NCBI GenBank assembly: GCA_026389335.1
Contig: JAPLIB010000009.1
Location: forward strand, 1-64,000
DNA from: Cyanobacteriota bacterium
Lineage (GTDB): Bacteria > Cyanobacteriota > Cyanobacteriia > PCC-6307 > Cyanobiaceae
DNA: 64,000 nucleotides
Reading direction: 5' to 3'
In this document: piece after piece, positions 1-64,000 of the stretch
Numbering within the stretch: the first letter of the stretch is position 1
Layout of the letters: each line of letters begins with the position of its first letter
Translations under genes and position numbers: made by a program
Notes under the pieces: model-generated
The model's database searches: none
Told to the model about the DNA's origin: nothing
What the model saw: only the letters and a program-made list of their open reading frames with translations

Positions 1-129
1 CCCTGCATCCCCAGTCGCGGCGTGCAGAGGCGGCAAAAAGAGCCATGGTTCACGCGGATTGACTTGCCGCCACGGCTACGCCAGAACCAACGGCTGGCTG
101 TCCCATGACTGTCGCAGCTGAGATGTGTC

Positions 130-305
130 GGGCAGTCAGCGTCGGGCCTGGTGTCGGGTGAGGAACAAAGCAGCACGCGTCGCCGTGGCTTTGTTGCTGT
201 TTTATTGAGGGCGTAGCGGGAAATCGAGGCCATCGCCTCCGGTCCATCCGCCCAACTGAGCACGAGCTCCCAGGGTTCGTGGATCACGGTTTCAAACCGA
301 CCGTT
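130..305 (-). pseudogene. out-of-frame C-terminal Mur-ligase piece of the neighbouring CphA-like gene
   Basis: Just past the stop of the ATP-grasp/Mur gene, another minus-strand frame reads NNGRFETV, then ELVLSWADGPEAM, then RRRVLLCSSPDTRPDA. This has the order expected for the end of the CphA Mur domain: GRFE, the DYAHNP-like segment, then a GDRRD-like segment. It is therefore most likely the true C-terminus, separated from the upstream ORF by one base near 302-310. The usual DYAHNP motif reads SWADGP here, so the active site may already be lost. Below about position 130 the similarity fades. Function is inferred from motif order only. Confidence 0.5.
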
Positions 306-2421
306 GTTGTGGGCCGGTTGGCAACCGAAACCGTGCAACCCAGCCAGGATCTGGCTGGGTTGCACGGTTTCGGCCGCAAGCCAGGGCAGCCGTGAAGGCC
401 GCCGCCGGTGCGATCGTGCCGATGGCGCCAAGATCCGAGGCTGGAATGTCGCGCAGGTAAGTCTCCAGCAGCTCCTCGTGATGCCAGTGCAGCGTGATCC
501 GGCCGTCCGGATCGCTGCAATAGCTCACCGCGAGATGTCCCGCCTTGCGGTGGGCCTGCCAAGCGGCACAGCCGGGCGCCTCGCCCACCAGGGCAACCGA
601 AGCCGGGTCACGGTTCTGGGCCATCGCCAGCACCAGCGGATCGTCGGCATTGAGAACCAGCAGCCGGTCGGCGGCCTGGGCCACCACGGCCTTGATGTGG
701 GCCAGATCATCGCGGGAGCGGATGCCCTCCATGCCGACATGGTTGTCGAGCACATTGAGTACGGCGCCCACATCGGCACGCTCAAGACCGAGCCCCGACT
801 TGAGCAAGCCACCACGGGCAATCTCGGCCACAAGCGCCTCCACGCGCCGATCCATGAGCAGGTGCAGGGCCGCTCCGCCACCGGCCACATCCCCCGATGC
901 GATCTCTTCGCCGTCCAGTTCCATGCCGGTGGAGGAGCTCAGCCCCACGCGCAGACCTGTGCTGCCCAGCACGTGGGCCAGCATCCGACTGGTGGTGGTC
1001 TTGCCGACACTGCCGGTGATCAGCGCGGTGGGGATGCGGCCCTGCGGTGAAGCACCCAGCCACCGGCGCACGATCCGTTGGCAGAGATCGCTTTGGGGGT
1101 TGGCCACCAGATGGGGCCGCAGGCCGGGGGAAAGGTTGGCCTCCAGCAGCCAGGTGCCGCCTTCCCGCCAGCTCACGCCGATGTCCTGGCTGATGAAGTC
1201 GAGACCCAGCGCATCGGCGCCGATCAGCTGGGCGATGTCCTCAGCGAGGCGGCGGTTGTCGGGATGCACCTGCTCGCTGCAGTCGATCGCTGTACCACCC
1301 TGGGAGATGTTGGCGGCGCGGGAGAGCAGCACCGGTGTGCCGGCGGCTGGTGTGGTGTCCAGGGACAATCCCTGCTCGGCCAGCAGCAGATTGAGCCGTC
1401 CATCCACTGGCACCTGATTCATGAGGCGTTCGTAGGCCACGCCCCGTTCGGGATCGGCGTTGAGCGCGGCGATCTGCTGGCGCAGGGGCCGGAGCCCATC
1501 GCTGCAGAGCGATGCCGGCTGGCGTTGTGCTGTCGCCAGCAGCTGGCCCTCCATCACCAGCAGGCGATGGTCGGATCCCGGTAGCGTCGGTTGCACCAGC
1601 TGCCGCGGGCTGCTGTCCAGATCCTGGCTCTGCCAGGCCTGCCGCAGTGCCTCGGGGCTGGAGAGCCCCACCCACACCCCTCGGCCTTTGCCTCCGGTAG
1701 CCGGCTTGAGCACTACGGGCCAGCCGATCCGTTCGGCGGCCGCCAGCGCCTGTTCGAGTGATGTCACCACCTCCTGCGCCGGCAGGGGAACCCCGCGATG
1801 CAGCAGCAGCAGGTGCAGGGCTTCCTTGTTCGCTGCGGCCTGGGCGAAGAGGGGGGTGCGATCGGTGAGTGTTTCCCGAAACAACCGCAGCTGGCAGCCC
1901 TGGCCCAGCTGAAGCAGTGGCTGCTGGCCCTGATCCACCAGGTGGAAGGGAATGCCGAGTTGCTGGGCGGCCCGCGCCAGGTGGGCGTGGGTCTGGTTCC
2001 AGAAGCGGGAGCTCAGGGAGGCCCAGAGCCGGGCTGTGGTGGCATCGGGAGGCTTGCCGAGCTGCCACGCCTCCACCATGTGCGTGATCAGGACAGCAGC
2101 GGCCTGGGCTGCGAGGTGATCGTCCACAGGCAGCCAGATCTGCAGGCTGGTGTCGCGCTGATGCAGCCGGCGAGCCGAAGCCGGCTGCAGCCGGGCCTGG
2201 TCGGTGAAGGCCAGCAGCAGCCTGGGAATCAGTAGCGCCAGAGGCTGCTTCAGATCAGCCTGGGAAAGCCGAAGACTGGTGGGAAAGCACCTGAGCCAGG
2301 CGTTCAGCTGAACGTCATTGAGCTGTTCAGACATACTGACGTTGGCGAAGCTGATCACAGCCCCGCTGACAGGTGCGCAGAGGTTGCCGCAGCGCAGAAA
2401 GCGAAATTCACTGATCTGCAT
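292..2421 (-). CDS. cyanophycin synthetase-like ATP-grasp and Mur ligase protein (frameshifted near C-terminus)
   Basis: A 709-residue protein with CphA architecture. Residues 1-190 resemble the CphA N-terminal region (FLRCGNL near the start). An ATP-grasp domain covers about 197-455, with GWPVVLKPATGGKGRGV at 233-249 and LLEANLSPG at 425-433. A Mur-type P-loop, GSVGKTTT, lies at 470-477 and is followed by a Mur middle domain (AEIARGGLLKSGLG, LNADDPL). Such enzymes activate carboxylates as acyl phosphates and join amino acids. The ORF stops 30-40 residues after the middle domain, and the expected continuation lies in another frame, so the gene is probably inactive. It is the last gene of a minus-strand operon, 40 bp after the oxygenase remnant. 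The start at 2421 keeps the conserved N-terminus; Met30 is an alternative. Its base composition is GC-rich like the host, unlike the three genes upstream. Substrate unknown. Confidence 0.75.
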   Translation of the reverse strand: MQISEFRFLRCGNLCAPVSGAVISFANVSMSEQLNDVQLNAWLRCFPTSLRLSQADLKQPLALLIPRLLLAFTDQARLQPASARRLHQRDTSLQIWLPVDDHLAAQAAAVLITHMVEAWQLGKPPDATTARLWASLSSRFWNQTHAHLARAAQQLGIPFHLVDQGQQPLLQLGQGCQLRLFRETLTDRTPLFAQAAANKEALHLLLLHRGVPLPAQEVVTSLEQALAAAERIGWPVVLKPATGGKGRGVWVGLSSPEALRQAWQSQDLDSSPRQLVQPTLPGSDHRLLVMEGQLLATAQRQPASLCSDGLRPLRQQIAALNADPERGVAYERLMNQVPVDGRLNLLLAEQGLSLDTTPAAGTPVLLSRAANISQGGTAIDCSEQVHPDNRRLAEDIAQLIGADALGLDFISQDIGVSWREGGTWLLEANLSPGLRPHLVANPQSDLCQRIVRRWLGASPQGRIPTALITGSVGKTTTSRMLAHVLGSTGLRVGLSSSTGMELDGEEIASGDVAGGGAALHLLMDRRVEALVAEIARGGLLKSGLGLERADVGAVLNVLDNHVGMEGIRSRDDLAHIKAVVAQAADRLLVLNADDPLVLAMAQNRDPASVALVGEAPGCAAWQAHRKAGHLAVSYCSDPDGRITLHWHHEELLETYLRDIPASDLGAIGTIAPAAAFTAALACGRNRATQPDPGWVARFRLPTGPQQRSV
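325..373. repeat. perfect 49-bp palindrome (23-bp arms, 3-nt loop)
   Basis: Positions 325-347 are the exact reverse complement of 351-373, with GAT at 348-350 as the loop. The palindrome lies inside the 3' part of the CphA-like ORF, between the ALACG and ARFRLP segments and about 20 bp before the frameshift. There is no U-tract, so it is not a standard terminator. It looks like a small inserted palindromic element or a hairpin-forming unit of the REP/HIP kind. Confidence 0.85.
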
Positions 2422-2461
2422 TGATTTTGCTCGTTAATTCATCTGTGCTGAGGTTGGGCAT

Positions 2462-3206
2462 TCAGGCGGAAGCATTACATTGAATACGGCTTGCCATCTT
2501 AGGGTCTTGATGAAAAGCATGTGGCGCAACGGCATCCTGAGTTGCTGCTGTACGGCCATGGAGTGTAGGCGTATTGTCGATGATGATCATCTGCCCTGGT
2601 TACATGGGCAGGATCTGCAGGCTGTGTTCATGCGCTTGAATCATGGCCATGATCTCGGGTTTTGTCAGTGAACTGCCGTCACGCCAGCCCACCCCATTGC
2701 TGGATCTGCAAAATATATTATTTGCATCATTGATTTCGTGCGGAATTTCGGGAAGATGTGCAAGATTTCCATTTGCAAATGCCTCTCGATCCGAGGACCA
2801 CGAGCGCCTGAGCACGCAGGTGCGCCAGCTCATCAGCAGATTATTTCCATCCCACTGATGATTAATGTGCGGATGGTTTGCCTCCATTCTCAAGAGGGGT
2901 TGAGCTAATCGACAGGAAAAAACAGAGATCAGGAGTCGGTCCTGACGGGGTATACGCGCGCTCGCTATGACCCAGTACCGCTTTGCGGCCAAAAGGAGCA
3001 TGGTGGAAATCGCCCTCAGGAAACTTTTCCCCGTAAGACTCTCGACCAGCACTTGGAAGGATTGATCTACAAAGAAGTTCTGTTATTGATCGCATCCTGC
3101 CAATGCCATTGGGATGGGGCGGGAGCATGACCCATCCCTTCTCGCGCAGGCTCTTGATGAGTAGGGGAATCGAGAGTTCGCCGACTCGGATTTGTGTCTG
3201 ATGCAT
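2462..3206 (-). pseudogene. Fe(II)/2-oxoglutarate-dependent oxygenase (SyrP/TauD-like), broken
   Basis: The first frame (3206 down to 2862) reads GWVMLPP, then a GHSERAYTPSG-type iron-binding HxE segment, then DLCFFLSI and ENGG, typical of TauD/TfdA/SyrP oxygenases. It then stops. Another frame resumes and carries WRDGSSLTKPEIMAMIQ, an in-frame TAA at 2600-2602, and then PGQMIIIDNTPTLHGR, which holds the distal iron His and the 2-oxoglutarate Arg. There is thus at least one frameshift and one nonsense codon. The total of about 248 codons is short for the family (about 280-350), so an internal deletion is likely too. It starts 2 nt after the P450 stop, so it was co-transcribed. These enzymes often hydroxylate amino acids attached to carrier or ligase enzymes. 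Confidence 0.75.
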
Positions 3207-3208
3207 AT

Positions 3209-4447
3209 CTAAGCCCCCAGGTGAAATGGTAAGTTCTGAAGTGAGCGAACGAAGCTATTTGGTTGCCATTGGGGCTGATCTGCCAGCGAACTCTTGCCAA
3301 AGTGGTTTAAGAATTCCCTAATTGCTATTCTGGCCTCAAGCACAGACAAGTGTCGGCCGATGCAGTGGTAGTTGCCACGCCCAAATGCCAGATGGGGATT
3401 GGGGAAGCGGTCAATTCGGAAGCTATGGGCATTGCTGAATATCTTCTCATCTCGATTCGCGGATCCCAGGATCGCGGAAACTTGCTCGCCGGGGCCGAAG
3501 TGGTGCCCTTCAATTGCTACATCGCTCAACGTCATTCTGAATGTTGAACGTTGCAGGGGAGACTCAAGGCGAAGACTCTCTTCAATGGCGCCAGTGAGTA
3601 AATCGGGATTTGCCTGTAAGAGGCGGCGTTGCTCTGGGTGAGCAAAAAGCAAGTAAAGACAGCTGCCAATCAAGGCTATGGTTGTTTCGTGCCCTGCAAA
3701 TAGAAGCAGAATCAGCATCGCTATGGCTTGATCCTGGCGTAGGGTTGAATCATTGGTTAGATCCCGTAGTCGTTGCAGCAATGAATCTTGTGGTGGCTCC
3801 CATTCACCGTTGAGGCCTGCCTGCATTAAGACTCCCAGGTCTTTGTAGGCGGCGGCCTTGGTTGCATAGGTGCTCTCGGTCAAGGTTAAATCGTCGGTTG
3901 CGGACGTAATGGCCCGTGATAAGCGCCGGAGGATCGGCATCTTGGTTTTTGGGATTCCCAGGAGTGCTGTAATCGTCAGCAAAGGGAGGGGCTCGGCGAA
4001 GGCTTGGACAAGATCTATCGTGTTGCCACACTCGTGTTCTGTGAGGCATAGCTTTGCGTTGCCGCTGACGATATCTGCATACCGGTTGATGGCAGTTCTT
4101 CGGAAAAGATCTTCTACAAGTGATCGCAGTCTGCGATGTTCGGGCTCATCCTGAAAAAGCATGCTTGCATCAAAGCCTGGCTCCGGGCCTCGCGTGCGAG
4201 AGGCGGCATTGTTCTTGGTAAAATTAACCGTGTCGCTCATGATGAATTGGGCTTGCGCATAGGTGCTAAGCAGCCACTTTCCCGGCGCTTTGTTGGTGTC
4301 TGCTGGATGGTGAGGTACAAATAGAGGCTGGTTCAGTCGCCTCATCTCGGCATAGATTGGGTAAGGATCGGAGATGAGTTGATCGCGAAGGTGGCTTGTG
4401 AGTTGGTCGAGATTGAATGCCATCTGTATCTCAGTATCGAAATCCAC
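3209..4447 (-). CDS. cytochrome P450
   Basis: A full-length soluble bacterial P450 of 412 residues. Visible landmarks are the I-helix oxygen-activation motif AGHETT (251-256), the K-helix EESLR (289-293), and the haem loop FGRGNYHCIG (355-364) with Cys362 as the haem thiolate ligand. It would insert oxygen into a small substrate using electrons from a ferredoxin partner not encoded here. The gene overlaps the end of the upstream ATP-grasp reading frame by 17 bp and is followed after 2 nt by an oxygenase remnant. It is therefore the intact member of an operon that combines ligases and two kinds of oxygenase. Its codon use is more AT-rich than that of neighbouring housekeeping genes, which suggests acquisition by transfer. 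Substrate unknown. Confidence 0.93.
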   Translation of the reverse strand: MDFDTEIQMAFNLDQLTSHLRDQLISDPYPIYAEMRRLNQPLFVPHHPADTNKAPGKWLLSTYAQAQFIMSDTVNFTKNNAASRTRGPEPGFDASMLFQDEPEHRRLRSLVEDLFRRTAINRYADIVSGNAKLCLTEHECGNTIDLVQAFAEPLPLLTITALLGIPKTKMPILRRLSRAITSATDDLTLTESTYATKAAAYKDLGVLMQAGLNGEWEPPQDSLLQRLRDLTNDSTLRQDQAIAMLILLLFAGHETTIALIGSCLYLLFAHPEQRRLLQANPDLLTGAIEESLRLESPLQRSTFRMTLSDVAIEGHHFGPGEQVSAILGSANRDEKIFSNAHSFRIDRFPNPHLAFGRGNYHCIGRHLSVLEARIAIREFLNHFGKSSLADQPQWQPNSFVRSLQNLPFHLGA

Positions 4448-4886
4448 CGTGTTGTTCCACGATGAATAGGCCTTCCCTTTCGTCGCTGATCCTGAATGAG
4501 GCGCGGGCGTAGGCCATGCCGTTGATCATGCGAAAACTATTGCAGACCATGGCCACGTTGATGTCTTGATGGGAGCGAATCGGCCTGTGTATTTTGCAGC
4601 TACATTTGCTCATCCAGGCTTCCTGCGCTTTGCTTGGTAGTCCAAGTTTCTTGAACATCCAGAAGAGGATTAATTCTGTGCAGAACTCCTGCGCACTGAA
4701 TATGGAGAGATGAAAGCCTCCCTCGTCGGCTTGGGAGATGTATGGATTGATGATGCCGACGGTAGCGTCCAGTGCATTGCCAAGGATATGACCTCTCTGG
4801 GTGTGCCAGCGTTCTGCCAGGCGCCCCCCGTGTAAATATTCGGACTGGTAGGGTGCAAGGTCGCTGGAGTTAAAGCTGAATTTTTT
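4431..4886 (-). pseudogene. C-terminal part of the ATP-grasp protein in the -1 frame
   Basis: After the A6 run at 4881-4886 the coding-like sequence continues in the -1 frame: KKFSFNSSDLAPYQSEY, GGRLAERWHTQRGHILG, LSIFSAQEFCTELILFWMF and onward to a stop at 4431. An internal ATG at 4658 gives a 75-residue open frame (MFKKLGLPSK to EQHGGFRY). The segment of about 150 residues has an even hydrophobic pattern and overlaps the P450 start by 17 bp, as expected of a real gene end. It may be a small alpha/beta domain. A hotdog-type fold is a guess from the look of the SAQEF and FRMINGMAYARASF segments, not a recognised match. Confidence 0.6.
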
Positions 4887-6775
4887 CTTCGCTCGTTGTC
4901 TTCGCAGTCATTGTCCAGCAACTCAAGAAGATCTTCCACCTTGGCTATATTGGAACGAGATTCGCTCATTGGGGCCAGTGTGGCGGTAATCTTATCGATT
5001 TGATGTAGGCGCTGGTCGTGTGCAGCATTTCTGCCTCTAAATGTTGGGGAGACAGTGGCCAGGCGGTTGATCCTGTCTATCGGTAGTCCATCGCTCAGAA
5101 TGGAGGTATCCCACAGTGCTAGAACCAATCGATCGACACGTGTGCAACTCAGCAGCATCGATACTGCTTGGAATTGGTCTAATGGTGGGCCAGAGAAGCG
5201 CTGATTGCCAACGAAGACACCATCGCGTCCTGCCAGGCCGAGGCCGGAAGCCGTCGATAGGCGCTGGTGTTTTGCTATGGCTTTCTGAAGTGGTTCAATG
5301 CGATCAAGTCCAAGCACCACATCAACTGGAATCCTGCCATTCCCTCTAATCAGTTCTTGGAGAATAGCGCCATGGCCCGAGGCAATCTGCGGTTGGGCGT
5401 TGACTTCGCAAATGATGGCGCCCACATCAAGCCATGAACTGCTGATGTCGCTCATCAGGATGTCAACGCCAGCCAGGTCGAGGCGCAAGGCTTCGGCGGC
5501 CCGTGCAGCCAAGGCAAAATTGTCTGGATGGGTAATGTTCATTACCTCTTTCATTTCGCCGCCCCTGGACACATTGGCTGCGCTACGTAGGGCGATGAAT
5601 TGATCCTTCTCGGGCACACTATTTATGGACAAGCCTTGTTGCGTCAGGAGTCGTTTGGCTTCCATGTCGAAGGCGATGGGCCTTTTGCGTTTGCCACTGC
5701 CTTTGGGACCTCGATCAGGTTGGCGATTCAACTCCTCCAGGAGTTTGCTGATGGTGCTTTTGCCGTCTCCCGTGAGGCCTCCAGGCCGGCGCTCGATGCA
5801 GCGGAAGACTCTGCCGCGATAAACCTGCAGGCGATAATCGATGCCGGAGTGATAGCGTTCAACCAGAATAGGATGGTCGCTTTTGATGATTGCCTCGGCG
5901 GCAGCCTCAACTTCATCCTGGTTGAATAGCTTGACATGGACTTCAAGGCCTCCGTCTGCCGACTGGGGTTTGACTACAGTTGGTAGCCCCAGTTTTTGTG
6001 CCAAAGACCAGGCCTGGCTTGCCGAGCTTGCTGTCAGCCCCGCTGCAACGGGTAGGCCTGCATCGTAAAGCAACTTTTTGGCAACCAGTTTGTCTCTGGC
6101 TGCGTTGCAGCCGATCGCCGATGTGGCGTGCGTGAGGCTGCTGTCCATGAGTGCTGATGAATGGCCCCAGCCATAGTGATGCAGAGTGCCAGCTACATAA
6201 CGCGTGGGTATGTCAAGATCGTGAGCTGCTGAGAGGAATGACAGGGTGTTGGCATTTGGGGGGATCCTGGCCTGCATCTCGTTGCGACATTGAATGAGCA
6301 GATCGATTCCCTTTTCATTTTCCCTGTCCGCTCCCCTGTCCGTTTCCGTTTGCTCAGGCTGTGGCTTGTCCAGCAGCAGGCCAAGACAGGCGTGCAGCAT
6401 TCTGGTGGCTGGCTGCCATGTATAAATTGATGATGGCAGGACCAGGAGGTAGGTGTCGCCTTCTCTGCGCAGACATTGGGGCGGATGGTGCAAGGTCAGG
6501 CGTAGGCCTGCCTGGACCTCGGTGACTATCTTCAGGGCCAGCAGGGAGATGGTTTCCCATGAATCTCGGCTTATTAATTTAAGGCTGTTTAATATTTCTG
6601 TTTCTGAAATCTCGAGATTGTTCAGCCAGTTGCTCAGCTCCTCTGGAAGGTCTGGCTGCTCGGTTTTGTTGTGTCCATTGGTATCCAGCCTGAACAGCAG
6701 GGTGTCCGGGGCGATGCCCGGTAAATAGCCCCTGTGTCTCCTTAGTAATTTCAGGCTTGGTGTATTGGGGCTCAT
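4670..6775 (-). CDS. cyanophycin synthetase-like ATP-grasp ligase (frameshifted)
   Basis: First gene of the minus-strand operon. Residues 1-170 resemble the CphA N-terminal region (LKLLRRHRGYLPGI). The ATP-grasp domain covers about 225-475, with RDKLVAKKLLYDAGLPV, the ATP-loop Lys in LPTVVKPQSADGG, GGLTGDGKSTISKLL and ICEVNAQPQ (455-463). From about 480 the sequence follows the CphA Mur middle domain (GLAGRDGVFVG, RVDRLVLALWDTSILSDGLP) but has no GKT P-loop, so this half cannot bind ATP as a Mur ligase. The last 70 or so residues of the ORF are out of frame, and the likely true C-terminus continues in the -1 frame to 4431. The start at 6775 fits the conserved N-terminus. The predicted role is ATP-dependent amide bond formation on an unknown amino acid. 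Base composition is AT-richer than the host genes. Confidence 0.75.
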   Translation of the reverse strand: MSPNTPSLKLLRRHRGYLPGIAPDTLLFRLDTNGHNKTEQPDLPEELSNWLNNLEISETEILNSLKLISRDSWETISLLALKIVTEVQAGLRLTLHHPPQCLRREGDTYLLVLPSSIYTWQPATRMLHACLGLLLDKPQPEQTETDRGADRENEKGIDLLIQCRNEMQARIPPNANTLSFLSAAHDLDIPTRYVAGTLHHYGWGHSSALMDSSLTHATSAIGCNAARDKLVAKKLLYDAGLPVAAGLTASSASQAWSLAQKLGLPTVVKPQSADGGLEVHVKLFNQDEVEAAAEAIIKSDHPILVERYHSGIDYRLQVYRGRVFRCIERRPGGLTGDGKSTISKLLEELNRQPDRGPKGSGKRKRPIAFDMEAKRLLTQQGLSINSVPEKDQFIALRSAANVSRGGEMKEVMNITHPDNFALAARAAEALRLDLAGVDILMSDISSSWLDVGAIICEVNAQPQIASGHGAILQELIRGNGRIPVDVVLGLDRIEPLQKAIAKHQRLSTASGLGLAGRDGVFVGNQRFSGPPLDQFQAVSMLLSCTRVDRLVLALWDTSILSDGLPIDRINRLATVSPTFRGRNAAHDQRLHQIDKITATLAPMSESRSNIAKVEDLLELLDNDCEDNERRKNSALTPATLHPTSPNIYTGGAWQNAGTPREVISLAMHWTLPSASSIHTSPKPTREAFISPYSVRRSSAQN
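4880..4886 (-). other. slippery heptamer A-AAA-AAT at the frame change of the ATP-grasp gene
   Basis: On the minus strand the zero frame reads AGA AAA AAT. The last A of AGA plus AAA AAT forms an X-XXY-YYZ type heptamer, and a single -1 slip here joins the two halves of the protein exactly. The same arrangement would arise from the loss or gain of one A in the run. It is either a recoding site, a mutation or a sequencing error. Confidence 0.55.
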
Positions 6776-7040
6776 TGGCTGTCGGATTGTGTGGTTAACT
6801 CCTGTGTCAATCGCTGTTGCCTGAACCGCTGCTGCCTGAACCGCTGTTGTCCAGGCGGGCCCGAGTGATTGCGGCGATGCTATCGATTCTGGTTTGGGTT
6901 TCCTATTCGAGGCCAGGGGCCTGGGCGCTCTGGACCTGTTTCCCGGACCGATTCAAGCCTGGGTGCATGGCCGCTTCCCCGGCGCTGTCTTGCCCCTGGG
7001 CGCCGGCGCGCTGCCGGTGCGTGCTTGGGACTGGCGCGCT
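6776..7040. other. intergenic region with a 15-bp tandem repeat (6813-6849)
   Basis: This is the upstream region of the ligase/P450 operon, 265 bp long. It holds two and a half copies of a 15-bp unit, GCTGTTGCCTGAACC (6813-6827, 6828-6842, then a degraded copy). Short open frames exist on both strands, but none shows family features or a ribosome binding site. The operon promoter should lie here, but no convincing -35/-10 pair was found. Confidence 0.5.
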
Positions 7041-8543
7041 TCAGCTGCGAGGCAGTGTTGCGTACAGCGCCTTGAAGCGCGCCTGCTGCTCCTTGTGTAC
7101 CACGATGGTCTCGGGATAGCCGCGGCGCTCCAGCGGGGCTATATCGCCGCTGATCAGATCCCGCGTGGTCACATGGCGCAATTCCGGTAGCCAATGGCGG
7201 ATGTAGTTGGCCTCGGGATCGAATTTGCTGGCCTGGGTGGCCGGGTTGAAGATGCGCAGCGGCTTGGGATCCATGCCGCTGCTGGCGCTCCATTGCCAGC
7301 CGCCGTTGTTGGCTGCCAGATCGCCATCCACCAGGTGCGCCATGAAGTGGCGTTCGCCCAGGCGCCAGTCGCAGATCAGATCCTTCACCAGGTAGGAGGC
7401 GACGATCATGCGGCAACGATTGTGCATCCAGCCGCTGGCGCTGAGCTGGCGCATGGCGGCATCGATGATCGGCATGCCGGTGAGGCCGTCGCCCCAGGCC
7501 TGCAGCCGCTCGGGGTCGTTCTCCCAGGGGAAATGGCGCCATTGGGGCCGGTAGGGGCCGTCGGCGAGTTCGGGGAAGTGAAACAGGGCCTGCTGGTAGA
7601 ACTCGCGCCAGGCCAGCTCCTGTTCCCACACAGTGATCGCGGCGAGGGCCTCTTCGCTGCGGGCCAGCCCCCGGGCCTGCTGGGCGGCGGCCCAGGCCTG
7701 GCGCGGGCTGAGGGTGCCCAGGGCCAGGGCGGCCGAGAGGCCGGAGGTGCCGGCTTCGCTGGGGATGTTGCGGGCCGGTTCGTAGGTGCTGATCGGGCCA
7801 TCACCGCCGCTGCCGCCATCGCAGAAGGCCTGCAGCTGGGCCAGGGCGGCCGCTTCGCCGGGCCGGCAGGGGCAGAGCTCGGCGCCGGCGAAGCCCTCTC
7901 CCAGCAGGGAGGCGGTGTCGAGCTGGCGCAGGGGAAGGCGATCCCAGATCTGCCGCTGTGCATCGCTCAGGTGTTCGGGGTTCAGATCCAGCAGGCCCGA
8001 GGGGGCCGCCACCGGCTCCAGGCCGCCGCTGGCGGCGGAGCCCAGCAGCGCCTTGCGCTCCACCTGGCCGCGCCAGTTGCGCAGGAAGGGGCCATACACC
8101 CGGTAGGGATCGCCGCCGCCGGTGCGCAGCTGTTCCGGCGCGATCAGCAATTGGTCCCAGTCCACCAGCACCTTGCGGCCAGCGGCCTGCAGGGCGGCGG
8201 CCACCCGTCGATCCCGTTCGCGGCCAAGCGGTTCCCCATCCCGGTTCCAGGCCACCACGCCGGCCCCAGCGGCCGCTGCCAGCTGCGGCAGCAGCTCGAC
8301 GGGATCACCCTCCAGCAGCAGCAGCCGGCTGCCGGCGGCCTGCCAGCGCTCGCCCAGCTCCCGCAGGCTCTCACGCCAAAACCAGCGCCGAGCCGGCGCC
8401 ATGGTGGGGGCGTTCAGCTCCGCCGGATCCAGCACCACCACCCCCGTCAATGCCGGGGTGGCGGCCGCCGCTGCAGCCAGGCCGAGGTTGTCGGCCAGGC
8501 GCAGATCACGGCGATGCCAGAACAGCCAGCGCTCAGGACTCAT
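7041..8543 (-). CDS. phrB: deoxyribodipyrimidine photolyase (class I CPD photolyase)
   Basis: A 500-residue flavoprotein that repairs UV-induced cyclobutane pyrimidine dimers using blue light. The N-terminal antenna domain starts LFWHRRDLRLADN. The FAD-binding C-terminal half carries WEQELAWREFYQQ, GMPIIDAAMRQL, MHNRCRMIVASYLVKDL and DGDLAANNGGWQWSAS with SSGMDPKPLRIFNP, the conserved photolyase signature. The protein is closest in style to the cyanobacterial deazaflavin-type enzymes (Anacystis type), which I infer from general resemblance. Length is normal for the family. It stands alone: 164 bp separate it from the NUDIX gene upstream. Confidence 0.95.
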   Translation of the reverse strand: MSPERWLFWHRRDLRLADNLGLAAAAAATPALTGVVVLDPAELNAPTMAPARRWFWRESLRELGERWQAAGSRLLLLEGDPVELLPQLAAAAGAGVVAWNRDGEPLGRERDRRVAAALQAAGRKVLVDWDQLLIAPEQLRTGGGDPYRVYGPFLRNWRGQVERKALLGSAASGGLEPVAAPSGLLDLNPEHLSDAQRQIWDRLPLRQLDTASLLGEGFAGAELCPCRPGEAAALAQLQAFCDGGSGGDGPISTYEPARNIPSEAGTSGLSAALALGTLSPRQAWAAAQQARGLARSEEALAAITVWEQELAWREFYQQALFHFPELADGPYRPQWRHFPWENDPERLQAWGDGLTGMPIIDAAMRQLSASGWMHNRCRMIVASYLVKDLICDWRLGERHFMAHLVDGDLAANNGGWQWSASSGMDPKPLRIFNPATQASKFDPEANYIRHWLPELRHVTTRDLISGDIAPLERRGYPETIVVHKEQQARFKALYATLPRS

Positions 8544-8707
8544 GGGGGGCAGGGGGCGCAGAAGGGGGTGAGGGATGGCGGGGATCTAGGCAAGCTTCGG
8601 CCTGAGCAGGGGCCCTGGCGGCAACCGGGCCGTAGCGGGTCGGGAGCAGTGGGTCGGGAGCAGTGGGGCCGGGCTTCAGGGTTCGTGCCATACAGGGCCC
8701 AACCGCT

Positions 8708-9268
8708 TCAGAGCCCCAGCAGTTGCTTGGCCTGGAACCAGGCCGCCAGGCTCTTGCCGTCGAGGTATTCGTTGCCGCTGGCCAGAACGGCATCGAGTTC
8801 GGCGGGCTGCAGCAGCACCACCTCGAGATCCTCGTCGTCGTCGCCGGCGGGCTGTTCGGCCAGGGCCGTGAGCTCGCGGGCCAGGAACAGGTGAATCACC
8901 TCATCGGAGTAGCCAGGGCAGGGCAGCATCACCCCAAGCGGATCCCAGCGGCTGGCGCTGTAGCCGGCCTCCTCCTGCAGCTCCCGTTGCATCGTGCTGA
9001 GCGGATCCTCGCCCGCGTCGAGGGTGCCGGCCGGGAACTCGAGGATGCGGGCTGCCACGGCGAAGCGGTACTGGCGCAGCAGCACCACCCGACCGTCGTC
9101 GAGCAGGGGTACCGCCAGGGAGGCGCCCGGGTGCCGGATGATGCCGAACTGGCCCTCCACGCCCATCGGCAGCCGCACCCGGTTGACCTCAAAGCGGAGC
9201 TTGCGGGCGTCGAGGCTGGCGGTGGTTTCCAGGTGTTGGCTGGCTTCCGGGGCGGGCAGGGGCGCCAT
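8708..9268 (-). CDS. NUDIX hydrolase, ADP-ribose pyrophosphatase-like
   Basis: A 186-residue protein with a complete NUDIX box, GTLDAGEDPLSTMQRELQEE followed by AGY, matching GX5EX7REUXEEXGU. The beta-strand segments before it (FGIIRHPGASLAVPLLDDGRV and VVLLRQYRF) are typical of ADP-ribose pyrophosphatases, which split ADP-ribose into AMP and ribose 5-phosphate and keep free ADP-ribose low. All the metal-binding glutamates are present. It lies upstream of photolyase on the same strand but with a gap of 164 bp, so a shared transcript is possible rather than certain. The exact substrate cannot be read from sequence. Confidence 0.9.
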   Translation of the reverse strand: MAPLPAPEASQHLETTASLDARKLRFEVNRVRLPMGVEGQFGIIRHPGASLAVPLLDDGRVVLLRQYRFAVAARILEFPAGTLDAGEDPLSTMQRELQEEAGYSASRWDPLGVMLPCPGYSDEVIHLFLARELTALAEQPAGDDDEDLEVVLLQPAELDAVLASGNEYLDGKSLAAWFQAKQLLGL

Positions 9269-9344
9269 CGCGGGGGCAGATCAGGGGGATGGGGCCAGCT
9301 TGGCGCACGGAGCCGGTGCGGCCTGGGCGGAACACCTGGGCCCC

Positions 9345-9581
9345 TCAAGCACGGGGACAGAGGGCCAGGCCCGCCAGGCAGAGCAGGGCCAGCAGGGCGA
9401 AGCCGCCCACCGCCAGGGCGAAGGCGCCGGGTTCAAGGTCGCGGCGGATCACGCGGCGGGCGACGGTGCTGCCGGTGGCGAGTGAGCTGACCACCACTAC
9501 GACCAGCAACGCCGCAAAACCCTGCAGCAGCCCAAGGTTCTGCGGCTGCACCTGGCACCAGCCCCGGGCCGCGGCGCTCAA
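9345..9581 (-). CDS. small membrane protein with two transmembrane segments
   Basis: A 78-residue reading frame starting at a TTG (9579-9581) that overlaps the stop of the FAH-family gene upstream, which suggests translational coupling. Two hydrophobic stretches are clear: LLQGFAALLVVVVVSSLAT and FALAVGGFALLALLCLAG. They are separated by a charged loop, ARRVIRRDLEPG. The protein probably spans the membrane twice with the basic loop in the cytoplasm. I do not recognise the family. The start is uncertain because no ATG is available; a GTG eleven codons in is the alternative. Confidence 0.55.
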   Translation of the reverse strand: MSAAARGWCQVQPQNLGLLQGFAALLVVVVVSSLATGSTVARRVIRRDLEPGAFALAVGGFALLALLCLAGLALCPRA

Positions 9582-10402
9582 GGCCCGGGCTCGGCGATCA
9601 CCGGATTGCAGAGCCGGCCGATGCCTTCGATCTCCACGGCCACCCGGTCGCCCGCTTGCAGCCAGCGGGGTGGATCGGCCGCCATGCCGACGCCGCTGGG
9701 GGTGCCGGTGAGGATCACGGTGCCGGGCAGCAGGGTGGTGCTGCCGCTGAGGAAGGCGATCAGGGCGGGCACATCGAAAATCATGTCGTCCGTGTTGGCG
9801 TCCTGTACCAACACGTCGTTGTGCCAGCCGCGCAGGCGCAGGGCATTGGGGTTGGGGATCGCCGCCGCCAGGGTCAGGCAGGGGCCGAGGGGCGCGAAGG
9901 TGTCGAAGCTCTTGCCGCGGCACCACTGGCCGCCGCCGAGTTCGGGGCGCTTCTGCCAGTCGCGGGCGCTCACATCGTTGGCGCAGGTGTAGCCGAGCAC
10001 GTAGGAGAGGGCCTCAGCGCGGGACACATTGCGGCAGCGCCGGCCGATCACCACCGCCAGCTCGGCTTCGGCATCCACCTGGTGACTGGCCAGGCTGGTG
10101 GGCAGCTCGATCGGGGCGTCGGGATGCTGCAGGGCCGAAGGCGGCTTCAGGAACAGCACCGGATGCTGGGGAATCGGCGAGCCGAACTCGGCAGCGTGGC
10201 GGCGGTAGTTGACGCCGATGCCGAGGATGGCCGCCGGCTCCAGTGGCGCCAGCAGGCGGCCGATGCGGGCCGCCTCGCCACTGGGCAGCACGCTGCCGCC
10301 AGCGGCCAGCGGGTTGCCCTCCAGGCGCTCGTGGCTGCCATCGCCGTGGACCAGGGCATAGCCGACGGCGCCGTCGGGGTCGCGGTAGCGGGCGATCTTC
10401 AT
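9578..10402 (-). CDS. fumarylacetoacetate hydrolase (FAH) family protein
   Basis: A 274-residue FAH-fold enzyme. The ATG at 10402 is chosen because GGAG lies 6 nt upstream and the protein then begins MKIARYRDPDG as in relatives. Core signatures are LGIGVNYRRHAAE, DAEAELAVVIGRR (metal-binding acids), YTCANDVSARDWQ, GKSFDTFAPLGP and LLPGTVILTGTPSGVG. Members cleave or decarboxylate acylpyruvates and related beta-diketo acids with a divalent metal; many cyanobacterial ones are annotated as oxaloacetate decarboxylase or acylpyruvase. The precise substrate is not deducible. Its 3' end overlaps the small membrane protein start. Confidence 0.88.
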   Translation of the reverse strand: MKIARYRDPDGAVGYALVHGDGSHERLEGNPLAAGGSVLPSGEAARIGRLLAPLEPAAILGIGVNYRRHAAEFGSPIPQHPVLFLKPPSALQHPDAPIELPTSLASHQVDAEAELAVVIGRRCRNVSRAEALSYVLGYTCANDVSARDWQKRPELGGGQWCRGKSFDTFAPLGPCLTLAAAIPNPNALRLRGWHNDVLVQDANTDDMIFDVPALIAFLSGSTTLLPGTVILTGTPSGVGMAADPPRWLQAGDRVAVEIEGIGRLCNPVIAEPGP

Positions 10403-10591
10403 GGGCTTCTCCATTCCCCCTGGATCTTGATCACCCATCGGGCTTCCGCAACGTTCACTGCAGCGAAGTGGAACTTGCCCAACCCAGTCCGATCCGAGCC
10501 AGGCACTGGCGTGAGCGTGCCCCCGCGGAGTCTTCTGGCCCATCAAGTCCTGGATCGTCCATGGAGCCGGAGGCTCCGCGCAGCCGGAAAC

Positions 10592-11353
10592 TCAACGCAC
10601 GCGAAAGGTCACCGCCATCACCGCTGTGATGTCCTTGTCCACGGTGGTGGTGTCGTAGGAGCCGCTGTTGCCCACATCAGTGGAGTTCGGCGCCGTGAGC
10701 TGGAAGGTGCCGGTGTCGGCGTTGGTGATCGGACCGATGGCGCTGCCGGCTTCACGGGCGATGGCCCGGGCCCGCTCCGAGGCGTCACGGGTGGCCTTGG
10801 CCAGCATGTCCACCCGTTTTTCGGCCAGCTTGGTGTAGGTGAAGGCCGGTGGGTTGATCGTCAGCGGTACGCCCTGGCCGATCAACACGCCAGCGGCGGC
10901 AGCCACCTTGCGCACCAGTTCCACATCGGCGCTGCTCACCCGGATCTCCTGGCGGGTGGTCCAGGTGGTGGAGCGCAATTCATTGGTGCGGGGGTCGCGC
11001 TGATCCTCCCGTTCGGAGCGCACCGCATCCCGTTGGATCTGCGCGGCCGGGAGGCCCTGGCTCGTCAGGAACGCCATGGTCTGCTGTACGGCCGGTTGCA
11101 GGGCCTGGTACGAAGCCGGCTGGCTGGGGCCGGCCAAGGCCACCGAGACACTCCAGTCGACGTGGTCGCTGCGGATGCGCTCGGTGCTGGCGCCGGTGAC
11201 CGTGATCGTGTCGTTGGCGCGGCGGAGGCCCTTCACCAGGATGGCGCTGGACAGCACCAGTCCCACCCCCAGCACCGCCATCGCCGCCACCAGCGGCGGC
11301 GTGCGGCGCAGCTGGCTGGAGACGCGAGCGCCAAGGCCTGCAGGGGTGGTCAT
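10592..11353 (-). CDS. SIMPL domain (DUF541) protein, membrane-anchored
   Basis: A 253-residue protein with an N-terminal membrane anchor or signal (PPLVAAMAVLGVGLVLSSAI) followed by a SIMPL/DUF541 domain starting at ITVTGASTERIRSDHVDWSV. Typical internal pieces are AQIQRDAVRSEREDQRD and AKATRDASERARAIAREAG. SIMPL proteins form periplasmic or envelope oligomers; roles in oxidative stress and secretion have been suggested, but no general activity is established. It ends about 190 bp upstream of the FAH gene on the same strand and is likely expressed alone. Confidence 0.85.
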   Translation of the reverse strand: MTTPAGLGARVSSQLRRTPPLVAAMAVLGVGLVLSSAILVKGLRRANDTITVTGASTERIRSDHVDWSVSVALAGPSQPASYQALQPAVQQTMAFLTSQGLPAAQIQRDAVRSEREDQRDPRTNELRSTTWTTRQEIRVSSADVELVRKVAAAAGVLIGQGVPLTINPPAFTYTKLAEKRVDMLAKATRDASERARAIAREAGSAIGPITNADTGTFQLTAPNSTDVGNSGSYDTTTVDKDITAVMAVTFRVR

Positions 11354-11557
11354 GGCCGTGGCACGCAGAGAGCTTCATGCTGGTGCCGCTGGTTCAGGTG
11401 GGACAGCCTGCGGGGTTAATTCGCTGCGTTGCCCGTGGTCGCGCTGCGTCTGCTCCACGCCTGGATGGTTCGGTGGGCGGGCTTGCAATCCGATGCCGGC
11501 TGCCGCCATCGCGCCCGGACTCGAGCCGGGCGCGACAGAGCCGGCCAGAATCCGCCG

Positions 11558-11854
11558 ATGCCCTGGTTCATCAAGACCGAGACCTTCATCGTCGCGCCCG
11601 TCGAGGCGCGCTCCCACCTGGCGGCCCATCGCGCCTGGGTGGAGCAGCTGCGCCAGCAGGGGGTGCGGATCAGCAGCGGCTACCTGGTGGATGGCGACGG
11701 TCGCCCCGGCGGCGGTGGCCTGCTGCTGCTGGAGGCGACCGATCACGCGGCTGCCGAAGCCCTGATCCGCCAGGACCCGATGCTGACCAGCGGCTGCGTT
11801 GATTGGAGCCTGCAGCAGTGGATCGGCGCCGTGGGGGATCTGGGGGTGGGTTGA
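11558..11854 (+). CDS. YciI family protein
   Basis: A 98-residue single-domain protein starting MPWFIKTETF at the ATG at 11558. It has the ferredoxin-like alpha+beta dimeric fold of the YciI/YCII family: H in LAAHRAWVEQLRQQGV, then SSGYLVDGDG, GGGLLLLEATDHAAAEAL and a closing acidic or aromatic segment. YciI proteins are small dimers with a conserved His-Asp pair and mostly unknown substrates. Longer in-frame extensions upstream (from 11429) lack similarity and were discarded. It is a single gene, divergent from the SIMPL gene. Confidence 0.8.
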   Translation: MPWFIKTETFIVAPVEARSHLAAHRAWVEQLRQQGVRISSGYLVDGDGRPGGGGLLLLEATDHAAAEALIRQDPMLTSGCVDWSLQQWIGAVGDLGVG

Positions 11855-11980
11855 GCCAGCTTGCTCAGATGCTGTCTTGCCCTTCGCCGGGAGGATGGTT
11901 TCCAGGGATCAGCGCGAGCGCAACCGCGACGTCGAACTGGATGAAGCACCAGTCGTCGCAGGTGGCAGCGCTGCTGTCGA

Positions 11981-12013
11981 CGCTAGAGTTACATGTAACC
12001 ATCGTTGCTAGCG
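11981..12013 (+). promoter_or_regulatory. nested palindromic operator candidate for the mazEF operon
   Basis: A perfect 12-bp palindrome, GTTACATGTAAC, at 11988-11999 lies inside an outer inverted pair, CGCTAG (11981-11986) and CTAGCG (12008-12013), directly upstream of the antitoxin ATG at 12016. Toxin-antitoxin operons are usually repressed by their own antitoxin binding such sites, so this is the likely autoregulatory operator. That is inference from position and symmetry. Confidence 0.6.
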
Positions 12014-12015
12014 TG

Positions 12016-12279
12016 ATGGACGCCGAAGCCTCAGCGGCCGTGGGTCCTCTGCAGGCCCGTCGCGCCGCCACCCGCCGCAAGGTGCGTGAGCACCGGTTGC
12101 GGCTGCGGGCCCAGGGGATGCGGCCGATTCAGATCTGGGTGCCGGATGTGCGCTCGCCGGAGTTTGCGGCCGAGGCGCGGCGCCAGAGCCTGCTGGCCAA
12201 TACCAGCCCCGAGGAGGCCGAGATCCAGTCCTTCATCGATTCGGTGTACGCGTGGCCCGATGACAACGACTGCCAGTGA
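12016..12279 (+). CDS. mazE: antitoxin MazE family protein
   Basis: An 87-residue protein beginning MDAEASAAVG at 12016, just after the palindromic operator candidate. It has a basic segment RRKVREHRLRLRAQGMRP, then IQIWVPDVRSPEF and an acidic C-terminus ending AWPDDNDCQ. This matches the short MazE-type antitoxins (DUF3018 group) that are encoded upstream of PemK/MazF toxins. The N-terminal part would bind DNA and the acidic tail would block the toxin. Its stop overlaps the toxin GTG start by 4 nt, so the two are translationally coupled. The longer in-frame extension back to 11803 has no family features. Confidence 0.82.
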   Translation: MDAEASAAVGPLQARRAATRRKVREHRLRLRAQGMRPIQIWVPDVRSPEFAAEARRQSLLANTSPEEAEIQSFIDSVYAWPDDNDCQ

Positions 12280-12605
12280 AGCGAGGAGAGCTCTGGACGA
12301 TGGCCGGTTGCGCCGCTTATGCGAGCAAACCCCGGCCTGTGCTGATCGTTCAGGACGACGCCTTTGTGGAGCGGGATTCGGTGACGGTCTGCCTGATCAC
12401 GACCGATGCCACGGAACTCCCCGTCTTCCGCATCCCGGTGGCCCCCAACCCGGATAACGGCCTTCACGCCATCAGCCGCCTGATGGTCGACAAGGTCACC
12501 ACCGTGCCTCGCAGCTGCCTGGGTCATCGCATCGGCCAGCTGGCGGATGACGACCTGCTGCGCCTCAACCGTTCGCTGCTGGTGTTTCTGGGCTTGGCCC
12601 GCTGA
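12276..12605 (+). CDS. mazF: type II toxin MazF/PemK family endoribonuclease
   Basis: A 109-residue MazF/PemK-fold toxin starting at GTG 12276. Typical features are KRGELWTMAG, KPRPVLIVQDDAF, VTVCLITTDA, FRIPVAPNPDNGL and the closing DKVTTVPRS region. MazF toxins cut mRNA at short sequences and slow growth when the antitoxin is degraded. Length and all visible core strands are intact, so this module is probably functional. It is the only complete toxin-antitoxin pair in a patch that also holds two broken or orphan loci. Confidence 0.88.
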   Translation: MKRGELWTMAGCAAYASKPRPVLIVQDDAFVERDSVTVCLITTDATELPVFRIPVAPNPDNGLHAISRLMVDKVTTVPRSCLGHRIGQLADDDLLRLNRSLLVFLGLAR

Positions 12606-12617
12606 ATGTGGCTGCCT

Positions 12618-13397
12618 TCAACCCGCCTGTTCCCTGCCCAGCGCCTCGAAATAGGCCTCCTCCGCCAGGGACTGCTTGCCTGCTGGCCGGCCGCCGTGGC
12701 CGAGCGCGAGGGCGGCGAAAGCGCCAGCCAGGGCAAGCGCCGTGGGGATCACGCGCAGGCTGGTTTCGATCAGGGTGGGCCAGGGGATGGGGGCTGAGGC
12801 GGCCGCACGGGTGAGCTGGCGTTCCGAGCGGGCCAGGCCTTCGAGCAGGTTGCGCTGCCGCTGGGGAAAGGGCAGGGCGAGATCGGCGGCTGAACCGCTG
12901 CCGCTCTGGGGAATGGGCAGGGACGCCAGGCGGCTGGCCAGATCCTGATGGCTGGAGGCGGTGGAGATCGCCTGGCGCAGCTGGCCGATCACCGCCAGAC
13001 CCTGGAGGCGCTGCTGGTTCTGGCCGTTGGCCAGCAGGTTGAGGCTGCCCCAGCTGGAGGCGAGCTGCAGGGGGATCAGCAGCACAAAGCCCAGGGCGGC
13101 CACCAAGGCCAGCCGGCAGAAGCGATCGCGGCGGCGGCGCAGGCGGTTGCTCTCGGGATTGAGCACTACCGCCAGCTGCAGCAGCACCAGAGCGATCAGG
13201 GGCAGAAAACCCTGGCTGAGCAACACCTGGATCAGCCCCTGCAGCCAGCGGGGATCCAGCAGCCGCAGCGGCAGGGCGGCATTGAGCACGGTGGCGGCAA
13301 ACACCACCAGCAGGGCCAGGGCCACATACCAGAGGCGCAGAGCCAGATCAGGCCGATCACCCTGGCGGTTTTTCAGCTCCGCCAGCAGGTTGAGCAC
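12618..13397 (-). CDS. HpsJ-like membrane protein
   Basis: A 259-residue protein with about four transmembrane segments: WYVALALLVVFAATVLNAAL, FLPLIALVLLQLAVVL, CRLALVAALGFVLLIPLQLA, and LRVIPTALALAGAFAALALG near the end. A hydrophilic domain lies between. The layout and the ALGFVLLIPLQ motif match the HpsJ-like family, which is linked to cyanoexosortase systems and to hormogonium polysaccharide export in cyanobacteria. A paralogue with the same motif lies at 30720-31532, and both sit just downstream of a PEP-CTERM-like protein gene on the same strand. Its first 41 bp overlap the tail of the frame upstream. Confidence 0.7.
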   Translation of the reverse strand: MLNLLAELKNRQGDRPDLALRLWYVALALLVVFAATVLNAALPLRLLDPRWLQGLIQVLLSQGFLPLIALVLLQLAVVLNPESNRLRRRRDRFCRLALVAALGFVLLIPLQLASSWGSLNLLANGQNQQRLQGLAVIGQLRQAISTASSHQDLASRLASLPIPQSGSGSAADLALPFPQRQRNLLEGLARSERQLTRAAASAPIPWPTLIETSLRVIPTALALAGAFAALALGHGGRPAGKQSLAEEAYFEALGREQAG

Positions 13398-13660
13398 GGC
13401 TCAGCGCCCCATCGGGAACACGGGCCGCACTTTGCTGAATCCGCCGCCGCAGCCTGCGGCTCCAACCGAAGGCGGCACCGGCACCCATCAGGGGCAGGGG
13501 ACCGGGGACAGGATCTCGAACACCCGAATCAAACGCAAAGATGGCCCCGGTGCCATTGGCGCCGCCTTGGTTTGTGGTGCCGTAATAGATGCCATTCCCG
13601 GCTGCGGTCAGTGCTGTGTAGGTATTTGAGCCATTCGTCCCATCGAAGTTTCCTTGAAGG
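13357..13660 (-). pseudogene. PEP-CTERM protein remnant with a GloVer-type repeat (5' truncated)
   Basis: The frame encodes one tandem-repeat unit of the choice-anchored GloVer kind (ITLQGNFDG, then AAGNGIYYGTTNQGGANG, then AIFAFD) and a C-terminal sorting signal, VPGPLPLMGAGAAFGWSRR, with basic residues after it. GloVer proteins carry many such repeats plus a signal peptide, and here everything upstream is missing. The break falls where the oppositely oriented PIN toxin gene begins at 13661, so that gene probably replaced the 5' part. The same sorting signal occurs at the end of the protein at 31714-32310. Confidence 0.65.
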
Positions 13661-14119
13661 GTGATGGAGCCGCTCGTCGAACGATTACAAGGCCGAACGG
13701 GCTCGCCAGCCCTGAGTCTGTTGGTTGACACGAGTGTTTGGTCCCTGGCCTTGCGCCGTGACGTTGAGCAATCTGCACCCGAGGTGGTAGCCCTCCGTCA
13801 CGCCCTTCTGGGGGGCGATCAGGTTTTTACGACAGGCTTGGTGCTCCAGGAGCTGCTGCAAGGCTTTGCTGGGCCGAAGGACCGGGCCCAGCTGGTCAAG
13901 CGCCTCTCAGCGCTGGCTTTCCTCCAGCTCGTGAAGGACGATCACCTGGAAGCGGTGGAAGTCCGAAACGTCTGCCGCCGTCGTGGCGTCCATATCGGAA
14001 CGATTGACGCCCTCCTGATCCAGCTCTGCCTCCGCAACGATCTGACCCTGTTAACGACGGACCAGGACTTTCGCGCCGCTGTCAAGCACGTTGCCTTCAG
14101 CTTGTGGGGCGCCAGCTGA
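13661..14119 (+). CDS. PIN domain ribonuclease toxin, VapC family (orphan)
   Basis: A PIN-domain protein with the four acidic active-site positions visible: D in LLVDTSVWSLALRR, E in LVLQELLQGF, D in GTIDALLIQL and D in TTDQDFRAAV. VapC toxins are Mg2+-dependent RNases that usually cut tRNA or rRNA. The usual VapB/Phd antitoxin gene is missing upstream; the sequence there is the antisense of the PEP-CTERM remnant. The GTG/ATG at 13661/13664 has GAAGG just before it, but the family normally starts close to LLVDTSVW, so the first 15-20 residues may be novel. If expressed it would need an antitoxin from elsewhere. Confidence 0.82.
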   Translation: MMEPLVERLQGRTGSPALSLLVDTSVWSLALRRDVEQSAPEVVALRHALLGGDQVFTTGLVLQELLQGFAGPKDRAQLVKRLSALAFLQLVKDDHLEAVEVRNVCRRRGVHIGTIDALLIQLCLRNDLTLLTTDQDFRAAVKHVAFSLWGAS

Positions 14120-14195
14120 GGCCAGGCCCCACGAGGCCTCGGAGCCGATGGCAGCTCGATCCAATCCACCTAACGAGATGTCGCTGCGTCTCCCT

Positions 14196-14758
14196 TCAGC
14201 CCACCAGCTGCGCTTTGGTATCGAACTGGCGAGCAGCCGCCACCAACGCCTGATCGGCGCTGACCAGGGTCAGCCTTTGGCGATGGGCGAGGGCCAGATG
14301 CAGGGCATCGCCAGCCTGCAGGTCAGCGTTGCCCTGCCGTTGTACCCAGGCGCGTGCCAACAAAAAGTCCTCGGCCCGAGGCTCCAGCAACCCCAGCCGC
14401 TCGGTGCGGAACGCTTCCAGTTCGCTCTGGAGGCTGGAGACTTTTGCGGCCTCCAGCTCGCCGCGGCGCTGGCGCACGGCTGAGGCTGAGGCTGAGGCGA
14501 ATTCCAGCAGAACCCAGTGGCTGATCCAGAGCTCCTGAGCAGCAGCGCCACTGCGGAGCCCTCAGGGCCCGGCTGATGGCCATGCAAGGCGCTCAGCCGG
14601 CTCACCCAATCCAGGGATCCGGCGGGTTGGGGGCGCTCCCGCACCACCCGGGCGACGGGCTGGCCGCGCCGGGTGATCACCACCTCCTCGCCCGCTTCGA
14701 CCGCATCGAGCAGGGCCGAGAGCTGGGCTTTGGCTGCCGCCAGTCCGACCGTACGCAT
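14196..14758 (-). pseudogene. collapsed Phd antitoxin and VapC toxin locus
   Basis: From 14758 the frame starts as a Phd/YefM antitoxin: MRTVGLAAAKAQLSALLDAV, then EAGEEVVITRRGQPVARV. After about 75 codons the similarity stops. In another frame, from about 14540, the middle and end of a PIN toxin appear: LWISHWVLLEFASA, then GDALHLALAHR and LVSADQALVAAARQF, ending at 14196. The toxin N-terminus with its first catalytic Asp and the antitoxin C-terminus are both absent, so a deletion has joined the two genes out of frame. A (GCTGAG)3 tract lies at 14480-14498 within the toxin part. Confidence 0.75.
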
Positions 14759-14834
14759 GGGGACCTGGTCAGTTGACCAACAGGCTGGGTGGTTCCAAGG
14801 CTGGACCTGCTGGCGCTTGGCCCTTCGGCCTCAC

Positions 14835-14999
14835 TCAACCCCGCTGGTGACGGCTGAGGCTGGCCGCCGAAAACAGAAAGCCTTCGGTGTGGGCGATGGC
14901 CACCACGGCACTGCCGTCGGTAGCCGCATCCACCTGCAGCTTCAGGGTGGGATCGGCATCAACCTTGGCAAAAAAAGCGATCAGCTGAGCTTTTGACAT
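14835..14999 (-). CDS. Nif11-like leader domain peptide (54 residues)
   Basis: A short gene starting at ATG 14999 with the Nif11 signature: MSKAQLIAFFAKVDADPTL, then KLQVDAATDGSAVVAIAHTEGF and a short tail ending SRHQRG. Nif11-type leaders direct RiPP precursors to maturation enzymes in cyanobacteria, but many genomes also carry stand-alone Nif11 proteins of unknown role. No double-glycine cleavage site or Cys/Ser-rich core follows, so this is either a stand-alone Nif11 protein or a truncated precursor. An AT-rich stretch upstream (15000-15035) could hold the promoter. No lanthionine synthetase or ABC exporter lies in the window. Confidence 0.75.
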   Translation of the reverse strand: MSKAQLIAFFAKVDADPTLKLQVDAATDGSAVVAIAHTEGFLFSAASLSRHQRG

Positions 15000-15235
15000 C
15001 GGGAAATTTTGATAAGTTCTTTTTAAGTCTAGGGGCGCCTGGCTGCTGCGGTGCTGTTTGTTGGCACCCGTTTGGCAGGGGTTGCCAGGGGCTGGAGCTG
15101 CCTGGCGGGGGCGACGGAGTGTGAATGGTTGTGCTGCGCTGTCAGCCCGCTTCAGTCAGGTCCGCAGGCTGGTTCCATGGGGCGGGCCGGGCCTTTTGGA
15201 GGCAAAGCAAACCGCAAGGTGATTTTCGACTCGGT

Positions 15236-15302
15236 GATCCAGATCCAGATCCAGATCCAGATGCAGATTCAGATCCAGATCCAGATGCAGATTCAGATCC
15301 AG
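15236..15302. repeat. hexanucleotide microsatellite, GATCCA/GATGCA/GATTCA units
   Basis: About eleven consecutive 6-bp units with the core AGATCC and variants GATGCAGATTCA. The 12-mer GATGCAGATTCA recurs twice, so the array seems to have grown by both 6- and 18-24-bp steps. It lies in a noncoding gap between the Nif11 peptide and the antiporter. Open frames through it encode only repeated Gln/Ile/Asp residues and are not genes. Confidence 0.95.
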
Positions 15303-15325
15303 TCCTCTTCGCTCCGGTGCTGTTC

Positions 15326-15398
15326 TGTCCAGTCCAGTCGAGTCGAGTCGAATTGAATCGAGTTGAGTTGAGTTGAGTTGAATTGAATTGAATTGAAT
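15326..15398. repeat. pentanucleotide microsatellite (GTCCA/GTCGA/GTTGA/ATTGA)
   Basis: About fourteen 5-bp units that drift stepwise from GTCCA through GTCGA and GTTGA to ATTGA, in blocks of identical neighbours. This is the pattern expected from repeated slippage with occasional substitutions. It begins 24 bp after the hexanucleotide array and ends about 120 bp before the antiporter ATG, in a noncoding region. Confidence 0.95.
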
Positions 15399-15518
15399 AA
15401 AGCCCAATCCCGACCCGTTCCCGCTGGGCTCTTGCTGGCCCCCGCCGCGCTGTTCAAGCTCGAACGGCTCGGCAGCGGCCCAGCGACTTGAATACCGATC
15501 TCGTCGCCCTGTTTCTGG

Positions 15519-16715
15519 ATGCTGTCCCCCCTGCTGCTGGTGGCCGGCGACACGGCGATCAGCAAGGAGCTGTTGTCGCTACTGGTGATCGCCTTGATTG
15601 CGGCCGCAGCTCCCCTGGTGCTGGGGCTGCTGCGGCTGCGGCTCGCGGAGGTGGTGGTGTTTCTGGCTGCCGGGGTGGTTTTCGGACCCCATGGGTTGCA
15701 CTGGATCGTGATCGATGACGCGATCGAGCTGCTGGCGGAGCTGGGCCTGGGTTTTCTCTTCTTTGCCGCCGGCCTCGAGCTGGAGCAGGCGGCGATTCGC
15801 GGGCGTTCCGGTCGCCTGGCCGCCATCGGCTGGTTCTGCAGTGCTCTGGCGGCGATGGCGGCGGCCGGGACCCTGCAGCTGGTCGGTCTGATCGACGATT
15901 TCACGGGCATTGCGATCGCTTTGACCAGCACGGCGCTCGGCACCCTGCTGCCGATCCTGCGGGACTGGGGTGAGCTGCGCAGCAGCTTCGGGCGTTACTT
16001 CATGGGCGCTGGGGCCATGGGGGAGTTCGGGCCGATCCTGGCGATCTCGTTGCTGCTGGGGGCCTCGAACACGGCGGTGGCTGTGTTGTCTTTGCTGATG
16101 TTTGCCGCTGCCGCCCTGATCCTGGCGCGGCTGCCCCTGCATCTGGCCAATGACCGCATGGTGCAGGTGGTGCAGCTTGGCCACCACACGAGCTCCCAGA
16201 CGGCTCTGCGGCTGACGATCCTGCTGCTGGTCGCTTTGCTGGTGATAGCGAATCGATTCGGTCTTGATGCCGTTCTCGGAGCTTTTGTGGCTGGAGTGAT
16301 CCTGCGCCGTTATCTGCCAGAGGAGCAGGAAACCCTGCTGGCTCTGAAGGTGGAAGGCGTGGCGTTCGGTATTTTCGTGCCGATTTTCTTCATCGTCTCC
16401 GGTGCCAATCTCGATATTGCTTCGATCATTGAGAAGCCCCTGCGCATGGGGATTTTCTTTGTTCTGATGCTGCTGGTCCGGGGCTTGCCCCAGTTCTTTC
16501 TCTATCGCTCCGCTATCCCCGATCCGATTGAGCGCAGTCGCTTTGCGCTGTTGGTGGCCACGGCCCTGCCGATCATCGTGGCGGTGACGACGCTGGAGCT
16601 GAGGGCCGGCCTGATGCGCCCCGAAAACGCCGCGGCCCTGGTGGGGGCCGGTGCGCTCTCGGTGCTGGTGTTTCCGATGGTGGCCGCCATGCTGCCCCAT
16701 CGCTCCAGTGCCTGA
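15519..16715 (+). CDS. cation:proton antiporter, CPA2 family
   Basis: A 398-residue polytopic protein with 11-13 hydrophobic segments. Features typical of CPA2 antiporters are LAEVVVFLAAGVVFGPHGL, LGLGFLFFAAGLELEQ, ALTSTALGTLLPIL and FGLDAVLGAFVAGVILR. It would exchange Na+ or K+ for H+ across the plasma or thylakoid membrane. No RCK/TrkA nucleotide-binding domain is attached, and the length is normal for the short cyanobacterial form. The ATG at 15519 gives a hydrophobic N-terminus; a slightly earlier frame exists. The two microsatellites lie directly upstream and could influence its expression. Confidence 0.9.
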   Translation: MLSPLLLVAGDTAISKELLSLLVIALIAAAAPLVLGLLRLRLAEVVVFLAAGVVFGPHGLHWIVIDDAIELLAELGLGFLFFAAGLELEQAAIRGRSGRLAAIGWFCSALAAMAAAGTLQLVGLIDDFTGIAIALTSTALGTLLPILRDWGELRSSFGRYFMGAGAMGEFGPILAISLLLGASNTAVAVLSLLMFAAAALILARLPLHLANDRMVQVVQLGHHTSSQTALRLTILLLVALLVIANRFGLDAVLGAFVAGVILRRYLPEEQETLLALKVEGVAFGIFVPIFFIVSGANLDIASIIEKPLRMGIFFVLMLLVRGLPQFFLYRSAIPDPIERSRFALLVATALPIIVAVTTLELRAGLMRPENAAALVGAGALSVLVFPMVAAMLPHRSSA

Positions 16716-16780
16716 GCGGCCCATCGGATCCTTGCCTCAATCCGATCGCTTGATCTGTCCGATTCGCAAGGCTCTGCCGG

Positions 16781-17383
16781 TCATCCAGCCCCCAGAAGCT
16801 GCCTGAGTCCTGGCTCCAGAAGGGCGAAGGCCCTGCCGCGATGGCCGATCCGCCCCTTGGTGGTTTTGTCCATTTCGGCGAAGGTCAGGCCGGCTTCAGG
16901 CACCAGAAACACCGGGTCGTAGCCGAAGCCGCCGCTGCCGCGGGGGGCCTCCAGGATCAGTCCCGGACAGTGCCCCTCCACTTCCAGCACGATGGCGCCG
17001 CTGGGGTCCGCCACGGCCAGGGCCGCGGTGAAGCGGGCGGAGCGGTCGGGGCCTGTGGCGGCAGCCAGTTCGCGCAGCAGCCTGGCGATCCGCTCGGGGT
17101 CGCTGGCGGCGTAGCGGGCTGAATGCACCCCCGGCGCCCCACCCAGGGAGTCCACCGCCAGACCGGAGTCGTCAGCCAGGGCCCAGCAGCCGGTGGCCAG
17201 CGCCACCGCCGTGGCCTTGAGGCGAGCATTCTCCGCAAAGGTGCTGCCCGTTTCCTCCACCTCCAGGCCTGCGGGCTGGGGACGGATCTCCAGGCCCAGA
17301 TCCGCCAGCAGGTGGGCGAACTCGCGCACTTTGCCGGCGTTGCCGCTGGCGATCACCAGGGGAGTGGGGATTGAGGCGGCCAT
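16781..17383 (-). CDS. rdgB: XTP/dITP diphosphatase (RdgB/HAM1 family)
   Basis: A 200-residue protein that hydrolyses non-canonical purine triphosphates (dITP, XTP) to monophosphates and so cleans the nucleotide pool. Conserved parts are LVIASGNAGKVREFAHLL, EETGSTFAENARLKA, WALADDSGLAVDSLGGAPGV (with the catalytic acid), GGFGYDPVFLVPE and the closing KGRIGHRGRAF. It is complete and of normal length. It converges with the antiporter gene over a 65-bp gap that shows no strong terminator. Confidence 0.95.
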   Translation of the reverse strand: MAASIPTPLVIASGNAGKVREFAHLLADLGLEIRPQPAGLEVEETGSTFAENARLKATAVALATGCWALADDSGLAVDSLGGAPGVHSARYAASDPERIARLLRELAAATGPDRSARFTAALAVADPSGAIVLEVEGHCPGLILEAPRGSGGFGYDPVFLVPEAGLTFAEMDKTTKGRIGHRGRAFALLEPGLRQLLGAG

Positions 17384-17866
17384 GGCTGCTGGAGCGGGGG
17401 GGCTTTGGGTTGCTGGCTTTTGGGTGCGGGCCTTGGGACGGGCACCGTGAGCTGAAGCGTGGGCAGGGCTGAGCGTGCGGTGACGACCGCGACGTGAGGG
17501 CTGGAAGGGCCGGCAAGTGAAGGCGGGGAGGTGAAGGCGGCGGTGCGGCGAAGCGGTGCCGTGAAGCAGTGCCGTGAAGGCTGGGACGTGAATCCAGTGG
17601 AATGAGAACCCAGGGGAATGAGAACTGGGACGTGCAGCCTGTGCAGGCGCTGTGCTGAAGCGCTGCGGTGAAGGTTGGGATCGGAACGTTGGGATCGGAA
17701 CGTTGGGACGTGAGCCCAGTGAAAAAAGCTGGGACCAGACGTTATGGGGGACGGAAGACTTTCAGCGCCCCGGCTGGGCTGCCCTCGAGCCCAGCGCCAT
17801 CCCAGCCTGTTCCCAGGGCGGCGAGGGTGAGGCGCGGCTCGGGCGAGCGGCGCGGGCGCCCGGCGG
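17384..17866. other. noncoding low-complexity region with a 14-bp tandem repeat (17674-17715)
   Basis: Nearly 480 bp without a convincing gene. The plus strand is full of GTGAAG and GGGACGTGA motifs, with two exact copies and one degraded copy of the 14-mer GTTGGGATCGGAAC (17674-17687, 17688-17701, 17702-17715). The pair GGAATGAGAAC also recurs near 17599 and 17616. It looks like a region grown by slippage and local duplication. Confidence 0.6.
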
Positions 17867-19336
17867 CTACACCGACTCGGCGAGCTGCCGCGCCCAGCCC
17901 AGCACCTCGCTCACCCGTGCCGCCGTGGGGGCTTCGCAGTAGAGCCGCAGCAGCGGTTCGGTGCCGGAGAAGCGCAGCATCAGCCAGTGGTTCGGCCCCA
18001 GCCGCAGCTTGACGCCATCGGTGGTGATCACCTCCAGCACCGGCGCCTCGGCCACCAGCGGCGGCGGTGCTTCGGCCAGGCGGGCCTCCAGGCGACTGCG
18101 GGCTGCCATGTCGGCCAGGCGCAGGTCGAGGCGGTCGTAGTGGGCAGCGCCGCCGCAGCGGGCCTGCAGGGCGTCGATGCGCTCGCCCAGGGGCATGCCG
18201 CCTTCCACCAGCGCCTCGATCAACAGCAGGGCGGCGAACGGGGCGTCGCGCTCGGGCAGGTGCATGCCGAAGCCCACGCCGCCCGATTCCTCACCCCCCA
18301 CCAGCACGTCACCGGCCAGCATTTCGGCGGCGATGGTCTTGAAGCCCACCGGCATCTCGATCACGGTGCGGCCGAGGTCTGCGGCCACGAGCGCCATCAG
18401 GTCGGAGCCGCTCACGGTCTTGATCACCGTGCCCGGCAGGCCCCTGGCCCGGGCCAGATGGTCGATGAACAGGGGCATCAGCAGCTGGGTGCTGCAGAAG
18501 CGGCCGTTCTCATCGATCGCGGCGATGCGATCGCCGTCGCCATCGAAGACGATGCCCATCGCCGGCTTGCCCGCCGCCGTCGAGGCCCGCACCTGCGCGA
18601 TCAGTTCGATCAGGTAGGGCGCCAGCGGCTCGGGTGGATGGCCGCCGAACAGGGGATCGCGGTTGGCGCGGATCTCGCGGATGACGCCGGCGGCCAGGGC
18701 CTCTTCGCCCAGCAGCGCCGGCAGCACCCCGGCGGCCGAACCGTGCATTGGATCGATGATCACCTGCAGCCCCAGCCGCTCCAGACCGGCCGCCAGGGCG
18801 CCGGTGTCCACCTTGGCCTTCAGGCCCGTCACATAGGCACCGAGGGCATCGAAGCGCTCGGTGTCGCGGGCGATCGGCACCGTGATGCCGCCGGCCGCCA
18901 GGCGTCGCTCGACCCGCGCGGTGAATGCCCCCTCCACCGAGCCGCCGAACGGGCCCTTGATCTTCAGACCCAGCCATTCGGGCGGGTTGTGGCTGGCGGT
19001 GATCACCAGGGCGCCGAGCGCCTGGCGTTCCACCACCGCCCAGCTGCAGGCCGGCGTGGGCACCGGTGTGGCGGCCAGCAGGGGTTCGAGGCCGGCGCCA
19101 CGCACGGCGCTAGCGATCGCTTCGGCCAGTTCCGGTGCCAGGAAGCGACGGTCGTAGCCGATCACCACCTCGCGGCTGTCCAGGCCCTCCGGGGCGCTGC
19201 TGGCCAGTTCCCGGGCGGCGGCGGCGGCCACGGGCAGCAGCCGCTCCACGGTGATGTCAACGCCGAGGATGCCGCGCCAGCCATCGGTGCCGAAGACGAT
19301 CGGACCGGCCTCCAGGGGCAGGGGGGCAGAGGCCAT
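17867..19336 (-). CDS. phosphoglucomutase/phosphomannomutase family protein
   Basis: A 489-residue alpha-D-phosphohexomutase that interconverts hexose 1- and 6-phosphates through a phosphoserine. The ATG at 19336 starts MASAPLPLEAGPIVFGTDGW. The catalytic loop is TASHNPPEW with Ser at about residue 115, the metal loop is FDGDGDRIAAID, the sugar-binding loop is GGEESGGVGF, and the phosphate-binding site is RFSGTEPLLRLY. All four family motifs are present. The product would feed glycogen, sucrose or cell-wall polysaccharide synthesis. The upstream in-frame extension to 19537 runs into the MITE-like element and is not coding. Confidence 0.93.
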   Translation of the reverse strand: MASAPLPLEAGPIVFGTDGWRGILGVDITVERLLPVAAAAARELASSAPEGLDSREVVIGYDRRFLAPELAEAIASAVRGAGLEPLLAATPVPTPACSWAVVERQALGALVITASHNPPEWLGLKIKGPFGGSVEGAFTARVERRLAAGGITVPIARDTERFDALGAYVTGLKAKVDTGALAAGLERLGLQVIIDPMHGSAAGVLPALLGEEALAAGVIREIRANRDPLFGGHPPEPLAPYLIELIAQVRASTAAGKPAMGIVFDGDGDRIAAIDENGRFCSTQLLMPLFIDHLARARGLPGTVIKTVSGSDLMALVAADLGRTVIEMPVGFKTIAAEMLAGDVLVGGEESGGVGFGMHLPERDAPFAALLLIEALVEGGMPLGERIDALQARCGGAAHYDRLDLRLADMAARSRLEARLAEAPPPLVAEAPVLEVITTDGVKLRLGPNHWLMLRFSGTEPLLRLYCEAPTAARVSEVLGWARQLAESV

Positions 19337-19469
19337 GGGGACAGGCGGGCTGGAACTGTCCTGGTTCGTAGCAGGGCGGCGGCGACTCCGGCCATCGCCA
19401 GGTGCCGGCCTCAGGGCAGGCCACCGCTTTGGGTGGCAAGCCCCAGCCTCTGGCGGCCAGCCCCAGCCC

Positions 19470-19691
19470 CTAGGAGCGTGTTGCGCATAGATCTCCGAGC
19501 AGAAAGTGGGGGCGTTTCCGCCGCCGAGGAGATTCAATCCGGAATCGAACTGAGAAAGATGCGAATTGATTTTGGGTCGGTGGTTCGCTCAAACTAGTTG
19601 CACCACAACCTGCCTGAGACCGAATTTGACGTTGGCGTGGAGCGAATCGGGTCTTTTCGTCCGGAACGGTCTATGTGCAACAGGCTCCTAG
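19470..19691. mobile_element. MITE-like element with 22-bp terminal inverted repeats
   Basis: The left end, CTAGGAGCGTGTTGCGCATAGA (19470-19491), is the reverse complement of the right end (19670-19691) with only two mismatches in 22 bp. Weaker symmetry continues inward for about 15 bp. Both ends begin at CTAG, a possible 4-bp target duplication as made by some IS5-like elements. The interior of about 180 bp has no ORF, so it would be a non-autonomous element moved by a transposase encoded elsewhere. It lies in the spacer between the phosphohexomutase and RecB-like nuclease genes. Confidence 0.7.
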
Positions 19692-19717
19692 TGGCAGTCG
19701 CCGCCTAGCCTGCATCT

Positions 19718-21226
19718 ATGGCTCCCGAGCTGCTCACCGATCGCCTGCTGCGCAGCTGGCTGCGCTGCAAGCGTCGGGCCTGGCTCGATCGCCATGGCCC
19801 GCTGCAGCGGCGTCAGTGGAGTGCCCATCGGGCCCTCGCCCTCGACGACCAGCTGCGCAGTTTCCAGAGCCTGTTGCCCAATCGGCCGGGCCATGGTGAG
19901 GCCGCCTGCCGCGAGGGGGCCGCCGGTGTGATAGGCCTGCGCCTCTATGGCCGTGGCCCTGGCGGCCTGGAGCTCCAGGCCCATCCGGCGTTGCTGCAGC
20001 GAGTGGAGGGGCAGAGTCGCTGGGGGGACTACGCCTACCGGCCCGTGCTGGCCCGTCAGGGCCGGCGGCTCACCCGCGAGCATCGGCTGCAGCTCACCCT
20101 CTGGGGTCGCCTGTTGGCGCAGCATCAGCAGGCGCCGGTGCCCGAGGCGCTGGTGGTGGCTGGTGGCAACCGCCGCCTGGAGCGCGAAACCCTGCCCCTG
20201 GGCACCGGCCTGCAGCACCAGCTGGAGGAGAGCCTTGAGCGGCTGGCCCAGGACCTGGCGCGACCTGCGCCACCGCCATTGGTGAACGATCGCAAGAAGT
20301 GCACCCTCTGCAGCTGGCGCAGCCTCTGTGATGAAACGGCTGCCGCTGAAGGTCATCTCAGTGAGGTGAGTGGCGTTGGTGGTAAGCGGCGCGATCTGCT
20401 GCTGGACCTGGGGGTGCGCAGCCTGGCCGAACTGGCGGCGGCGGATCCCCAACGGCTGGCCGACGATCTGGCGGTGCATGGCGAGCAGCATCGTGAGGTG
20501 GCGGCCCAGTTGGTGGCCCAGGCCCTGGTGCAGGCCGGCGGTGAACCGCGCCGGCGCGGCGCCGATGGCACCCCGGCCCAGCCCGGCGAGCCCTGGGGCG
20601 CAGCCCTGCCGGAGCTGGCGACAGCGCCGGGGGTCTTGATCTATGACATCGAGTCCGATCCCGATGCCCGCGACGATTTCCTGCACGGCATCCTGCGGCT
20701 CGAGCGCGGCGCTGATGGCCGCTGGCCTGAGGCGCTGCTGCCGCTGAGCGGTCCGGGCGCCGGCCACTACCAGCCGCTGCTGGCGCTCTATGAGCACGGC
20801 GAAGCGCGGCTCTGGCAGCGCCTCTCCCGTTTGCTGGCCCGCTATCCCGATTGGCCGCTGCTCCACTACGGCGAGACCGAATCTGTGGGCTTGCTGCGGC
20901 TGGCGGAACGCCAGGGGGTGGGAGAGGCGGAGCGTTCCCGCTTACGGGCGCGTTTGATCGATGTGCACCAGCGGCTGCGGCGCCACTGGTTGTTGCCGGT
21001 GAACAGCTACGGCCTCAAGGCGGTGGCTGGCTGGCGGGAGTTCCGCTGGAGCCAGAGCGGCGTCGATGGTGCCCGCTGCCTGCTGTGGTGGCGCCAGTGG
21101 CGCCTGGGTGGTCGCCTGCCCCGGCGCGGCCGCCACCAGCTGGGCCGCATCTTTCTCTACAACCGCGACGACTGCCGCGCCACCTGGATGGTGGCCCGCT
21201 GGCTGCTGGAGCAGGAAGGGGCCTGA
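19718..21226 (+). CDS. TM0106 family RecB-like putative nuclease
   Basis: A 502-residue protein. The N-terminal half is a RecB/Cas4-like PD-(D/E)XK domain with Cys near the start (WLRCKRRAWLDRHGPLQ) and a Cys cluster CTLCSWRSLC that probably holds a 4Fe-4S cluster. The C-terminal half resembles an RNase H-like exonuclease domain: GVLIYDIESDPDARDDFLHG, LLHYGETESVGLLRL, and the closing YNRDDCRATWMVARWLL with the last acidic residues. The role is unknown; members are predicted DNA processing enzymes. It is a single gene immediately downstream of the MITE-like element. Confidence 0.85.
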   Translation: MAPELLTDRLLRSWLRCKRRAWLDRHGPLQRRQWSAHRALALDDQLRSFQSLLPNRPGHGEAACREGAAGVIGLRLYGRGPGGLELQAHPALLQRVEGQSRWGDYAYRPVLARQGRRLTREHRLQLTLWGRLLAQHQQAPVPEALVVAGGNRRLERETLPLGTGLQHQLEESLERLAQDLARPAPPPLVNDRKKCTLCSWRSLCDETAAAEGHLSEVSGVGGKRRDLLLDLGVRSLAELAAADPQRLADDLAVHGEQHREVAAQLVAQALVQAGGEPRRRGADGTPAQPGEPWGAALPELATAPGVLIYDIESDPDARDDFLHGILRLERGADGRWPEALLPLSGPGAGHYQPLLALYEHGEARLWQRLSRLLARYPDWPLLHYGETESVGLLRLAERQGVGEAERSRLRARLIDVHQRLRRHWLLPVNSYGLKAVAGWREFRWSQSGVDGARCLLWWRQWRLGGRLPRRGRHQLGRIFLYNRDDCRATWMVARWLLEQEGA

Positions 21227-21252
21227 TCCGCCGCCTGCCTCAGCTGCCTGCC

Positions 21253-22227
21253 TCAGCTGCCGCCACCGGCCCCGATGGGAGGCGGCAGGAAGCAGGGGGG
21301 CGTGGAGATCCGCAGTTCGATCGTTTCGGCCCCTGCGCCGGCAAGCAGCTGCGTTGCCTCCAGGGCCAGACGCCGCACCAGGGCGAGGCCGATCCAGCCC
21401 TGGCCGTTCGCCAGTTCCAGGCTGGAGGTGATCGTGCCGGCCCGTTCGTCCTGGGGATTGCGCAGCGTCGATCCAGGGGCCAGCAGCGCCGTGGCCCCGG
21501 CGGCCGTTGCCGGGGTGTGCCAGCGCCGCAGTTGTTGTTTGACGCCGTCATAGGTGGCGAGCTTGGCCAGGGTTTCCTGGCCCACGTAGCAGCCCTTGCC
21601 CAGGCTCACCCGCGGCGCCAGGCCCAGTTCAAAGGGGTTGGTGTCGGCGTTGATCTCGCCCGGGGCCGCCGGTCGCCCCTGGCTGAGTCGCCAGCGCTCT
21701 GTCTCGTCTGGCTCCAGAGGCCGCAGATCCGCCAGTTCGGGCGGCAGCGGCGCGCCGGCTGGCAGCACCACGCTGCTGCCGAGCCGCCAGCCAGGCCCGC
21801 CCTCCAGGGCTTGCCACTGCCCCCCAGGAGTGCCACCAGCCCCAGGGGTGTCGAGGGGTTCGATCCAGAGGCCTGGGAGCAGGGTGCCCAGCCGCACGTT
21901 GTCGGCGGGGAACAGCACCCGATCGAGGGCCTGGTGCACGGCGGTGGCATCGCCCTCGCTGATCACCAGCCAGGCGCCGCCCTCCACCACCAGCACCTCG
22001 GCCAGGGCCCGCAGGCGGGCGGTGGGGCTGATGCAGCAGGTGCCCAGCCACTGGCCGGGTCGGGCCAGTTGCAGATCCTGGCTGGTCTGGCCGTGCAGGA
22101 AGCGCAGGCTGTCGGGACCTTGGAGCTGCAGCAGGCCCACCGGCCGCTGCAATCGGCTCGGGCCGCTTGGTCGCCAATCCCAGGGTGAGGGGAGGCCGCG
22201 GTTGTCGTTGCTGCTGAGGGGGGGCAT
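21253..22227 (-). CDS. ygfZ: YgfZ/GcvT folate-binding domain protein
   Basis: A 324-residue protein of the YgfZ (IBA57) family, which helps iron-sulfur cluster enzymes to mature using bound folate. Typical segments are SLRFLHGQTSQDLQL, TCCISPTARLRALAEVL, and the YgfZ signature KGCYVGQETLAKLATYDGVK with its conserved Cys. It is complete. It lies 5 bp after pyrE in the same orientation, so the two are probably co-transcribed, as in several picocyanobacteria. Confidence 0.9.
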   Translation of the reverse strand: MPPLSSNDNRGLPSPWDWRPSGPSRLQRPVGLLQLQGPDSLRFLHGQTSQDLQLARPGQWLGTCCISPTARLRALAEVLVVEGGAWLVISEGDATAVHQALDRVLFPADNVRLGTLLPGLWIEPLDTPGAGGTPGGQWQALEGGPGWRLGSSVVLPAGAPLPPELADLRPLEPDETERWRLSQGRPAAPGEINADTNPFELGLAPRVSLGKGCYVGQETLAKLATYDGVKQQLRRWHTPATAAGATALLAPGSTLRNPQDERAGTITSSLELANGQGWIGLALVRRLALEATQLLAGAGAETIELRISTPPCFLPPPIGAGGGS

Positions 22228-22232
22228 GGGGT

Positions 22233-22913
22233 TCAGCCTGCCCCGGTGCTGCCGGGGGCCAGATCGCCGTGCGGGGCGCTGTCGCCGTCGCCGGCCTTGG
22301 CGAGTGCAGCCACCTCCTCCAGCAGGAACAAGCTGCGCAGATCCAGCCCCGCGGCGCTCATCGCTTCGGCGCCCCCCTCCTGGCGATCGACGATTGCCAC
22401 CACCCGTTCCACCACGTAGCCCGCCTCCTGCAGCTGGCGCACCGCCTTGAGGGCCGAGCCGCCGGTGGTCACCACGTCTTCCAGCACGGTGATGCGGCTG
22501 CCCGGTGCCGGCAGTGGTCCTTCCAGCCAGGCACCGGTGCCGTGGCCCTTTGCTTCCTTGCGCACGATCAGGGCATCGAGGCTGCGGCCCTCCAGGGCGG
22601 CCTGCATCGCCACGGCACTCACCAGGGGATCGGCGCCGAGGGTGAGGCCCGCCACGGCGATCGCCCCATCCTCCACCTGCTCCAGCAGCAGCCGGCCGAG
22701 CAGGGCCAGGCCCGGGCCGCTGAGGCTCACGGGTTTGCAGTTGACGTAGTGATGGCTGCTGCGGCCGGAGGCGAGGGTGAAGCTGCCGTGGCGATAGGCC
22801 CGTTCGGCCAGCAGGCCCAGCAGGGTGGCCCGGGCGCTGGTTGGGTCAGGGGCGGAAGCCAGGGCGATGCCCCTGGTCGCTGGGTTGGCGGGGTTGGTGG
22901 GCGGGATGGCCAT
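22233..22913 (-). CDS. pyrE: orotate phosphoribosyltransferase
   Basis: A 226-residue enzyme that joins orotate and PRPP to give OMP in pyrimidine synthesis. Signatures are [17 protein letters not shown], the loop [13 protein letters not shown] and the PRPP-binding motif [12 protein letters not shown]. The first 25 residues ([11 protein letters not shown] and onward) are a nonconserved extension; a later start is possible. It is cotranscribed with the downstream ygfZ and divergent from the secreted protein gene at 22998. Confidence 0.94.
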
Positions 22914-22997
22914 CGGCGGAGGGATCGGCTGGTTGGCGATTCAGACACTCGCTAGTTTGTCCCTATCGCGAAGCGGCCCTGAGCGGCCGGAGCACCC

Positions 22998-23681
22998 ATG
23001 GCATGGATCACCCACCCTGGCGCTGCCAACCCACGCCGAACGCTCCGCCGCTGGAGTAGGGCTAACCCCTTGATCAGAACGGTGGAACAGGCTGGTGCCG
23101 GCACTGCCGGGGAGGGCGCCCACACAACCTTCCCGGCCCTGGTTTGCTGGGTCACGGCGGTCGGTTCGGCGCTGCTGGCGGCGCTGCCCGTTGCCGCGGG
23201 GCCGGTTCTCTGCACCACCAGCCTCGAGGCCCCGATCGTGGGCAGCCGCGAGGTGGCCGGGGCCAGCAGCCTGTCCCAGGCGCCGGTGGAGGTGACCCGC
23301 TGCGGTGTCGTCCAGACTCCGCCAGAGCTGCTCATGCGCCGCGCCTACAGCTGGACCGCCCCCTTCGCCCGTGGTGTGGACATGACCCACCAGGTGACCG
23401 ATCTGCTTGGCATCGCCATGGGCGGCGGTGATGGCACCAAGGTCATGGGCTTCGGCTTTGGCGATCAGACCCTCATCTGGGATGGGTCGGCGATCGAAAA
23501 CACGGCCAGGGTGCTGCTGGGAGATCAGTCCAATCCGATGCCCCTGCGCACGACCGATCTGATCGGTGTCTATGACTCCAGCCTTGGTGGAACTGTCGTG
23601 CCCCAAACTGGAAATCCCAGCCAGGACATCGGCGCTGATCGCTCCGCCAGCGTCCATCGCTCGGTGCGTGGTCTGTGGTAG
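22998..23681 (+). CDS. conserved cyanobacterial secreted protein of unknown function
   Basis: A 227-residue protein with a central hydrophobic segment (WVTAVGSALLAALPVAAGP) that looks like a signal peptide after a long basic leader, so the true start may lie 30-40 residues downstream of 22998. The mature part has GPVLCTTSLEAPIVGSREVA, TRCGVVQTPPELLMRRAYSW, RGVDMTHQVTDLLGIAMGG and the closing HRSVRGLW. I recall similar proteins as conserved hypotheticals in picocyanobacteria, with no known activity. It probably acts outside the cytoplasm. The gene ends 22 bp before tRNA-Met. Confidence 0.7.
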   Translation: MAWITHPGAANPRRTLRRWSRANPLIRTVEQAGAGTAGEGAHTTFPALVCWVTAVGSALLAALPVAAGPVLCTTSLEAPIVGSREVAGASSLSQAPVEVTRCGVVQTPPELLMRRAYSWTAPFARGVDMTHQVTDLLGIAMGGGDGTKVMGFGFGDQTLIWDGSAIENTARVLLGDQSNPMPLRTTDLIGVYDSSLGGTVVPQTGNPSQDIGADRSASVHRSVRGLW

Positions 23682-23703
23682 CCACGGGCTCGCCAGCCCT
23701 CGT

Positions 23704-23776
23704 GGGGGTCTAGCAATCTGGTGAATGCAGCGAACTCATAATTCGCCTTAGCCGAGTTCGATCCTCGGGACCCCCA
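23704..23776 (+). tRNA. tRNA-Met (anticodon CAT), elongator type
   Basis: A full cloverleaf is visible. The acceptor stem is GGGGGTC (23704-23710) with GACCCCC (23769-23775). The anticodon stem is GCGAA/TTCGC around the loop CTCATAA, giving CAT at 23737-23739. The T-arm is CCGAG-TTCGATC-CTCGG and the discriminator is A. The anticodon stem lacks the GGG/CCC pairs of the initiator and the first pair is G-C, so it is an elongator Met tRNA. An Ile tRNA with a modified C34 cannot be fully excluded. CCA is not encoded. Confidence 0.93.
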
Positions 23777-24130
23777 TTCCCTTCTCATCAGCAGGAGATC
23801 ACCCCGGATCGCTGCTTGCTCAAGTCAGGCGGCATGCCATCAGGATTCCCCGTGACGCCAGCGAGCCGCATGGGGCTAATGGCTGTTAATCCAGCCTGCA
23901 ATCCAGCGGCTGTTTGCTGGGCCGGGAAGGCTCTTTTCAGGACGTGCGGCCAGAGCTGATGGTTGTCCGAGGCTTGTCGCTGGTGCCAGGCGATGGCAGG
24001 AGTCAGCCGTTGGGCAGAGCATTGCCGCCTGCGGCGCGCTGCTCCAGCCTTCCCCGTCCGCAGGCGGTTGTGCAGCCATGGCCCCGGTGGGCGAACCTAA
24101 ACTCCATATCAGGCCGACCGTCCGCCCTGC
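23777..24130. other. intergenic region with no gene seen
   Basis: 354 bp between tRNA-Met and the CorC-like gene. It is mixed in composition; short frames on both strands lack start sites and family features. The promoter of the downstream gene is presumably near the end, but no clear -35/-10 pair was identified. Confidence 0.5.
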
Positions 24131-25441
24131 ATGCGCTTCCTGGCCTTGGCCATCCTGTTGGCCCTGATGGCATTTTTCGTTGCTGCTGAGTTCGCCGTGA
24201 TCCGGCTGCGGCCCAGTCGTGTGCAGCAGCTGCTCGACAACGAAGAGCTCGGGGCCCGTTCGGTGGCACGGCTGCAGCAGCGGCTGCGCCGGGTGCTGGT
24301 GGCCACCCAGCTCGGCGCCGTGCTGGCCCTGCTGGCGATCGGCTGGACCGGTCGCGGCCTGGCGGGCTATCTGGCCTCTCCCTGGACGGCGGCCTTGCCC
24401 CAGGGCTGGCTGGATGCCCTGGTGTTCCTGGTGCTGGTGCTGCTCGCCACCTTGATTGGCGGCCTGCTGCCCAAGGCCTGGGTGCTGCATCGGCCTGAGG
24501 CCTCGGCCCTGCAGCTGGCGCCCCTGCTGGAATCGCTCACCGCGACCCTCGCCCCCCTGCTGCTGTTGATCGAGCGGCTCACGGGGGTGCTGTTGCGATT
24601 GCTGGGCCTGCCGCGCAATTGGGACGAACTGGTGCCGGTGCTTTCGGCCGGCGAACTCGAAACCCTGATCGAGAGCGGCGGCGTCACCGGTCTGATGCCC
24701 GATGAGCGCAGCATTCTCGAAGGGGTCTTTTCGCTGCGGGACACCCTGGTGCGCGAGGTGATGGTGCCCCGTTCCGGCATGGTCACCCTGCCGCTGGATG
24801 TGAGTTTCGGTGAACTGATGGATGCGGTGCATGCCAGTCAGCACGCCCGCTTCCCCGTGATCGGCAGCTCCCTCGATGACGTGCGCGGCATGCTCGACCT
24901 GCGGCGCCTGGCCGAGCCGATCGCCCGCGGCCTGCTGCATCCGGAGACGCCGCTGGCGCCGTTTCTGCTGCCGGTGGCCCAGGTGCAGGAGAGCGCTTCG
25001 CTGGCCGATCTGCTGCCCCTGATCCGCAGCGGGCAGCCGCTGCTGGTGGTGGTGGATGAGCACGGCGGTACCGAGGGCCTGGTGACCGTGGCCGATCTCA
25101 CTGGCGAGATCGTCGGTGAGGACGACAATCCGCTCGAGGCGGCGGAAGATCTGCATCCGTTGCTGGAGGGGGGCTGGTCGGCCGCCGGCGATCTCGAGAT
25201 CGTTGAGCTCAATCGCCAGCTGGGCCTGCGGCTGCCGGAGGCCGAGGGTCATCACACCCTGGCCGGCTTCCTGCTCGAACGCCTCCAGCACATCCCGGCG
25301 CCAGGGGAGGGCTTGCGCTGGAAGGGCTATCGCTACGGGGTGCTCAGCATGGATGGCCCCCGCATCGAGCGGGTGCGAATCGTGGCGAACGGTCCCGAAG
25401 GAGGGGATCCGGCCTCGTATGGGGAGGGCGATCGTCGATAA
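24131..25441 (+). CDS. hemolysin/CorC family protein with CNNM and CBS domains
   Basis: A 436-residue membrane protein. The N-terminal CNNM (DUF21) domain has several hydrophobic helices (FLALAILLALMAFFVAAEFA and LVFLVLVLLATLIGGLLP). It is followed by a cytoplasmic tandem CBS pair (REVMVPRSGMVTLPLDVSFG and HGGTEGLVTVADLTGEIVGE) and a C-terminal CorC/HlyC transporter-associated domain with GHHTLAGFLLERL. Such proteins are linked to Mg2+ or Co2+ efflux and magnesium balance. The architecture is complete. The following oxidoreductase gene begins 26 bp downstream and may share its transcript. Confidence 0.9.
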   Translation: MRFLALAILLALMAFFVAAEFAVIRLRPSRVQQLLDNEELGARSVARLQQRLRRVLVATQLGAVLALLAIGWTGRGLAGYLASPWTAALPQGWLDALVFLVLVLLATLIGGLLPKAWVLHRPEASALQLAPLLESLTATLAPLLLLIERLTGVLLRLLGLPRNWDELVPVLSAGELETLIESGGVTGLMPDERSILEGVFSLRDTLVREVMVPRSGMVTLPLDVSFGELMDAVHASQHARFPVIGSSLDDVRGMLDLRRLAEPIARGLLHPETPLAPFLLPVAQVQESASLADLLPLIRSGQPLLVVVDEHGGTEGLVTVADLTGEIVGEDDNPLEAAEDLHPLLEGGWSAAGDLEIVELNRQLGLRLPEAEGHHTLAGFLLERLQHIPAPGEGLRWKGYRYGVLSMDGPRIERVRIVANGPEGGDPASYGEGDRR

Positions 25442-25466
25442 TCCAGGCATCTGTGTCCCCTCAGCC

Positions 25467-26459
25467 ATGAACCCTGTGCGTGTGGGGGTCATCGGCATCG
25501 GCAACATGGGCTGGCACCACGCTCGAGTGCTGAGCCTGCTGCGCGATGCCGAACTGGTGGGGGTGGCCGATCCCGACGAAACGCGCGGTCGGCTGGCGGT
25601 TGAGCAGTTCAACTGCCGCTGGTTCCCGGACTACACCGCCCTGCTCAGCGAGGTGGAGGCGGTCTGCATCGCCGTGCCCACCCTGCTGCATCATCGGGTT
25701 GGGATGGCCTGCCTGCAGGCCGGCCTGCATGTGCTGATCGAGAAGCCGATCGCCGCTAACCAGGAGGAGGCCGCCGAGCTGATCCAGGCGGCGGAGCGGG
25801 CCAGCAAGCTGCTGCAGGTGGGCCACATCGAGCGCTTCAACCCGGCGTTCCGCGAGCTGCTCAAGGTGGTGGCCGGTGAGGAGATCGTGGTGCTGGAAGC
25901 CCGCCGCCATAGCCCCAACCCGGATCGGGCCAACGACGTGTCGGTGGTGCTCGATCTGATGATTCACGACATTGATCTGGTGCTGGAACTGGCCGCTTCA
26001 CCGGTGGTGCGCCTGGCCGCTGCCGGTGGCCGCAGCTCCGATGGACCGATTGATTACGTCAATGCCACCCTCGGCTTTGCCAATGGGGTGGTGGCGAGCC
26101 TCACGGCCAGCAAGATGGCCCATCGCAAGGTGCGGCGGCTTTACACCCATTGCCGCAACAGCTTGATGGAAACCGATTTCCTCAAGCACAACCTGCGCAT
26201 TCACCGTCGCTCCACCGGTTCGGTGAGCGCCGATCATGGCGAGTTGGTGTATCGCAACGACGGCTTCATCGAGGAGGTGAGCACCACCTCCATCGAGCCT
26301 CTTTATGCTGAGCTGGAGCACTTTCTGCAGTGCGTACGTGGCGTGGAAATCCCCGCCGTCGATGGTCTGCAGGCCTCCAGGGCTCTGCAGCTCGCCGATC
26401 TGATTGAGCAGTGCGTCGAGCAACCCAACCTCTGCATGGCGCTCGACGTGCCGATCTGA
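25467..26459 (+). CDS. Gfo/Idh/MocA family NAD(P)-dependent oxidoreductase
   Basis: A 330-residue dehydrogenase with an N-terminal Rossmann fold (VGVIGIGNMGWHHARVL) and the family motif HVLIEKPIA containing the catalytic Lys. It is followed by a C-terminal alpha/beta substrate domain (LDLMIHDIDLVLELAAS holds the His-Asp pair). The ATG at 25467 is followed directly by the Rossmann strand, which fixes the start. Members act on sugars, inositols or biliverdin; this one resembles sugar or UDP-N-acetylglucosamine 3-dehydrogenase-like proteins, but the substrate is not certain. It converges with the GH15 gene over 16 bp. Confidence 0.9.
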   Translation: MNPVRVGVIGIGNMGWHHARVLSLLRDAELVGVADPDETRGRLAVEQFNCRWFPDYTALLSEVEAVCIAVPTLLHHRVGMACLQAGLHVLIEKPIAANQEEAAELIQAAERASKLLQVGHIERFNPAFRELLKVVAGEEIVVLEARRHSPNPDRANDVSVVLDLMIHDIDLVLELAASPVVRLAAAGGRSSDGPIDYVNATLGFANGVVASLTASKMAHRKVRRLYTHCRNSLMETDFLKHNLRIHRRSTGSVSADHGELVYRNDGFIEEVSTTSIEPLYAELEHFLQCVRGVEIPAVDGLQASRALQLADLIEQCVEQPNLCMALDVPI

Positions 26460-26475
26460 CTAAGGCCTGCTCGAC

Positions 26476-29400
26476 TCAGGTAGGTCTGATGGCCGCACTT
26501 TCGGTGAGCTGCTGCAGGGCCAGCAGTTGCCAGCGGCGGCACTGGGCCGGCGAGGCTCGGTAGAACTGATTCCAGGCATCACCCTTGTGCAGGTCGTAGT
26601 CGGCGACACTCACCTGCGGATGGCCGAGTTGCCAGCCGACCCGCACGGCGTGGCCGATCACCACATCGAGGGCCAGGTCGTCGTCGAACTGCACCTGGGG
26701 ATTGGCGGCCACAAAGGCGATCAGGGTGAGCAGGGTTTCGGTGCAGAGCTGGCGGTATTCGGCTGCTTCGATCTTGCCCAGGAGTTGTTCCACCAGGGAG
26801 GCAAAGTTGCGCTCGCCCGGTGTCTTCTCACTCAGGAGCGGGCCGCTGGCCAGGCGGTTGCGGCGCTCCAGCTTGTCGCCGATCACGATGCCGCGGCAAT
26901 GGTGCAACAGATCCCAGATGCCGGCATGGAAGTTGCGCGGCACCCGCTGCAGGGCCCCGAGCCGCAGGCGATGCTGCAGCCAGCAGCCCCCTTTGGGCAG
27001 ATCTTCAAGCGGATCGGGCGCCTCCCAACGCACGCGGCCGCGCAGGTGCAGCTGCTCCTTGCGCTGCAGGGCGGCCCGGGCATGCTCCACGTCGGCGAGT
27101 ACGGCCCGTAGGCGCCGGCGGATCGTGTGGGGCGGCTGGCTGCAGAGGGCTTCGAAGGCGTCGCTGGGGCTGAGATCGGCCTCGGCGGCCAGTTCACCGG
27201 TGAGCAGCAGCAGCAACTGGCCGAGCTGCAGGGTGAGGCTGCCGCTGAGCAGATCCGGTTCCAGGCGCACCAGTCCATCGAGCGCCAGCAGCAGCTCCTG
27301 CTGCAGCATCCATTCGCGGCCGTCTTCGCCACCGAAGCGGCGGATCATGGCGGCGATGGTGCGGCTGCCCTTGGGTTCGCTGATCAGCGAGTCGTTGGTG
27401 TAGTTGCGACCCACCACCACCTGCTTCTGGCGCACCAGCAGATCGATCAGGGCATCCTCCAGCTGGGGATGCACCAGCCCGATGGCGCCGGCGGCGCGGC
27501 GCACCACACTCCAATCGGCTGCGGCCAGGCCGCGACGGTACACCTCCTCGAGCAGCAGCATCAGGGTCACCCCCGGGGCCTCGCTGGGGCCCTGCAGCCG
27601 GGCCGTGGGGCCGAGCCGGCGGCCCAGCAGTTCCAGCACCTCGGCCTGTTCCGGCAGGGAGGAGCTGTGCCAGAGCCGCTCGGTCAGATCAGCCACGGTG
27701 GTGTCTTCGAGCTCCTGCTCCTCGCGGGCGGTGAGCTGGTGCTGGCTGGTGCTGGCGGGCAGCAGGGTCTGGTTGGGCGGCTCCAGCTGGCAGGCGGCCA
27801 CGGCCCCCTTGGGCAGCTCCACCAGGCTGGCCTGCTCCACCAGTTCCGCCAGCGGGGCCAGCCGGATCGGCACACCTTTGAGTTCGCCGCTCTGCAGATG
27901 CTGCCCCAGGTCGAGAAAGGCCTGCGGATCCTGCTGGAAGGGGGCCGCGGCGATTGGAATCAACAGCAAGGGCGAGCCGGGGCCCCGCCAGTTGCGTTGT
28001 AGCAGGCGCAGTTCGCCGGCCACGGCATCAACGAGCAGCTGGGGATCGTCGGCCAGGTAATAGGTGTCGTCTTCGAGCACCGCCGGCAGATAGGCGATCA
28101 GTTCGTCGTTGTGGAGGTAGAGGCGAGCGGTGGCCATGGTTTCCATCCGCACCCGCGGATGGCCGCTCAGCCCCAGCCGGGCGTTTGCTCCCACCGTGGC
28201 CATGCGCTGGCTCAGTTCCCGTGAGCTGGCCACCCGCGGGCTGCCGTGGCGTTCACTGACCGGCAGGCCGGCCTGTTGCAGTTGGGCGGCGATGTCGGCA
28301 TCGGCCGGCGCCAGGGCCACCAGCACCTGCTCGGCCCCGAGGGGGGCGTTGTGGCGCCGCTGGCAGGGATCGAGATCCGCCGGGGTGATCAGGCCGGCCA
28401 GCAGCAGATCAGCCAGCCAGGTGAGGCTCTGGGTCCAGAGCAGGGGCACGTTGTCATTGGCCAGGCGCGGCTGGCTGCCGGGCTGGCGCCGTTCGGCGGC
28501 GATGTGCTCGGCCGGCACCAGATAGAGCTCCGGCAGCAGGGCGTTGCCCTCCAGCTCAACGCTCAGTGCCGTCAGCCGCTGCCGCCAGTCGCGGGCCTCC
28601 GGCCAGCGCTCCTCGCAGCAGGCGGTGATCAGCTCGTAGGCCAGGAACAGGGGCCATTCGCATTCGATGTGCTCGAACTGGGCCAGCTCCTCGCGCTCGT
28701 AGTGCAGGCGGGTGCTGTCTTCCACCAGGGTCTGGTGGCCGTCGCGGCGGAAGCGCTTGTAGCCGTAGCTGCCGCCGAGGTCGCGGCGGATTTTGTCGCG
28801 GGTGCGTTCCACCAGCTGGGGATCCTCCACGGCCCAGGCCGGGTAGCCGATCACCGAGAGGCAGGCGCTGTCCACCTCCTTGCTGGCCGATTCGCGCGGC
28901 AGCAGGCTGCGCAGGGCCCGCCGCAGGCGCACGATCGCATCGTGGGGAATGGTGAGGCAGCAGCTGCCATCGCCGTGGGGGCCGTAGAGGTCGAGCCCTT
29001 CGAGGGCTTCGAGGGCCGCCTTGACCAGGCCGATCGAGCTGGCATTGCGTTCCGGCAGGCCGTGGTTGCCCTTGTCGCCGCGCTCCCAGATGCCGTAATC
29101 GGCCACCCGGTAGGCCCGCGCCACGTAATAGGCCAGGTTCTGGATGAAGTCGCACTCGTGGCTGCTCTGCACGATCACCAGGCCCGAGCGGGTCAACTGG
29201 GCCAGCTGCAACAGAAACAGGGCCGTGGCATCGAGCTGTAGATGGCCCCAGCCGTCGTCGGCGACAACCGGCTCGCCCGTGTCGGTGTCGAACTTGGCGT
29301 GGATCGCATCGAGGCGATCGAGGCTGGTCTTGAAGCGTTCCACCTTGGCGGCCTGGCGCAACATGGCGCGCAACAGGCCCCGCATCAGCTGCAGCACCCG

Positions 29401-29844
29401 CTGCTCAAGCTCGAAGGAGCGCCGGCAGGGGCCGCTCTGGCGGCGATGGGCGATTGCCAGCCCCCAGACGCATTGAATCGAGTAGACGCAGTCGCGCACC
29501 CAGGCATCGCCGTAGTTGCCGTGCACGGTGTGGGCGGTGCTGGCGGGCAGCAGGCCGGTGATCGGATGCTGGCGATTGAGCACCACTGTCTGGATCTGGC
29601 GATCGAGCTGCAGCAGCAGCTGGTGGGCCGGCGCGGCAGCCTGGCCGGGGAGGGCGGGGCCGGGATTGGATGCTGCTGCTGGAATGACGCCCTCGGGAAT
29701 GGCTGTTTCTATAACGGGTGATTCTGGAACGGCTGCAGGGTTGGCCGGTGCTGGCTGAATCGGGTTGCTGATCCCAGGGTTGGCGTGAACTGGTGGCGCG
29801 GCGATGGGGTGGCTGGTGCTGCTACCGGATCCACTGGCCATCAT
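26476..29844 (-). CDS. glycoside hydrolase family 15-related protein (phosphorylase b kinase alpha-like)
   Basis: A 1122-residue protein. After a Pro/Ala-rich N-terminal stretch of about 65 residues, the (alpha/alpha)6 GH15 domain begins LLLQLDRQIQTVVLNRQHP and includes HGNYGDAWVRDCVYSIQCVW, then WGHLQLDATALFLLQLAQL and IGYPAWAVEDPQLVERT. The C-terminal 400 residues are helical and specific to the bacterial phosphorylase-kinase-alpha-like group. A glucoamylase-type activity on alpha-glucans is possible but unproven; a regulatory role toward glycogen is another option. It lies between sugar-related genes and is transcribed toward the Gfo/Idh gene. Confidence 0.85.
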   Translation of the reverse strand: MMASGSGSSTSHPIAAPPVHANPGISNPIQPAPANPAAVPESPVIETAIPEGVIPAAASNPGPALPGQAAAPAHQLLLQLDRQIQTVVLNRQHPITGLLPASTAHTVHGNYGDAWVRDCVYSIQCVWGLAIAHRRQSGPCRRSFELEQRVLQLMRGLLRAMLRQAAKVERFKTSLDRLDAIHAKFDTDTGEPVVADDGWGHLQLDATALFLLQLAQLTRSGLVIVQSSHECDFIQNLAYYVARAYRVADYGIWERGDKGNHGLPERNASSIGLVKAALEALEGLDLYGPHGDGSCCLTIPHDAIVRLRRALRSLLPRESASKEVDSACLSVIGYPAWAVEDPQLVERTRDKIRRDLGGSYGYKRFRRDGHQTLVEDSTRLHYEREELAQFEHIECEWPLFLAYELITACCEERWPEARDWRQRLTALSVELEGNALLPELYLVPAEHIAAERRQPGSQPRLANDNVPLLWTQSLTWLADLLLAGLITPADLDPCQRRHNAPLGAEQVLVALAPADADIAAQLQQAGLPVSERHGSPRVASSRELSQRMATVGANARLGLSGHPRVRMETMATARLYLHNDELIAYLPAVLEDDTYYLADDPQLLVDAVAGELRLLQRNWRGPGSPLLLIPIAAAPFQQDPQAFLDLGQHLQSGELKGVPIRLAPLAELVEQASLVELPKGAVAACQLEPPNQTLLPASTSQHQLTAREEQELEDTTVADLTERLWHSSSLPEQAEVLELLGRRLGPTARLQGPSEAPGVTLMLLLEEVYRRGLAAADWSVVRRAAGAIGLVHPQLEDALIDLLVRQKQVVVGRNYTNDSLISEPKGSRTIAAMIRRFGGEDGREWMLQQELLLALDGLVRLEPDLLSGSLTLQLGQLLLLLTGELAAEADLSPSDAFEALCSQPPHTIRRRLRAVLADVEHARAALQRKEQLHLRGRVRWEAPDPLEDLPKGGCWLQHRLRLGALQRVPRNFHAGIWDLLHHCRGIVIGDKLERRNRLASGPLLSEKTPGERNFASLVEQLLGKIEAAEYRQLCTETLLTLIAFVAANPQVQFDDDLALDVVIGHAVRVGWQLGHPQVSVADYDLHKGDAWNQFYRASPAQCRRWQLLALQQLTESAAIRPT

Positions 29845-29960
29845 CGTGCTCCAGATGTGAACGGTTCTCGCCAGCTCGGCTCAGGGGCGCTCTGGGCCAG
29901 GCGCAGCCCTGTTGAGGCGGGATCGAGACCATAGATTCTCTCTCGCAGTCCCCCTGTTCC

Positions 29961-30689
29961 ATGGCAGCAATCGTGACCGATCCGGTGCGCACCCACGTGT
30001 TAGGCGTACCGGTGGATGTTTGCGCCGACGTGCTGCAGGCGGCCCTGGCGCTGAAGCAGCGGGGCGGCGGCCAGATCGTCACCCTCAACGCCGAGATGAC
30101 GATGGCGGCCCGGGCCGACCCGGCCCTGGGCGCCGCCATCGCCGCCGCCCAGCTGGTGATCGCCGATGGGGCCGGCGTGGTGTGGGCCCTGGCCCGCCAG
30201 GGCTATCGGCTGCGGCGCAGCCCCGGCATCGAGCTGGCCTGGAACCTGCTGGAGCAGGCCGCCGCCCGGGGTTGGCGGGTGGCCCTGGTGGGAGCCAGCC
30301 CTGCGGTGATGGCGGCGTTACGCCAACGGCTGGCCGAGGCGCTTCCCACCCTGCAGCTGGTGTTCAACGCCCATGGTTTTCAGAAGGCTGAAGCCTGGCC
30401 GGAGCTGGAGCGCCAGCTGCTGGCGGCCCGGCCCGAGCTGGTGTTGGTGGCCCTGGGGGTACCCCGCCAGGAAACCTGGATCCACGCCCTGCCCCGGCCC
30501 CGCCAGGGAGTGTGGATGGGGGTCGGTGGCAGTTTCGATGTCTGGGCGGGTGCCAAAACAAGAGCCCCGGCCTGGATGGGAAGCCTGCAGATTGAATGGT
30601 TGTACCGGCTGGTGCAGGAACCGAGCCGCTGGCGGCGGATGCAGGCCTTGCCGGAATTTGCCTGGGCGGTGCTGCGGGAGCGGCGCTGA
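29961..30689 (+). CDS. WecG/TagA/CpsF family glycosyltransferase
   Basis: A 242-residue GT26-type enzyme. Typical motifs are HVLGVPVDVCADVLQAAL, TLNAEMTMAARADPALGAAI (acceptor site), VIADGAGVVWALARQGY, the Rossmann-like VALVGASPAVMAALRQ and VLVALGVPRQETWIH. The family transfers N-acetylmannosamine or N-acetylmannosaminuronate onto lipid-linked sugars in teichoic acid, enterobacterial common antigen or capsule synthesis. The lipid-linked sugar could come from the WecA/MraY-type transferase at 48652 in the same window, although they are far apart. Complete and at the usual length. Confidence 0.9.
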   Translation: MAAIVTDPVRTHVLGVPVDVCADVLQAALALKQRGGGQIVTLNAEMTMAARADPALGAAIAAAQLVIADGAGVVWALARQGYRLRRSPGIELAWNLLEQAAARGWRVALVGASPAVMAALRQRLAEALPTLQLVFNAHGFQKAEAWPELERQLLAARPELVLVALGVPRQETWIHALPRPRQGVWMGVGGSFDVWAGAKTRAPAWMGSLQIEWLYRLVQEPSRWRRMQALPEFAWAVLRERR

Positions 30690-30719
30690 GCGAGCTGGGC
30701 TAAGCGCTGGATCGGGAGA

Positions 30720-31532
30720 TCACAGGTTCTTGTGGTTGTCTGGAAGCTCCGCGATTGGATCGTCGTCCGGCGGCATCAGGACTCCGAGCGCATGATCGAG
30801 CTGGTGATCGAACTGACGCAGCTCCTGTGGCCTGGGATTGAGGATGATCTCCAGCAAGGTGGGGCGCTCGGCGGCTGTACGGCCGATGGCAGCCAGGCCG
30901 ATGGCGCTGAACAGGGCCACCAAGGCATCTTTGAACCAGTGCAGCAAGCCTTGTTGCCAGCGTTGGTTCTGCAGAGCCGTGAGCTGGGCCTGCTTGGCCT
31001 TGAGCTGGGGCTCGATCTCGTTGAGCAACTGATCGCGAACCTGCGCCAGGGGCTCTTTGAAGGAGCCGCCCAGATTCGCAGGGGTTCCCGGCAGGGAAGC
31101 GAGGGCGCCGATCAGGTCTGCCGGCGAGTTGGCCGTGCGGATGGCGCTGAGGGCTCGGGTGTAGGGACGCAGCTGGGCCTGCTCGCTGGCGTTGCTCTGC
31201 TGCACCACCCGGAGGCCGGCCCAGGTTTGCAGGGGAATCATCAAGACAAAGCCGAGGGCGGCGAAGCTGGCCCAGCGACGGCATTGCGTGACGAAGCGCC
31301 TTTCCTCGGCAGAATCAAAAGCATGCTCGCTGAGGATCAGCAATGCCAGGGCGATGAGTGGAAAGCTGACGCCTCCCCGCAAACTGCCGCACATCCGCTC
31401 GATCCAGTCGGGCTGCAGCACCTGCAGCGGCAGTGCGGCAGCCAGCACGGTGACCGCATAGATACCCAGGAGCGCCAAGGCGACCCAGAAGAGCACGAAG
31501 GCGAGATCAAGCGAGCGGAAGTTGGACTGCAT
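30720..31532 (-). CDS. HpsJ-like membrane protein (second copy)
   Basis: A 270-residue paralogue of the protein at 12618-13397, with the same order of hydrophobic segments: LFWVALALLGIYAVTVLAAA, FPLIALALLILSE and FAALGFVLMIPLQTWAGL. A charged helical domain (EPQLKAKQAQLTALQNQR) and one more membrane segment (KDALVALFSAIGLAAIG) follow. It also has a PEP-CTERM-like gene immediately upstream on the same strand. HpsJ-like proteins are associated with cyanoexosortase systems, so this is likely part of the surface-protein sorting or exopolysaccharide machinery. No exosortase gene is in the window. Confidence 0.7.
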   Translation of the reverse strand: MQSNFRSLDLAFVLFWVALALLGIYAVTVLAAALPLQVLQPDWIERMCGSLRGGVSFPLIALALLILSEHAFDSAEERRFVTQCRRWASFAALGFVLMIPLQTWAGLRVVQQSNASEQAQLRPYTRALSAIRTANSPADLIGALASLPGTPANLGGSFKEPLAQVRDQLLNEIEPQLKAKQAQLTALQNQRWQQGLLHWFKDALVALFSAIGLAAIGRTAAERPTLLEIILNPRPQELRQFDHQLDHALGVLMPPDDDPIAELPDNHKNL

Positions 31533-31713
31533 TCAGGGAGCGGGGCAGGGCTGTCCCCGGGATAAGTTAAAGATCATAAAAAATCCCCTTTAGCAACCCC
31601 TGAATCCATACGTTTTAAAAGGCCGCTGCATGTCAAGCTGATCAGGCAAGCAACCAGGCAGTGGTGAATCGCCTGCTCCTGATCAGGACGAAATTATCAA
31701 CAACAGCGGGATT

Positions 31714-32310
31714 TCAAGCCTGATCGGCAGCCTTGATGCGCTTGCGCAGAGTGCGCGAAAAACCGAACGCCGCACCGGCTCCAAGCAGGGGTAGGGGGCC
31801 GGGGACAGAGGAAGAAGTGGCGGCAGTGGTGGAGAAAATTGAACTGGTTTCTAAGTTAACGCCGCTGCCGTCGAAAGAGTCAGAGTATTGGATCCGCGCT
31901 TTAACAATCGTGCCGACTCCAAGCCCTGCTGGAATGTCGAGACTAAGTGTGCTAGATGAAAAGTTTAGGGAAGTAATACTCGAGTTCAGGAGTACAAACC
32001 CGAAAGGCGTTGACGCAGAAGTAGCTGTAAACCCAAGATCACTATTGATAGCTAAACTACCAAGACCCGTAAGCGTTGAGGTGATGCCATTGCCACCTAA
32101 GGCAATATTGGTTAGAGTGACAGAAGTGCCGGAGTAATTGGATACTGAAAATAGTACGCGTACGTATCGATAAGGATTAGGGGATGGTGCAGAGCCAATG
32201 CCGGTGAAGGTGCCTGTTCCTCGGGTGGGGGTTGATGCCGTTGTGGGATCAAACGTCGTACAGACACTGTCTCCACCAATGCAAGCTGCCCGCGCTTCCG
32301 GGGCACTCAA
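31714..32310 (-). CDS. PEP-CTERM-like surface protein (signal peptide out of frame)
   Basis: A 198-residue beta-rich, Ser/Thr-rich protein (TFTGIGSAPSPNPYRYVRVL, ITSTLTGLGSLAINS) ending in the cyanobacterial sorting signal VPGPLPLLGAGAAFGFSR plus a basic tail RTLRKRIK. Such proteins are exported, cut by an exosortase and attached to the surface or released. This frame begins only at a TTG inside a would-be signal peptide (VALSAPEARAAC). The hydrophobic start lies in another frame from ATG 32378, so the gene is frameshifted at a G4 run. It is followed by an HpsJ-like gene. The region is AT-richer than the housekeeping genes. Confidence 0.7.
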   Translation of the reverse strand: MSAPEARAACIGGDSVCTTFDPTTASTPTRGTGTFTGIGSAPSPNPYRYVRVLFSVSNYSGTSVTLTNIALGGNGITSTLTGLGSLAINSDLGFTATSASTPFGFVLLNSSITSLNFSSSTLSLDIPAGLGVGTIVKARIQYSDSFDGSGVNLETSSIFSTTAATSSSVPGPLPLLGAGAAFGFSRTLRKRIKAADQA

Positions 32311-32312
32311 AG

Positions 32313-32378
32313 CTACGGCTCCCCAATCGCCACACCCAAGAGAACTCCCCTCAGCGTGAGCAAACCGAAAGATGCCAT
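32313..32378 (-). pseudogene. out-of-frame signal peptide start of the PEP-CTERM-like gene
   Basis: From ATG 32378 the frame reads MASFGLLTLRGVLLGVAIG and then stops at 32313. If one G is added to the run at 32321-32324, it joins the downstream frame as AIGGAVALSAPEARAAC, a textbook Sec signal peptide with an ARA-type cleavage site. The upstream piece therefore belongs to the gene at 31714-32310. Confidence 0.6.
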
Positions 32379-32583
32379 ATAACGCAGTTTATTTGCATCA
32401 GCGTATCCCCTGCTTCGACTTTAATGGGCAGCTACGGGGCAATTTTAGTTTAACTTTAAGATTTGACCCGGGCAGCGTCTGCGCCGCTCTCTATCGGTCC
32501 AGGTGATGTCCGTCAGCCTGTCCCCAGGGCTTGAGGCACATGGGCGCCGGGCGCCTTGCTGTTGAGCCAGGCGGACGCTCACC

Positions 32584-32654
32584 GTTCAGCTGCAGCCCAG
32601 TGCTCAGCGGAAACCAGTGCTCAGCGGAAGCCCACCGTTCAGCGGAAGCCCACC
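32584..32654. repeat. four tandem copies of an 18-bp unit overlapping the psbK stop
   Basis: Units at 32637-32654, 32619-32636, 32602-32618 (17 bp) and 32584-32601 share the minus-strand core GGGCTTCCGCTGA. The first unit contains the last codons of psbK (Val-Gly-Phe-Arg-stop) and the others lie directly downstream, so the end of the gene has been duplicated several times outside the reading frame. Confidence 0.85.
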
Positions 32655-32803
32655 GAGGCCTGCCAGACAAACGCCAGCAGCAGGAAGAACAGGGGAATGA
32701 TCGGCAGGATGTCCACCAGGGGGCCGAAGGCCTGATACGCCTCGGGCAGCTGGGCGAGGGCGGTGCTGTGGGAAGCGAGACCGGCCAGCAGGAGGTGCGC
32801 CAT
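32639..32803 (-). CDS. psbK: photosystem II protein K
   Basis: A 54-residue precursor of the small PSII core subunit PsbK, which stabilises the CP43 region. The N-terminal leader ([17 protein letters not shown]) is removed, and the mature part is [19 protein letters not shown], then [16 protein letters not shown], with one transmembrane helix. The start at 32803 matches the usual precursor length. In many cyanobacteria psbK follows tgt; here a nuclease gene separates them. The stop codon lies inside the first unit of a tandem repeat. Confidence 0.95.
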
Positions 32804-32849
32804 GGGGAGATTCTGGGCTCTTGGAGCGGCCCGGTGCGGTGGATGGAAG

Positions 32850-32915
32850 TTACCACTTGCGGACCGCCGTTGAAGCCGATCCCCCGGGAGCGACATCCTC
32901 TGCAAAACACCCGGT
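32850..32915 (-). repeat. duplicated remnant of the tgt 3' end
   Basis: On the minus strand a frame reads [20 protein letters not shown] then TAA at 32850-32852. The end of the tgt product at 33976 is [20 protein letters not shown] plus three residues. At the DNA level the plus-strand runs GGGAGCGA, CCTCTG and AAAACA occur in the same order and spacing in both places (32887-32909 and 34024-34047). This looks like the old end of tgt, left next to psbK when the Rpn-like gene came in. Confidence 0.55.
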
Positions 32916-33001
32916 GGCGCTGAGCCGGGCCCTGGCCGTAGTGCCGAGATGCAGGCTTGGGCTTGCACAGGTCCCCTGCGGGGCTCAGCTGGCGTGGCGA
33001 T

Positions 33002-33915
33002 TCAACTGGCGTGGTGGCTCAGCCAGGCATGGAAGTCTTCTGGCCCCTGGAAATCGAGCAGGGCATCGGCCAGGGCTTCGAGATCGCTGAGGGGCAGCGC
33101 CTGGAGGCGGGATTGCTGGGCAGAGCTGAGGCTGCCGCAGCGACGCTGGAGCTGGCGCAGGGTGAGGGCGGCGGCTTCGGCTTGGCGGCCTTGTCGCTGG
33201 CCTTCTTGCTGGCCTTGCAGCAGACCCACTTGGCGCCCCTCGTGAAGGCCCAGTCCGAAAATCTCGCGGTAGGCGACGCTGCTCTGGTGAAGTCGTCGAC
33301 GGTGATCCCACCCATGGCGCAGATCTCGGGAACGGTGCGGCCGCTGAAGCGACTCAGCAATATAGCGGCGATTACATCATCGAGCTCGGCTCCCAGACTG
33401 GTGCCGGCGGCCTCGGCTCGGATCGAGGCCGAACAGTCGCGCAGCTGCTCTTCCGGCAGCAGCAGCATCCCAAGCGCCCTCTGCAGGGGTGGCGCCTCTG
33501 GCGGTAAGCGCTCGGCTGCCAATTCAATCCACACCACCCGCCTCTCCACAAACTCCCGCACCGACGTGGGATCGCCGAAATTCAGATCCCGCGACGGGCA
33601 GATCACCACCACCCGCCAGTGGCGGATCGCGCGGCCCTGGCGATCCTGCTGCTGCAGCAATCGCGCCGTTTCGGCATTCAGGCGCAGCAGGAAGCCTGGA
33701 TCAGCCGCCATCTGGGCTTCAAGAATCAAGGCCGGCAGCTCCGGTTGATCGGCTGGTGGCAGAAAGAGACCATCAAGCCGGTATTCCCTTTCCTTGAGCA
33801 CCGGCGCGCTGAACACATAGCCCTCCATCCGCGGCAGCAACCCCGCCACCAGTGGCTGTAGCCGTTCGGCGTGCTGCTGGAACAGCCAATAAAAAAGCTT
33901 GTCGCTGGCGACCAC
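33002..33915 (-). pseudogene. Rpn family nuclease/putative transposase (DUF2887/DUF4351), frameshifted
   Basis: From GTG 33915 the frame encodes the N-terminal PD-(D/E)XK-like domain of Rpn proteins: DKLFYWLFQQHAERLQPLV, EREYRLDGLFLPP, LPALILEAQMAADPGFLLRL (active-site region) and AIRHWRVVVICPSRDLNFG. Near 33275-33285 the frame is lost, and the rest continues one frame over: SVAYREIFGLGLHEGRQVG, QGQQEGQRQGRQAE, then the DUF4351 segment LEALADALLDFQGPEDFHAW to a stop at 33002. Rpn proteins are DNA nucleases that promote recombination and are often mobile in cyanobacteria. One base change separates it from a full gene. Confidence 0.78.
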
Positions 33916-33975
33916 CGCGCTGGGTTGCTTCTGGGGTGCAGCCGGGGCTGGCTGGTTGCGCCGACGATGCCACGC

Positions 33976-35112
33976 TCAGATGGTGGTTGCCCAGGTGTGG
34001 GCCGCCGGGGAGTCGGGCTCCCAGGGAGCGAAACCCTCTGAAAAACAACCCTCGCCGATCGCCTGGCCGATCGCCGTGGTGAAGCGCAGCAGGGTGGTGA
34101 GGTTGTGCAGGCTCAGCAGGGTGCGGCCCAGCAGCTCCTGGCTGCGGATCAGATGGTGCAGGTAGGCGCGGCTGTGCAGCCGGCAGGCCAGGCAGGGGCA
34201 GGCCGTGCCGTGGCGACCCAGCCGTGTCGGCAGCACGCAGTCGAACAGGTCAAAACCCTGGGCCACGGCGATCGCCAGCTCCCGCAGGCTGCCTACCCCC
34301 ATCAAATAGTGGGGTTTGGCCTCCGGCAGCAGCGGGCCCAGCTCACGCACGATGCGGTGCATCTCCTCCACCGGTTCGCCCACGCTCACGCCGCCCACGG
34401 CAATGCCGGGCAGGTCCAGGGCCGCCACCACCTGGGCCGATTCGCGGCGCAGCTGGGGGAAGCAGCCTCCCTGCACGATGCCGAACAGGGCCTGATCCGG
34501 CTTGTTGTGCACCGCCAGGCAGCGCTCCAGCCAGGCGTGGGTGCGGCGGCTGGCGATCGCCACCTCACTTTCGCTGGCCGGATAGGGCGGGCATTGATCA
34601 AAGGCCATCGCCACATCGGCGCCCAGGGCCATCTGGATCGCCATCGAGCGCTCGGGGCTGAGGGTGATGCGGGCGCCGTCGCGGGGGGAGCGAAACACAA
34701 CGCCGTCATCGTCGATGCGGTTGATTGCCCCGAGGCTGAACACCTGGAAGCCGCCCGAATCGGTGAGCAGGGGACCGTTCCAGCCCATGAACCGATGCAG
34801 CCCGCCGGCCTCGGCCACCACGGCTTCACCCGGTTGCAGATGCAGGTGATAGGTGTTGGCCAGCACCATCTCGGCACCGGTTTCCAGCAACTGGGGGATC
34901 GCCACCCCCTTCACCGTGGCGGCGGTTCCCACCGGCATGAAGCGCGGCGTGTGCACGGGGCCGTGCGGGGTGTGAAAGCAGCCGCAGCGCGCCCGGCTGT
35001 GGGGGCAGCGGGCTGTGATCTCGAAGCTGAAGGGGGTGGCAGCGGTCGCCGCCGCCCCTGGGGCAGCGCCATGCTCCGGCGGTTGGGGAGAGGAGGAGGG
35101 ACTGATCGGCAC
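33976..35112 (-). CDS. tgt: tRNA-guanine transglycosylase with an internal deletion
   Basis: Exchanges guanine 34 for a 7-deazaguanine in tRNAs with GUN anticodons, on the way to queuosine. Signatures are [37 protein letters not shown] (catalytic Asp), ALFGIVQGG and [14 protein letters not shown] (nucleophile Asp). After HGTA the sequence jumps directly to CPCLACR; about 24 residues normally found here, including the NLRNARF-type strand, are missing although the frame is kept. The zinc Cys residues CPCLAC and the His region SRAYLHHL remain. GTG 35112 is a tentative start; an in-frame Pro-rich extension runs to 35358. Activity is uncertain. Confidence 0.85.
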
Positions 35113-35394
35113 GCTCGGCCCTCCGGCAGCAAGGGTTGGGGGGACACCGGGTGTGACCGCAGGCTCCCGTTGCCGATGACGGTACGTGCTGTGCGGCCGG
35201 GGTGTTTGCTGCGGGCGTTGGCGTGGTGGCGGCTCGCCTGCCGCGTCCGGTTGGGGCCGCGGTGCCTGGCCCTGCCTCGGCGGCAGGCTGGGCGGCCCGG
35301 AGCCGTCCTGCGCCTGAATGGGGTCGGTGCCGCTCCCCCGCCGGCCGGCGCCGTTCACCGCCTTGCCCCATTCCGCCTCGCCCCTCCCCCCGCC

Positions 35395-36180
35395 ATGAAG
35401 CGCCCACCTGCCCCTGCCCCCGCCTGGCTGCGGGATCTGGCCGGGGCCTGGATCTTTTATTCGGTGCTGCCCGCCTGGCCGGGGATTCAGCCCCGCTTTG
35501 AGCGCATCGCCCGCTTTGCGCCCTGGGTGGGCCTGGTGCTGGGGGGCCTACAGGCCCTGCTGTGGGGGCTGCTGCAGAACCGGGTTCCCCTGCTGGCCCA
35601 GGTGGCTCTGGTGCTGGCGGCCGCTCTGCTGCTCACCGGCGGCCTGCATATGGACGGGGCCATGGACACCGCCGATGGCCTGGCGGCGGGCGAGCGGCTG
35701 CTGGAGGCGATGGAGGACAGCCGGGTGGGGGCCAGCGGGGCCCAGGCCCTGGCGCTGCTGCTGCTGCTGCGGGCCGCCGGCCTGGCGATTCTGGGCCCCC
35801 TCGCTCCGGCGGGGTTGGTCTGGGCGGCGGTCTGGGGGCGGCTGGCGCCCCTGGTGGCGATGGCCCGCTTCCCCTATCTGCGCTCCGAGGGCAGTGCCGG
35901 TTTCCACCGCCGCCACTGGGCCGGCCTGGTGCTGGAGCTGCTCCCCAGCTGGTTGCTGCTGGCCCTGTTGTTGCCGCTCTCCTGGCTGTGGCACTGGCCG
36001 CCCCTGGTGCTGGCCGGTCTGCTGCCGGCGCTGCTGGTGCCGCTGGCCCTGGGCCGGCGCCTGGGCGGCCACAGCGGTGACAGCTATGGAGCCTGTGTCG
36101 AGTGGGTCGAGGCGCTGGCCCTGCTGCTCAGCGCTCTGCTGCTGGTGCTGCTGCGCTCTGCAGGCCCGGCGGCAGGCTGA
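35395..36180 (+). CDS. cobS: adenosylcobinamide-GDP ribazoletransferase
   Basis: A 261-residue integral membrane enzyme that joins adenosylcobinamide-GDP to alpha-ribazole (or its phosphate) in the last steps of (pseudo)cobalamin synthesis. Diagnostic features are the N-terminal [28 protein letters not shown] with the metal-binding Asp residues, [20 protein letters not shown] and [21 protein letters not shown] 35395 is used because the long upstream frame is antisense to tgt. The last 53 bp overlap the end of the convergent histidine kinase gene. Confidence 0.93.
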
Positions 36181-37276
36181 GCTGGAAGGCATTGCCCTGC
36201 GGCGGCAGGCTCGGGTCGCTGAGGCTGGGAGGCACCAGCAGCAGCAACTCCCCGCCCAGGCTCCTGGCCAGATCCCGGGCGAGGGCCAGGCCGAGGCCGG
36301 TGCCGGGTCGCTCCAGCCCGGTGCTGCCGCGGCGGCCCCGTTCAAAGATCAGCTCCCGTTCGGCCGCTGGAATCGCCGCACCGCCATCCCACACCGTCAG
36401 CGTCGGCCCACCGCCGGCGTTCTGGCGCACGTGCAGGCCGACGGCGCTGCCGGCGGGGCTGTAGCGGAAGGCGTTTTCCAGCAGGTTCGCCAGGATCTCG
36501 GCCACGGCGCCACTATCGCCGCGCCAGTCCGGCAGCTGCTCCGGTCGCTGCCAGTGGCGTCCCTGCAGGGCAGCGGTGGCGGCGGCGCGCTGCAAGAGCG
36601 GTTCAAGCGGTTCGGCCAGGGGCTGGCCGTTGGGCCCGCTGAGCATGGGGGGCAGCAACAGGGGCTGGGGCGTGGTGCTCGGCGCGATCAGCACCTCGCC
36701 ACCGGCCAGATCGCTGATCGCATCCACATAGCGGTTGAGCTGGCGTTCCTCCGCCAGCAGACCTTCCACCAGGGAGCGGTTGTCGCTGTCCTGGGCGAGC
36801 CGCTTGCGCAGCAGATGGCCGAAGGTGCGCAGGGCCGACAGCGGATTGCGCAGCTGATGCACCAGCAGACGCAGCTGTTCATCCTGGCGGTCCAGGCGCC
36901 GCTGCAGCCGCCGCTGCTCCAGGTCGAGGCTGAGCGCTTCGGTGAGGCAGAGCGCCACCGCCTGGAGGCGTTGCCGCAGCGGCTCGGGCCAGTTGCCATG
37001 GCTGGTTTCCACCTGCAGGGCTCCGAGCAGCAGCTGCTGGTCGCGCAGCGGCAGCCAGCGCCGTTCTTCCGCGGGCATCCGTAGCCGGCTATCGCCATCG
37101 ACCGCCGCCAGGGCGCGCCCATCGGCGGGCCATTGGCCCACCGGCATCAGGGTGGGCTGGCCTTCGGGTTCCTGGTGGGTCACGTAGACCACCAAAGAAC
37201 GCACATCAGCGCAATCGACAAATTGACTGAGCTGGAAGCCCAACAGGCTGAGAAACCGCTCGGAGACTGGCATCAC
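36128..37276 (-). CDS. two-component sensor histidine kinase (soluble)
   Basis: A 382-residue kinase without membrane segments. An N-terminal GAF-like sensor region (about 1-115) is followed by a HisKA domain with phospho-accepting His140 in LVHQLRNPLSALRTF, and an HATPase domain with the N-box ILANLLENAFRYSP and glycine loops VWDGGAAIP and GTGLGLALARDLA. It resembles the cyanobacterial soluble kinases of the RpaA/RpaB/SphS neighbourhood, but the partner cannot be named. No response regulator is adjacent. It converges on cobS with a 53-bp overlap. Confidence 0.9.
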   Translation of the reverse strand: MMPVSERFLSLLGFQLSQFVDCADVRSLVVYVTHQEPEGQPTLMPVGQWPADGRALAAVDGDSRLRMPAEERRWLPLRDQQLLLGALQVETSHGNWPEPLRQRLQAVALCLTEALSLDLEQRRLQRRLDRQDEQLRLLVHQLRNPLSALRTFGHLLRKRLAQDSDNRSLVEGLLAEERQLNRYVDAISDLAGGEVLIAPSTTPQPLLLPPMLSGPNGQPLAEPLEPLLQRAAATAALQGRHWQRPEQLPDWRGDSGAVAEILANLLENAFRYSPAGSAVGLHVRQNAGGGPTLTVWDGGAAIPAAERELIFERGRRGSTGLERPGTGLGLALARDLARSLGGELLLLVPPSLSDPSLPPQGNAFQLSLPPGLQSAAAPAAER

Positions 37277-37348
37277 GGGCGGCGGGCTGGTCGGGTGTCG
37301 AAGGGCTGCCGGGAGGGGTCTCGAAAAAATCTCGAGGCGGAGTCGAAA

Positions 37349-37370
37349 ATCCTAAAAAAAGCTTTAGGAT
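37349..37370. repeat. short inverted repeat upstream of the histidine kinase gene
   Basis: ATCCTAAA (37349-37356) and TTTAGGAT (37363-37370) are perfect inverted arms around a 6-nt loop. It lies 73 bp upstream of the histidine kinase start and could be an operator or a stem-loop. There is no T-run for a terminator. Confidence 0.5.
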
Positions 37371-37515
37371 GCTGGTATCGACCACTACTTCGCAAGTCCA
37401 ACCGGGCTGGCAAGTCGCTGTCGGCGTGCTCAAGGCCGCACAAAGGTTGCATAAACCCTTGGCCGAGGCTACAGCAGAGGGAGATGCGCCCCTCTTCTGC
37501 GTCGTTGCTGCGTGA
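37369..37515 (+). CDS. possible small protein of 48 residues
   Basis: A short frame starting MLVSTTTSQVQPGWQVAVGV and ending DAPLFCVVAA. The amino-acid mix is protein-like, with the alternating pattern of a small folded protein, but no ribosome binding site is visible and I do not recognise a family. The ATG overlaps the inverted repeat. It is the only candidate gene in the 443-bp gap between the kinase and the DUF3155 gene. Confidence 0.3.
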   Translation: MLVSTTTSQVQPGWQVAVGVLKAAQRLHKPLAEATAEGDAPLFCVVAA

Positions 37516-37719
37516 GCAGCTTCCGATGTCGCCGTTGGTGTTCTTCTGCTCACCCATGGCAGGACGACAGAACGTATGGGCGTGGATTGATCGGGCTTCG
37601 GTCCGTCAATCCGGCCTGGCTTTCGCCACTTTCAGGGTTTTTGTGTCCCTGGATGGCGATTGCGAGCCCTCGCTTTCCTCCACTCCACCCCTCTCCTCTC
37701 CTCCTCAGGGAGTTGTTTC

Positions 37720-38091
37720 ATGTCCAAGAAGCGCAAGCGGATCAGCCGCCGTCGTCTGGCCGGCCAACGGGTTCTGGCCCACGTGCCCACCTTCAATCTC
37801 GAAACCGGCGTCCACAAGCCCGTCACTGCCGCTCGGCGCTACATCGCCGAATCGGAGCTGATGGCACCGGCGATCCTCAACGTGCGCCGCAATGAGCACA
37901 CCACCGACCGCTTCTTCTGGGGCGAGAAAGGCCTGTTCAGTGCCCAGTACGCCGAGGAGAACCACTTCCTGTTCCCCTCCCTGCGGCTGATCGTCGATCG
38001 CATCGGTGAAGAGGTCCTGTTCGAAGGACTGGAGTCGATGGCCGCCGACGACTGGGAGGAAATGGAGGAGTACGAGTACGCCTTCGTCTGA
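37720..38091 (+). CDS. DUF3155 domain protein
   Basis: A 123-residue cyanobacterial protein starting MSKKRKRISRRRLAGQRVLA with a strong AGGGAG ribosome binding site 8-10 nt upstream. The basic N-terminus is followed by HVPTFNLETGVHKPVTAARR and YIAESELMAPAILNVRRNE. The C-terminus is strongly acidic (DDWEEMEEYEYAFV). The family is widespread in cyanobacteria and has no known function; the basic head suggests nucleic-acid or ribosome contact, which is inference. The in-frame extension back to 37660 has no support. Confidence 0.88.
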   Translation: MSKKRKRISRRRLAGQRVLAHVPTFNLETGVHKPVTAARRYIAESELMAPAILNVRRNEHTTDRFFWGEKGLFSAQYAEENHFLFPSLRLIVDRIGEEVLFEGLESMAADDWEEMEEYEYAFV

Positions 38092-38124
38092 AGCCCAGCA
38101 CTCAGCAGCCAAACCCTGAGGTGC

Positions 38125-38928
38125 TCAGGATTCGGCTGCTGGAGTTCCTCCCGCTGCCGTCTGCTGCCAGCCCGCTGCCAGAAAGGCGCCCATGGCGCCC
38201 AGCAGGGTCGGATCGATGCCATGGCCGCCGCTGAAGCCCAGCCGCTGCACCGTGCGACCAGTTGTTTTCAGCAGCCGTTCCAGCTCCACGCTGGCGGCGA
38301 AGGGCACCACCGGATCCTGCTCCCCATGGGTGAGCAGGAATTTTGTTGTCGGTGCCTGATGGGGATCCGCCTCGAGGGGCTGGGGTTGCCAGTCCGGATG
38401 GGGGTAGCCGCTGCAGGCGATCAGGGCCGCCAGCGGCAGCGCTCCCCGGGCCGGCCGGCCGTGATCCGGCTGCGCTCCAACTCGGCCATCGCCGGCGGCC
38501 CCACCAGCATCAGCTCCCTCGCCGCCACCCCCGGTGGCCACATCCAGGGCCATGGCGGCCCCCTGGGAGAAGCCCAGCAGGGCCGTGCGCTGCAGCGGCA
38601 CACTGGCGCCCAGCCCGATCAGGCGTTCCCGGAGCTGCACCCGGGCCGCGGCCAGCTGGGGCCACTCCGGCTGCTGCAGGTCGTACCACTGGCGCCCCAT
38701 GCCGCCGGGATGGGGCAGGGGCGCCCGCAGGGCCACCAGGCTGACCTGGGCCTGCTCAGCGGCGGAAAGGCCCGTGAGCGGCAGCAACTCCAGCCCCAGG
38801 TCGAGCAGGTCATCGGCATCGGCTCCCCAGCCATGCAGCAGCACCAGCCGGCGGCTGGCCCGCTCCGGTCCGAGCTCGATGGCCGTGCCGTCATCCCGGG
38901 GGGTGTGATCGTTGAACAGGGTGCTCAT
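38125..38928 (-). CDS. alpha/beta hydrolase, carboxylesterase/phospholipase type
   Basis: A 267-residue serine hydrolase. The fold starts RLVLLHGWGADADDLLDLG; the nucleophile elbow is LLGFSQGAAMALDVATGG, the catalytic Asp lies in LLTHGEQDPVVPFAAS and the His in GFSGGHGIDPTLLGAMGAFL. It belongs to the carboxylesterase 2/YpfH-type group that acts on short acyl esters. A Gly/Ala-rich insertion (GGGGEGADAGGAAGDG) follows the nucleophile helix and is unusual. It begins at ATG 38928, divergent from purH; the much longer frame through purH is antisense. Confidence 0.87.
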   Translation of the reverse strand: MSTLFNDHTPRDDGTAIELGPERASRRLVLLHGWGADADDLLDLGLELLPLTGLSAAEQAQVSLVALRAPLPHPGGMGRQWYDLQQPEWPQLAAARVQLRERLIGLGASVPLQRTALLGFSQGAAMALDVATGGGGEGADAGGAAGDGRVGAQPDHGRPARGALPLAALIACSGYPHPDWQPQPLEADPHQAPTTKFLLTHGEQDPVVPFAASVELERLLKTTGRTVQRLGFSGGHGIDPTLLGAMGAFLAAGWQQTAAGGTPAAES

Positions 38929-38985
38929 GCCGTTGCTGCTGGTGCTGCTGGGTAGGTTGGCCCCTGAACCGTCTCCGCTGCCGTC

Positions 38986-40593
38986 ATGGCCCCCACGGCT
39001 CTCCTGAGCGTTTCCGACAAGCAGCAGCTGGTGCCCCTGGCCGAGGGCCTGCTGCGCCATGGCTACCGGTTGCTCTCCAGTGGTGGCACCGCCGCCGCCC
39101 TGGCGGCCGCCGGAATGCCCGTCACCAAGGTGGCCGATCACACCGGGGCGCCGGAAATTCTCGGCGGACGGGTCAAGACGCTCCATCCCCGCATCCATGG
39201 CGGCATCCTGGCTCGCCGTGCCGATCCGTCCCACAGCGCCGATCTGCAGGCCCAGGGCATTGATCTGATCGATGTGGTGGTGGTCAATCTCTATCCCTTC
39301 CGCCAGGTTGTCGCCGATCCGGCGGTGAGCTGGGAGACCGCGGTCGAAACCATCGACATCGGTGGGCCGGCCATGGTGCGCGCCGCCGCCAAGAACCATG
39401 CCGATGTGGCGGTGCTCACCGACCCCGGCCAGTACGAGGCTTTCCTGGCCGCCCTGGACGACGGCCGGGTGGATGCGGATCTGCGCCGCCAGCTGGCCCT
39501 GGCCGCCTTCCGCCACACTGCCGATTACGACGCCGCCATCGCCACCTGGCTGGCTGGCCGGATCGAAGCCAGTGCTGACGCCGCAGCCGGGGATGGCACG
39601 GCTGCAGCTACGGGGACTGCGGCCGCCGCTCCCCTGAGCCTGAAGTTCCCGGCCCGCCAGAGCCTGCGCTATGGCGAGAACCCCCATCAGAGCGCCATCT
39701 GGTACGGCGAGGCGGCGGCGGGCTGGGGCGCTGCCGAGCAGCTGCAGGGCAAAGAGCTCAGCTACAACAATCTCATTGATCTCGAGGCGGCGCTTGCCAC
39801 CGTGCGCGAGTTCGGCTACGGCCCGGTGCCCGATGGGGCCAGCCCGCTCCAACCGGCCGCCGTGGTGATCAAGCACACCAATCCCTGTGGCGTCGCCACC
39901 GGGGCCAGCACGGCCGCGGCCCTGCTGCGGGCCCTCGATGCCGATCGGGTGTCGGCCTTTGGCGGCATCGTCGCCCTCAATGGCGTGGTGGATGGGGCCG
40001 CGGCCGAGCATCTGGCCGGTCTGTTCCTGGAGTGCGTCGTGGCGCCGGCCTTCAGTGATGAGGCGCGTCAGCGCCTGGCCGCCAAGCCCAATCTGCGGCT
40101 GCTGGCGCTGCCTGCGGTTGCCATTGGCCGCGCCCAGGGGCGCCAGCTGCGCAGCGTGCTTGGCGGCGTGCTGGTGCAGGAGCTTGATGATCAGCCGATC
40201 GAACCCGACAGCTGGCAGGTGGTGAGCCGCCGCCAGCCCAGTGAGCAGGAGCTGGTGGATCTGCGCTTCGCCTGGCAGGTGGTGCGCCATGTGCGCTCCA
40301 ATGCCATCGTGGTCGTGGCGGGCGCTCAGACCCTGGGCATCGGCGCCGGCCAGACCAACCGGGTGGGTTCAGCCCAGCTGGCCCTGGCGGCCGCCGGTGA
40401 GCGGTCACGCGGGGCCGTGCTGGCCAGTGATGGCTTCTTCCCGTTCGACGACACCGTGAAGCTGGCAGCCAGCCACGGCATCGCCGCGGTGATTCATCCC
40501 GGCGGCAGTGTGCGCGACGCGGACTCGATCGCCGCCTGCGATGCGCTGGGTCTGGCGATGCTGGTCACCGGGCGGCGCCATTTCCTGCACTGA
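38986..40593 (+). CDS. purH: bifunctional AICAR formyltransferase / IMP cyclohydrolase
   Basis: A 535-residue enzyme for the last two steps of IMP synthesis. The N-terminal IMP cyclohydrolase (MGS-like) domain shows LLSVSDKQQLVPLAEGLL, SSGGTAAALAAAG and GGRVKTLHPRIHGGILARR. The formyltransferase domain shows LRYGENPHQSAIWYG, KELSYNNLIDLEAA, VVIKHTNPCGVATG, ASDGFFPFDDTV and the closing AVIHPGGSVRDADSI. A Ala/Gly-rich linker (around residue 200) is longer than usual. Complete. Confidence 0.96.
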   Translation: MAPTALLSVSDKQQLVPLAEGLLRHGYRLLSSGGTAAALAAAGMPVTKVADHTGAPEILGGRVKTLHPRIHGGILARRADPSHSADLQAQGIDLIDVVVVNLYPFRQVVADPAVSWETAVETIDIGGPAMVRAAAKNHADVAVLTDPGQYEAFLAALDDGRVDADLRRQLALAAFRHTADYDAAIATWLAGRIEASADAAAGDGTAAATGTAAAAPLSLKFPARQSLRYGENPHQSAIWYGEAAAGWGAAEQLQGKELSYNNLIDLEAALATVREFGYGPVPDGASPLQPAAVVIKHTNPCGVATGASTAAALLRALDADRVSAFGGIVALNGVVDGAAAEHLAGLFLECVVAPAFSDEARQRLAAKPNLRLLALPAVAIGRAQGRQLRSVLGGVLVQELDDQPIEPDSWQVVSRRQPSEQELVDLRFAWQVVRHVRSNAIVVVAGAQTLGIGAGQTNRVGSAQLALAAAGERSRGAVLASDGFFPFDDTVKLAASHGIAAVIHPGGSVRDADSIAACDALGLAMLVTGRRHFLH

Positions 40594-40956
40594 GCGCCGG
40601 GGTCGAACGCTGCCGCTGCTGCGCCGGTGGGGAAGCGGTCCGGGCGCATCGGGTCGCCCTTGCGGGGTGAACCACCGGCCCCAGCCCTGGGCGGTCTTGG
40701 TGGGCACGGGCTGCCTGCGGCGCTGGCGGTGATCTCAATGGGGCCAGCGCCAAGGTTTCCAGGCTTCGTCGCCCCTGGTTCGATCAGGGCTGCTTCCTGG
40801 CCGGTTGCAGCCGCTTTCGGCAGGTTGTCTGTCCTCGGCAAGCCTCGGCGTTCGCGCTGTCTGCTGATGACCGTTCAGGATTGACTTCAGCCAGGGCGAC
40901 ACGCTTCTGGCCCAGCCAGTTGTAGTTTCACTTTCAGTTCGGTACCCCCCAGTTCC
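40594..40956. other. intergenic region with no gene seen
   Basis: 363 bp between purH and the DUF4079 gene. Open frames on the minus strand are Pro/Ala/Arg-rich with no family features. No terminator with a T-run was found after purH. The promoter of the DUF4079 gene should lie in the AT-richer stretch around 40880-40950. Confidence 0.5.
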
Positions 40957-41430
40957 ATGCCCTTTGAGATCCCCGAGGCGTTGGCCTTCAACCTCAACTT
41001 TCTCCATCCCCTGCTGATGTGGGCGGTGCTGGGGTTGTCGCTCTATTCGATGGTGCTGGGTATCAAGGCCAAGAAGACCCGGGCCGGCACTCCCGAGCAG
41101 CGCAAGGAGCTGGTGAAGGGGCAGTTCGGCAAACGCCACTTCCAGATCGCCAGCCTGGTGCTGGCCCTGATGGTGCTGGGCACCTTCGGTGGCATGGCTG
41201 TCACCTACCTCAACAATGGCAAGTTGTTCGTCGGTCCCCATCTGCTGGTGGGCATCGCCATGACCAGCCTGCTGGCGGTGGCGGCAGCGCTCTCGCCCCA
41301 CATGCAGGCCGGCAACCTGCTCGCCCGCAAGGTCCATGTGGGCCTGAACATGTCGGTGGTCACCCTGTTCCTGTGGCAAGCCCTCACCGGCATGCAGATC
41401 GTGCAGAAACTGCTGACGCCGGCGGCCTGA
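40957..41430 (+). CDS. DUF4079 family membrane protein
   Basis: A 157-residue protein with four transmembrane helices, including FLHPLLMWAVLGLSLYSMVL, FQIASLVLALMVLGTFGGMA and LLVGIAMTSLLAVAAALSP. Conserved His residues (LHPLLMW, GPHLLVG, SPHMQAG, KVHVGLN) resemble those of b-type haem-binding membrane proteins, which hints at electron transfer. DUF4079 is common in cyanobacteria and plastids and its role is not settled. ATG 40957 is the only good start. Confidence 0.87.
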   Translation: MPFEIPEALAFNLNFLHPLLMWAVLGLSLYSMVLGIKAKKTRAGTPEQRKELVKGQFGKRHFQIASLVLALMVLGTFGGMAVTYLNNGKLFVGPHLLVGIAMTSLLAVAAALSPHMQAGNLLARKVHVGLNMSVVTLFLWQALTGMQIVQKLLTPAA

Positions 41431-41484
41431 AGCTGCCGGTTCTGGCCTGCCGCACGGCGCCTGAGGCCGCCAGCGCCTCGTTGC

Positions 41485-42285
41485 TCAGAACTGGGCGCGG
41501 CGCCGTGGCGGGCAGGGAATGCCGTGGCTGCCATGGAAGTCTTCCTGCACCTTCCAGGTGAGCCGCCGCGAAATCTGGCGCACGATCTGGCGCAGCAGGT
41601 GGTCGCCGCTGCTCTGCACCAGGTTGTCCGGCAACAGATTGACCATGCCTGGCAGCCGGATCCACACCGACAGCTCCAGCTGCCAGCGCACCAGGGTGTG
41701 CAGCATCAGCCGATCCACCTCCTCGTGGGAAACCTCCTCCGGCCCGGTGCTCTCATCGAGCCGCAGCGAGGCGTTGAAATCGACGTCGTAGAGGGCCTGC
41801 AAGGCTGGATCGGCATCCGGCACCGCCTCGGTGATGATCCGATAGATGCCTTCGTCCTGGGGGAGCAGCTCGAGGCCGATGGTGGGCTCCACCTCAAAGC
41901 CGAAGTTGCCGAAGCGCCCCAGGGTGAGCACATAGCCGTTGATCCCCAGCGGGGTCACCGCCATCGGCGCCGCACAGCGGCGGAACCAGCCCTCATGGCA
42001 ATCGAGGTAGGCCGCCACCACGGAGGACGGTGCCCGCATCTCCATGAGATCGGCAAAGGCACTGGCGTAGCGATGGACCCGTGGATCGTCGCTGGCACGC
42101 AGCAGGGTGGGTTCGGAAAGGGGTTCTGCCGTCACGCTGGTGCCGGAAGGTCGGGTGGTTGCGGCGGTCTGTGGAGTCGGGGAGGTCGTGGGGGGAGTGG
42201 GGTGAGGGGTGCTGGTGATCCGGGGGGGTGAAACCTGACTGGAGGACGCGACCGGCTGGGACAAGGGATGGCGGTCGTGGCTCAT
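41485..42285 (-). CDS. DUF1997 domain protein
   Basis: A 266-residue protein. The first 70 residues are a nonconserved Ser/Thr/Pro-rich stretch; the DUF1997 domain begins near VHRYASAFADLMEMRAPSSV and includes DCHEGWFRRCAAPMAVTPLG, NGYVLTLGRFGNFGFEVEP, FNASLRLDESTG and VRWQLELSVWIRLPGMVNLL. DUF1997 has a START-like sequence pattern and is found in cyanobacteria and chloroplasts; function unknown. A later start near residue 65 is possible. It converges with the DUF4079 gene over 54 bp. Confidence 0.85.
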   Translation of the reverse strand: MSHDRHPLSQPVASSSQVSPPRITSTPHPTPPTTSPTPQTAATTRPSGTSVTAEPLSEPTLLRASDDPRVHRYASAFADLMEMRAPSSVVAAYLDCHEGWFRRCAAPMAVTPLGINGYVLTLGRFGNFGFEVEPTIGLELLPQDEGIYRIITEAVPDADPALQALYDVDFNASLRLDESTGPEEVSHEEVDRLMLHTLVRWQLELSVWIRLPGMVNLLPDNLVQSSGDHLLRQIVRQISRRLTWKVQEDFHGSHGIPCPPRRRAQF

Positions 42286-42378
42286 CAGTGCAGGGAGCCC
42301 CGGACAGAGGTGCAGAGGGGAATGTAAAGCCCCGCAGCCAGTGCAGTGTCGCCACCGTGACAGCGGCCCGGCCCTGGT

Positions 42379-43602
42379 TCAGCTCTCGGTGAGCTCCACC
42401 AGTCGCCGGATCACGTCTTCCACCACCCGATCCGGGGTGGAGGCGCCGGAGGTGATGCCCACCCGGATCGCACCCTCGGGCAGGAACGGTTCGAGGGTTT
42501 CCAGCTCCCCGCCCAGCGGTTTGTGTTCGATCCGGTTGCCGGGACCGATCCGCTCGGGGGTGTCGATGTGGAAGGAGTGGATGCCACGGGAGATGGCGAT
42601 CTCCTGCAGGTGGGTGGTGTTGGAGGAGTTGTAGCCGCCGATCACCACCATCAGGTCGAGCGGTTCATCCACCAGGGCGAAGATCGCGTCCTGGCGCTCC
42701 TGGGTGGCATCACAGATGGTGTTGAAGGCCAGGAAGTGGTCGTTGATCCGGGCCGGGCCGTAGCGCTGCAACATGGTGTGCTCGAACAGGCGGCCGATGT
42801 CTTCGGTTTCGCTCTTGAGCATCGTCGTCTGGTTGGCCACCCCGACGCGGATCAGGTCGCGATCCGGATCGAAGCCGGGCGAGCAGGCGTGCTGGAAGCG
42901 GGTCATGAAGGCCTGCCGCTCCTCGGCGCTGCGTTGGCCTTCGTTGTCAGCACCGGTGAGGATGTAATCACTCACCATCTGGGCTTCAGCCAGATCGAGC
43001 ACCACCAGATAGGTGCCGGCAAACGAGCTGGTGGCCAGGGTTTCCTCATGTTTCACCTTGCCGTGAATGATCGAGGTGAAGGCATGCTTCTTGTGTTTCT
43101 CCACCGTGTTCCACACCTTCGACACCCAGGGGCAGGTGGTGTCGACGATGTGGCAGCCCCGCTCGTTGAGCAGCTGCATTTCCTGCACGGTGGCGCCGAA
43201 GGCCGGCAGGATCACCACATCGCCGGTGCCCACGTCTGAGAAGTCCTTGCAGCCATCTTTCACATCGATGAACTGCACGTTCATCTCGCGCAGGTGATCG
43301 TTGACCGAGGGGTTGTGGATGATCTCGTTGGTGATCCAGATCCGCTCACTCGGGTAATGGCGGCGCGTTTCATAGGCCATCGCCACAGCCCGCTCCACAC
43401 CCCAGCAGAAGCCGAAGGCCTCGGCCAGTCGCACCGTCAGCCGGCCTTCGCGCAGCTCGTGGCCGTCGGTGCGCAGGCTGGCGACCAGGTCGCTCTGGTA
43501 GGCGGTTTTGAGGCTGCCGGCCACCTCCTCGCCCAGGCCGAAACCGCGGCGGTTGTAACGCTCCGAATGGTGCAGGGAACGCTTGAAAGCTCGGGTATCC
43601 AC
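42379..43602 (-). CDS. ispH: 4-hydroxy-3-methylbut-2-enyl diphosphate reductase
   Basis: The last enzyme of the MEP isoprenoid pathway, which makes IPP and DMAPP with a 4Fe-4S cluster. At 407 residues it is the long cyanobacterial/plant form. The three cluster Cys are in [12 protein letters not shown] (Cys66), [10 protein letters not shown] (Cys157) and [11 protein letters not shown]. Other conserved segments are [17 protein letters not shown] and [15 protein letters not shown]. Complete; ends about 90 bp before the divergent DUF1997 start. Confidence 0.96.
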
Positions 43603-43674
43603 GGCTGCTGCAGCTCAGGCACCCGGGAACTCTATGGGGCTCTCCCACGCCGCCGCCGGAGCCGGTGGCGTGGC

Positions 43675-44478
43675 TCAGCCTTGATGCTCCTCCACCGTCG
43701 CCAAGCCGAGCCAGGCGATCGTGTCACCGCTGAAGTGGTAGCGGCAGGGCAGCACCTCCACCCCGGCGGCCAGGGCCTGGCGGAACAGCTCGCCGTAGCG
43801 GGGATCGGCCGCATCGCCCGGCGCGAAGCGGTCCACATCGTGGCGGCTCAGGCAGGGCACCAGCACGGCCCGCGCCTGCGGCAGCAACGCCATCAGCTCC
43901 ACCAGGTGTTTCTGTCCCCGTTCGGTCACCGTGTCGGGAAACAGGGCGAGACGGCCGTCGCTCCAGGTGGTGTTCTTCACCTCCAGCCAGATCGGCCGCG
44001 GATCGGCAGCCCCTTCGCTCGGGGTCAGCAGCAGGTCGATGCGGCTGCGGCGCCCCTCGCCGTAGGGCACTTCGGCCCGGATCGCGCCGATCGGGCCGAG
44101 CCAGGGCTCAAGGCAGCCGGACTCGATCGTGGCGCGCACCAGTCGGTTCGGCAGGGCGGTGTTGATGCCCACCCAGATCGCGCTGCCGTCGGCGCCGGTC
44201 ACCTCGGCCTGCTCCCAGGTCCAGGCCAGCTTTCGGCTGGGTGAGGGATCGTGGCGCAGGCGCACCCGCCCGCCGGGATGCAGCACCCCCGTCATCGGGC
44301 CGGTGTTGGCGCAATGGGCGGTGACCAGTTCGCCGCTGTCCAGGGCCACATCGGCGAGGAAGCGCTTGTAGCGCTTGAGCAGCACGCCTTCCACCAGGGG
44401 GCCGGTGGCCAGCACGGTCACCGGCGATGTTGCGGCCGTGGCAGCCGGCGGGCTGGAGGGGTGGGCGGCGCTGGGCAT
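43675..44478 (-). CDS. sfsA: DNA/RNA nuclease SfsA
   Basis: A 267-residue SfsA protein. Typical features are LVEGVLLKRYKRFLADVAL, ELVTAHCANTGPMTGVLHPG, WVGINTALPNRLVRATIESG, YGEGRRSRIDLLLTP, WLEVKNTTWSDGRLALFPDT with the nuclease-like E-x-K, and KHLVELMALLPQARAVLVPCL. SfsA was first described as a sugar fermentation stimulator and has nuclease activity in vitro. ATG 44478 is used; the longer frame runs into murJ upstream. Divergent from murJ by 70 bp. Confidence 0.92.
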   Translation of the reverse strand: MPSAAHPSSPPAATAATSPVTVLATGPLVEGVLLKRYKRFLADVALDSGELVTAHCANTGPMTGVLHPGGRVRLRHDPSPSRKLAWTWEQAEVTGADGSAIWVGINTALPNRLVRATIESGCLEPWLGPIGAIRAEVPYGEGRRSRIDLLLTPSEGAADPRPIWLEVKNTTWSDGRLALFPDTVTERGQKHLVELMALLPQARAVLVPCLSRHDVDRFAPGDAADPRYGELFRQALAAGVEVLPCRYHFSGDTIAWLGLATVEEHQG

Positions 44479-44548
44479 CGGGTCTGGCTCAGGCCGGAAC
44501 GCCCGCCATACTGCCCTGTCTCCGTTTGAGCTTCGAGCCCAGGCCCCG

Positions 44549-46156
44549 ATGGCGAGATCGCTCAAAAGGATTGCGTTGATCGTGGCCCTGGCCACGGCCC
44601 TCAGCAAGGTGGCGGGCCTGGTGCGTCAGCAGGTGATCGCCGCCGCCTTCGGCGTGGGTGCCGCCTACGACGCTTACAACTACGCCTATGTGTTGCCGGG
44701 CTTCCTGCTGATCCTGCTGGGCGGCATCAACGGACCCTTCCACAGCGCCATGGTGAGCGTGCTGGCGCGCCGGCCGCGGCAGGAGGGGGCCCATGTGCTG
44801 GCCGCCATCAACACCCTGGTGGGGGCGGCCTTGATCGGGGTGACGCTGCTGTTGATCGTGGCGGCCGATCCGCTGGTCACCCTGGTGGGGCCTGGTCTGG
44901 ATGGCACCCGCCATGAGCTGGCGGTGCTGCAGTTGCGCTGGATGGCGCCGATGGCGCTGTTCGCCGGCCTGATCGGCCTTGGGTTCGGCGCCCTCAATGC
45001 CGCCGATGTCTTCTGGCTGCCGTCGGTGAGCCCGCTGCTCTCGAGCGTCGCCGTGATCGGCGGTATCGCCATCCTCTGGTGGCAGCTGGGGTCGGCGATC
45101 GTGTTGCCGCAATGGGCGGTGATCGGCGGTGTGGTGCTGGCCGCCAGCACCACCGTGGGGGCGGTGCTGCAGTGGTTGATCCAGCTGCCGGCCCTGGCCA
45201 AGGAGGGGTTGCACAAATTCCAGCTGGTCTGGGACTGGCAGGATCCCGGCGTGCGCGAGGTGCTGCAGGTGATGGGCCCGGCCACCCTCTCCTCGGGGAT
45301 GTTGCAGATCAATGTGTTCGTCGATCTGTTCTTTGCCTCCGGCATCGTCGGCGCGGCGGCGGGCCTGGGTTACGCCAATCTGCTGGTGCAGACGCCCCTC
45401 GGCCTGCTCTCCAATGCCCTGCTGGTGCCGCTGCTGCCGGTGTACGCCCGGCTCACGGCCCGGGCCGATCGCCCCGAGCTGATTGGCCGGATCCGCCAGG
45501 GGTTGATGCTTTCCAACGCCAGCATGTTGCCCCTGGGGGCGGTGATGGTGGCGTTGGCCGGTCCGATCGTGTCGCTGGTGTACGAGCGCGGCGCCTTCGA
45601 TCACCAGGCCGCCGCCCTGGTGGGGGGACTGTTGATGGCCTACGGCATCGGCATGCCCGCCTATCTGGCCCGAGACGTGCTGGTGCGTGTCTTCTATGCC
45701 CTGGGCGATGGGGTCACGCCCTTCCGCTGGTCGATGGCTGGCATTGGCCTCAATGCGGTTTTTGACTGGCTGCTGGTGGGGGCTCCGACGCCCTGGGGCC
45801 AGCAGCTGCCGGCGCTCAACTTCGGCGCTCCCGGCCTGGTGCTGGCCACGGTTTCGGTGAATGTGATCACCTGCCTGGGGCTGCTGCTGGCGCTGCAGGC
45901 CAGGCTTGGCCAGCTGCCGTTGCAGGTGTGGTTGCGCGATACCGGTCTGCTGGCCCTGGCCGCCCTGGTCGGGGCGCTGTTCGGCTGGCTGCTGGCCCAC
46001 GGGGTGACCTGGCCGGCTGGTCTGTTCGGCCTGCTGCTGCAGAACGCCCTCAGTGCGGCCCTGGCCCTGGGGCTCTATGGGCTGCTGGCCACCCTCTTCC
46101 GGGTGCCGGAGGCAGCCCAGCTGCTGCAACTGCTGCAGCGCCGCAAGGCGGTCTGA
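44549..46156 (+). CDS. murJ: lipid II flippase MurJ
   Basis: A 535-residue protein with about 14 transmembrane helices that moves lipid II across the membrane for peptidoglycan synthesis. Conserved parts are LATALSKVAGLVRQQVIAAA, GAAYDAYNYAYVLPGFLL, LGGINGPFHSAMV and LVYERGAFDHQAAALVGGLL with YLARDVLVRVFYALGD. The ATG at 44549 starts MARSLKRIALIVALA; the frame further upstream overlaps sfsA. Length is normal. Confidence 0.94.
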   Translation: MARSLKRIALIVALATALSKVAGLVRQQVIAAAFGVGAAYDAYNYAYVLPGFLLILLGGINGPFHSAMVSVLARRPRQEGAHVLAAINTLVGAALIGVTLLLIVAADPLVTLVGPGLDGTRHELAVLQLRWMAPMALFAGLIGLGFGALNAADVFWLPSVSPLLSSVAVIGGIAILWWQLGSAIVLPQWAVIGGVVLAASTTVGAVLQWLIQLPALAKEGLHKFQLVWDWQDPGVREVLQVMGPATLSSGMLQINVFVDLFFASGIVGAAAGLGYANLLVQTPLGLLSNALLVPLLPVYARLTARADRPELIGRIRQGLMLSNASMLPLGAVMVALAGPIVSLVYERGAFDHQAAALVGGLLMAYGIGMPAYLARDVLVRVFYALGDGVTPFRWSMAGIGLNAVFDWLLVGAPTPWGQQLPALNFGAPGLVLATVSVNVITCLGLLLALQARLGQLPLQVWLRDTGLLALAALVGALFGWLLAHGVTWPAGLFGLLLQNALSAALALGLYGLLATLFRVPEAAQLLQLLQRRKAV

Positions 46157-46172
46157 GGGGCGCCGGCCCAGC

Positions 46173-46430
46173 TCAGGATTGCTTGACCTGGCGTTCTTCG
46201 CGCACCTGCACCGGGATCTCCAGATGGGAGCGGCCCAGCATCTGGGGGCCGTCGACGGAGTAGATGCGGGCTTCGATGCCGAAATCGCGGAAGGCGGATT
46301 CCAGTTCCTGCATCAACGCCTTTTCCACCTGGGCTTCGGCGTCCACCACCTTGCCGATCAGCCGCCCACCCAGGCGTCCAATCCGCTGGCGCACCACTTC
46401 CCGGGCATTGGTGACCTCAATGATCAGCAC
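46173..46430 (-). CDS. conserved hypothetical protein of 85 residues
   Basis: Starts at GTG 46430, the only start codon after an upstream in-frame stop. It reads MLIIEVTNAREVVRQRIGRL, then GKVVDAEAQVEKALMQELES, FRDFGIEARIYSVDG and SHLEIPVQVREER. The alpha/beta pattern is clear, and I recall closely similar small proteins of unknown function from other picocyanobacteria. It converges with murJ and lies just after the DUF3181 gene (24 bp), so the three small genes 46173-46993 may form one operon. Confidence 0.7.
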   Translation of the reverse strand: MLIIEVTNAREVVRQRIGRLGGRLIGKVVDAEAQVEKALMQELESAFRDFGIEARIYSVDGPQMLGRSHLEIPVQVREERQVKQS

Positions 46431-46454
46431 GGCCCGATCGCGGGAACTGTCACC

Positions 46455-46745
46455 CTATCCGCAGAAAGGCTCCAGCAGTTCTTCCAGATCGCGCAGCTGG
46501 CCTGGCGGTACCAGGCGAGCCAAGGGCAGCCTGGTAACGCCGCCGCCGATCGGCACTTGCACCGCCTCGAGGGACTGGCGGGCGCAGATCTCCGCCCCCT
46601 GGCTGAGGCGGCCGGCGCATTCGATCGCCAGGGTTTCGGCCAGGCCCGCATCCCCCAGATAGAGGTGCCAGCCGGCAATCTGCACATAGAGGCGATCCGC
46701 GATCGCGCGGCTGAGGTCGTCGAGGGATCGGGCGTCGATCGTCAT
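46455..46745 (-). CDS. DUF3181 family protein
   Basis: A 96-residue cyanobacterial protein: SLDDLSRAIADRLYVQIAGW, then HLYLGDAGLAETLAIECAG and VQVPIGGGVTRLPLARLVP, ending DLEELLEPFCG. DUF3181 proteins are small cytosolic proteins restricted to cyanobacteria with no known function. Its ATG (46743-46745) overlaps the stop of the 2TM gene as ATGA, so translation is coupled. The longer in-frame extension to 46982 is antisense-like and unsupported. Confidence 0.85.
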   Translation of the reverse strand: MTIDARSLDDLSRAIADRLYVQIAGWHLYLGDAGLAETLAIECAGRLSQGAEICARQSLEAVQVPIGGGVTRLPLARLVPPGQLRDLEELLEPFCG

Positions 46746-46993
46746 CGGGAGGGTTCGCTGGCGGCTTTGGGACGCAGGGCCACCACCACGCTGCCATGGA
46801 CCAGCAGGGCCGCACCCCAGCCCAGGGTCAGCCAGGTGAGATGGGGCCAGGGATGGCGCAGCTCCTGCACGAACCAGAGGCCGCTGTTCAGGGCGGCGAA
46901 GGCCATGGCGTGCAGCGTGAAATTGACGATGCGCTCGAAATGCCGGTAGGTGGGGTCGGCGGGATCGGCGGGGCCGTACCAACGGATCGGCAT
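46742..46993 (-). CDS. 2TM domain membrane protein
   Basis: An 83-residue protein starting MPIRWYGPADPADPTYRHFE at 46993. Two transmembrane helices, FTLHAMAFAALNSGLWFVQE and LTWLTLGWGAALLVHGSVV, flank the short HPWPH loop, as in the bacterial 2TM domain family. Function is unknown. It is the first gene of a compact three-gene minus-strand unit with DUF3181 and the GTG-started hypothetical. Confidence 0.82.
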   Translation of the reverse strand: MPIRWYGPADPADPTYRHFERIVNFTLHAMAFAALNSGLWFVQELRHPWPHLTWLTLGWGAALLVHGSVVVALRPKAASEPSR

Positions 46994-47100
46994 GGGGTTA
47001 CAGGGTGGGGGAGATCGGGATGGGGTTGGGCAGGGGTGCGCCGCCGCGAACCAGCCTGGTTGACGGATGGGCACCCTATGCGGTGAAAATGAACGGGTAG

Positions 47101-47174
47101 GCGCTTGTAGCTCAGCGGATTAGAGCATCTGACTACGGATCAGAGGGTCGGGAGTTCGAATCTCTCCAGGCGCG
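47101..47174 (+). tRNA. tRNA-Arg (anticodon ACG)
   Basis: Cloverleaf: acceptor GCGCTTG (47101-47107) with CAGGCGC (47167-47173, one G-T pair), anticodon stem TCTGA/TCAGA around CTACGGA giving ACG, T-arm GGGAG-TTCGAAT-CTCTC, and discriminator G at 47174. A34 would be edited to inosine by TadA to read CGN codons. CCA is not encoded. It is followed at once by a strong terminator. Confidence 0.95.
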
Positions 47175-47184
47175 TCATTCCATC

Positions 47185-47211
47185 AGCCGTCCTCCGGGAC
47201 GGCTTTTTTTT
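47185..47211 (+). terminator. rho-independent terminator of tRNA-Arg
   Basis: AGCCGTCC (47185-47192), a TCCG loop, and GGACGGCT (47197-47204) form a perfect 8-bp GC-rich stem that runs directly into eight T residues (47204-47211). It lies 10 bp after the tRNA and about 105 bp before glyA. Confidence 0.95.
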
Positions 47212-47315
47212 GCGCTGGCCTCGTCCCTGCTTGTCCCTGCTCGTCCGGGCCGGCACACGGCCCTCGGGCGGTGGCGGCCCCGTGCCTACGATCGAATCAC
47301 TTCCGTGCGGCTCCC

Positions 47316-48593
47316 ATGGCGGACCAGATCGACACCCCCCTCAGCAGTGCCGATCCGGCCATTGCCGCCCTGATCGCCAAGGAGCTGGAACGTCAGCAGA
47401 CCCATCTGGAGTTGATCGCCAGCGAGAACTTCGCCTCCCAGGCCGTGATGGAGGCCCAGGGCTCGGTGCTCACCAACAAGTACGCCGAGGGTCTGCCCCA
47501 CAAGCGCTACTACGGCGGCTGCGAGCACGTCGATGCCATTGAGGAGCTGGCGATCAAGCGGGCCAAGCAGTTGTTCGGGGCCGCCTGGGCCAATGTGCAG
47601 CCCCACAGCGGCGCCCAGGCCAACTTCGCCGTATTCCTGGCCCTGCTGGTGCCCGGGGACACGATTCTGGGCATGGATCTTTCCCATGGCGGGCACCTCA
47701 GCCATGGTTCGCCGGTGAACGTGTCGGGCAAGTGGTTCAAGCCTGTGCACTACGGCGTTGATCCCCAGACCCAGACCCTCAACTACGCGCTGATCCGCGA
47801 GCTGGCCCTGGAGCATCGCCCCAAGCTGATCATCTGCGGCGGTTCCGCCTATCCCCGCACGATCGATTTCGCCGCCTTCCGCGCCATCGCCGATGAGGTG
47901 GGCGCCTATCTGCTGGCCGATATGGCCCACATCGCCGGTCTGGTGGCGGCCGAGGTGCATCCCAGCCCTCTGCCCCACTGCCATGTGGTCACCACCACCA
48001 CCCACAAGACCCTGCGCGGACCTCGCGGTGGCCTGATCCTGTGCAATGACGCCGACTTCGGCAAGCAGTTCGACAAGGCGGTCTTCCCCGGCACCCAGGG
48101 CGGCCCCCTGGAGCATGTGATCGCCGCCAAGGCGGTGGCCTTCGGCGAGGCCCTGCAGCCCGCTTTTCGCAGTTACAGCGAGCAGGTGGTGCTCAACGCC
48201 CAGGCTCTCGCCACCCGGCTGCAGGAGCGGGGCATCACGGTGGTGTCCGGCGGCACCGACAACCACATCGTGTTGCTGGATCTGCGGTCGATCGGTCTCA
48301 CCGGCAAGGTGGCCGATCTACTGGTCAGTGAGGTCCACATCACCGCCAACAAGAACACGGTGCCGTTCGATCCCGAATCCCCCTTCGTGACCAGCGGCCT
48401 GCGCCTGGGCAGCGCCGCCCTCACCACCCGCGGTTTCGATGCGGCGGCCTTCTACGAGGTGGCCGATGTGATCGCCGATCGATTGATCCAGCGGCAGGAT
48501 GCCGCCGTGGAGCAGCGCTGCCGCGAGCGCGTGGCTGATCTCTGTCAGCGTTTTCCTCTCTACGCGCAACAACGTCAGCTTCAGAACGCCTGA
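47316..48593 (+). CDS. glyA: serine hydroxymethyltransferase
   Basis: A 425-residue PLP enzyme that converts serine and tetrahydrofolate to glycine and methylene-THF; it supplies one-carbon units and acts in photorespiration. Signatures are [58 protein letters not shown] and the PLP-lysine motif [19 protein letters not shown] 47316 gives the usual N-terminus; the upstream in-frame ATG at 47271 adds 15 nonconserved residues. Complete. Confidence 0.96.
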
Positions 48594-48651
48594 GCTCTGG
48601 CGACGCCCGTAAGGTGGCGCCCATCGGCCTGCTGCTTCCCGTCCCTGTCCT

Positions 48652-49734
48652 GTGACGCTCGCTTACAGCCCCATTGCGGCGGCCTTGCTCACCCTCGCCG
48701 TTGCGGCCTTGCTCACGGCGCTGGTGGTCCCGCTGGTGCGGCAGCTTGGTCTGCGCTGGGATCTGGTCGATGCTCCGGATCCGCGCAAGCAGCACTCCGC
48801 GCCGATGGTGCGACTCGGTGGTGTCGGCATTGTGGGGGGATTCAGCCTCGCCCTCACCCTCACCTGGGTGTTGGGAGGCTTCGCCAACCTGACCCCGGAC
48901 AAGGACCAGTTGATCTGGACCACCCTGGCCGGTGCCCTGTGCTTTTTTCTCATCGGCCTGGCTGATGACCTCTTCGCCCTGCCGCCGTTGCCGCGGCTGG
49001 CTGGCCAGCTGGCGGTGGCGATGGCGGTCTGGAGTCAGGGGGTGCGCATCGGCAACATTGAGTTTCCCTTTCCCCTGTTCGGCCACAGTCCGAACCTGGC
49101 GCTGTCGGCGCCGCTGAGCCTGCTGGCCACCGTGATCTGGCTGGTGGGCATCACCAATGCGATCAACTGGCTCGATGGCCTCGATGGCCTCGCGGCTGGT
49201 GTCAGCGGCATTGCCGCGGTGGGTCTGCTCTCGGTGAGTTACAGCCTGCATCAACCGGCCGCTGGCCTGCTGGCGGCGGCTCTGGCCGGGGCCTGCCTGG
49301 GCTTCCTGCGCCACAACTTCAACCCCGCCCGCATTTTCATGGGGGATGGCGGGTCCTATTTCCTCGGTTTCGCCCTGGCGGCAATCAGCATCGTCGGGCC
49401 GGCCAAGGGGCTCACCGGGGTGAGCCTGCTGCTGCCGCTGCTGATCCTGTCCCTGCCCCTGGCCGACATGTCGGCGGTGATCATGGGCCGCCTCAGCGAG
49501 GGGCGCTCCCCCTTCTATCCCGATCGGCGCCATTTGCACCATCGCCTGCTGCGAGCTGGTTTCAGCCATCGCCGCACCGTCGTGCTGATCTATGCCTTCA
49601 CCCAGTGGCTGGCGGCCCTGGCCCTGGTGGTGGCCGATGCCGAGCTGCGCTTTCTCTGGCTGGGCCTGGCCACGGCGGTGTTGATCGCCGTGGTGGTGGT
49701 GTTCCGCCGCCAGATGCAGCAGGAGGCAGGGTGA
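48652..49734 (+). CDS. MraY/WecA-type polyprenyl-phosphate sugar-1-phosphate transferase
   Basis: A 360-residue protein with about ten transmembrane helices, starting at GTG 48652. Family motifs are [20 protein letters not shown], the metal-binding [53 protein letters not shown] and [16 protein letters not shown]. It loads N-acetylglucosamine 1-phosphate (WecA/TagO-like) onto undecaprenyl phosphate, the first step of a surface glycan. Its stop overlaps the cinA GTG start, so the genes are coupled. Confidence 0.9.
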
Positions 49735-50999
49735 GCTCTCCCCACCTCCCCGAGCGCACAGGCGCCGAGATCCTCTGCGTCGGCAGCGAGCTGCTGCTGG
49801 GCAGCATCGTCAACAGCAACGCCCGCTGGCTGGCCGATCAGCTGGCCGCCCTCGGCATCCCCCACTTTCGCCAGCAGGTGGTGGGGGATCACCGGAGCCG
49901 GCTGATCGCCGCCCTGCAATCGGCCTCGCGGCGCTGCCGGCTGTTGATCACCACCGGCGGCCTGGGGCCCACCCCAGACGACCTCACCACCGAAGCGATC
50001 GCCGCCGCCTTCGACACCGCTCTCGAGGAGCGGCCGGAGGTGTGGGCCGACATCCAGGCCAAGCTGGTGCGCCGTGGCGGCATCCCCTCAGCCGCGTTGC
50101 GCCGCCAGGCCCTGCTGCCGGTGGGTGCCACCTTGCTGCCCAATCCCACCGGCACCGCTGCGGGGATGATCTGGTCGCCGCTGCCGGGCTTCACCCTGCT
50201 CACCTTCCCGGGGGTGCCCAGCGAGATGCAGGTGATGTGGAACGCCACCGCGGCCCCCTGGCTGCGGCAGAGCGGCCTGGCCCAAGGGGTGTTCGCCAGC
50301 CGCATCCTGCGCTTCTGGGGCGTGGGCGAGTCCACCCTGGCGGGCCAGGTGGAAGACCTGCTGGCCTGCCCCAATCCCACCGTGGCGCCCTATGCCGGGG
50401 CCGGTGAGGTGACCCTGCGGCTCACGGCCGCGGCGGCGGATCCTGCCGCTGCCGCAGCGCTGCTGGATCCGCTCGAGGCGGAGGTGCGGGCCCGCACGGC
50501 GGCGACCTGCTTCGGCGCTGACGACGACAGCCTGGCCTCGGTGGTGCTGGCGGCGCTGCGCCAGCGGGGCCAGAGCCTGGCGGTGGCAGAATCCTGCACC
50601 GGTGGCGGCCTGGGGGCTGCCCTGGCGGCGGTGCCGGGGGCCTCGGATGTGTTCCTCGGTGGGGTGATCGCCTACGCCAATGCGGTCAAGCAGCAGCTGC
50701 TGGGTGTGCCGGCCGAGCTGCTGCGGGAGCATGGCGCCGTCAGTGATCCGGTGGCCCGGGCCATGGCCGAAGGCGTCCAGCGCCAGACGGGCAGCACCTG
50801 GGCCCTGGCGGTGAGCGGTGTCGCGGGCCCGGGCGGTGGCACTCCCGACAAGCCAGTGGGCCTGGTGCATCTCGCCCTGGCCGGCCCCCAGGGATGCACG
50901 AGCGAGGGGGTGCAGTTCGGCGCCAGCCGCGGCCGCGGCTGGATCCAGACCCTCAGCATCGGCGAGGCCTTGAATCGCCTGCGCCTGGCCCTGGGCTGA
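49731..50999 (+). CDS. cinA: competence/damage-inducible protein CinA
   Basis: A 422-residue protein. The N-terminal MoaB-like/COG1058 domain has [20 protein letters not shown] and [18 protein letters not shown]. The C-terminal nicotinamide-mononucleotide deamidase domain has [39 protein letters not shown] and [20 protein letters not shown]. CinA proteins recycle pyridine nucleotides (ADP-ribose pyrophosphatase and NMN deamidase) and are induced with competence in some bacteria. Starts at GTG 49731, overlapping the upstream stop as GTGA. Confidence 0.93.
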
Positions 51000-51153
51000 G
51001 GGCGCCGCTGAGGACGGACGGCCTGGACGCCAGCCTCAGCACAGGCGCGAACTCTGCGGAGCCGCCAAGTCCGCTGGCCCGGCGGCGGCGATGGAGCGTG
51101 CGGGTTCGCCGCTGCCCGGGAGCTGCTTGCCCAGCAGGATCGTTGTCAGCTGA

Positions 51154-51360
51154 TCAGGACTGATCCGAGGGCCGCGGAGCCTCGGCGCGAACGCTGATCG
51201 GGCGAAAGGATCCGTCGCCGGCCGCCACGGCAAGGCTCCAGCGGCGGAATGCGTAGCCCGCTGGCTTGGCCACCACAGGCTTGAGCCCGGGGTTGGCGGC
51301 AGCCGTCAGGATGTCGCACCGCTGCGCCACCCTTGGCTGCTTGCCGGCGGTGATCGGCAT
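51154..51360 (-). CDS. hypothetical small protein of 68 residues
   Basis: Reads MPITAGKQPRVAQRCDILTA, then NPGLKPVVAKPAGYAFRRWS and LAVAAGDGSFRPISVRAEAP. The alternating strand-like pattern and lack of repeats look like a real protein, and I have a weak memory of similar small proteins in picocyanobacteria. There is no membrane segment. It is isolated between cinA and the DUF2811 gene and in the opposite orientation. Confidence 0.45.
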   Translation of the reverse strand: MPITAGKQPRVAQRCDILTAAANPGLKPVVAKPAGYAFRRWSLAVAAGDGSFRPISVRAEAPRPSDQS

Positions 51361-51405
51361 CGCTGCGGCCTGGCGGCTGGATCGATCACCAATGCTGACG
51401 GGTCA

Positions 51406-51515
51406 AGTTTTCCGCTCTGCCTCCGAGGTTTTCAACAGAGCACCCCGGGTTTTCCCCCGTTTATCGCCTGGCCAAGCGTTGGTACGACAAGACTTCAAAG
51501 TTTTTCTGTGGAAAA
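51406..51515. other. cluster of DnaA-box-like sites
   Basis: One perfect cyanobacterial DnaA box, TGTGGAAAA (51507-51515, reverse complement TTTTCCACA), and three near matches in the other orientation: TTTTCCGCT (51408), TTTTCAACA (51429) and TTTTCCCCC (51450), within 110 bp of a 340-bp noncoding gap. dnaA and dnaN are not in the window, so an origin call would need more support. Confidence 0.4.
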
Positions 51516-51702
51516 CTGCCTCTCCCCTTGACCGCGGCGATCGCGGCCGGCCCGTCGGCGTTCAGCGTCCCTAGCGCTGGCCTGAGGGCCTGGCCTGGCT
51601 GAGGTCCAGCCGCGGGTCCGATGGGACGGGGGCGGCGGGGGGCGCTTTGACGGGATGGGGCACGCCGTGAGGTGATGGGGACGACTTCGCGAAGGACGCC
51701 GC

Positions 51703-51945
51703 TTGAGCCAGATCCCCGACCATTCGCCCCAGTTCGTCAGCATCGAGAACCAGATGCCCCTCGATTTATTCGAGGCCATGGCTGAGTTCATTCGCATCCA
51801 TCCCCAGTGGGATCAGTACCGCCTGATGCAGGCGGCGCTGGCCGGCTTCCTGTTTCAGCAGGGCTGCCAGGACCGCTCCGTTGCCCGCCACTACCTGGAC
51901 GGCCTGTTCCGGCGCGAACCCTCTCCATCCTCGTTTTCGTCCTGA
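51703..51945 (+). CDS. DUF2811 domain protein
   Basis: An 80-residue protein starting at TTG 51703: FVSIENQMPLDLFEAMAEFI, RIHPQWDQYRLMQAALAGFL and FQQGCQDRSVARHYLDGLF. The DUF2811 domain looks like a ribbon-helix-helix-type fold (HPxWDQ.R...AAL.GFL) and is common in cyanobacteria, so a small DNA-binding role is possible but unproven. No ATG is available at the conserved N-terminus. It ends 12 bp before the dehydrogenase gene. Confidence 0.8.
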   Translation: MSQIPDHSPQFVSIENQMPLDLFEAMAEFIRIHPQWDQYRLMQAALAGFLFQQGCQDRSVARHYLDGLFRREPSPSSFSS

Positions 51946-51957
51946 GCCTCGCCGTCG

Positions 51958-52920
51958 ATGGCGTCCCTCTCCCCGCGACCGCAGCTGGTGGTGCTCGATG
52001 GCTACACCAGCAATCCCGGCGATCTCGACTGGGAACCTCTGGAGCGGCTCGGCGAGCTGACGATTCACGCCCGCACCGCCCCCGAGCAGGTGGCTGCCCG
52101 CATCGCCAAGGCCGATGTGGTGCTCACTAACAAGACCCGGCTCGATGCCGCCTCCCTGGCCGCGGCCCCCGGCTTGCGCGGGGTGGCAGTGCTGGCCACC
52201 GGCTTTGATGTGGTGGATGCGCTGGCGGCCCGTCGGCTGGGCCTGCCGGTCTGCAACGTGCCGGAATACGGAACGATGTCCGTCGCCCAGGCCGTCTTCG
52301 CTCTGCTGCTGGAACTAACCAACCACACCGGCGCCCTGGCGGCCTCGGTGCGTCAGGGGCGCTGGTCGGCGGGGCCCGACTTCTGCTATTGGGATCGGCC
52401 CTTGGTGGAGCTGGCCGGCCAGACCCTCGGGGTGGTGGGGATGGGACGCATCGGTACTGCCGTCGCCCGCATCGGCGAGGCCTTCGGCATGCGGGTGCTC
52501 AGCCATCGCCGCCGCCCCGATCCGGCGTCGGTGCACCTCGATCAGCTGTTGCAGGAGAGCGATGTGGTGAGCCTGCACTGTCCGCTCACCCCAGCCACCC
52601 GGGGTCTGATCGATACCGCCCATCTGCGGCGCATGAAGCCCGGTGCCCTGTTGATCAACACCGGCCGCGGCGCCCTGATCAACGAGGTCGACCTGGCGGA
52701 AGCTCTGGCCAGCGGCCAGCTCGGTGGCGCCGGCCTCGATGTGCTCAGCCTCGAACCGCCCCAAGCGGACCATCCGCTGCTGAACGCCCCCAACTGTCTG
52801 ATCACACCCCACGTGGCCTGGGCCACGCGCCAGGCTCGGCAGCGGCTGATTGCCGTCAGTGCCCGCAACGTGGCGGCGATCCTGGCCGGCCGGCCGATCC
52901 ATGTGGTCAACCCTGCCTGA
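51958..52920 (+). CDS. D-2-hydroxyacid dehydrogenase (hydroxypyruvate reductase type)
   Basis: A 320-residue NAD(P)H-dependent enzyme. The N-terminal substrate domain has VVLDGYTSNPGDLDWEPLER and VLATGFDVVDALAARRLGLP. The Rossmann domain has LGVVGMGRIGTAVARIGEAF, the catalytic Arg region LLINTGRGALINEVDLAEAL, Glu in LDVLSLEPPQADHPLL, and His in ITPHVAWATRQARQRL. It probably reduces hydroxypyruvate or glyoxylate in photorespiration (glycerate dehydrogenase-like), near glyA, which serves the same pathway. Confidence 0.9.
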   Translation: MASLSPRPQLVVLDGYTSNPGDLDWEPLERLGELTIHARTAPEQVAARIAKADVVLTNKTRLDAASLAAAPGLRGVAVLATGFDVVDALAARRLGLPVCNVPEYGTMSVAQAVFALLLELTNHTGALAASVRQGRWSAGPDFCYWDRPLVELAGQTLGVVGMGRIGTAVARIGEAFGMRVLSHRRRPDPASVHLDQLLQESDVVSLHCPLTPATRGLIDTAHLRRMKPGALLINTGRGALINEVDLAEALASGQLGGAGLDVLSLEPPQADHPLLNAPNCLITPHVAWATRQARQRLIAVSARNVAAILAGRPIHVVNPA

Positions 52921-53022
52921 GACGGTGTCTGCAGGGGGGATAGCCGATCTCCAGGCTGATCGCCGCCCTGGGGGTTCACTCCCGCCCGGTTTTAGGGTGC
53001 TGCATTCCCTCGCAGAGTCGCG

Positions 53023-54480
53023 GTGAGTTCCGGCACCCTGTACGACAAGGTCTGGGACCTGCACCGGGTTGCCGAGCTGCCCGGTGGTGCCACCCAGCTG
53101 TTCATCGGCCTGCATCTCATCCATGAGGTCACCAGCCCCCAGGCGTTCTCGGCCCTGCGGGATCTGGGCCTGGGCGTGCGCCATCCCGAGCGCACCGTGG
53201 CCACGGTGGATCACATCGTGCCCACCACCTCCCAGGCTCGGCCGTTTGCCGATCCGCTGGCCGAGGAGATGCTCGCCACCCTGGAGCGCAATTGCGCCGA
53301 GCACGGCATCACCCTGCATGGTCTGGGCAGCGGCCGCCAGGGCATCGTGCACGTGATCGCTCCGGAACTCGGGCTCACCCAGCCGGGCATGACCGTGGCC
53401 TGCGGCGATTCGCACACCTCCACCCACGGCGCCTTCGGTGCCATCGCCTTCGGCATCGGCACCAGCCAGGTGCGTGATGTGCTCGCCAGCCAGAGCCTGG
53501 CGATGAACAAGCTCAAGGTGCGTCGCATCCGGGTGGATGGCGTTCTGCAGAGCGGTGTGGCCGCCAAGGATCTGATCCTGCACATCATCCGGATGCTGGG
53601 GGTTAAAGGCGGTGTGGGCTACGCCTATGAATTCGCCGGCGAGGCGATTGAGGCGCTCTCGATGGAGGAGCGCATGACCCTCTGCAACATGGCGATCGAG
53701 GGTGGTGCCCGCTGTGGCTACGTCAACCCCGACGCCACCACCTTCGCCTACCTGCAGGGCCGGCCCCAGGCGCCGGTGGGAGATGCCTGGGCCCGGGCGG
53801 TGGAGTGGTGGCGCTCCCTGGCCAGTGGCCCCGAGGCCGTCTTCGACGATGAGGTGAGCTTCGATGCCAGCCTGATTGCGCCCACCGTCACCTGGGGTAT
53901 CACCCCGGCCCAGGGAATCGGGGTCAACGAGACGGTACCCACCGCCGCGCAGCTGGAGCCCGACGAGCGACCGATCGCCGAGGAGGCCTATCGCTACATG
54001 GACCTGGTGCCGGGCGCCCCGATCGCCGGGACGCCGGTGGATGTCTGCTTCATCGGCAGCTGCACCAACGGCCGCCTCAGCGATCTGCGCGCCGCCGCCG
54101 CCGTGGCCCAGGGTCGTCAGGTGGCGGCGGGGATCAAGGCCTTCGTGGTGCCGGGATCGGAGCAGGTGGCGGCCGCCGCCGAGGCCGAGGGCCTCGATGC
54201 GGTGTTCCGCGCCGCCGGCTTCGAATGGCGCGAACCGGGCTGCTCGATGTGCCTGGCCATGAATCCCGATCGGCTCGAGGGCCGGCAGATCAGCGCCAGC
54301 TCTTCCAATCGCAACTTCAAGGGTCGCCAGGGCTCCGCCAATGGCCGCACCTTGCTGATGAGCCCGGCCATGGTGGCGGCCGCCGCCGTGGCCGGCCATG
54401 TCGTCGATGTCCGCGAGCTGCTGGCCGCACCCGCCGCTGCTGGCGCCAGTCGCCCGGCTGTCGTGGGCACGCCTGGCTGA
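53023..54480 (+). CDS. leuC: 3-isopropylmalate dehydratase large subunit
   Basis: A 485-residue aconitase-type enzyme of leucine synthesis that interconverts 2- and 3-isopropylmalate. Starts at GTG 53023 with [20 protein letters not shown]. Conserved parts are [16 protein letters not shown] (reading [15 protein letters not shown] here), [18 protein letters not shown] with the first cluster Cys, and [15 protein letters not shown] with the other two. Directly followed by leuD after 64 bp. Confidence 0.96.
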
Positions 54481-54544
54481 TTCGCTGTCCCCTCGAGCTG
54501 GGTGTCAGCCCTGCTCCGCCGCGCCCTTCCCCCTCCCCAATCCG

Positions 54545-55213
54545 ATGCGCTCCGCTTCGAGCCCCGCCGCCAGCCCCGTCCCGTTCCCCATCGGTGCGAT
54601 CCGTCTCTGCCGTGGTCAGGCGGTGGCCGTGGTCGGCGACGACATCGACACCGACCGGATCATCCCGGCCCGCTTCCTCAAGTGCGTCAGTTTTGAAGGG
54701 CTGGCCGTCGGTGCCTTCGCCGATGATCGCGCCGAGCTGGGCGGCGATCATCCCTTTGATCACCCCGAACATCAGAGCGCTTCGATTCTGGTGGTCAATC
54801 GCAACTTCGGCTGTGGCTCCAGTCGCGAACACGCCCCCCAGGCGCTGATGCGCTGGGGAATTCGGGCCGTGATCGGCGAGAGCTATTCCGAGATCTTCTT
54901 CGGCAATTGTCTGGCGATGGGCATCCCCTGCCTCACCGCGGGCCACGACGATGTGCTGGCCCTGCAGCAGGCGATCACGACCGATCGCGCCGCTGAGCTG
55001 GTGCTCGATCTTGAGGCGCTTCAGGTGCGTCTGCTGGGCAGCCCGCCGGCGGAGCGCAGCTGGCCGTGCAGCCTGGCCCAGGGCCCCCATCGCATGTTGG
55101 TGAGTGGCCAGTGGGATGGCACCAGCCTGCTGGTGGCCCACGACGAGGCCCTCCGGCTCACGGCCACCAGGCTTCCCTACCTGAAGGCCTTTGAGGACGG
55201 CTCAATCTCCTGA
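54545..55213 (+). CDS. leuD: 3-isopropylmalate dehydratase small subunit
   Basis: A 222-residue partner of LeuC that carries the substrate-recognition swivelling domain. Starts at ATG 54545; after an Ala/Pro-rich lead of about 20 residues come VVGDDIDTDRIIPARFLKC, ILVVNRNFGCGSSREHAPQA and SYSEIFFGNCLAMGIPCL, the classic LeuD motifs. It is cotranscribed with leuC. Complete. Confidence 0.95.
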   Translation: MRSASSPAASPVPFPIGAIRLCRGQAVAVVGDDIDTDRIIPARFLKCVSFEGLAVGAFADDRAELGGDHPFDHPEHQSASILVVNRNFGCGSSREHAPQALMRWGIRAVIGESYSEIFFGNCLAMGIPCLTAGHDDVLALQQAITTDRAAELVLDLEALQVRLLGSPPAERSWPCSLAQGPHRMLVSGQWDGTSLLVAHDEALRLTATRLPYLKAFEDGSIS

Positions 55214-55272
55214 TCTCCTGATCGGGCCGCGATCGATCGCCAGCGCAGTACCCCCAGCCTGGTGGGCGCCGA

Positions 55273-58200
55273 TCAGAACGGCCGGTTCAGGATCGTCTGG
55301 CTGGGGTTGTAGGTGTAGGGGACGAAGGGGCGGCCGGTGCCCTTGAAGTTGAAGTCGTTGAGCTTGATCCGCAGGCCGCCGAGGCCGTCGTAGGGGCTGT
55401 AGAAGAGGCCGATTTCATAGGCGCGTCGCTGCCAGCGCAGCTCGATGTAGGAGCCGGTGACGTCGCCGTAATTGGTTGAATTGGGATCGACGTTCAGGCC
55501 GATGCCGCCACTGAAGACCAGGGGGCCCACCAGTTGCTGGGTGAGGCCGATGCCGAGGGTGTTGAGGTCCACGGCCCGGTCGAAGCTCAGCGGGCTGATG
55601 CCCTGTTTGAGCGTGCCGCCGCCGGTGATGGTGAGCTGGGTGAAGTCGAGGAAGGGGCGCACGAAGTGGCCCAGGGTGAGCGTGGGCCCCCCCGAAATGC
55701 CGATGGTGTTCTGGTTGGTGCCATCGCCGTAATAGGCCAGCGTGCCCAGCACATTGGCGTTGAGGCTCAAACCGGGCACCACCGGTTGGGCGGTGTTGAG
55801 AAAGGCTTTGTCGATCGTGGGGGCTGCCGGTTTGCCGGTCCAGATGTTGTAGCTGAGGTTGAGGGAGCCGATCGCATTGGCCCGCCAGAGATCGCTGAGA
55901 TTGGTGCTCTGATACGGATTGCTCTGATAGTTGCCGATGCCGGCTCGCCAGTAGTAATTGCTGCTCAGCCGGCCCCAGGTGGGCAGCGTGCTGGTGTCGT
56001 CGAAGGAAAGGCCGTAGGCGGTGTAGACGTCCTGCTCTCCGAGGGTGCCGTTCCAGGTGCGGAAGCGGTAGGCCCCGAATAGTCGAGCGGTGGCATCCCC
56101 CAAGAGGGGCACGCTGATGTTGCGCGCCATTTCAGCCCAGCTACGCGTGCCATCCGGGATGTTCTCCGGATTGAAGGTGGAGAGTTCCACCCGGGCGCTG
56201 CTGTTGAAGCCCAGCAGTTGACCGCTCAGCTTGGCGTCAAGGCCGAACAGGTCGCTGCTGGTGGCCGGTTGATACACCCCGGCGGATTGCACCGGCTGGC
56301 CGGGCAGGGGATACACCTCGGTGCTGCCGTTGATCGCCCGCTGGGCCAGGAACTGGGGTTCCAGGGTCAAGGTGGTGGTGCCCTTGGCGCCGAAAGCGAT
56401 CGGAATCTTGTAGCCCAGGTAATACCCGTCGCGGTCTTCCTGGTCGTAGCTGAACACCAGGCGGTTATCGACCTCTTCCTGCTTTTGGATCGTGGTGCTG
56501 CGGGTCACCGAGATCGGCAGCCGATCCTCCAGCCGCAGGCGATTGCGGGAGGCCTTGATCACGGTGTCGCCATTGGCCTGGAGGGTGGCCACCACGTTCT
56601 CCGAATCCAGCCACGACTGGGCGGGGGTGAAGGGGTCGTTGCTGAAGCCGACGCGATCGCCGCTGAGGGTGGTGGGCGTGATGCGCAGGCGGCGGGCCTG
56701 GAAGCGCCAGCGGCTGATGGTGCCGCGCACCAGCTGCTTGTTGCTGGCGGTGGACAGGCTGCTCAGCTGACTGGGCCGGATCCCGCCGTAGTTGTTGGCG
56801 GTGTCGGTGGACAGGGAGTAGTTGGGGAAGCCCCGGCGGCGCTCGGCCACCAGGCTCTGCTGGAACTGCACGTCCGTGACGCGCTGATCAAGGGTGGCGA
56901 TCGCCGCCTGGCGTTGCCGCTCCTGTTGCCGGGCTGCGGCCCAGACGCCCTGGCGAGTGGTGGGCGGCTGGCTGGCGGCCTGGGGGGCGCTGGCGGTGGT
57001 GCCCGCGCTGGAGACTGGCGCTGCTGCTGTTGGGGCAGGCGGGGTGGATTGGGCCAGGCGCCTGGGGCCCATTGTCACCACCTGCAATTGTTCCGCCAGG
57101 CTCTCCGGCTTCTCCTGGCCGGGCTCCGGTGCTCCCGGGCAACCCTGGGCCGGTGGCAGTTCCAGCGGCGGTACGAGCGGTTTGGCCTGGCCCCAGCGAT
57201 AGCGCAGGCCCAGCAGATAGGCATTGCTGCCTTCACTCACCCCGCTGTACACCCCGTAGGCGCCGGAGCGATGGTGGATGCGGCCGACGGCCGATAATTG
57301 CGGGGTCACCAGCGCTTCAACCTCGAAGGCGAGGTAATTGAGGAAGGTGCTGTAGTTCTGGCGGAACGTCTTTTCGTAGTTGCTGGGTTGGCTGAGCAGG
57401 CTGACGCCTTCCACGAAATAAAGGTTCAGCCAGGGTTGCAGCCACAGCCGCGCGCCGAGGCCCACGGTCGCTTCGGCGAAGGTCTGGGCGGGCGTATCGG
57501 CGTAGGGCACCGCCTGGTTGTAAGGGCCACCGGGCTGCTGGGCAGCCCGGTGGCCGAGCAGCGTGGTGTCCAGCTCCAGGGCGAGTGGGCCGGCATCGAT
57601 CAGGCGGCGCTGCAGACCCAGTCCGGTCAGATATTCCGGCCGTAGCCGGCCTTTGAAGATGAAGGTGTCGCCGAAGTTGGCCGCGAACATCTGGCCCGCC
57701 CAGGCGGTTACGGCCCAGGGGTAGGGGTGCCACTGGGGTGGGGCCGGAATCGTCGGTGGGCAGGCCAGGGGCTCCGCCGGTACCAGCGGCACCGAGGGCA
57801 TGGCGGCCAGGTCGAAGTCGGTCTGGCTGCCGTCGAGATCGAGCACGCCGTAGACGTCTTCCAGTTCTCCCATGCCCTCCAGCAGGCTGTAGCGCAGGCG
57901 GCTGGCCTGCATGTACTGCATGCCCCGTTGCAGGCGCACGCTGCCGTAGGCGTAGAGCGTGCGCGATTCGGTGTCGATCTCAATCCGATCGGCCAGCAGC
58001 CGGGCGCCAGCCAGCCGGGCTGAAACATGGCCGCTGCTGACGAAACGCCGCATCTGGGCGTCGTAGCCCTGGCGATCGGCCTGGAGCTCCAGCTCCAACG
58101 GCACTGCCGCTGGCAGGAGGGGGGAGGGCGGCGTGGCAGGGGGTTTGGTGCTGGCGGTGCCCCCGCCTGACAGCGTTGCCGCCGGCGCCCCAGCGAGGGG

Positions 58201-58521
58201 GGCGGGGACTGGCTTGGTAGGGGATCCGCCTGGCTCCCCAGGGCTGGGCGCCGCGGCGAAGGGATTCAGATCCGCCGGCAACCTGGTGGTGGTGGTGGCG
58301 GCAGGAGGAGGGCTGTTCTGGCCCGCACCGGCAGGGGCCTGGGCGAGCGGACGGGAACCGTCCAGCGGTGGTGGTGGCGCAACCGGATAGGCGGCCGAGG
58401 GCTGGGGCCGCTCGATCAGGTCCTGAGCCGGGGCCGGTTGGGCTGCCAGGAGTAGGGCTCCAGCCAGTCCAAGACCGGCAACGGTCGTGGTCCTGCGGAC
58501 TGTCCGGGCGGGAGGCAGCAC
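55273..58521 (-). CDS. DUF3769 protein, LptD/OstA-like outer membrane protein
   Basis: A 1082-residue protein with a signal peptide (TTTVAGLGLAGALLLAAQPA, APAQ cleavage) after GTG 58521. A Pro/Ala-rich spacer to about residue 140 is followed by an OstA-like segment (DRQGYDAQMRRFVSSGHVS, LLADRIEIDTESRTLYAYGS) and a long C-terminal beta-barrel region ending TYNPSQTILNRPF, with Phe as the last residue as in outer-membrane barrels. DUF3769 is the cyanobacterial counterpart of LptD, which inserts lipopolysaccharide in the outer membrane. It is upstream-flanked by psbI on the same strand. Confidence 0.88.
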   Translation of the reverse strand: MLPPARTVRRTTTVAGLGLAGALLLAAQPAPAQDLIERPQPSAAYPVAPPPPLDGSRPLAQAPAGAGQNSPPPAATTTTRLPADLNPFAAAPSPGEPGGSPTKPVPAPLAGAPAATLSGGGTASTKPPATPPSPLLPAAVPLELELQADRQGYDAQMRRFVSSGHVSARLAGARLLADRIEIDTESRTLYAYGSVRLQRGMQYMQASRLRYSLLEGMGELEDVYGVLDLDGSQTDFDLAAMPSVPLVPAEPLACPPTIPAPPQWHPYPWAVTAWAGQMFAANFGDTFIFKGRLRPEYLTGLGLQRRLIDAGPLALELDTTLLGHRAAQQPGGPYNQAVPYADTPAQTFAEATVGLGARLWLQPWLNLYFVEGVSLLSQPSNYEKTFRQNYSTFLNYLAFEVEALVTPQLSAVGRIHHRSGAYGVYSGVSEGSNAYLLGLRYRWGQAKPLVPPLELPPAQGCPGAPEPGQEKPESLAEQLQVVTMGPRRLAQSTPPAPTAAAPVSSAGTTASAPQAASQPPTTRQGVWAAARQQERQRQAAIATLDQRVTDVQFQQSLVAERRRGFPNYSLSTDTANNYGGIRPSQLSSLSTASNKQLVRGTISRWRFQARRLRITPTTLSGDRVGFSNDPFTPAQSWLDSENVVATLQANGDTVIKASRNRLRLEDRLPISVTRSTTIQKQEEVDNRLVFSYDQEDRDGYYLGYKIPIAFGAKGTTTLTLEPQFLAQRAINGSTEVYPLPGQPVQSAGVYQPATSSDLFGLDAKLSGQLLGFNSSARVELSTFNPENIPDGTRSWAEMARNISVPLLGDATARLFGAYRFRTWNGTLGEQDVYTAYGLSFDDTSTLPTWGRLSSNYYWRAGIGNYQSNPYQSTNLSDLWRANAIGSLNLSYNIWTGKPAAPTIDKAFLNTAQPVVPGLSLNANVLGTLAYYGDGTNQNTIGISGGPTLTLGHFVRPFLDFTQLTITGGGTLKQGISPLSFDRAVDLNTLGIGLTQQLVGPLVFSGGIGLNVDPNSTNYGDVTGSYIELRWQRRAYEIGLFYSPYDGLGGLRIKLNDFNFKGTGRPFVPYTYNPSQTILNRPF

Positions 58522-58648
58522 AGGAAGCCGGGAATCGTGGGTCAGGTCGCCGGCGATCCTGCCACGTGGGTCAACAGGGCAGCGGTCGGCTCAGACCGGT
58601 TGTCGTGATGGGTGTCTTCCGGACCAGCCGGGATCGAGCTGCTGGGTT

Positions 58649-58768
58649 TCAGTCTTCGAGATCCTTGCGGCTCGGGGTGCGGCTGGGATCGCTGGCCAGG
58701 AAGCCGAGCACGAAGATCCCGATAAAGAAGAAAACGACCGAGTAGACCGAGATCTTGAGGGCGAGCAT
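58649..58768 (-). CDS. psbI: photosystem II protein I
   Basis: A 39-residue PSII core subunit with one transmembrane helix: [20 protein letters not shown] then [19 protein letters not shown]. The match to PsbI is residue-by-residue through LKISVY and the GFL-SDPSR motif. It helps D1/CP43 assembly. It is divergent from the GH38 gene, with 75 bp between the starts, and 127 bp upstream of the DUF3769 gene. Confidence 0.95.
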
Positions 58769-58843
58769 GGCTGTCCGGCGGGTGACAGGGAGTGACAGGC
58801 GCCGAGTGGGGTCTGGTGGACCCAACGGCAGCCGCGTCATCCT

Positions 58844-61800
58844 ATGGGGCTTGAATGGCCATCCAAGATGGCAGGGGGCCTGGAGCAGCGTCTTCCTGCC
58901 TGGATTGAAACGTTTCAGTCACGTTTGCCCTTGGACCCGACCCTTGATCTCCAGTCCTTCTGGCTCGCGCAGCGAGGGGCAGACGGCCCACGGCCGGCCT
59001 TGGAAGATCCCTGGGGGCGGGCCCATCGGCCCGACTGGGCGGCCCGGGGGCTGATCATCTGGCCCCGGGGCGGGCAGGTGCGGCAGCTGCGGTTGACCCT
59101 GCTCTGCCCGGAGCCCTGGCGTTGTCTCGGGCCTGAACGGGCGGTGGCGCGCCTGTGTCTGCGCTGGTGGGCCGATGCGATGGAGTTGCTGGTCGACGCG
59201 CAGCCTGTGCATGGCGGCGATCTGTTCGATACCGCCTGTCGCTGGCCCCTACCGGAGCGCTGGTGGGCGGGTGAGCCCCTGGAGCTGGAGCTGCGGCTGC
59301 GCAGTCCCTGCCACGACGACGGCGCCCTGATCCACAGCCGGCTGGAACTCGAACCGCTTGATCCGGCTGATCCCGATGGCCTGCTGGCCCCCACCCTGGC
59401 GGCCCTGGGGGCCCTGCGGCGGCAACGGGGCCAGCCTGAGGCCGCCCCCAGCGGCTCGGTGCAGGTGCTCGGTCATGCCCACCTCGATCTCGCCTGGCTC
59501 TGGCCGGTGGCCGACACCTGGCGGGCGGCCGAGCGCACCTTCATCTCCACGCTGGATCTGATGGAGCGCTTCCCGCAGCTCCATTTCGGCCATTCGACTC
59601 CGGCGCTCTACGCCTGGCTGGAGCTGCAGCGGCCAGCCCTGTTCGACCGCATCCGCTCGGCGATGCGGGCCGGTCGCTGGGAGCCGCTGAATGGCCCCTG
59701 GGTCGAGAGCGACTGCGTGCTGCTCGACACCGCCTCCTTGCTGCGGCAGTTCCAGGAGGGGCAGCACTACAGCCAGCGCGCCTTCCCGGAGTGGGACCAC
59801 AACCTGGCCTGGTTGCCTGACAGCTTCGGCTTTGCCGCCGGCCTGCCGGCCGTGGCGGCCGCCACCGGGGTGCGCTGGTTCTGCACCCACAAGCTGGCCT
59901 GGAACGCCACCAACCCCTTCCCCCATCGCCTGTTCCGCTGGCGCAGCCGCTGTGGCAGTGAGGTGCTGGCCCTGATGACGGCGCCGATCGGCACCGATGG
60001 CGATCCGCTGGCGATCGAGAGCTATCGCCTGGATTGGCAGCAGGCCACCGGCATCGGCGACGCCCTCTGGTTGCCGGGGGTCGGCGATCACGGGGGTGGC
60101 CCCACCGCCGAGCTGCTGGAGCAGCTGGCGCTGTGGCAGCTGCAACCGGCCGCCGTACCCCAGCACCACGGCACCCTGCGCGCCTATCTCGAGCGGCTGG
60201 CGCCCCTGGCGCCCCAGTTGCCGGTGTGGCGGGATGAGCTCTACCTGGAGCTGCATCGAGGCTGTGCCACCAGTCGGCCGGATCAGAAGCGCCACAACCG
60301 CACCCTGGAGCGCCTGTTGCGCGAGGCGGAGCTGGCCCGGGCCCTGCTCCTGGCCGTGGGGGCTGCGGTTGACCAGCCGGGGGCGGCGGTCGCTGGTCAG
60401 ATGGCTTCTGCTGGCCAGCCCGAGGCCGCGGTCGGTGCCAAGGGCGAGACGGCGATTGACTGGCGGCCGCTGCTGTTCCAGCAGTTTCACGACATTCTGC
60501 CGGGCACCTCGATTCCAGAGGTGTTCGAGCAGGCTGAGCCCCAATGGCGGGCGGCCCGTCGTCGCAGCCGCGCCCAGCGCGATCGGGATCTGCAGACGCT
60601 GCTGGCCGGAGTGGAGCCCGCTGGAGCGGCCCGGGATGCTGGCCTGGCCCAGCCTGCCGCCCCACCGACAGCCCCAGTCCTGCCAGGTCCGCCACTTCCA
60701 GACCTGCAACTTCCAGGCCTGCCACTGCCAGGCCCGGCAACGCTGGACATGTCACTGCCGGACACGTCGCTGCTGGCGACGGCGCCGCCGCCAACCGGGT
60801 TGTGGCCAGGCTCGCCGGCTGCTCGTTGGTGGACCGACATTCCGCCGGCTAACACCTTGCTCAAGTGTCAGCCGGCTGGCGGCGGGGCGGCCAGCGCTCA
60901 GGCCCGCGACCAGTTCTGGTGGCTGGCCCAGCTGCAGACCCTGCCGGCCACGGTTCGCACCCTGCGGCTGCCTCCCGGCGCCTGGAGCCTGATCCAGCCC
61001 GATGGCCTGGAGGCTCCCTTGCCGGCTCAGGCCGCCGCCGAGGGCGGCGTCTGGATTCAGCTGCCTGTTCCCGCCGGCGTGGCGGTGCTGGCTCTGCGAC
61101 GCCGCCGGGTCAGCGCTGCCTCGGCCCCGGCAGGGGGTCTGGCGGCACTGCCATCGGCTCCCCCGGGGCCTGGGCGGCCGTCATCCGAGCCCCTGCAGCA
61201 GTCGCCACCGGCCAAGCCTTTTGCTGCCGCACGCCAGCCCCTTGCGGCGCCGCCGCCGCCAGCGGCAATGGCAGGAACGCTGCCGTCAGCAGAGCCGCCG
61301 CTGCCGCAGGAGCCGTTGCTCCAACCGCAGGAGCGGCCATCGCTGCAGCCGCTGCCAGCACGGAATCCGCCTACGCCGCCGCAGCCCTCCCAGGCGCCAC
61401 AAATCCTGCGATCACCTTCCCCCTCATCCCCACTGCTGCCAGCACCAGCACCAGCACCACCATCGCTGCTGTCACCTCGGAATCCACCAACGCCAACGCC
61501 CCAGCCCCAGCCAGTATCCGCGTGGTCGCAGCCATCGCCACCCTGGCCAAACCTGCAGCCGCTGCAGCCGGTTCATTGCGTTCCTGCCCCTGAGCTCGGG
61601 CCCGACCACTGGCGCCTCGGCAATGGCCTGATCGAGGCGGTGATCGGGCCGGCGGGCTTGGAGCAGCTGGGCGCGGGTGCTGGGGAGGGTGAATCCCTGC
61701 TGGCGGCCCCCTTGCGCTGGCAGCGCTGGGCTGATCGGGGGGAGTTCTGGGATGCCTGGGATCTCGCCGCCGATCACCGCCAGCATCCCCTGCCCTGGGA

Positions 61801-62845
61801 GTGGCACGGCCCGGCCGCGCTGATCAGCACTGGTCCCCTCGCCGTCCAGCTCCGCTGGCGCGGCCGGGTGGGGGCGAGCCCGGTGCGGCTGGAGCTGCGC
61901 TTGTTGGCCGGCAGCCCCTGGCTGGAGTTGGTGCTGTGCCAGCACTGGCGCCAGCGCCATGAGCTGCTGCAACTGGAGATCCCCCTGGCCCGCCGGGCGC
62001 AGCGCTGGGCGGCGGACACCACGGCCGGCGTGATCGAGCGACCGGCCGCGGCGCACACGCCGCGGGAGCAGGCCCGCTGGGAGGTGCCGGCGATCAGCTG
62101 GATTGCCGCGGCTGGACTGGCGGTGCTGCTGGATGGCCCCCAGGGGGTCTCGGCGGCGGCCGATCGCCTCAGTGTCTCGCTGCTGCGGGCCCCCACCTGG
62201 CCCGATCCCGGCGCCGACAACGGCTGGCAACGCCAGCGCCTGGGTCTGATGGCGGCGCCGGCGGGTTGGCGGCCGGCGCGGGTGCCGCAGCAGGCGCGCC
62301 GACTGCGCGAACCGCTGTGGCTGCGCCCCCGCCCGCCGGCTGAATCCAGTCCAGCCGCAGCCGCTCAGTCGGGGAATTGCCTGTTCGCAGGCCACGGCTG
62401 GCCGGCCTTGCCGCCCCTGGACGAGGACCTGCGGCTGGTGGGACTGCGCCCCGCCACTGCCACTGCCACTGCCACTGCAGATCCCACTTCCACTTCCACT
62501 GCTACTGCTACTGCTACTGCAGCCAAGCCTGGGTCTGAGCTTGGCTCTGCATCGGTTTCTTCAGTTTTTTCTGTCGCGTCAAGCCATCCCGCCGGTGAGT
62601 TCGGCGCCGCCGCTGCCAGGGTTGGCCAGGCCTTGGCGGCCCAACCCTGGGGATCTGAGCTGGTGCTGAGCGTTCAGAACGAGGGTCCCTGCCGGCGCCG
62701 GCTGGAGCTGGGAGCTGGCTGGCAGGTGCTGGAACGGCTCGACGGTCTCGATCGCCCTTGGGCGGGTACGGGCGACAGCCTGCTGGTGAGGCCCTGGCAG
62801 CTGGCTTTCTGGCGTATCCGCTGGCAGCCACCAGCCCCGGGCTGA
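58844..62845 (+). CDS. GH38 alpha-mannosidase with long low-complexity insertions
   Basis: A 1333-residue glycosidase; relatives are usually about 1000. The GH38 catalytic domain begins [20 protein letters not shown] (zinc-binding His/Asp, about residue 211), with [55 protein letters not shown] (nucleophile Asp near 324) and a C-terminal beta domain ([19 protein letters not shown]). Three insertions rich in Pro, Ala, Gln and Ser lie at about 589-672, 755-915 and 1203-1240; the last is an Ala-Thr dipeptide repeat encoded by a microsatellite. The core motifs remain in frame, so it may be active. The enzyme would trim mannose from glycans. No signal peptide is clear. Confidence 0.85.
62453..62521. 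repeat. hexanucleotide microsatellite inside the GH38 gene
   Basis: About eleven 6-bp units: CACTGC repeated, then CACTTC, then TACTGC repeated. In frame it encodes alternating Ala-Thr, Ser-Thr and Ala-Thr. All units are multiples of three, so the reading frame survives expansion. The unit size and block-wise drift resemble the noncoding array at 15236. Confidence 0.95.
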
Positions 62846-62912
62846 ATGTTTCGGTCGTGAGGGGCCTGGTTGCCGCCGCCACTGCCGCCGCGGGCCCTGG
62901 CCTGGCCTGGGT

Positions 62913-63059
62913 TCAGTCCTCGTGGTCGTCGAAGGGGTCGCTCAGCTGCTTGGAGGGAGGACCAAAGGCGGTGTAGACGCCGAAGCCGGTGAGGGCCAGC
63001 AGCACCGCCAGCACGGCGATCGCGACGGAGAGGGCGGGAGAGCTGCTGGAGGGATCCAT
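62913..63059 (-). CDS. psbN: photosystem II protein PsbN
   Basis: A 48-residue protein: MDPSSSSPALSVAIAVLAVL, then LALTGFGVYTAFGPPSKQLS and DPFDDHED. One transmembrane helix and the FGPPS motif followed by the acidic DPFDDHED end identify PsbN, an assembly factor for PSII reaction centres. It lies opposite psbH, the standard cyanobacterial arrangement, with the two genes divergent over 152 bp. It is too short for long-ORF lists. Confidence 0.95.
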   Translation of the reverse strand: MDPSSSSPALSVAIAVLAVLLALTGFGVYTAFGPPSKQLSDPFDDHED

Positions 63060-63211
63060 GGGGAGGGGAGCGGGGGGAGAGCGGGCTGGGGTTTGCGGAG
63101 CCGTGCGGCGAGGTGGCCGTGCATCACAACTCCCGACAGCCCACCGCGATGGGGCCTGCGAGGCCCTTACAGTAACCAGAACGATCTTCTGCTTGAGAGC
63201 ACCGATCTGCC

Positions 63212-63412
63212 ATGGCTCAACGCACCCGCCTGGGAGACATCCTGCGTCCGCTGAACTCTGAATACGGCAAGGTGGTTCCTGGCTGGGGCACCACGCCGGT
63301 GATGGGCATTTTCATGGCCCTGTTCCTGGTCTTCCTGCTGGTGATCCTGCAGCTGTACAACAAGTCCCTGCTGCTTGAGGGCATCACCGTCAACTGGAAC
63401 GGCGTCGGCTGA
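63212..63412 (+). CDS. psbH: photosystem II protein H
   Basis: A 66-residue PSII phosphoprotein-type subunit: [20 protein letters not shown], then [20 protein letters not shown] and [16 protein letters not shown]. The single helix and the [17 protein letters not shown] motif are diagnostic. It stabilises QB binding and CP47. Divergent from psbN and followed after 30 bp by tatA. Confidence 0.97.
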
Positions 63413-63442
63413 CCTCATCGGCGATTTCTGCCCCCAGCATTC

Positions 63443-63796
63443 ATGAATATCTTCGGTATCGGGCTGCCAGAGATGGCGGTGATCGCCGCCATCGGTCTGC
63501 TGGTGTTCGGCCCCAAGCGGCTGCCGGAACTGGGCAAGACCCTGGGGCGCACCCTCAGGGGTTTCCAGTCGGCTTCGCAGGAATTCGAGCAGGAGTTCCG
63601 CAGTGCAATCGCTCCAAGCGAGGCCTCCACTCCCTTGGCTGCCACTCCTTTAAATTCCTCGGCCTTCGGTTCAGCGCCTGAGGCTTCGGGAGTGCCGGTT
63701 GCCGCTGAACCTGCCCTTGCGGTGGAGGTCTGCACCAGCTCCGAAGCCAGCAGCCCGGCTGCCTCCAGCTCCCAGCCTGTAGAAACGGTCGGCTGA
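63443..63796 (+). CDS. tatA: twin-arginine translocase subunit TatA/E
   Basis: A 117-residue protein with one N-terminal membrane helix, [20 protein letters not shown], followed by [20 protein letters not shown], the amphipathic TatA helix with its hinge Pro and Gly. The Ser/Ala/Pro-rich tail is typical and variable. TatA oligomers form the channel for folded proteins with twin-arginine signals, across the plasma and thylakoid membranes. Between psbH and pth, as in related picocyanobacteria. Confidence 0.93.
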
Positions 63797-63815
63797 AGGG
63801 CGCGCCCAACATCCT

Positions 63816-64000
63816 GTGGATTTGCAACTGCTGGTCGGTCTTGGCAATCCAGGCGATCGCTACGCCGACACCCGCCACAACGTTGGCTTCATGGTGTTGG
63901 AACGGTTGGCTGCCGCCGCGGCTGTCCCGTTCCGCGCGCAGGCCCGGCTGCAGGGCAAACTGGCGGAAATCGGCAACGGTGAGCAGCGCCTGCGCTTGTT
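63816..64000 (+). CDS. pth: peptidyl-tRNA hydrolase (partial, runs off the window)
   Basis: Begins at GTG 63816: [20 protein letters not shown] (first residue Met), then [15 protein letters not shown]. The GLGNPG and RHNVGF motifs, with the catalytic His in HNVG, identify Pth, which frees tRNA from stalled peptidyl-tRNA. Only the first 61 codons are present. It follows tatA by 19 bp in the same operon. Confidence 0.93.

Follow-up and report, generated by a model that had tools for sequence, protein, structure and literature searches.

What pathway is encoded by a minus-strand operon in which two ligases resembling cyanophycin synthetases are joined by a cytochrome P450 and an Fe/2OG oxygenase, and how did the copy examined here decay? 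The window, that is, the whole 64,000-nucleotide stretch that was analysed, covers the first 64 kb of contig C43 (76,998 bp) in a 4.05-Mb genome (G000; 171 contigs, 99% complete). On the minus strand, 3' of a photolyase gene (7041-8543), it carries an ATP-grasp ligase (lig1), a small open reading frame, the P450, a TauD-type Fe/2OG oxygenase and an ATP-grasp plus Mur ligase (lig2). The contig, and with it the window, starts inside lig2 and so truncates the operon.

Gene content and order in the window and in relatives

The initial annotation described a minus-strand operon of ATP-grasp ligase, P450, TauD-type oxygenase and ATP-grasp plus Mur ligase, and the open reading frames and domain matches of the window bear this out. 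These four genes are present, but a fifth was missed, having been read as the tail of lig1. Judging by the reading frames, the operon is one of five genes rather than four because this "tail" (approximately 4431-4892) has its own open frame in four relatives (G028, G017, G063 and G561), which rules out a four-gene reading with a long first ligase. The lig1 gene (4873-6775, minus strand), 85% identical to its G028 copy, has a CphA2-like architecture with neither a Mur P-loop nor a Mur lid; its homologs in G028, G063 and G561 are 621-654 aa long. The small gene (4431-4892, minus strand) encodes a protein of about 164 aa, called here the hotdog protein after its predicted fold and recognized from this fold and the open homologs; it is out of frame with its start. 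The open P450 gene (3209-4447, minus strand) is followed by an oxygenase pseudogene (2531-3206, minus strand) and by lig2 (140-2421, minus strand), which has a CphA1-like architecture and is intact in G028 (866 aa). No promoter or terminator match was found upstream of lig1, and the block itself encodes no carrier protein, adenylation enzyme or exporter.

Four other genomes of the family have lig1, hotdog gene, P450 and TauD-type oxygenase in this same order, so that gene content and order agree in five genomes. This block occupies three different chromosomal sites in three genera, and all frames that are visible whole are open. In the closely related G028 (MAG CAMBZX01, listed as Synechococcus sp. 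UW140), the hotdog gene (164 aa) starts at the end of lig1, and the P450, the oxygenase (295 aa) and lig2 are likewise open; in G017 (MAG Umea1_bin-0606), the order is the same, with a hotdog protein of 170 aa and a lig1 that runs off the contig (both MAGs are incomplete). In G063, from a second genus and assembled in one 3.85 Mb contig, a transketolase-like gene adjoins the block (lig1, 621 aa; hotdog protein, 164 aa; P450; oxygenase, 302 aa), whereas in G561, from a third genus, the block (lig1, 654 aa; hotdog protein, 180 aa; P450, 401 aa; oxygenase, 299 aa) adjoins a lepA-like gene. Between G063 and G028, the identity is 56% for the hotdog protein, 45% for the oxygenase, 54% for the P450 and 46% for lig1. 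In all four relatives, the genes of the block overlap or nearly touch, which fits co-translation. The intact versions that the initial annotation expected in relatives thus exist, and the outcome that it named as contrary, picocyanobacteria in which these genes are never found together, did not occur. A transposase-like frame (L026:6808-7428) lies about 800 bp from the end of the G063 block, which fits mobility.

The status of lig2 is different. In the genus of the window, it directly follows the oxygenase, but G063 has it 81 kb from the block and G561 on a separate contig, each time between a photolyase and a DegT-type aminotransferase. Hence, of the single four-gene locus originally proposed, the block is indeed linked, but lig2 is a separate genetic unit that is unlinked in two genera and always co-occurs with it. 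The hotdog gene is present in 5 of 400 genomes of the family, and lig2 orthologs (at least 65% identity) in exactly the same 5, the next best proteins (G574 and G075) being only 44-45% identical. Two identical sets of 5 in 400 have a chance probability of about 1e-11 if genomes are independent, which these are not, as three come from one genus; three genera nevertheless agree. Among 386 sampled genomes of the phylum, the hotdog gene is absent beyond the genome of the window; a scan of the whole collection with the hotdog alignment, the patterns of which fit close relatives only, recovered only two known loci. The block has a G+C content of 51-54% (GC3 0.55-0.58), compared with 67% (GC3 0.80) for lig2 and 68% for the rest of the window. 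Given the sites of the block and of lig2, their co-occurrence and this contrast in composition, the comparison fits an acquired, moving block that would work with a gene at a fixed site. In G561, lig2 is preceded by a methyltransferase-like gene and directly followed by a 356-aa gene that looks CapA-type (L061:13085-14155).

Decay of the window's copy

The broken genes in the genome of the window are the hotdog gene, the oxygenase and lig2. The initial annotation also counted three broken genes, out of four. The lig1 gene itself is undisrupted: an A-run at its extreme 3' end differs in length by one base, which causes an out-of-frame read-through to 4670, and the same difference puts the hotdog gene out of frame. 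Compared with G028, the oxygenase has a 164-bp deletion, a second large deletion across its 3' end and a stop. The lig2 gene has a frameshift near 385 and is interrupted by a repeated element, the end of which (1-139) begins near 139. The repeat, taken as window 1-142, is found in 32 places in the genome, many of them at contig ends; this abundant mobile element fragments the assembly. The last approximately 97 residues of lig2 (G000:C154:28122-28415) are at the end of contig C154, beside the apparent opposite end of this element; both junctions show a 9-bp direct repeat, read by eye as a duplication. C154 runs on into DegT, the arrangement seen in G028, so a single insertion between the two contigs is most likely.

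Sequencing error as the whole cause of decay is ruled out by the large oxygenase deletions and the element in lig2; it could, however, be behind the two one-base changes. The dN/dS values relative to G028 are 0.22 for the P450, 0.30 for lig1, 0.35 for lig2, 0.034 for the hotdog gene, 0.59 for the remains of the oxygenase and 0.21 for the photolyase, those of intact genes being well below 1. The low ratio of the hotdog gene says that its frame was apparently selected until recently or that its one-base change is an error. The identity of lig2 to the G028 protein falls from 92% before the frameshift to about 70% beyond it, and for this reason the 3' end of the gene may have another history. A near-perfect palindrome, CCGAAACCGTGCAACCCAGCCAGATCCTGGCTGGGTTGCACGGTTTCGG, occupies positions 325-380, exactly at the frameshift and the identity drop.

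Two ligases probably distinct from cyanophycin synthetases

The pairing of ligases with and without a Mur P-loop is the CphA1/CphA2 architecture of cyanophycin synthetases, CphA2 being devoid of P-loop and lid (PMC9427784), and cyanophycin synthases are the solved relatives closest to both ligases. Like CphA1 (TIGR02068; PDB 7wac, 7lg5, 7lgm), lig2 has the domain order N, G (ATP-grasp), M (Mur) and retains the P-loop Lys and Mg ligands (Mur Lys499 and Glu558, in TGSxGKTT and VAE(I/V)ARG). However, whereas true CphA1s score 1260-1263 bits with TIGR02068, far above the curated cut-off of 850 bits, lig2 scores 500 bits in G028 and 495-498 bits in G017, G063 and G561. Catalytic positions of CphA are altered in both ligases. 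Mutation of H267 inactivates the G domain of SuCphA1 (PMC9262961); this position is Lys in all four lig2 sequences and Gly in lig1. The CphA1 motif EVNAAPGFRMH becomes EANLSPGLRPH in lig2, which is also without the N-domain Cx19HxxEH motif, the primer-making site found in 83% of CphA1s (PMC9262961). K220, K261, R309, R323, N394 and S396 are retained in lig1 and lig2, and R458 in lig2 only, so that both enzymes may, to judge from these residues, still bind ATP and make acyl phosphate.

Like CphA2, the lig1 protein has an ATP-grasp domain and, after it, a Mur remnant that lacks P-loop and lid, but the CphA2 B-loop GNHGRG is replaced by (T/A)(D/E)GG(I/L)E and, unlike CphA2, lig1 forms its own clade with tailoring-enzyme partners. 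In a tree of ATP-grasp cores, where long-branched other paralogs are not confidently placed, the lig1 clade (support 100/99) and the lig2 clade (100/100, including the G075 protein) are apart from CphA1 (100/99). The setting differs from that of CphA2 as well: the five genomes with the cassette have no CphA1 or cyanophycinase to supply beta-Asp-Arg, cyanophycinase being present in both control genomes and in none of these five, two of which are incomplete. Cyanophycin metabolism was rejected on the lig2 score, the His replacement, the missing HxxEH and the missing cyanophycinase.

The hotdog protein, the oxygenases and the likely pathway

The hotdog protein has no credible sequence match in Pfam, NCBIfam or PDB. 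Its AlphaFold model, built from five sequences, reaches a pLDDT of 80 with the order beta-beta-long alpha-four beta; an earlier model from four sequences had a pLDDT of 60 and no usable fold match, and it was the distant G561 sequence that raised the value. The top Foldseek match of the model is SAV606 with N-carboxymethyl-3-aminobutyrate, a Michael-addition product (E 1.3e-6, TM 0.60), followed by FabZ, THEM4 and Rv0098, and by Z-score FabZ (15.7) and SAV606 (15.5) tie. In beta-amino-acid and isonitrile pathways, enzymes of the SAV606 type attach glycine to enoyl thioesters (PMC11284099). A fold match gives no reaction, and the predicted likeness to SAV606 is a lead, not an assignment. SAV606, CmiS1, ScoD and Rv0098 (FcoT) share with the hotdog protein the predicted fold, the best Foldseek match and an Fe/2OG oxygenase partner, but no detectable sequence similarity: there is no SAV606 match among PDB sequences and no FcoT match in Pfam at E 1, and membership in the FcoT family by sequence is unsupported, PF10862 failing to find the window's gene. 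The block also differs from those systems in having no acyl ligase or carrier protein and an oxygenase that is not ScoE-like.

The P450, 94% identical to its G028 copy, matches Pfam p450 with 92.7 bits, above the gathering score, and keeps the heme Cys (FGRGNYHCIGRH) and the AGHETT I-helix motif. Its nearest PDB relative by profile is P450BioI (3ejb, E 7.7e-69), with many CYP107-like P450s scoring close behind; the likeness to P450BioI, which has an acyl-ACP substrate, is one of profile only. The intact oxygenases match Pfam TauD with 44.2 (G028) and 33.4 bits (gathering cut-off 27) and are only weakly similar to any solved TauD protein (best, 7tcl, E 3e-6). By motif, HSE...H is the likely iron site in all four, whereas ScoE uses Asp in a 2-His-1-Asp triad (PMC7949033); a thin profile of four oxygenase sequences yields 22 PDB matches at E up to 10, with no entry named ScoE among them.

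We consider it rather probable that a horizontally moving pathway, with four co-translated genes and lig2 as the fifth, has decayed at this locus. With similar, moderate confidence, we infer that these genes serve to build an oxidised amide out of acyl or amino-acid units independently of an NRPS. With ATP-site residues in both its G and its M domain, the lig2 protein would form up to two amide bonds; lig1 would form one, and the substrates of both would be something other than growing cyanophycin. The hotdog protein would bind an acyl thioester and then release, hydrate or aminate it, and oxidation by the P450 and the oxygenase would act either on a building block or on the amide once assembled. 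A small acyl-peptide or peptide in oxidised form would result, with neither NRPS modules nor a ribosomal precursor involved; the oxidised amino-acid or peptide product suggested by the initial annotation is accordingly plausible but unproven.

Three other explanations were weighed. Storage of the cyanophycin type, with lig2 as CphA1, lig1 as CphA2 and the oxygenases as bystanders, would account for the matching domain architectures and the best solved relatives, but with lig2 at 495-500 bits against a cut-off of 850 and about 1260 for true CphA1s, the essential His replaced in both ligases, no HxxEH motif in the N domain and cyanophycinase present in both controls but in none of the 5 cassette genomes, it is highly improbable. 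A chance neighbourhood, in which the block landed beside a lig2 that is an older resident of the photolyase-DegT site, agrees with the native G+C of lig2 and its position in G063 and G561, where the block is elsewhere; we nevertheless regard it as unlikely, given that the 5 of 400 genomes with a lig2 ortholog are precisely the 5 with the block, and that they come from three genera.

Slightly less probable than a chance neighbourhood is an NRPS-free beta-amino acid or isonitrile amide, for which the hotdog protein would add an amino acid to an enoyl thioester (cf. SAV606, CmiS1, ScoD), the Fe/2OG enzyme would oxidise the amine and the ligases would couple the acid to amino acids. The product-bound SAV606 as the top Foldseek match, with Rv0098 also among the top ones, points this way, as does the isonitrile lipopeptide pathway of actinobacteria, at whose core a hotdog protein is paired with an Fe/2OG oxygenase (PMC11284099, PMC7949033); the Z-score tie with FabZ dehydratases, the lack of any sequence match to FcoT, SAV606 or ScoE and HSE...H in place of the ScoE triad (PMC7949033) argue against it.

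Returning to the NRPS-independent route to an oxidised amide, a partial parallel is provided by E-64-type warhead routes, which are also NRPS-independent and couple an Fe/2OG-prepared acid by amide-forming enzymes including ATP-grasp ligases; these are fungal, and the abstract of the source names no hotdog protein or P450 (PMC12568646). No description of the present gene set was found in the open-licence papers searched, and the initial annotation knew of no described pathway with this content, although the ligase pairing itself is known from CphA1/CphA2. The content is a new combination of known enzyme kinds with one family for which no name was found.

Several further CphA2-sized ATP-grasp ligases are encoded in picocyanobacteria (G000:C149:54082-55122, L061:4127-5980, L027:16172-18229), some adjoining methyltransferase-like genes (G000 C149, G561 C69, G063), and these may represent sister systems that use different tailoring enzymes. 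Another pair of ligases, one with the Mur P-loop and one lacking it (L028:5712-10184, G075:C6), 44% identical to lig2 and 34% to lig1, adjoins phosphodiesterase-like and glycosyltransferase-like genes in a genome with no hotdog gene. A bolder scenario, which we hold only as a speculative and rather unlikely one, is a new class of NRPS-free, precursor-free natural-product assembly that relies on a pair of repurposed ligases of the cyanophycin-synthetase type. Here a new hotdog family would make a beta-amino or isonitrile-like acid, which would be oxidised before the ligases couple it, with several such systems in picocyanobacteria having other partners (methyltransferase-like genes in G561 and G000, the phosphodiesterase-like protein in G075).

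Which intact genes to express is clear from the relatives. A five-gene set of this kind, compact and apparently mobile in freshwater picocyanobacteria, would add a way to modified peptides, one that tools searching for NRPS modules or RiPP precursors may overlook.
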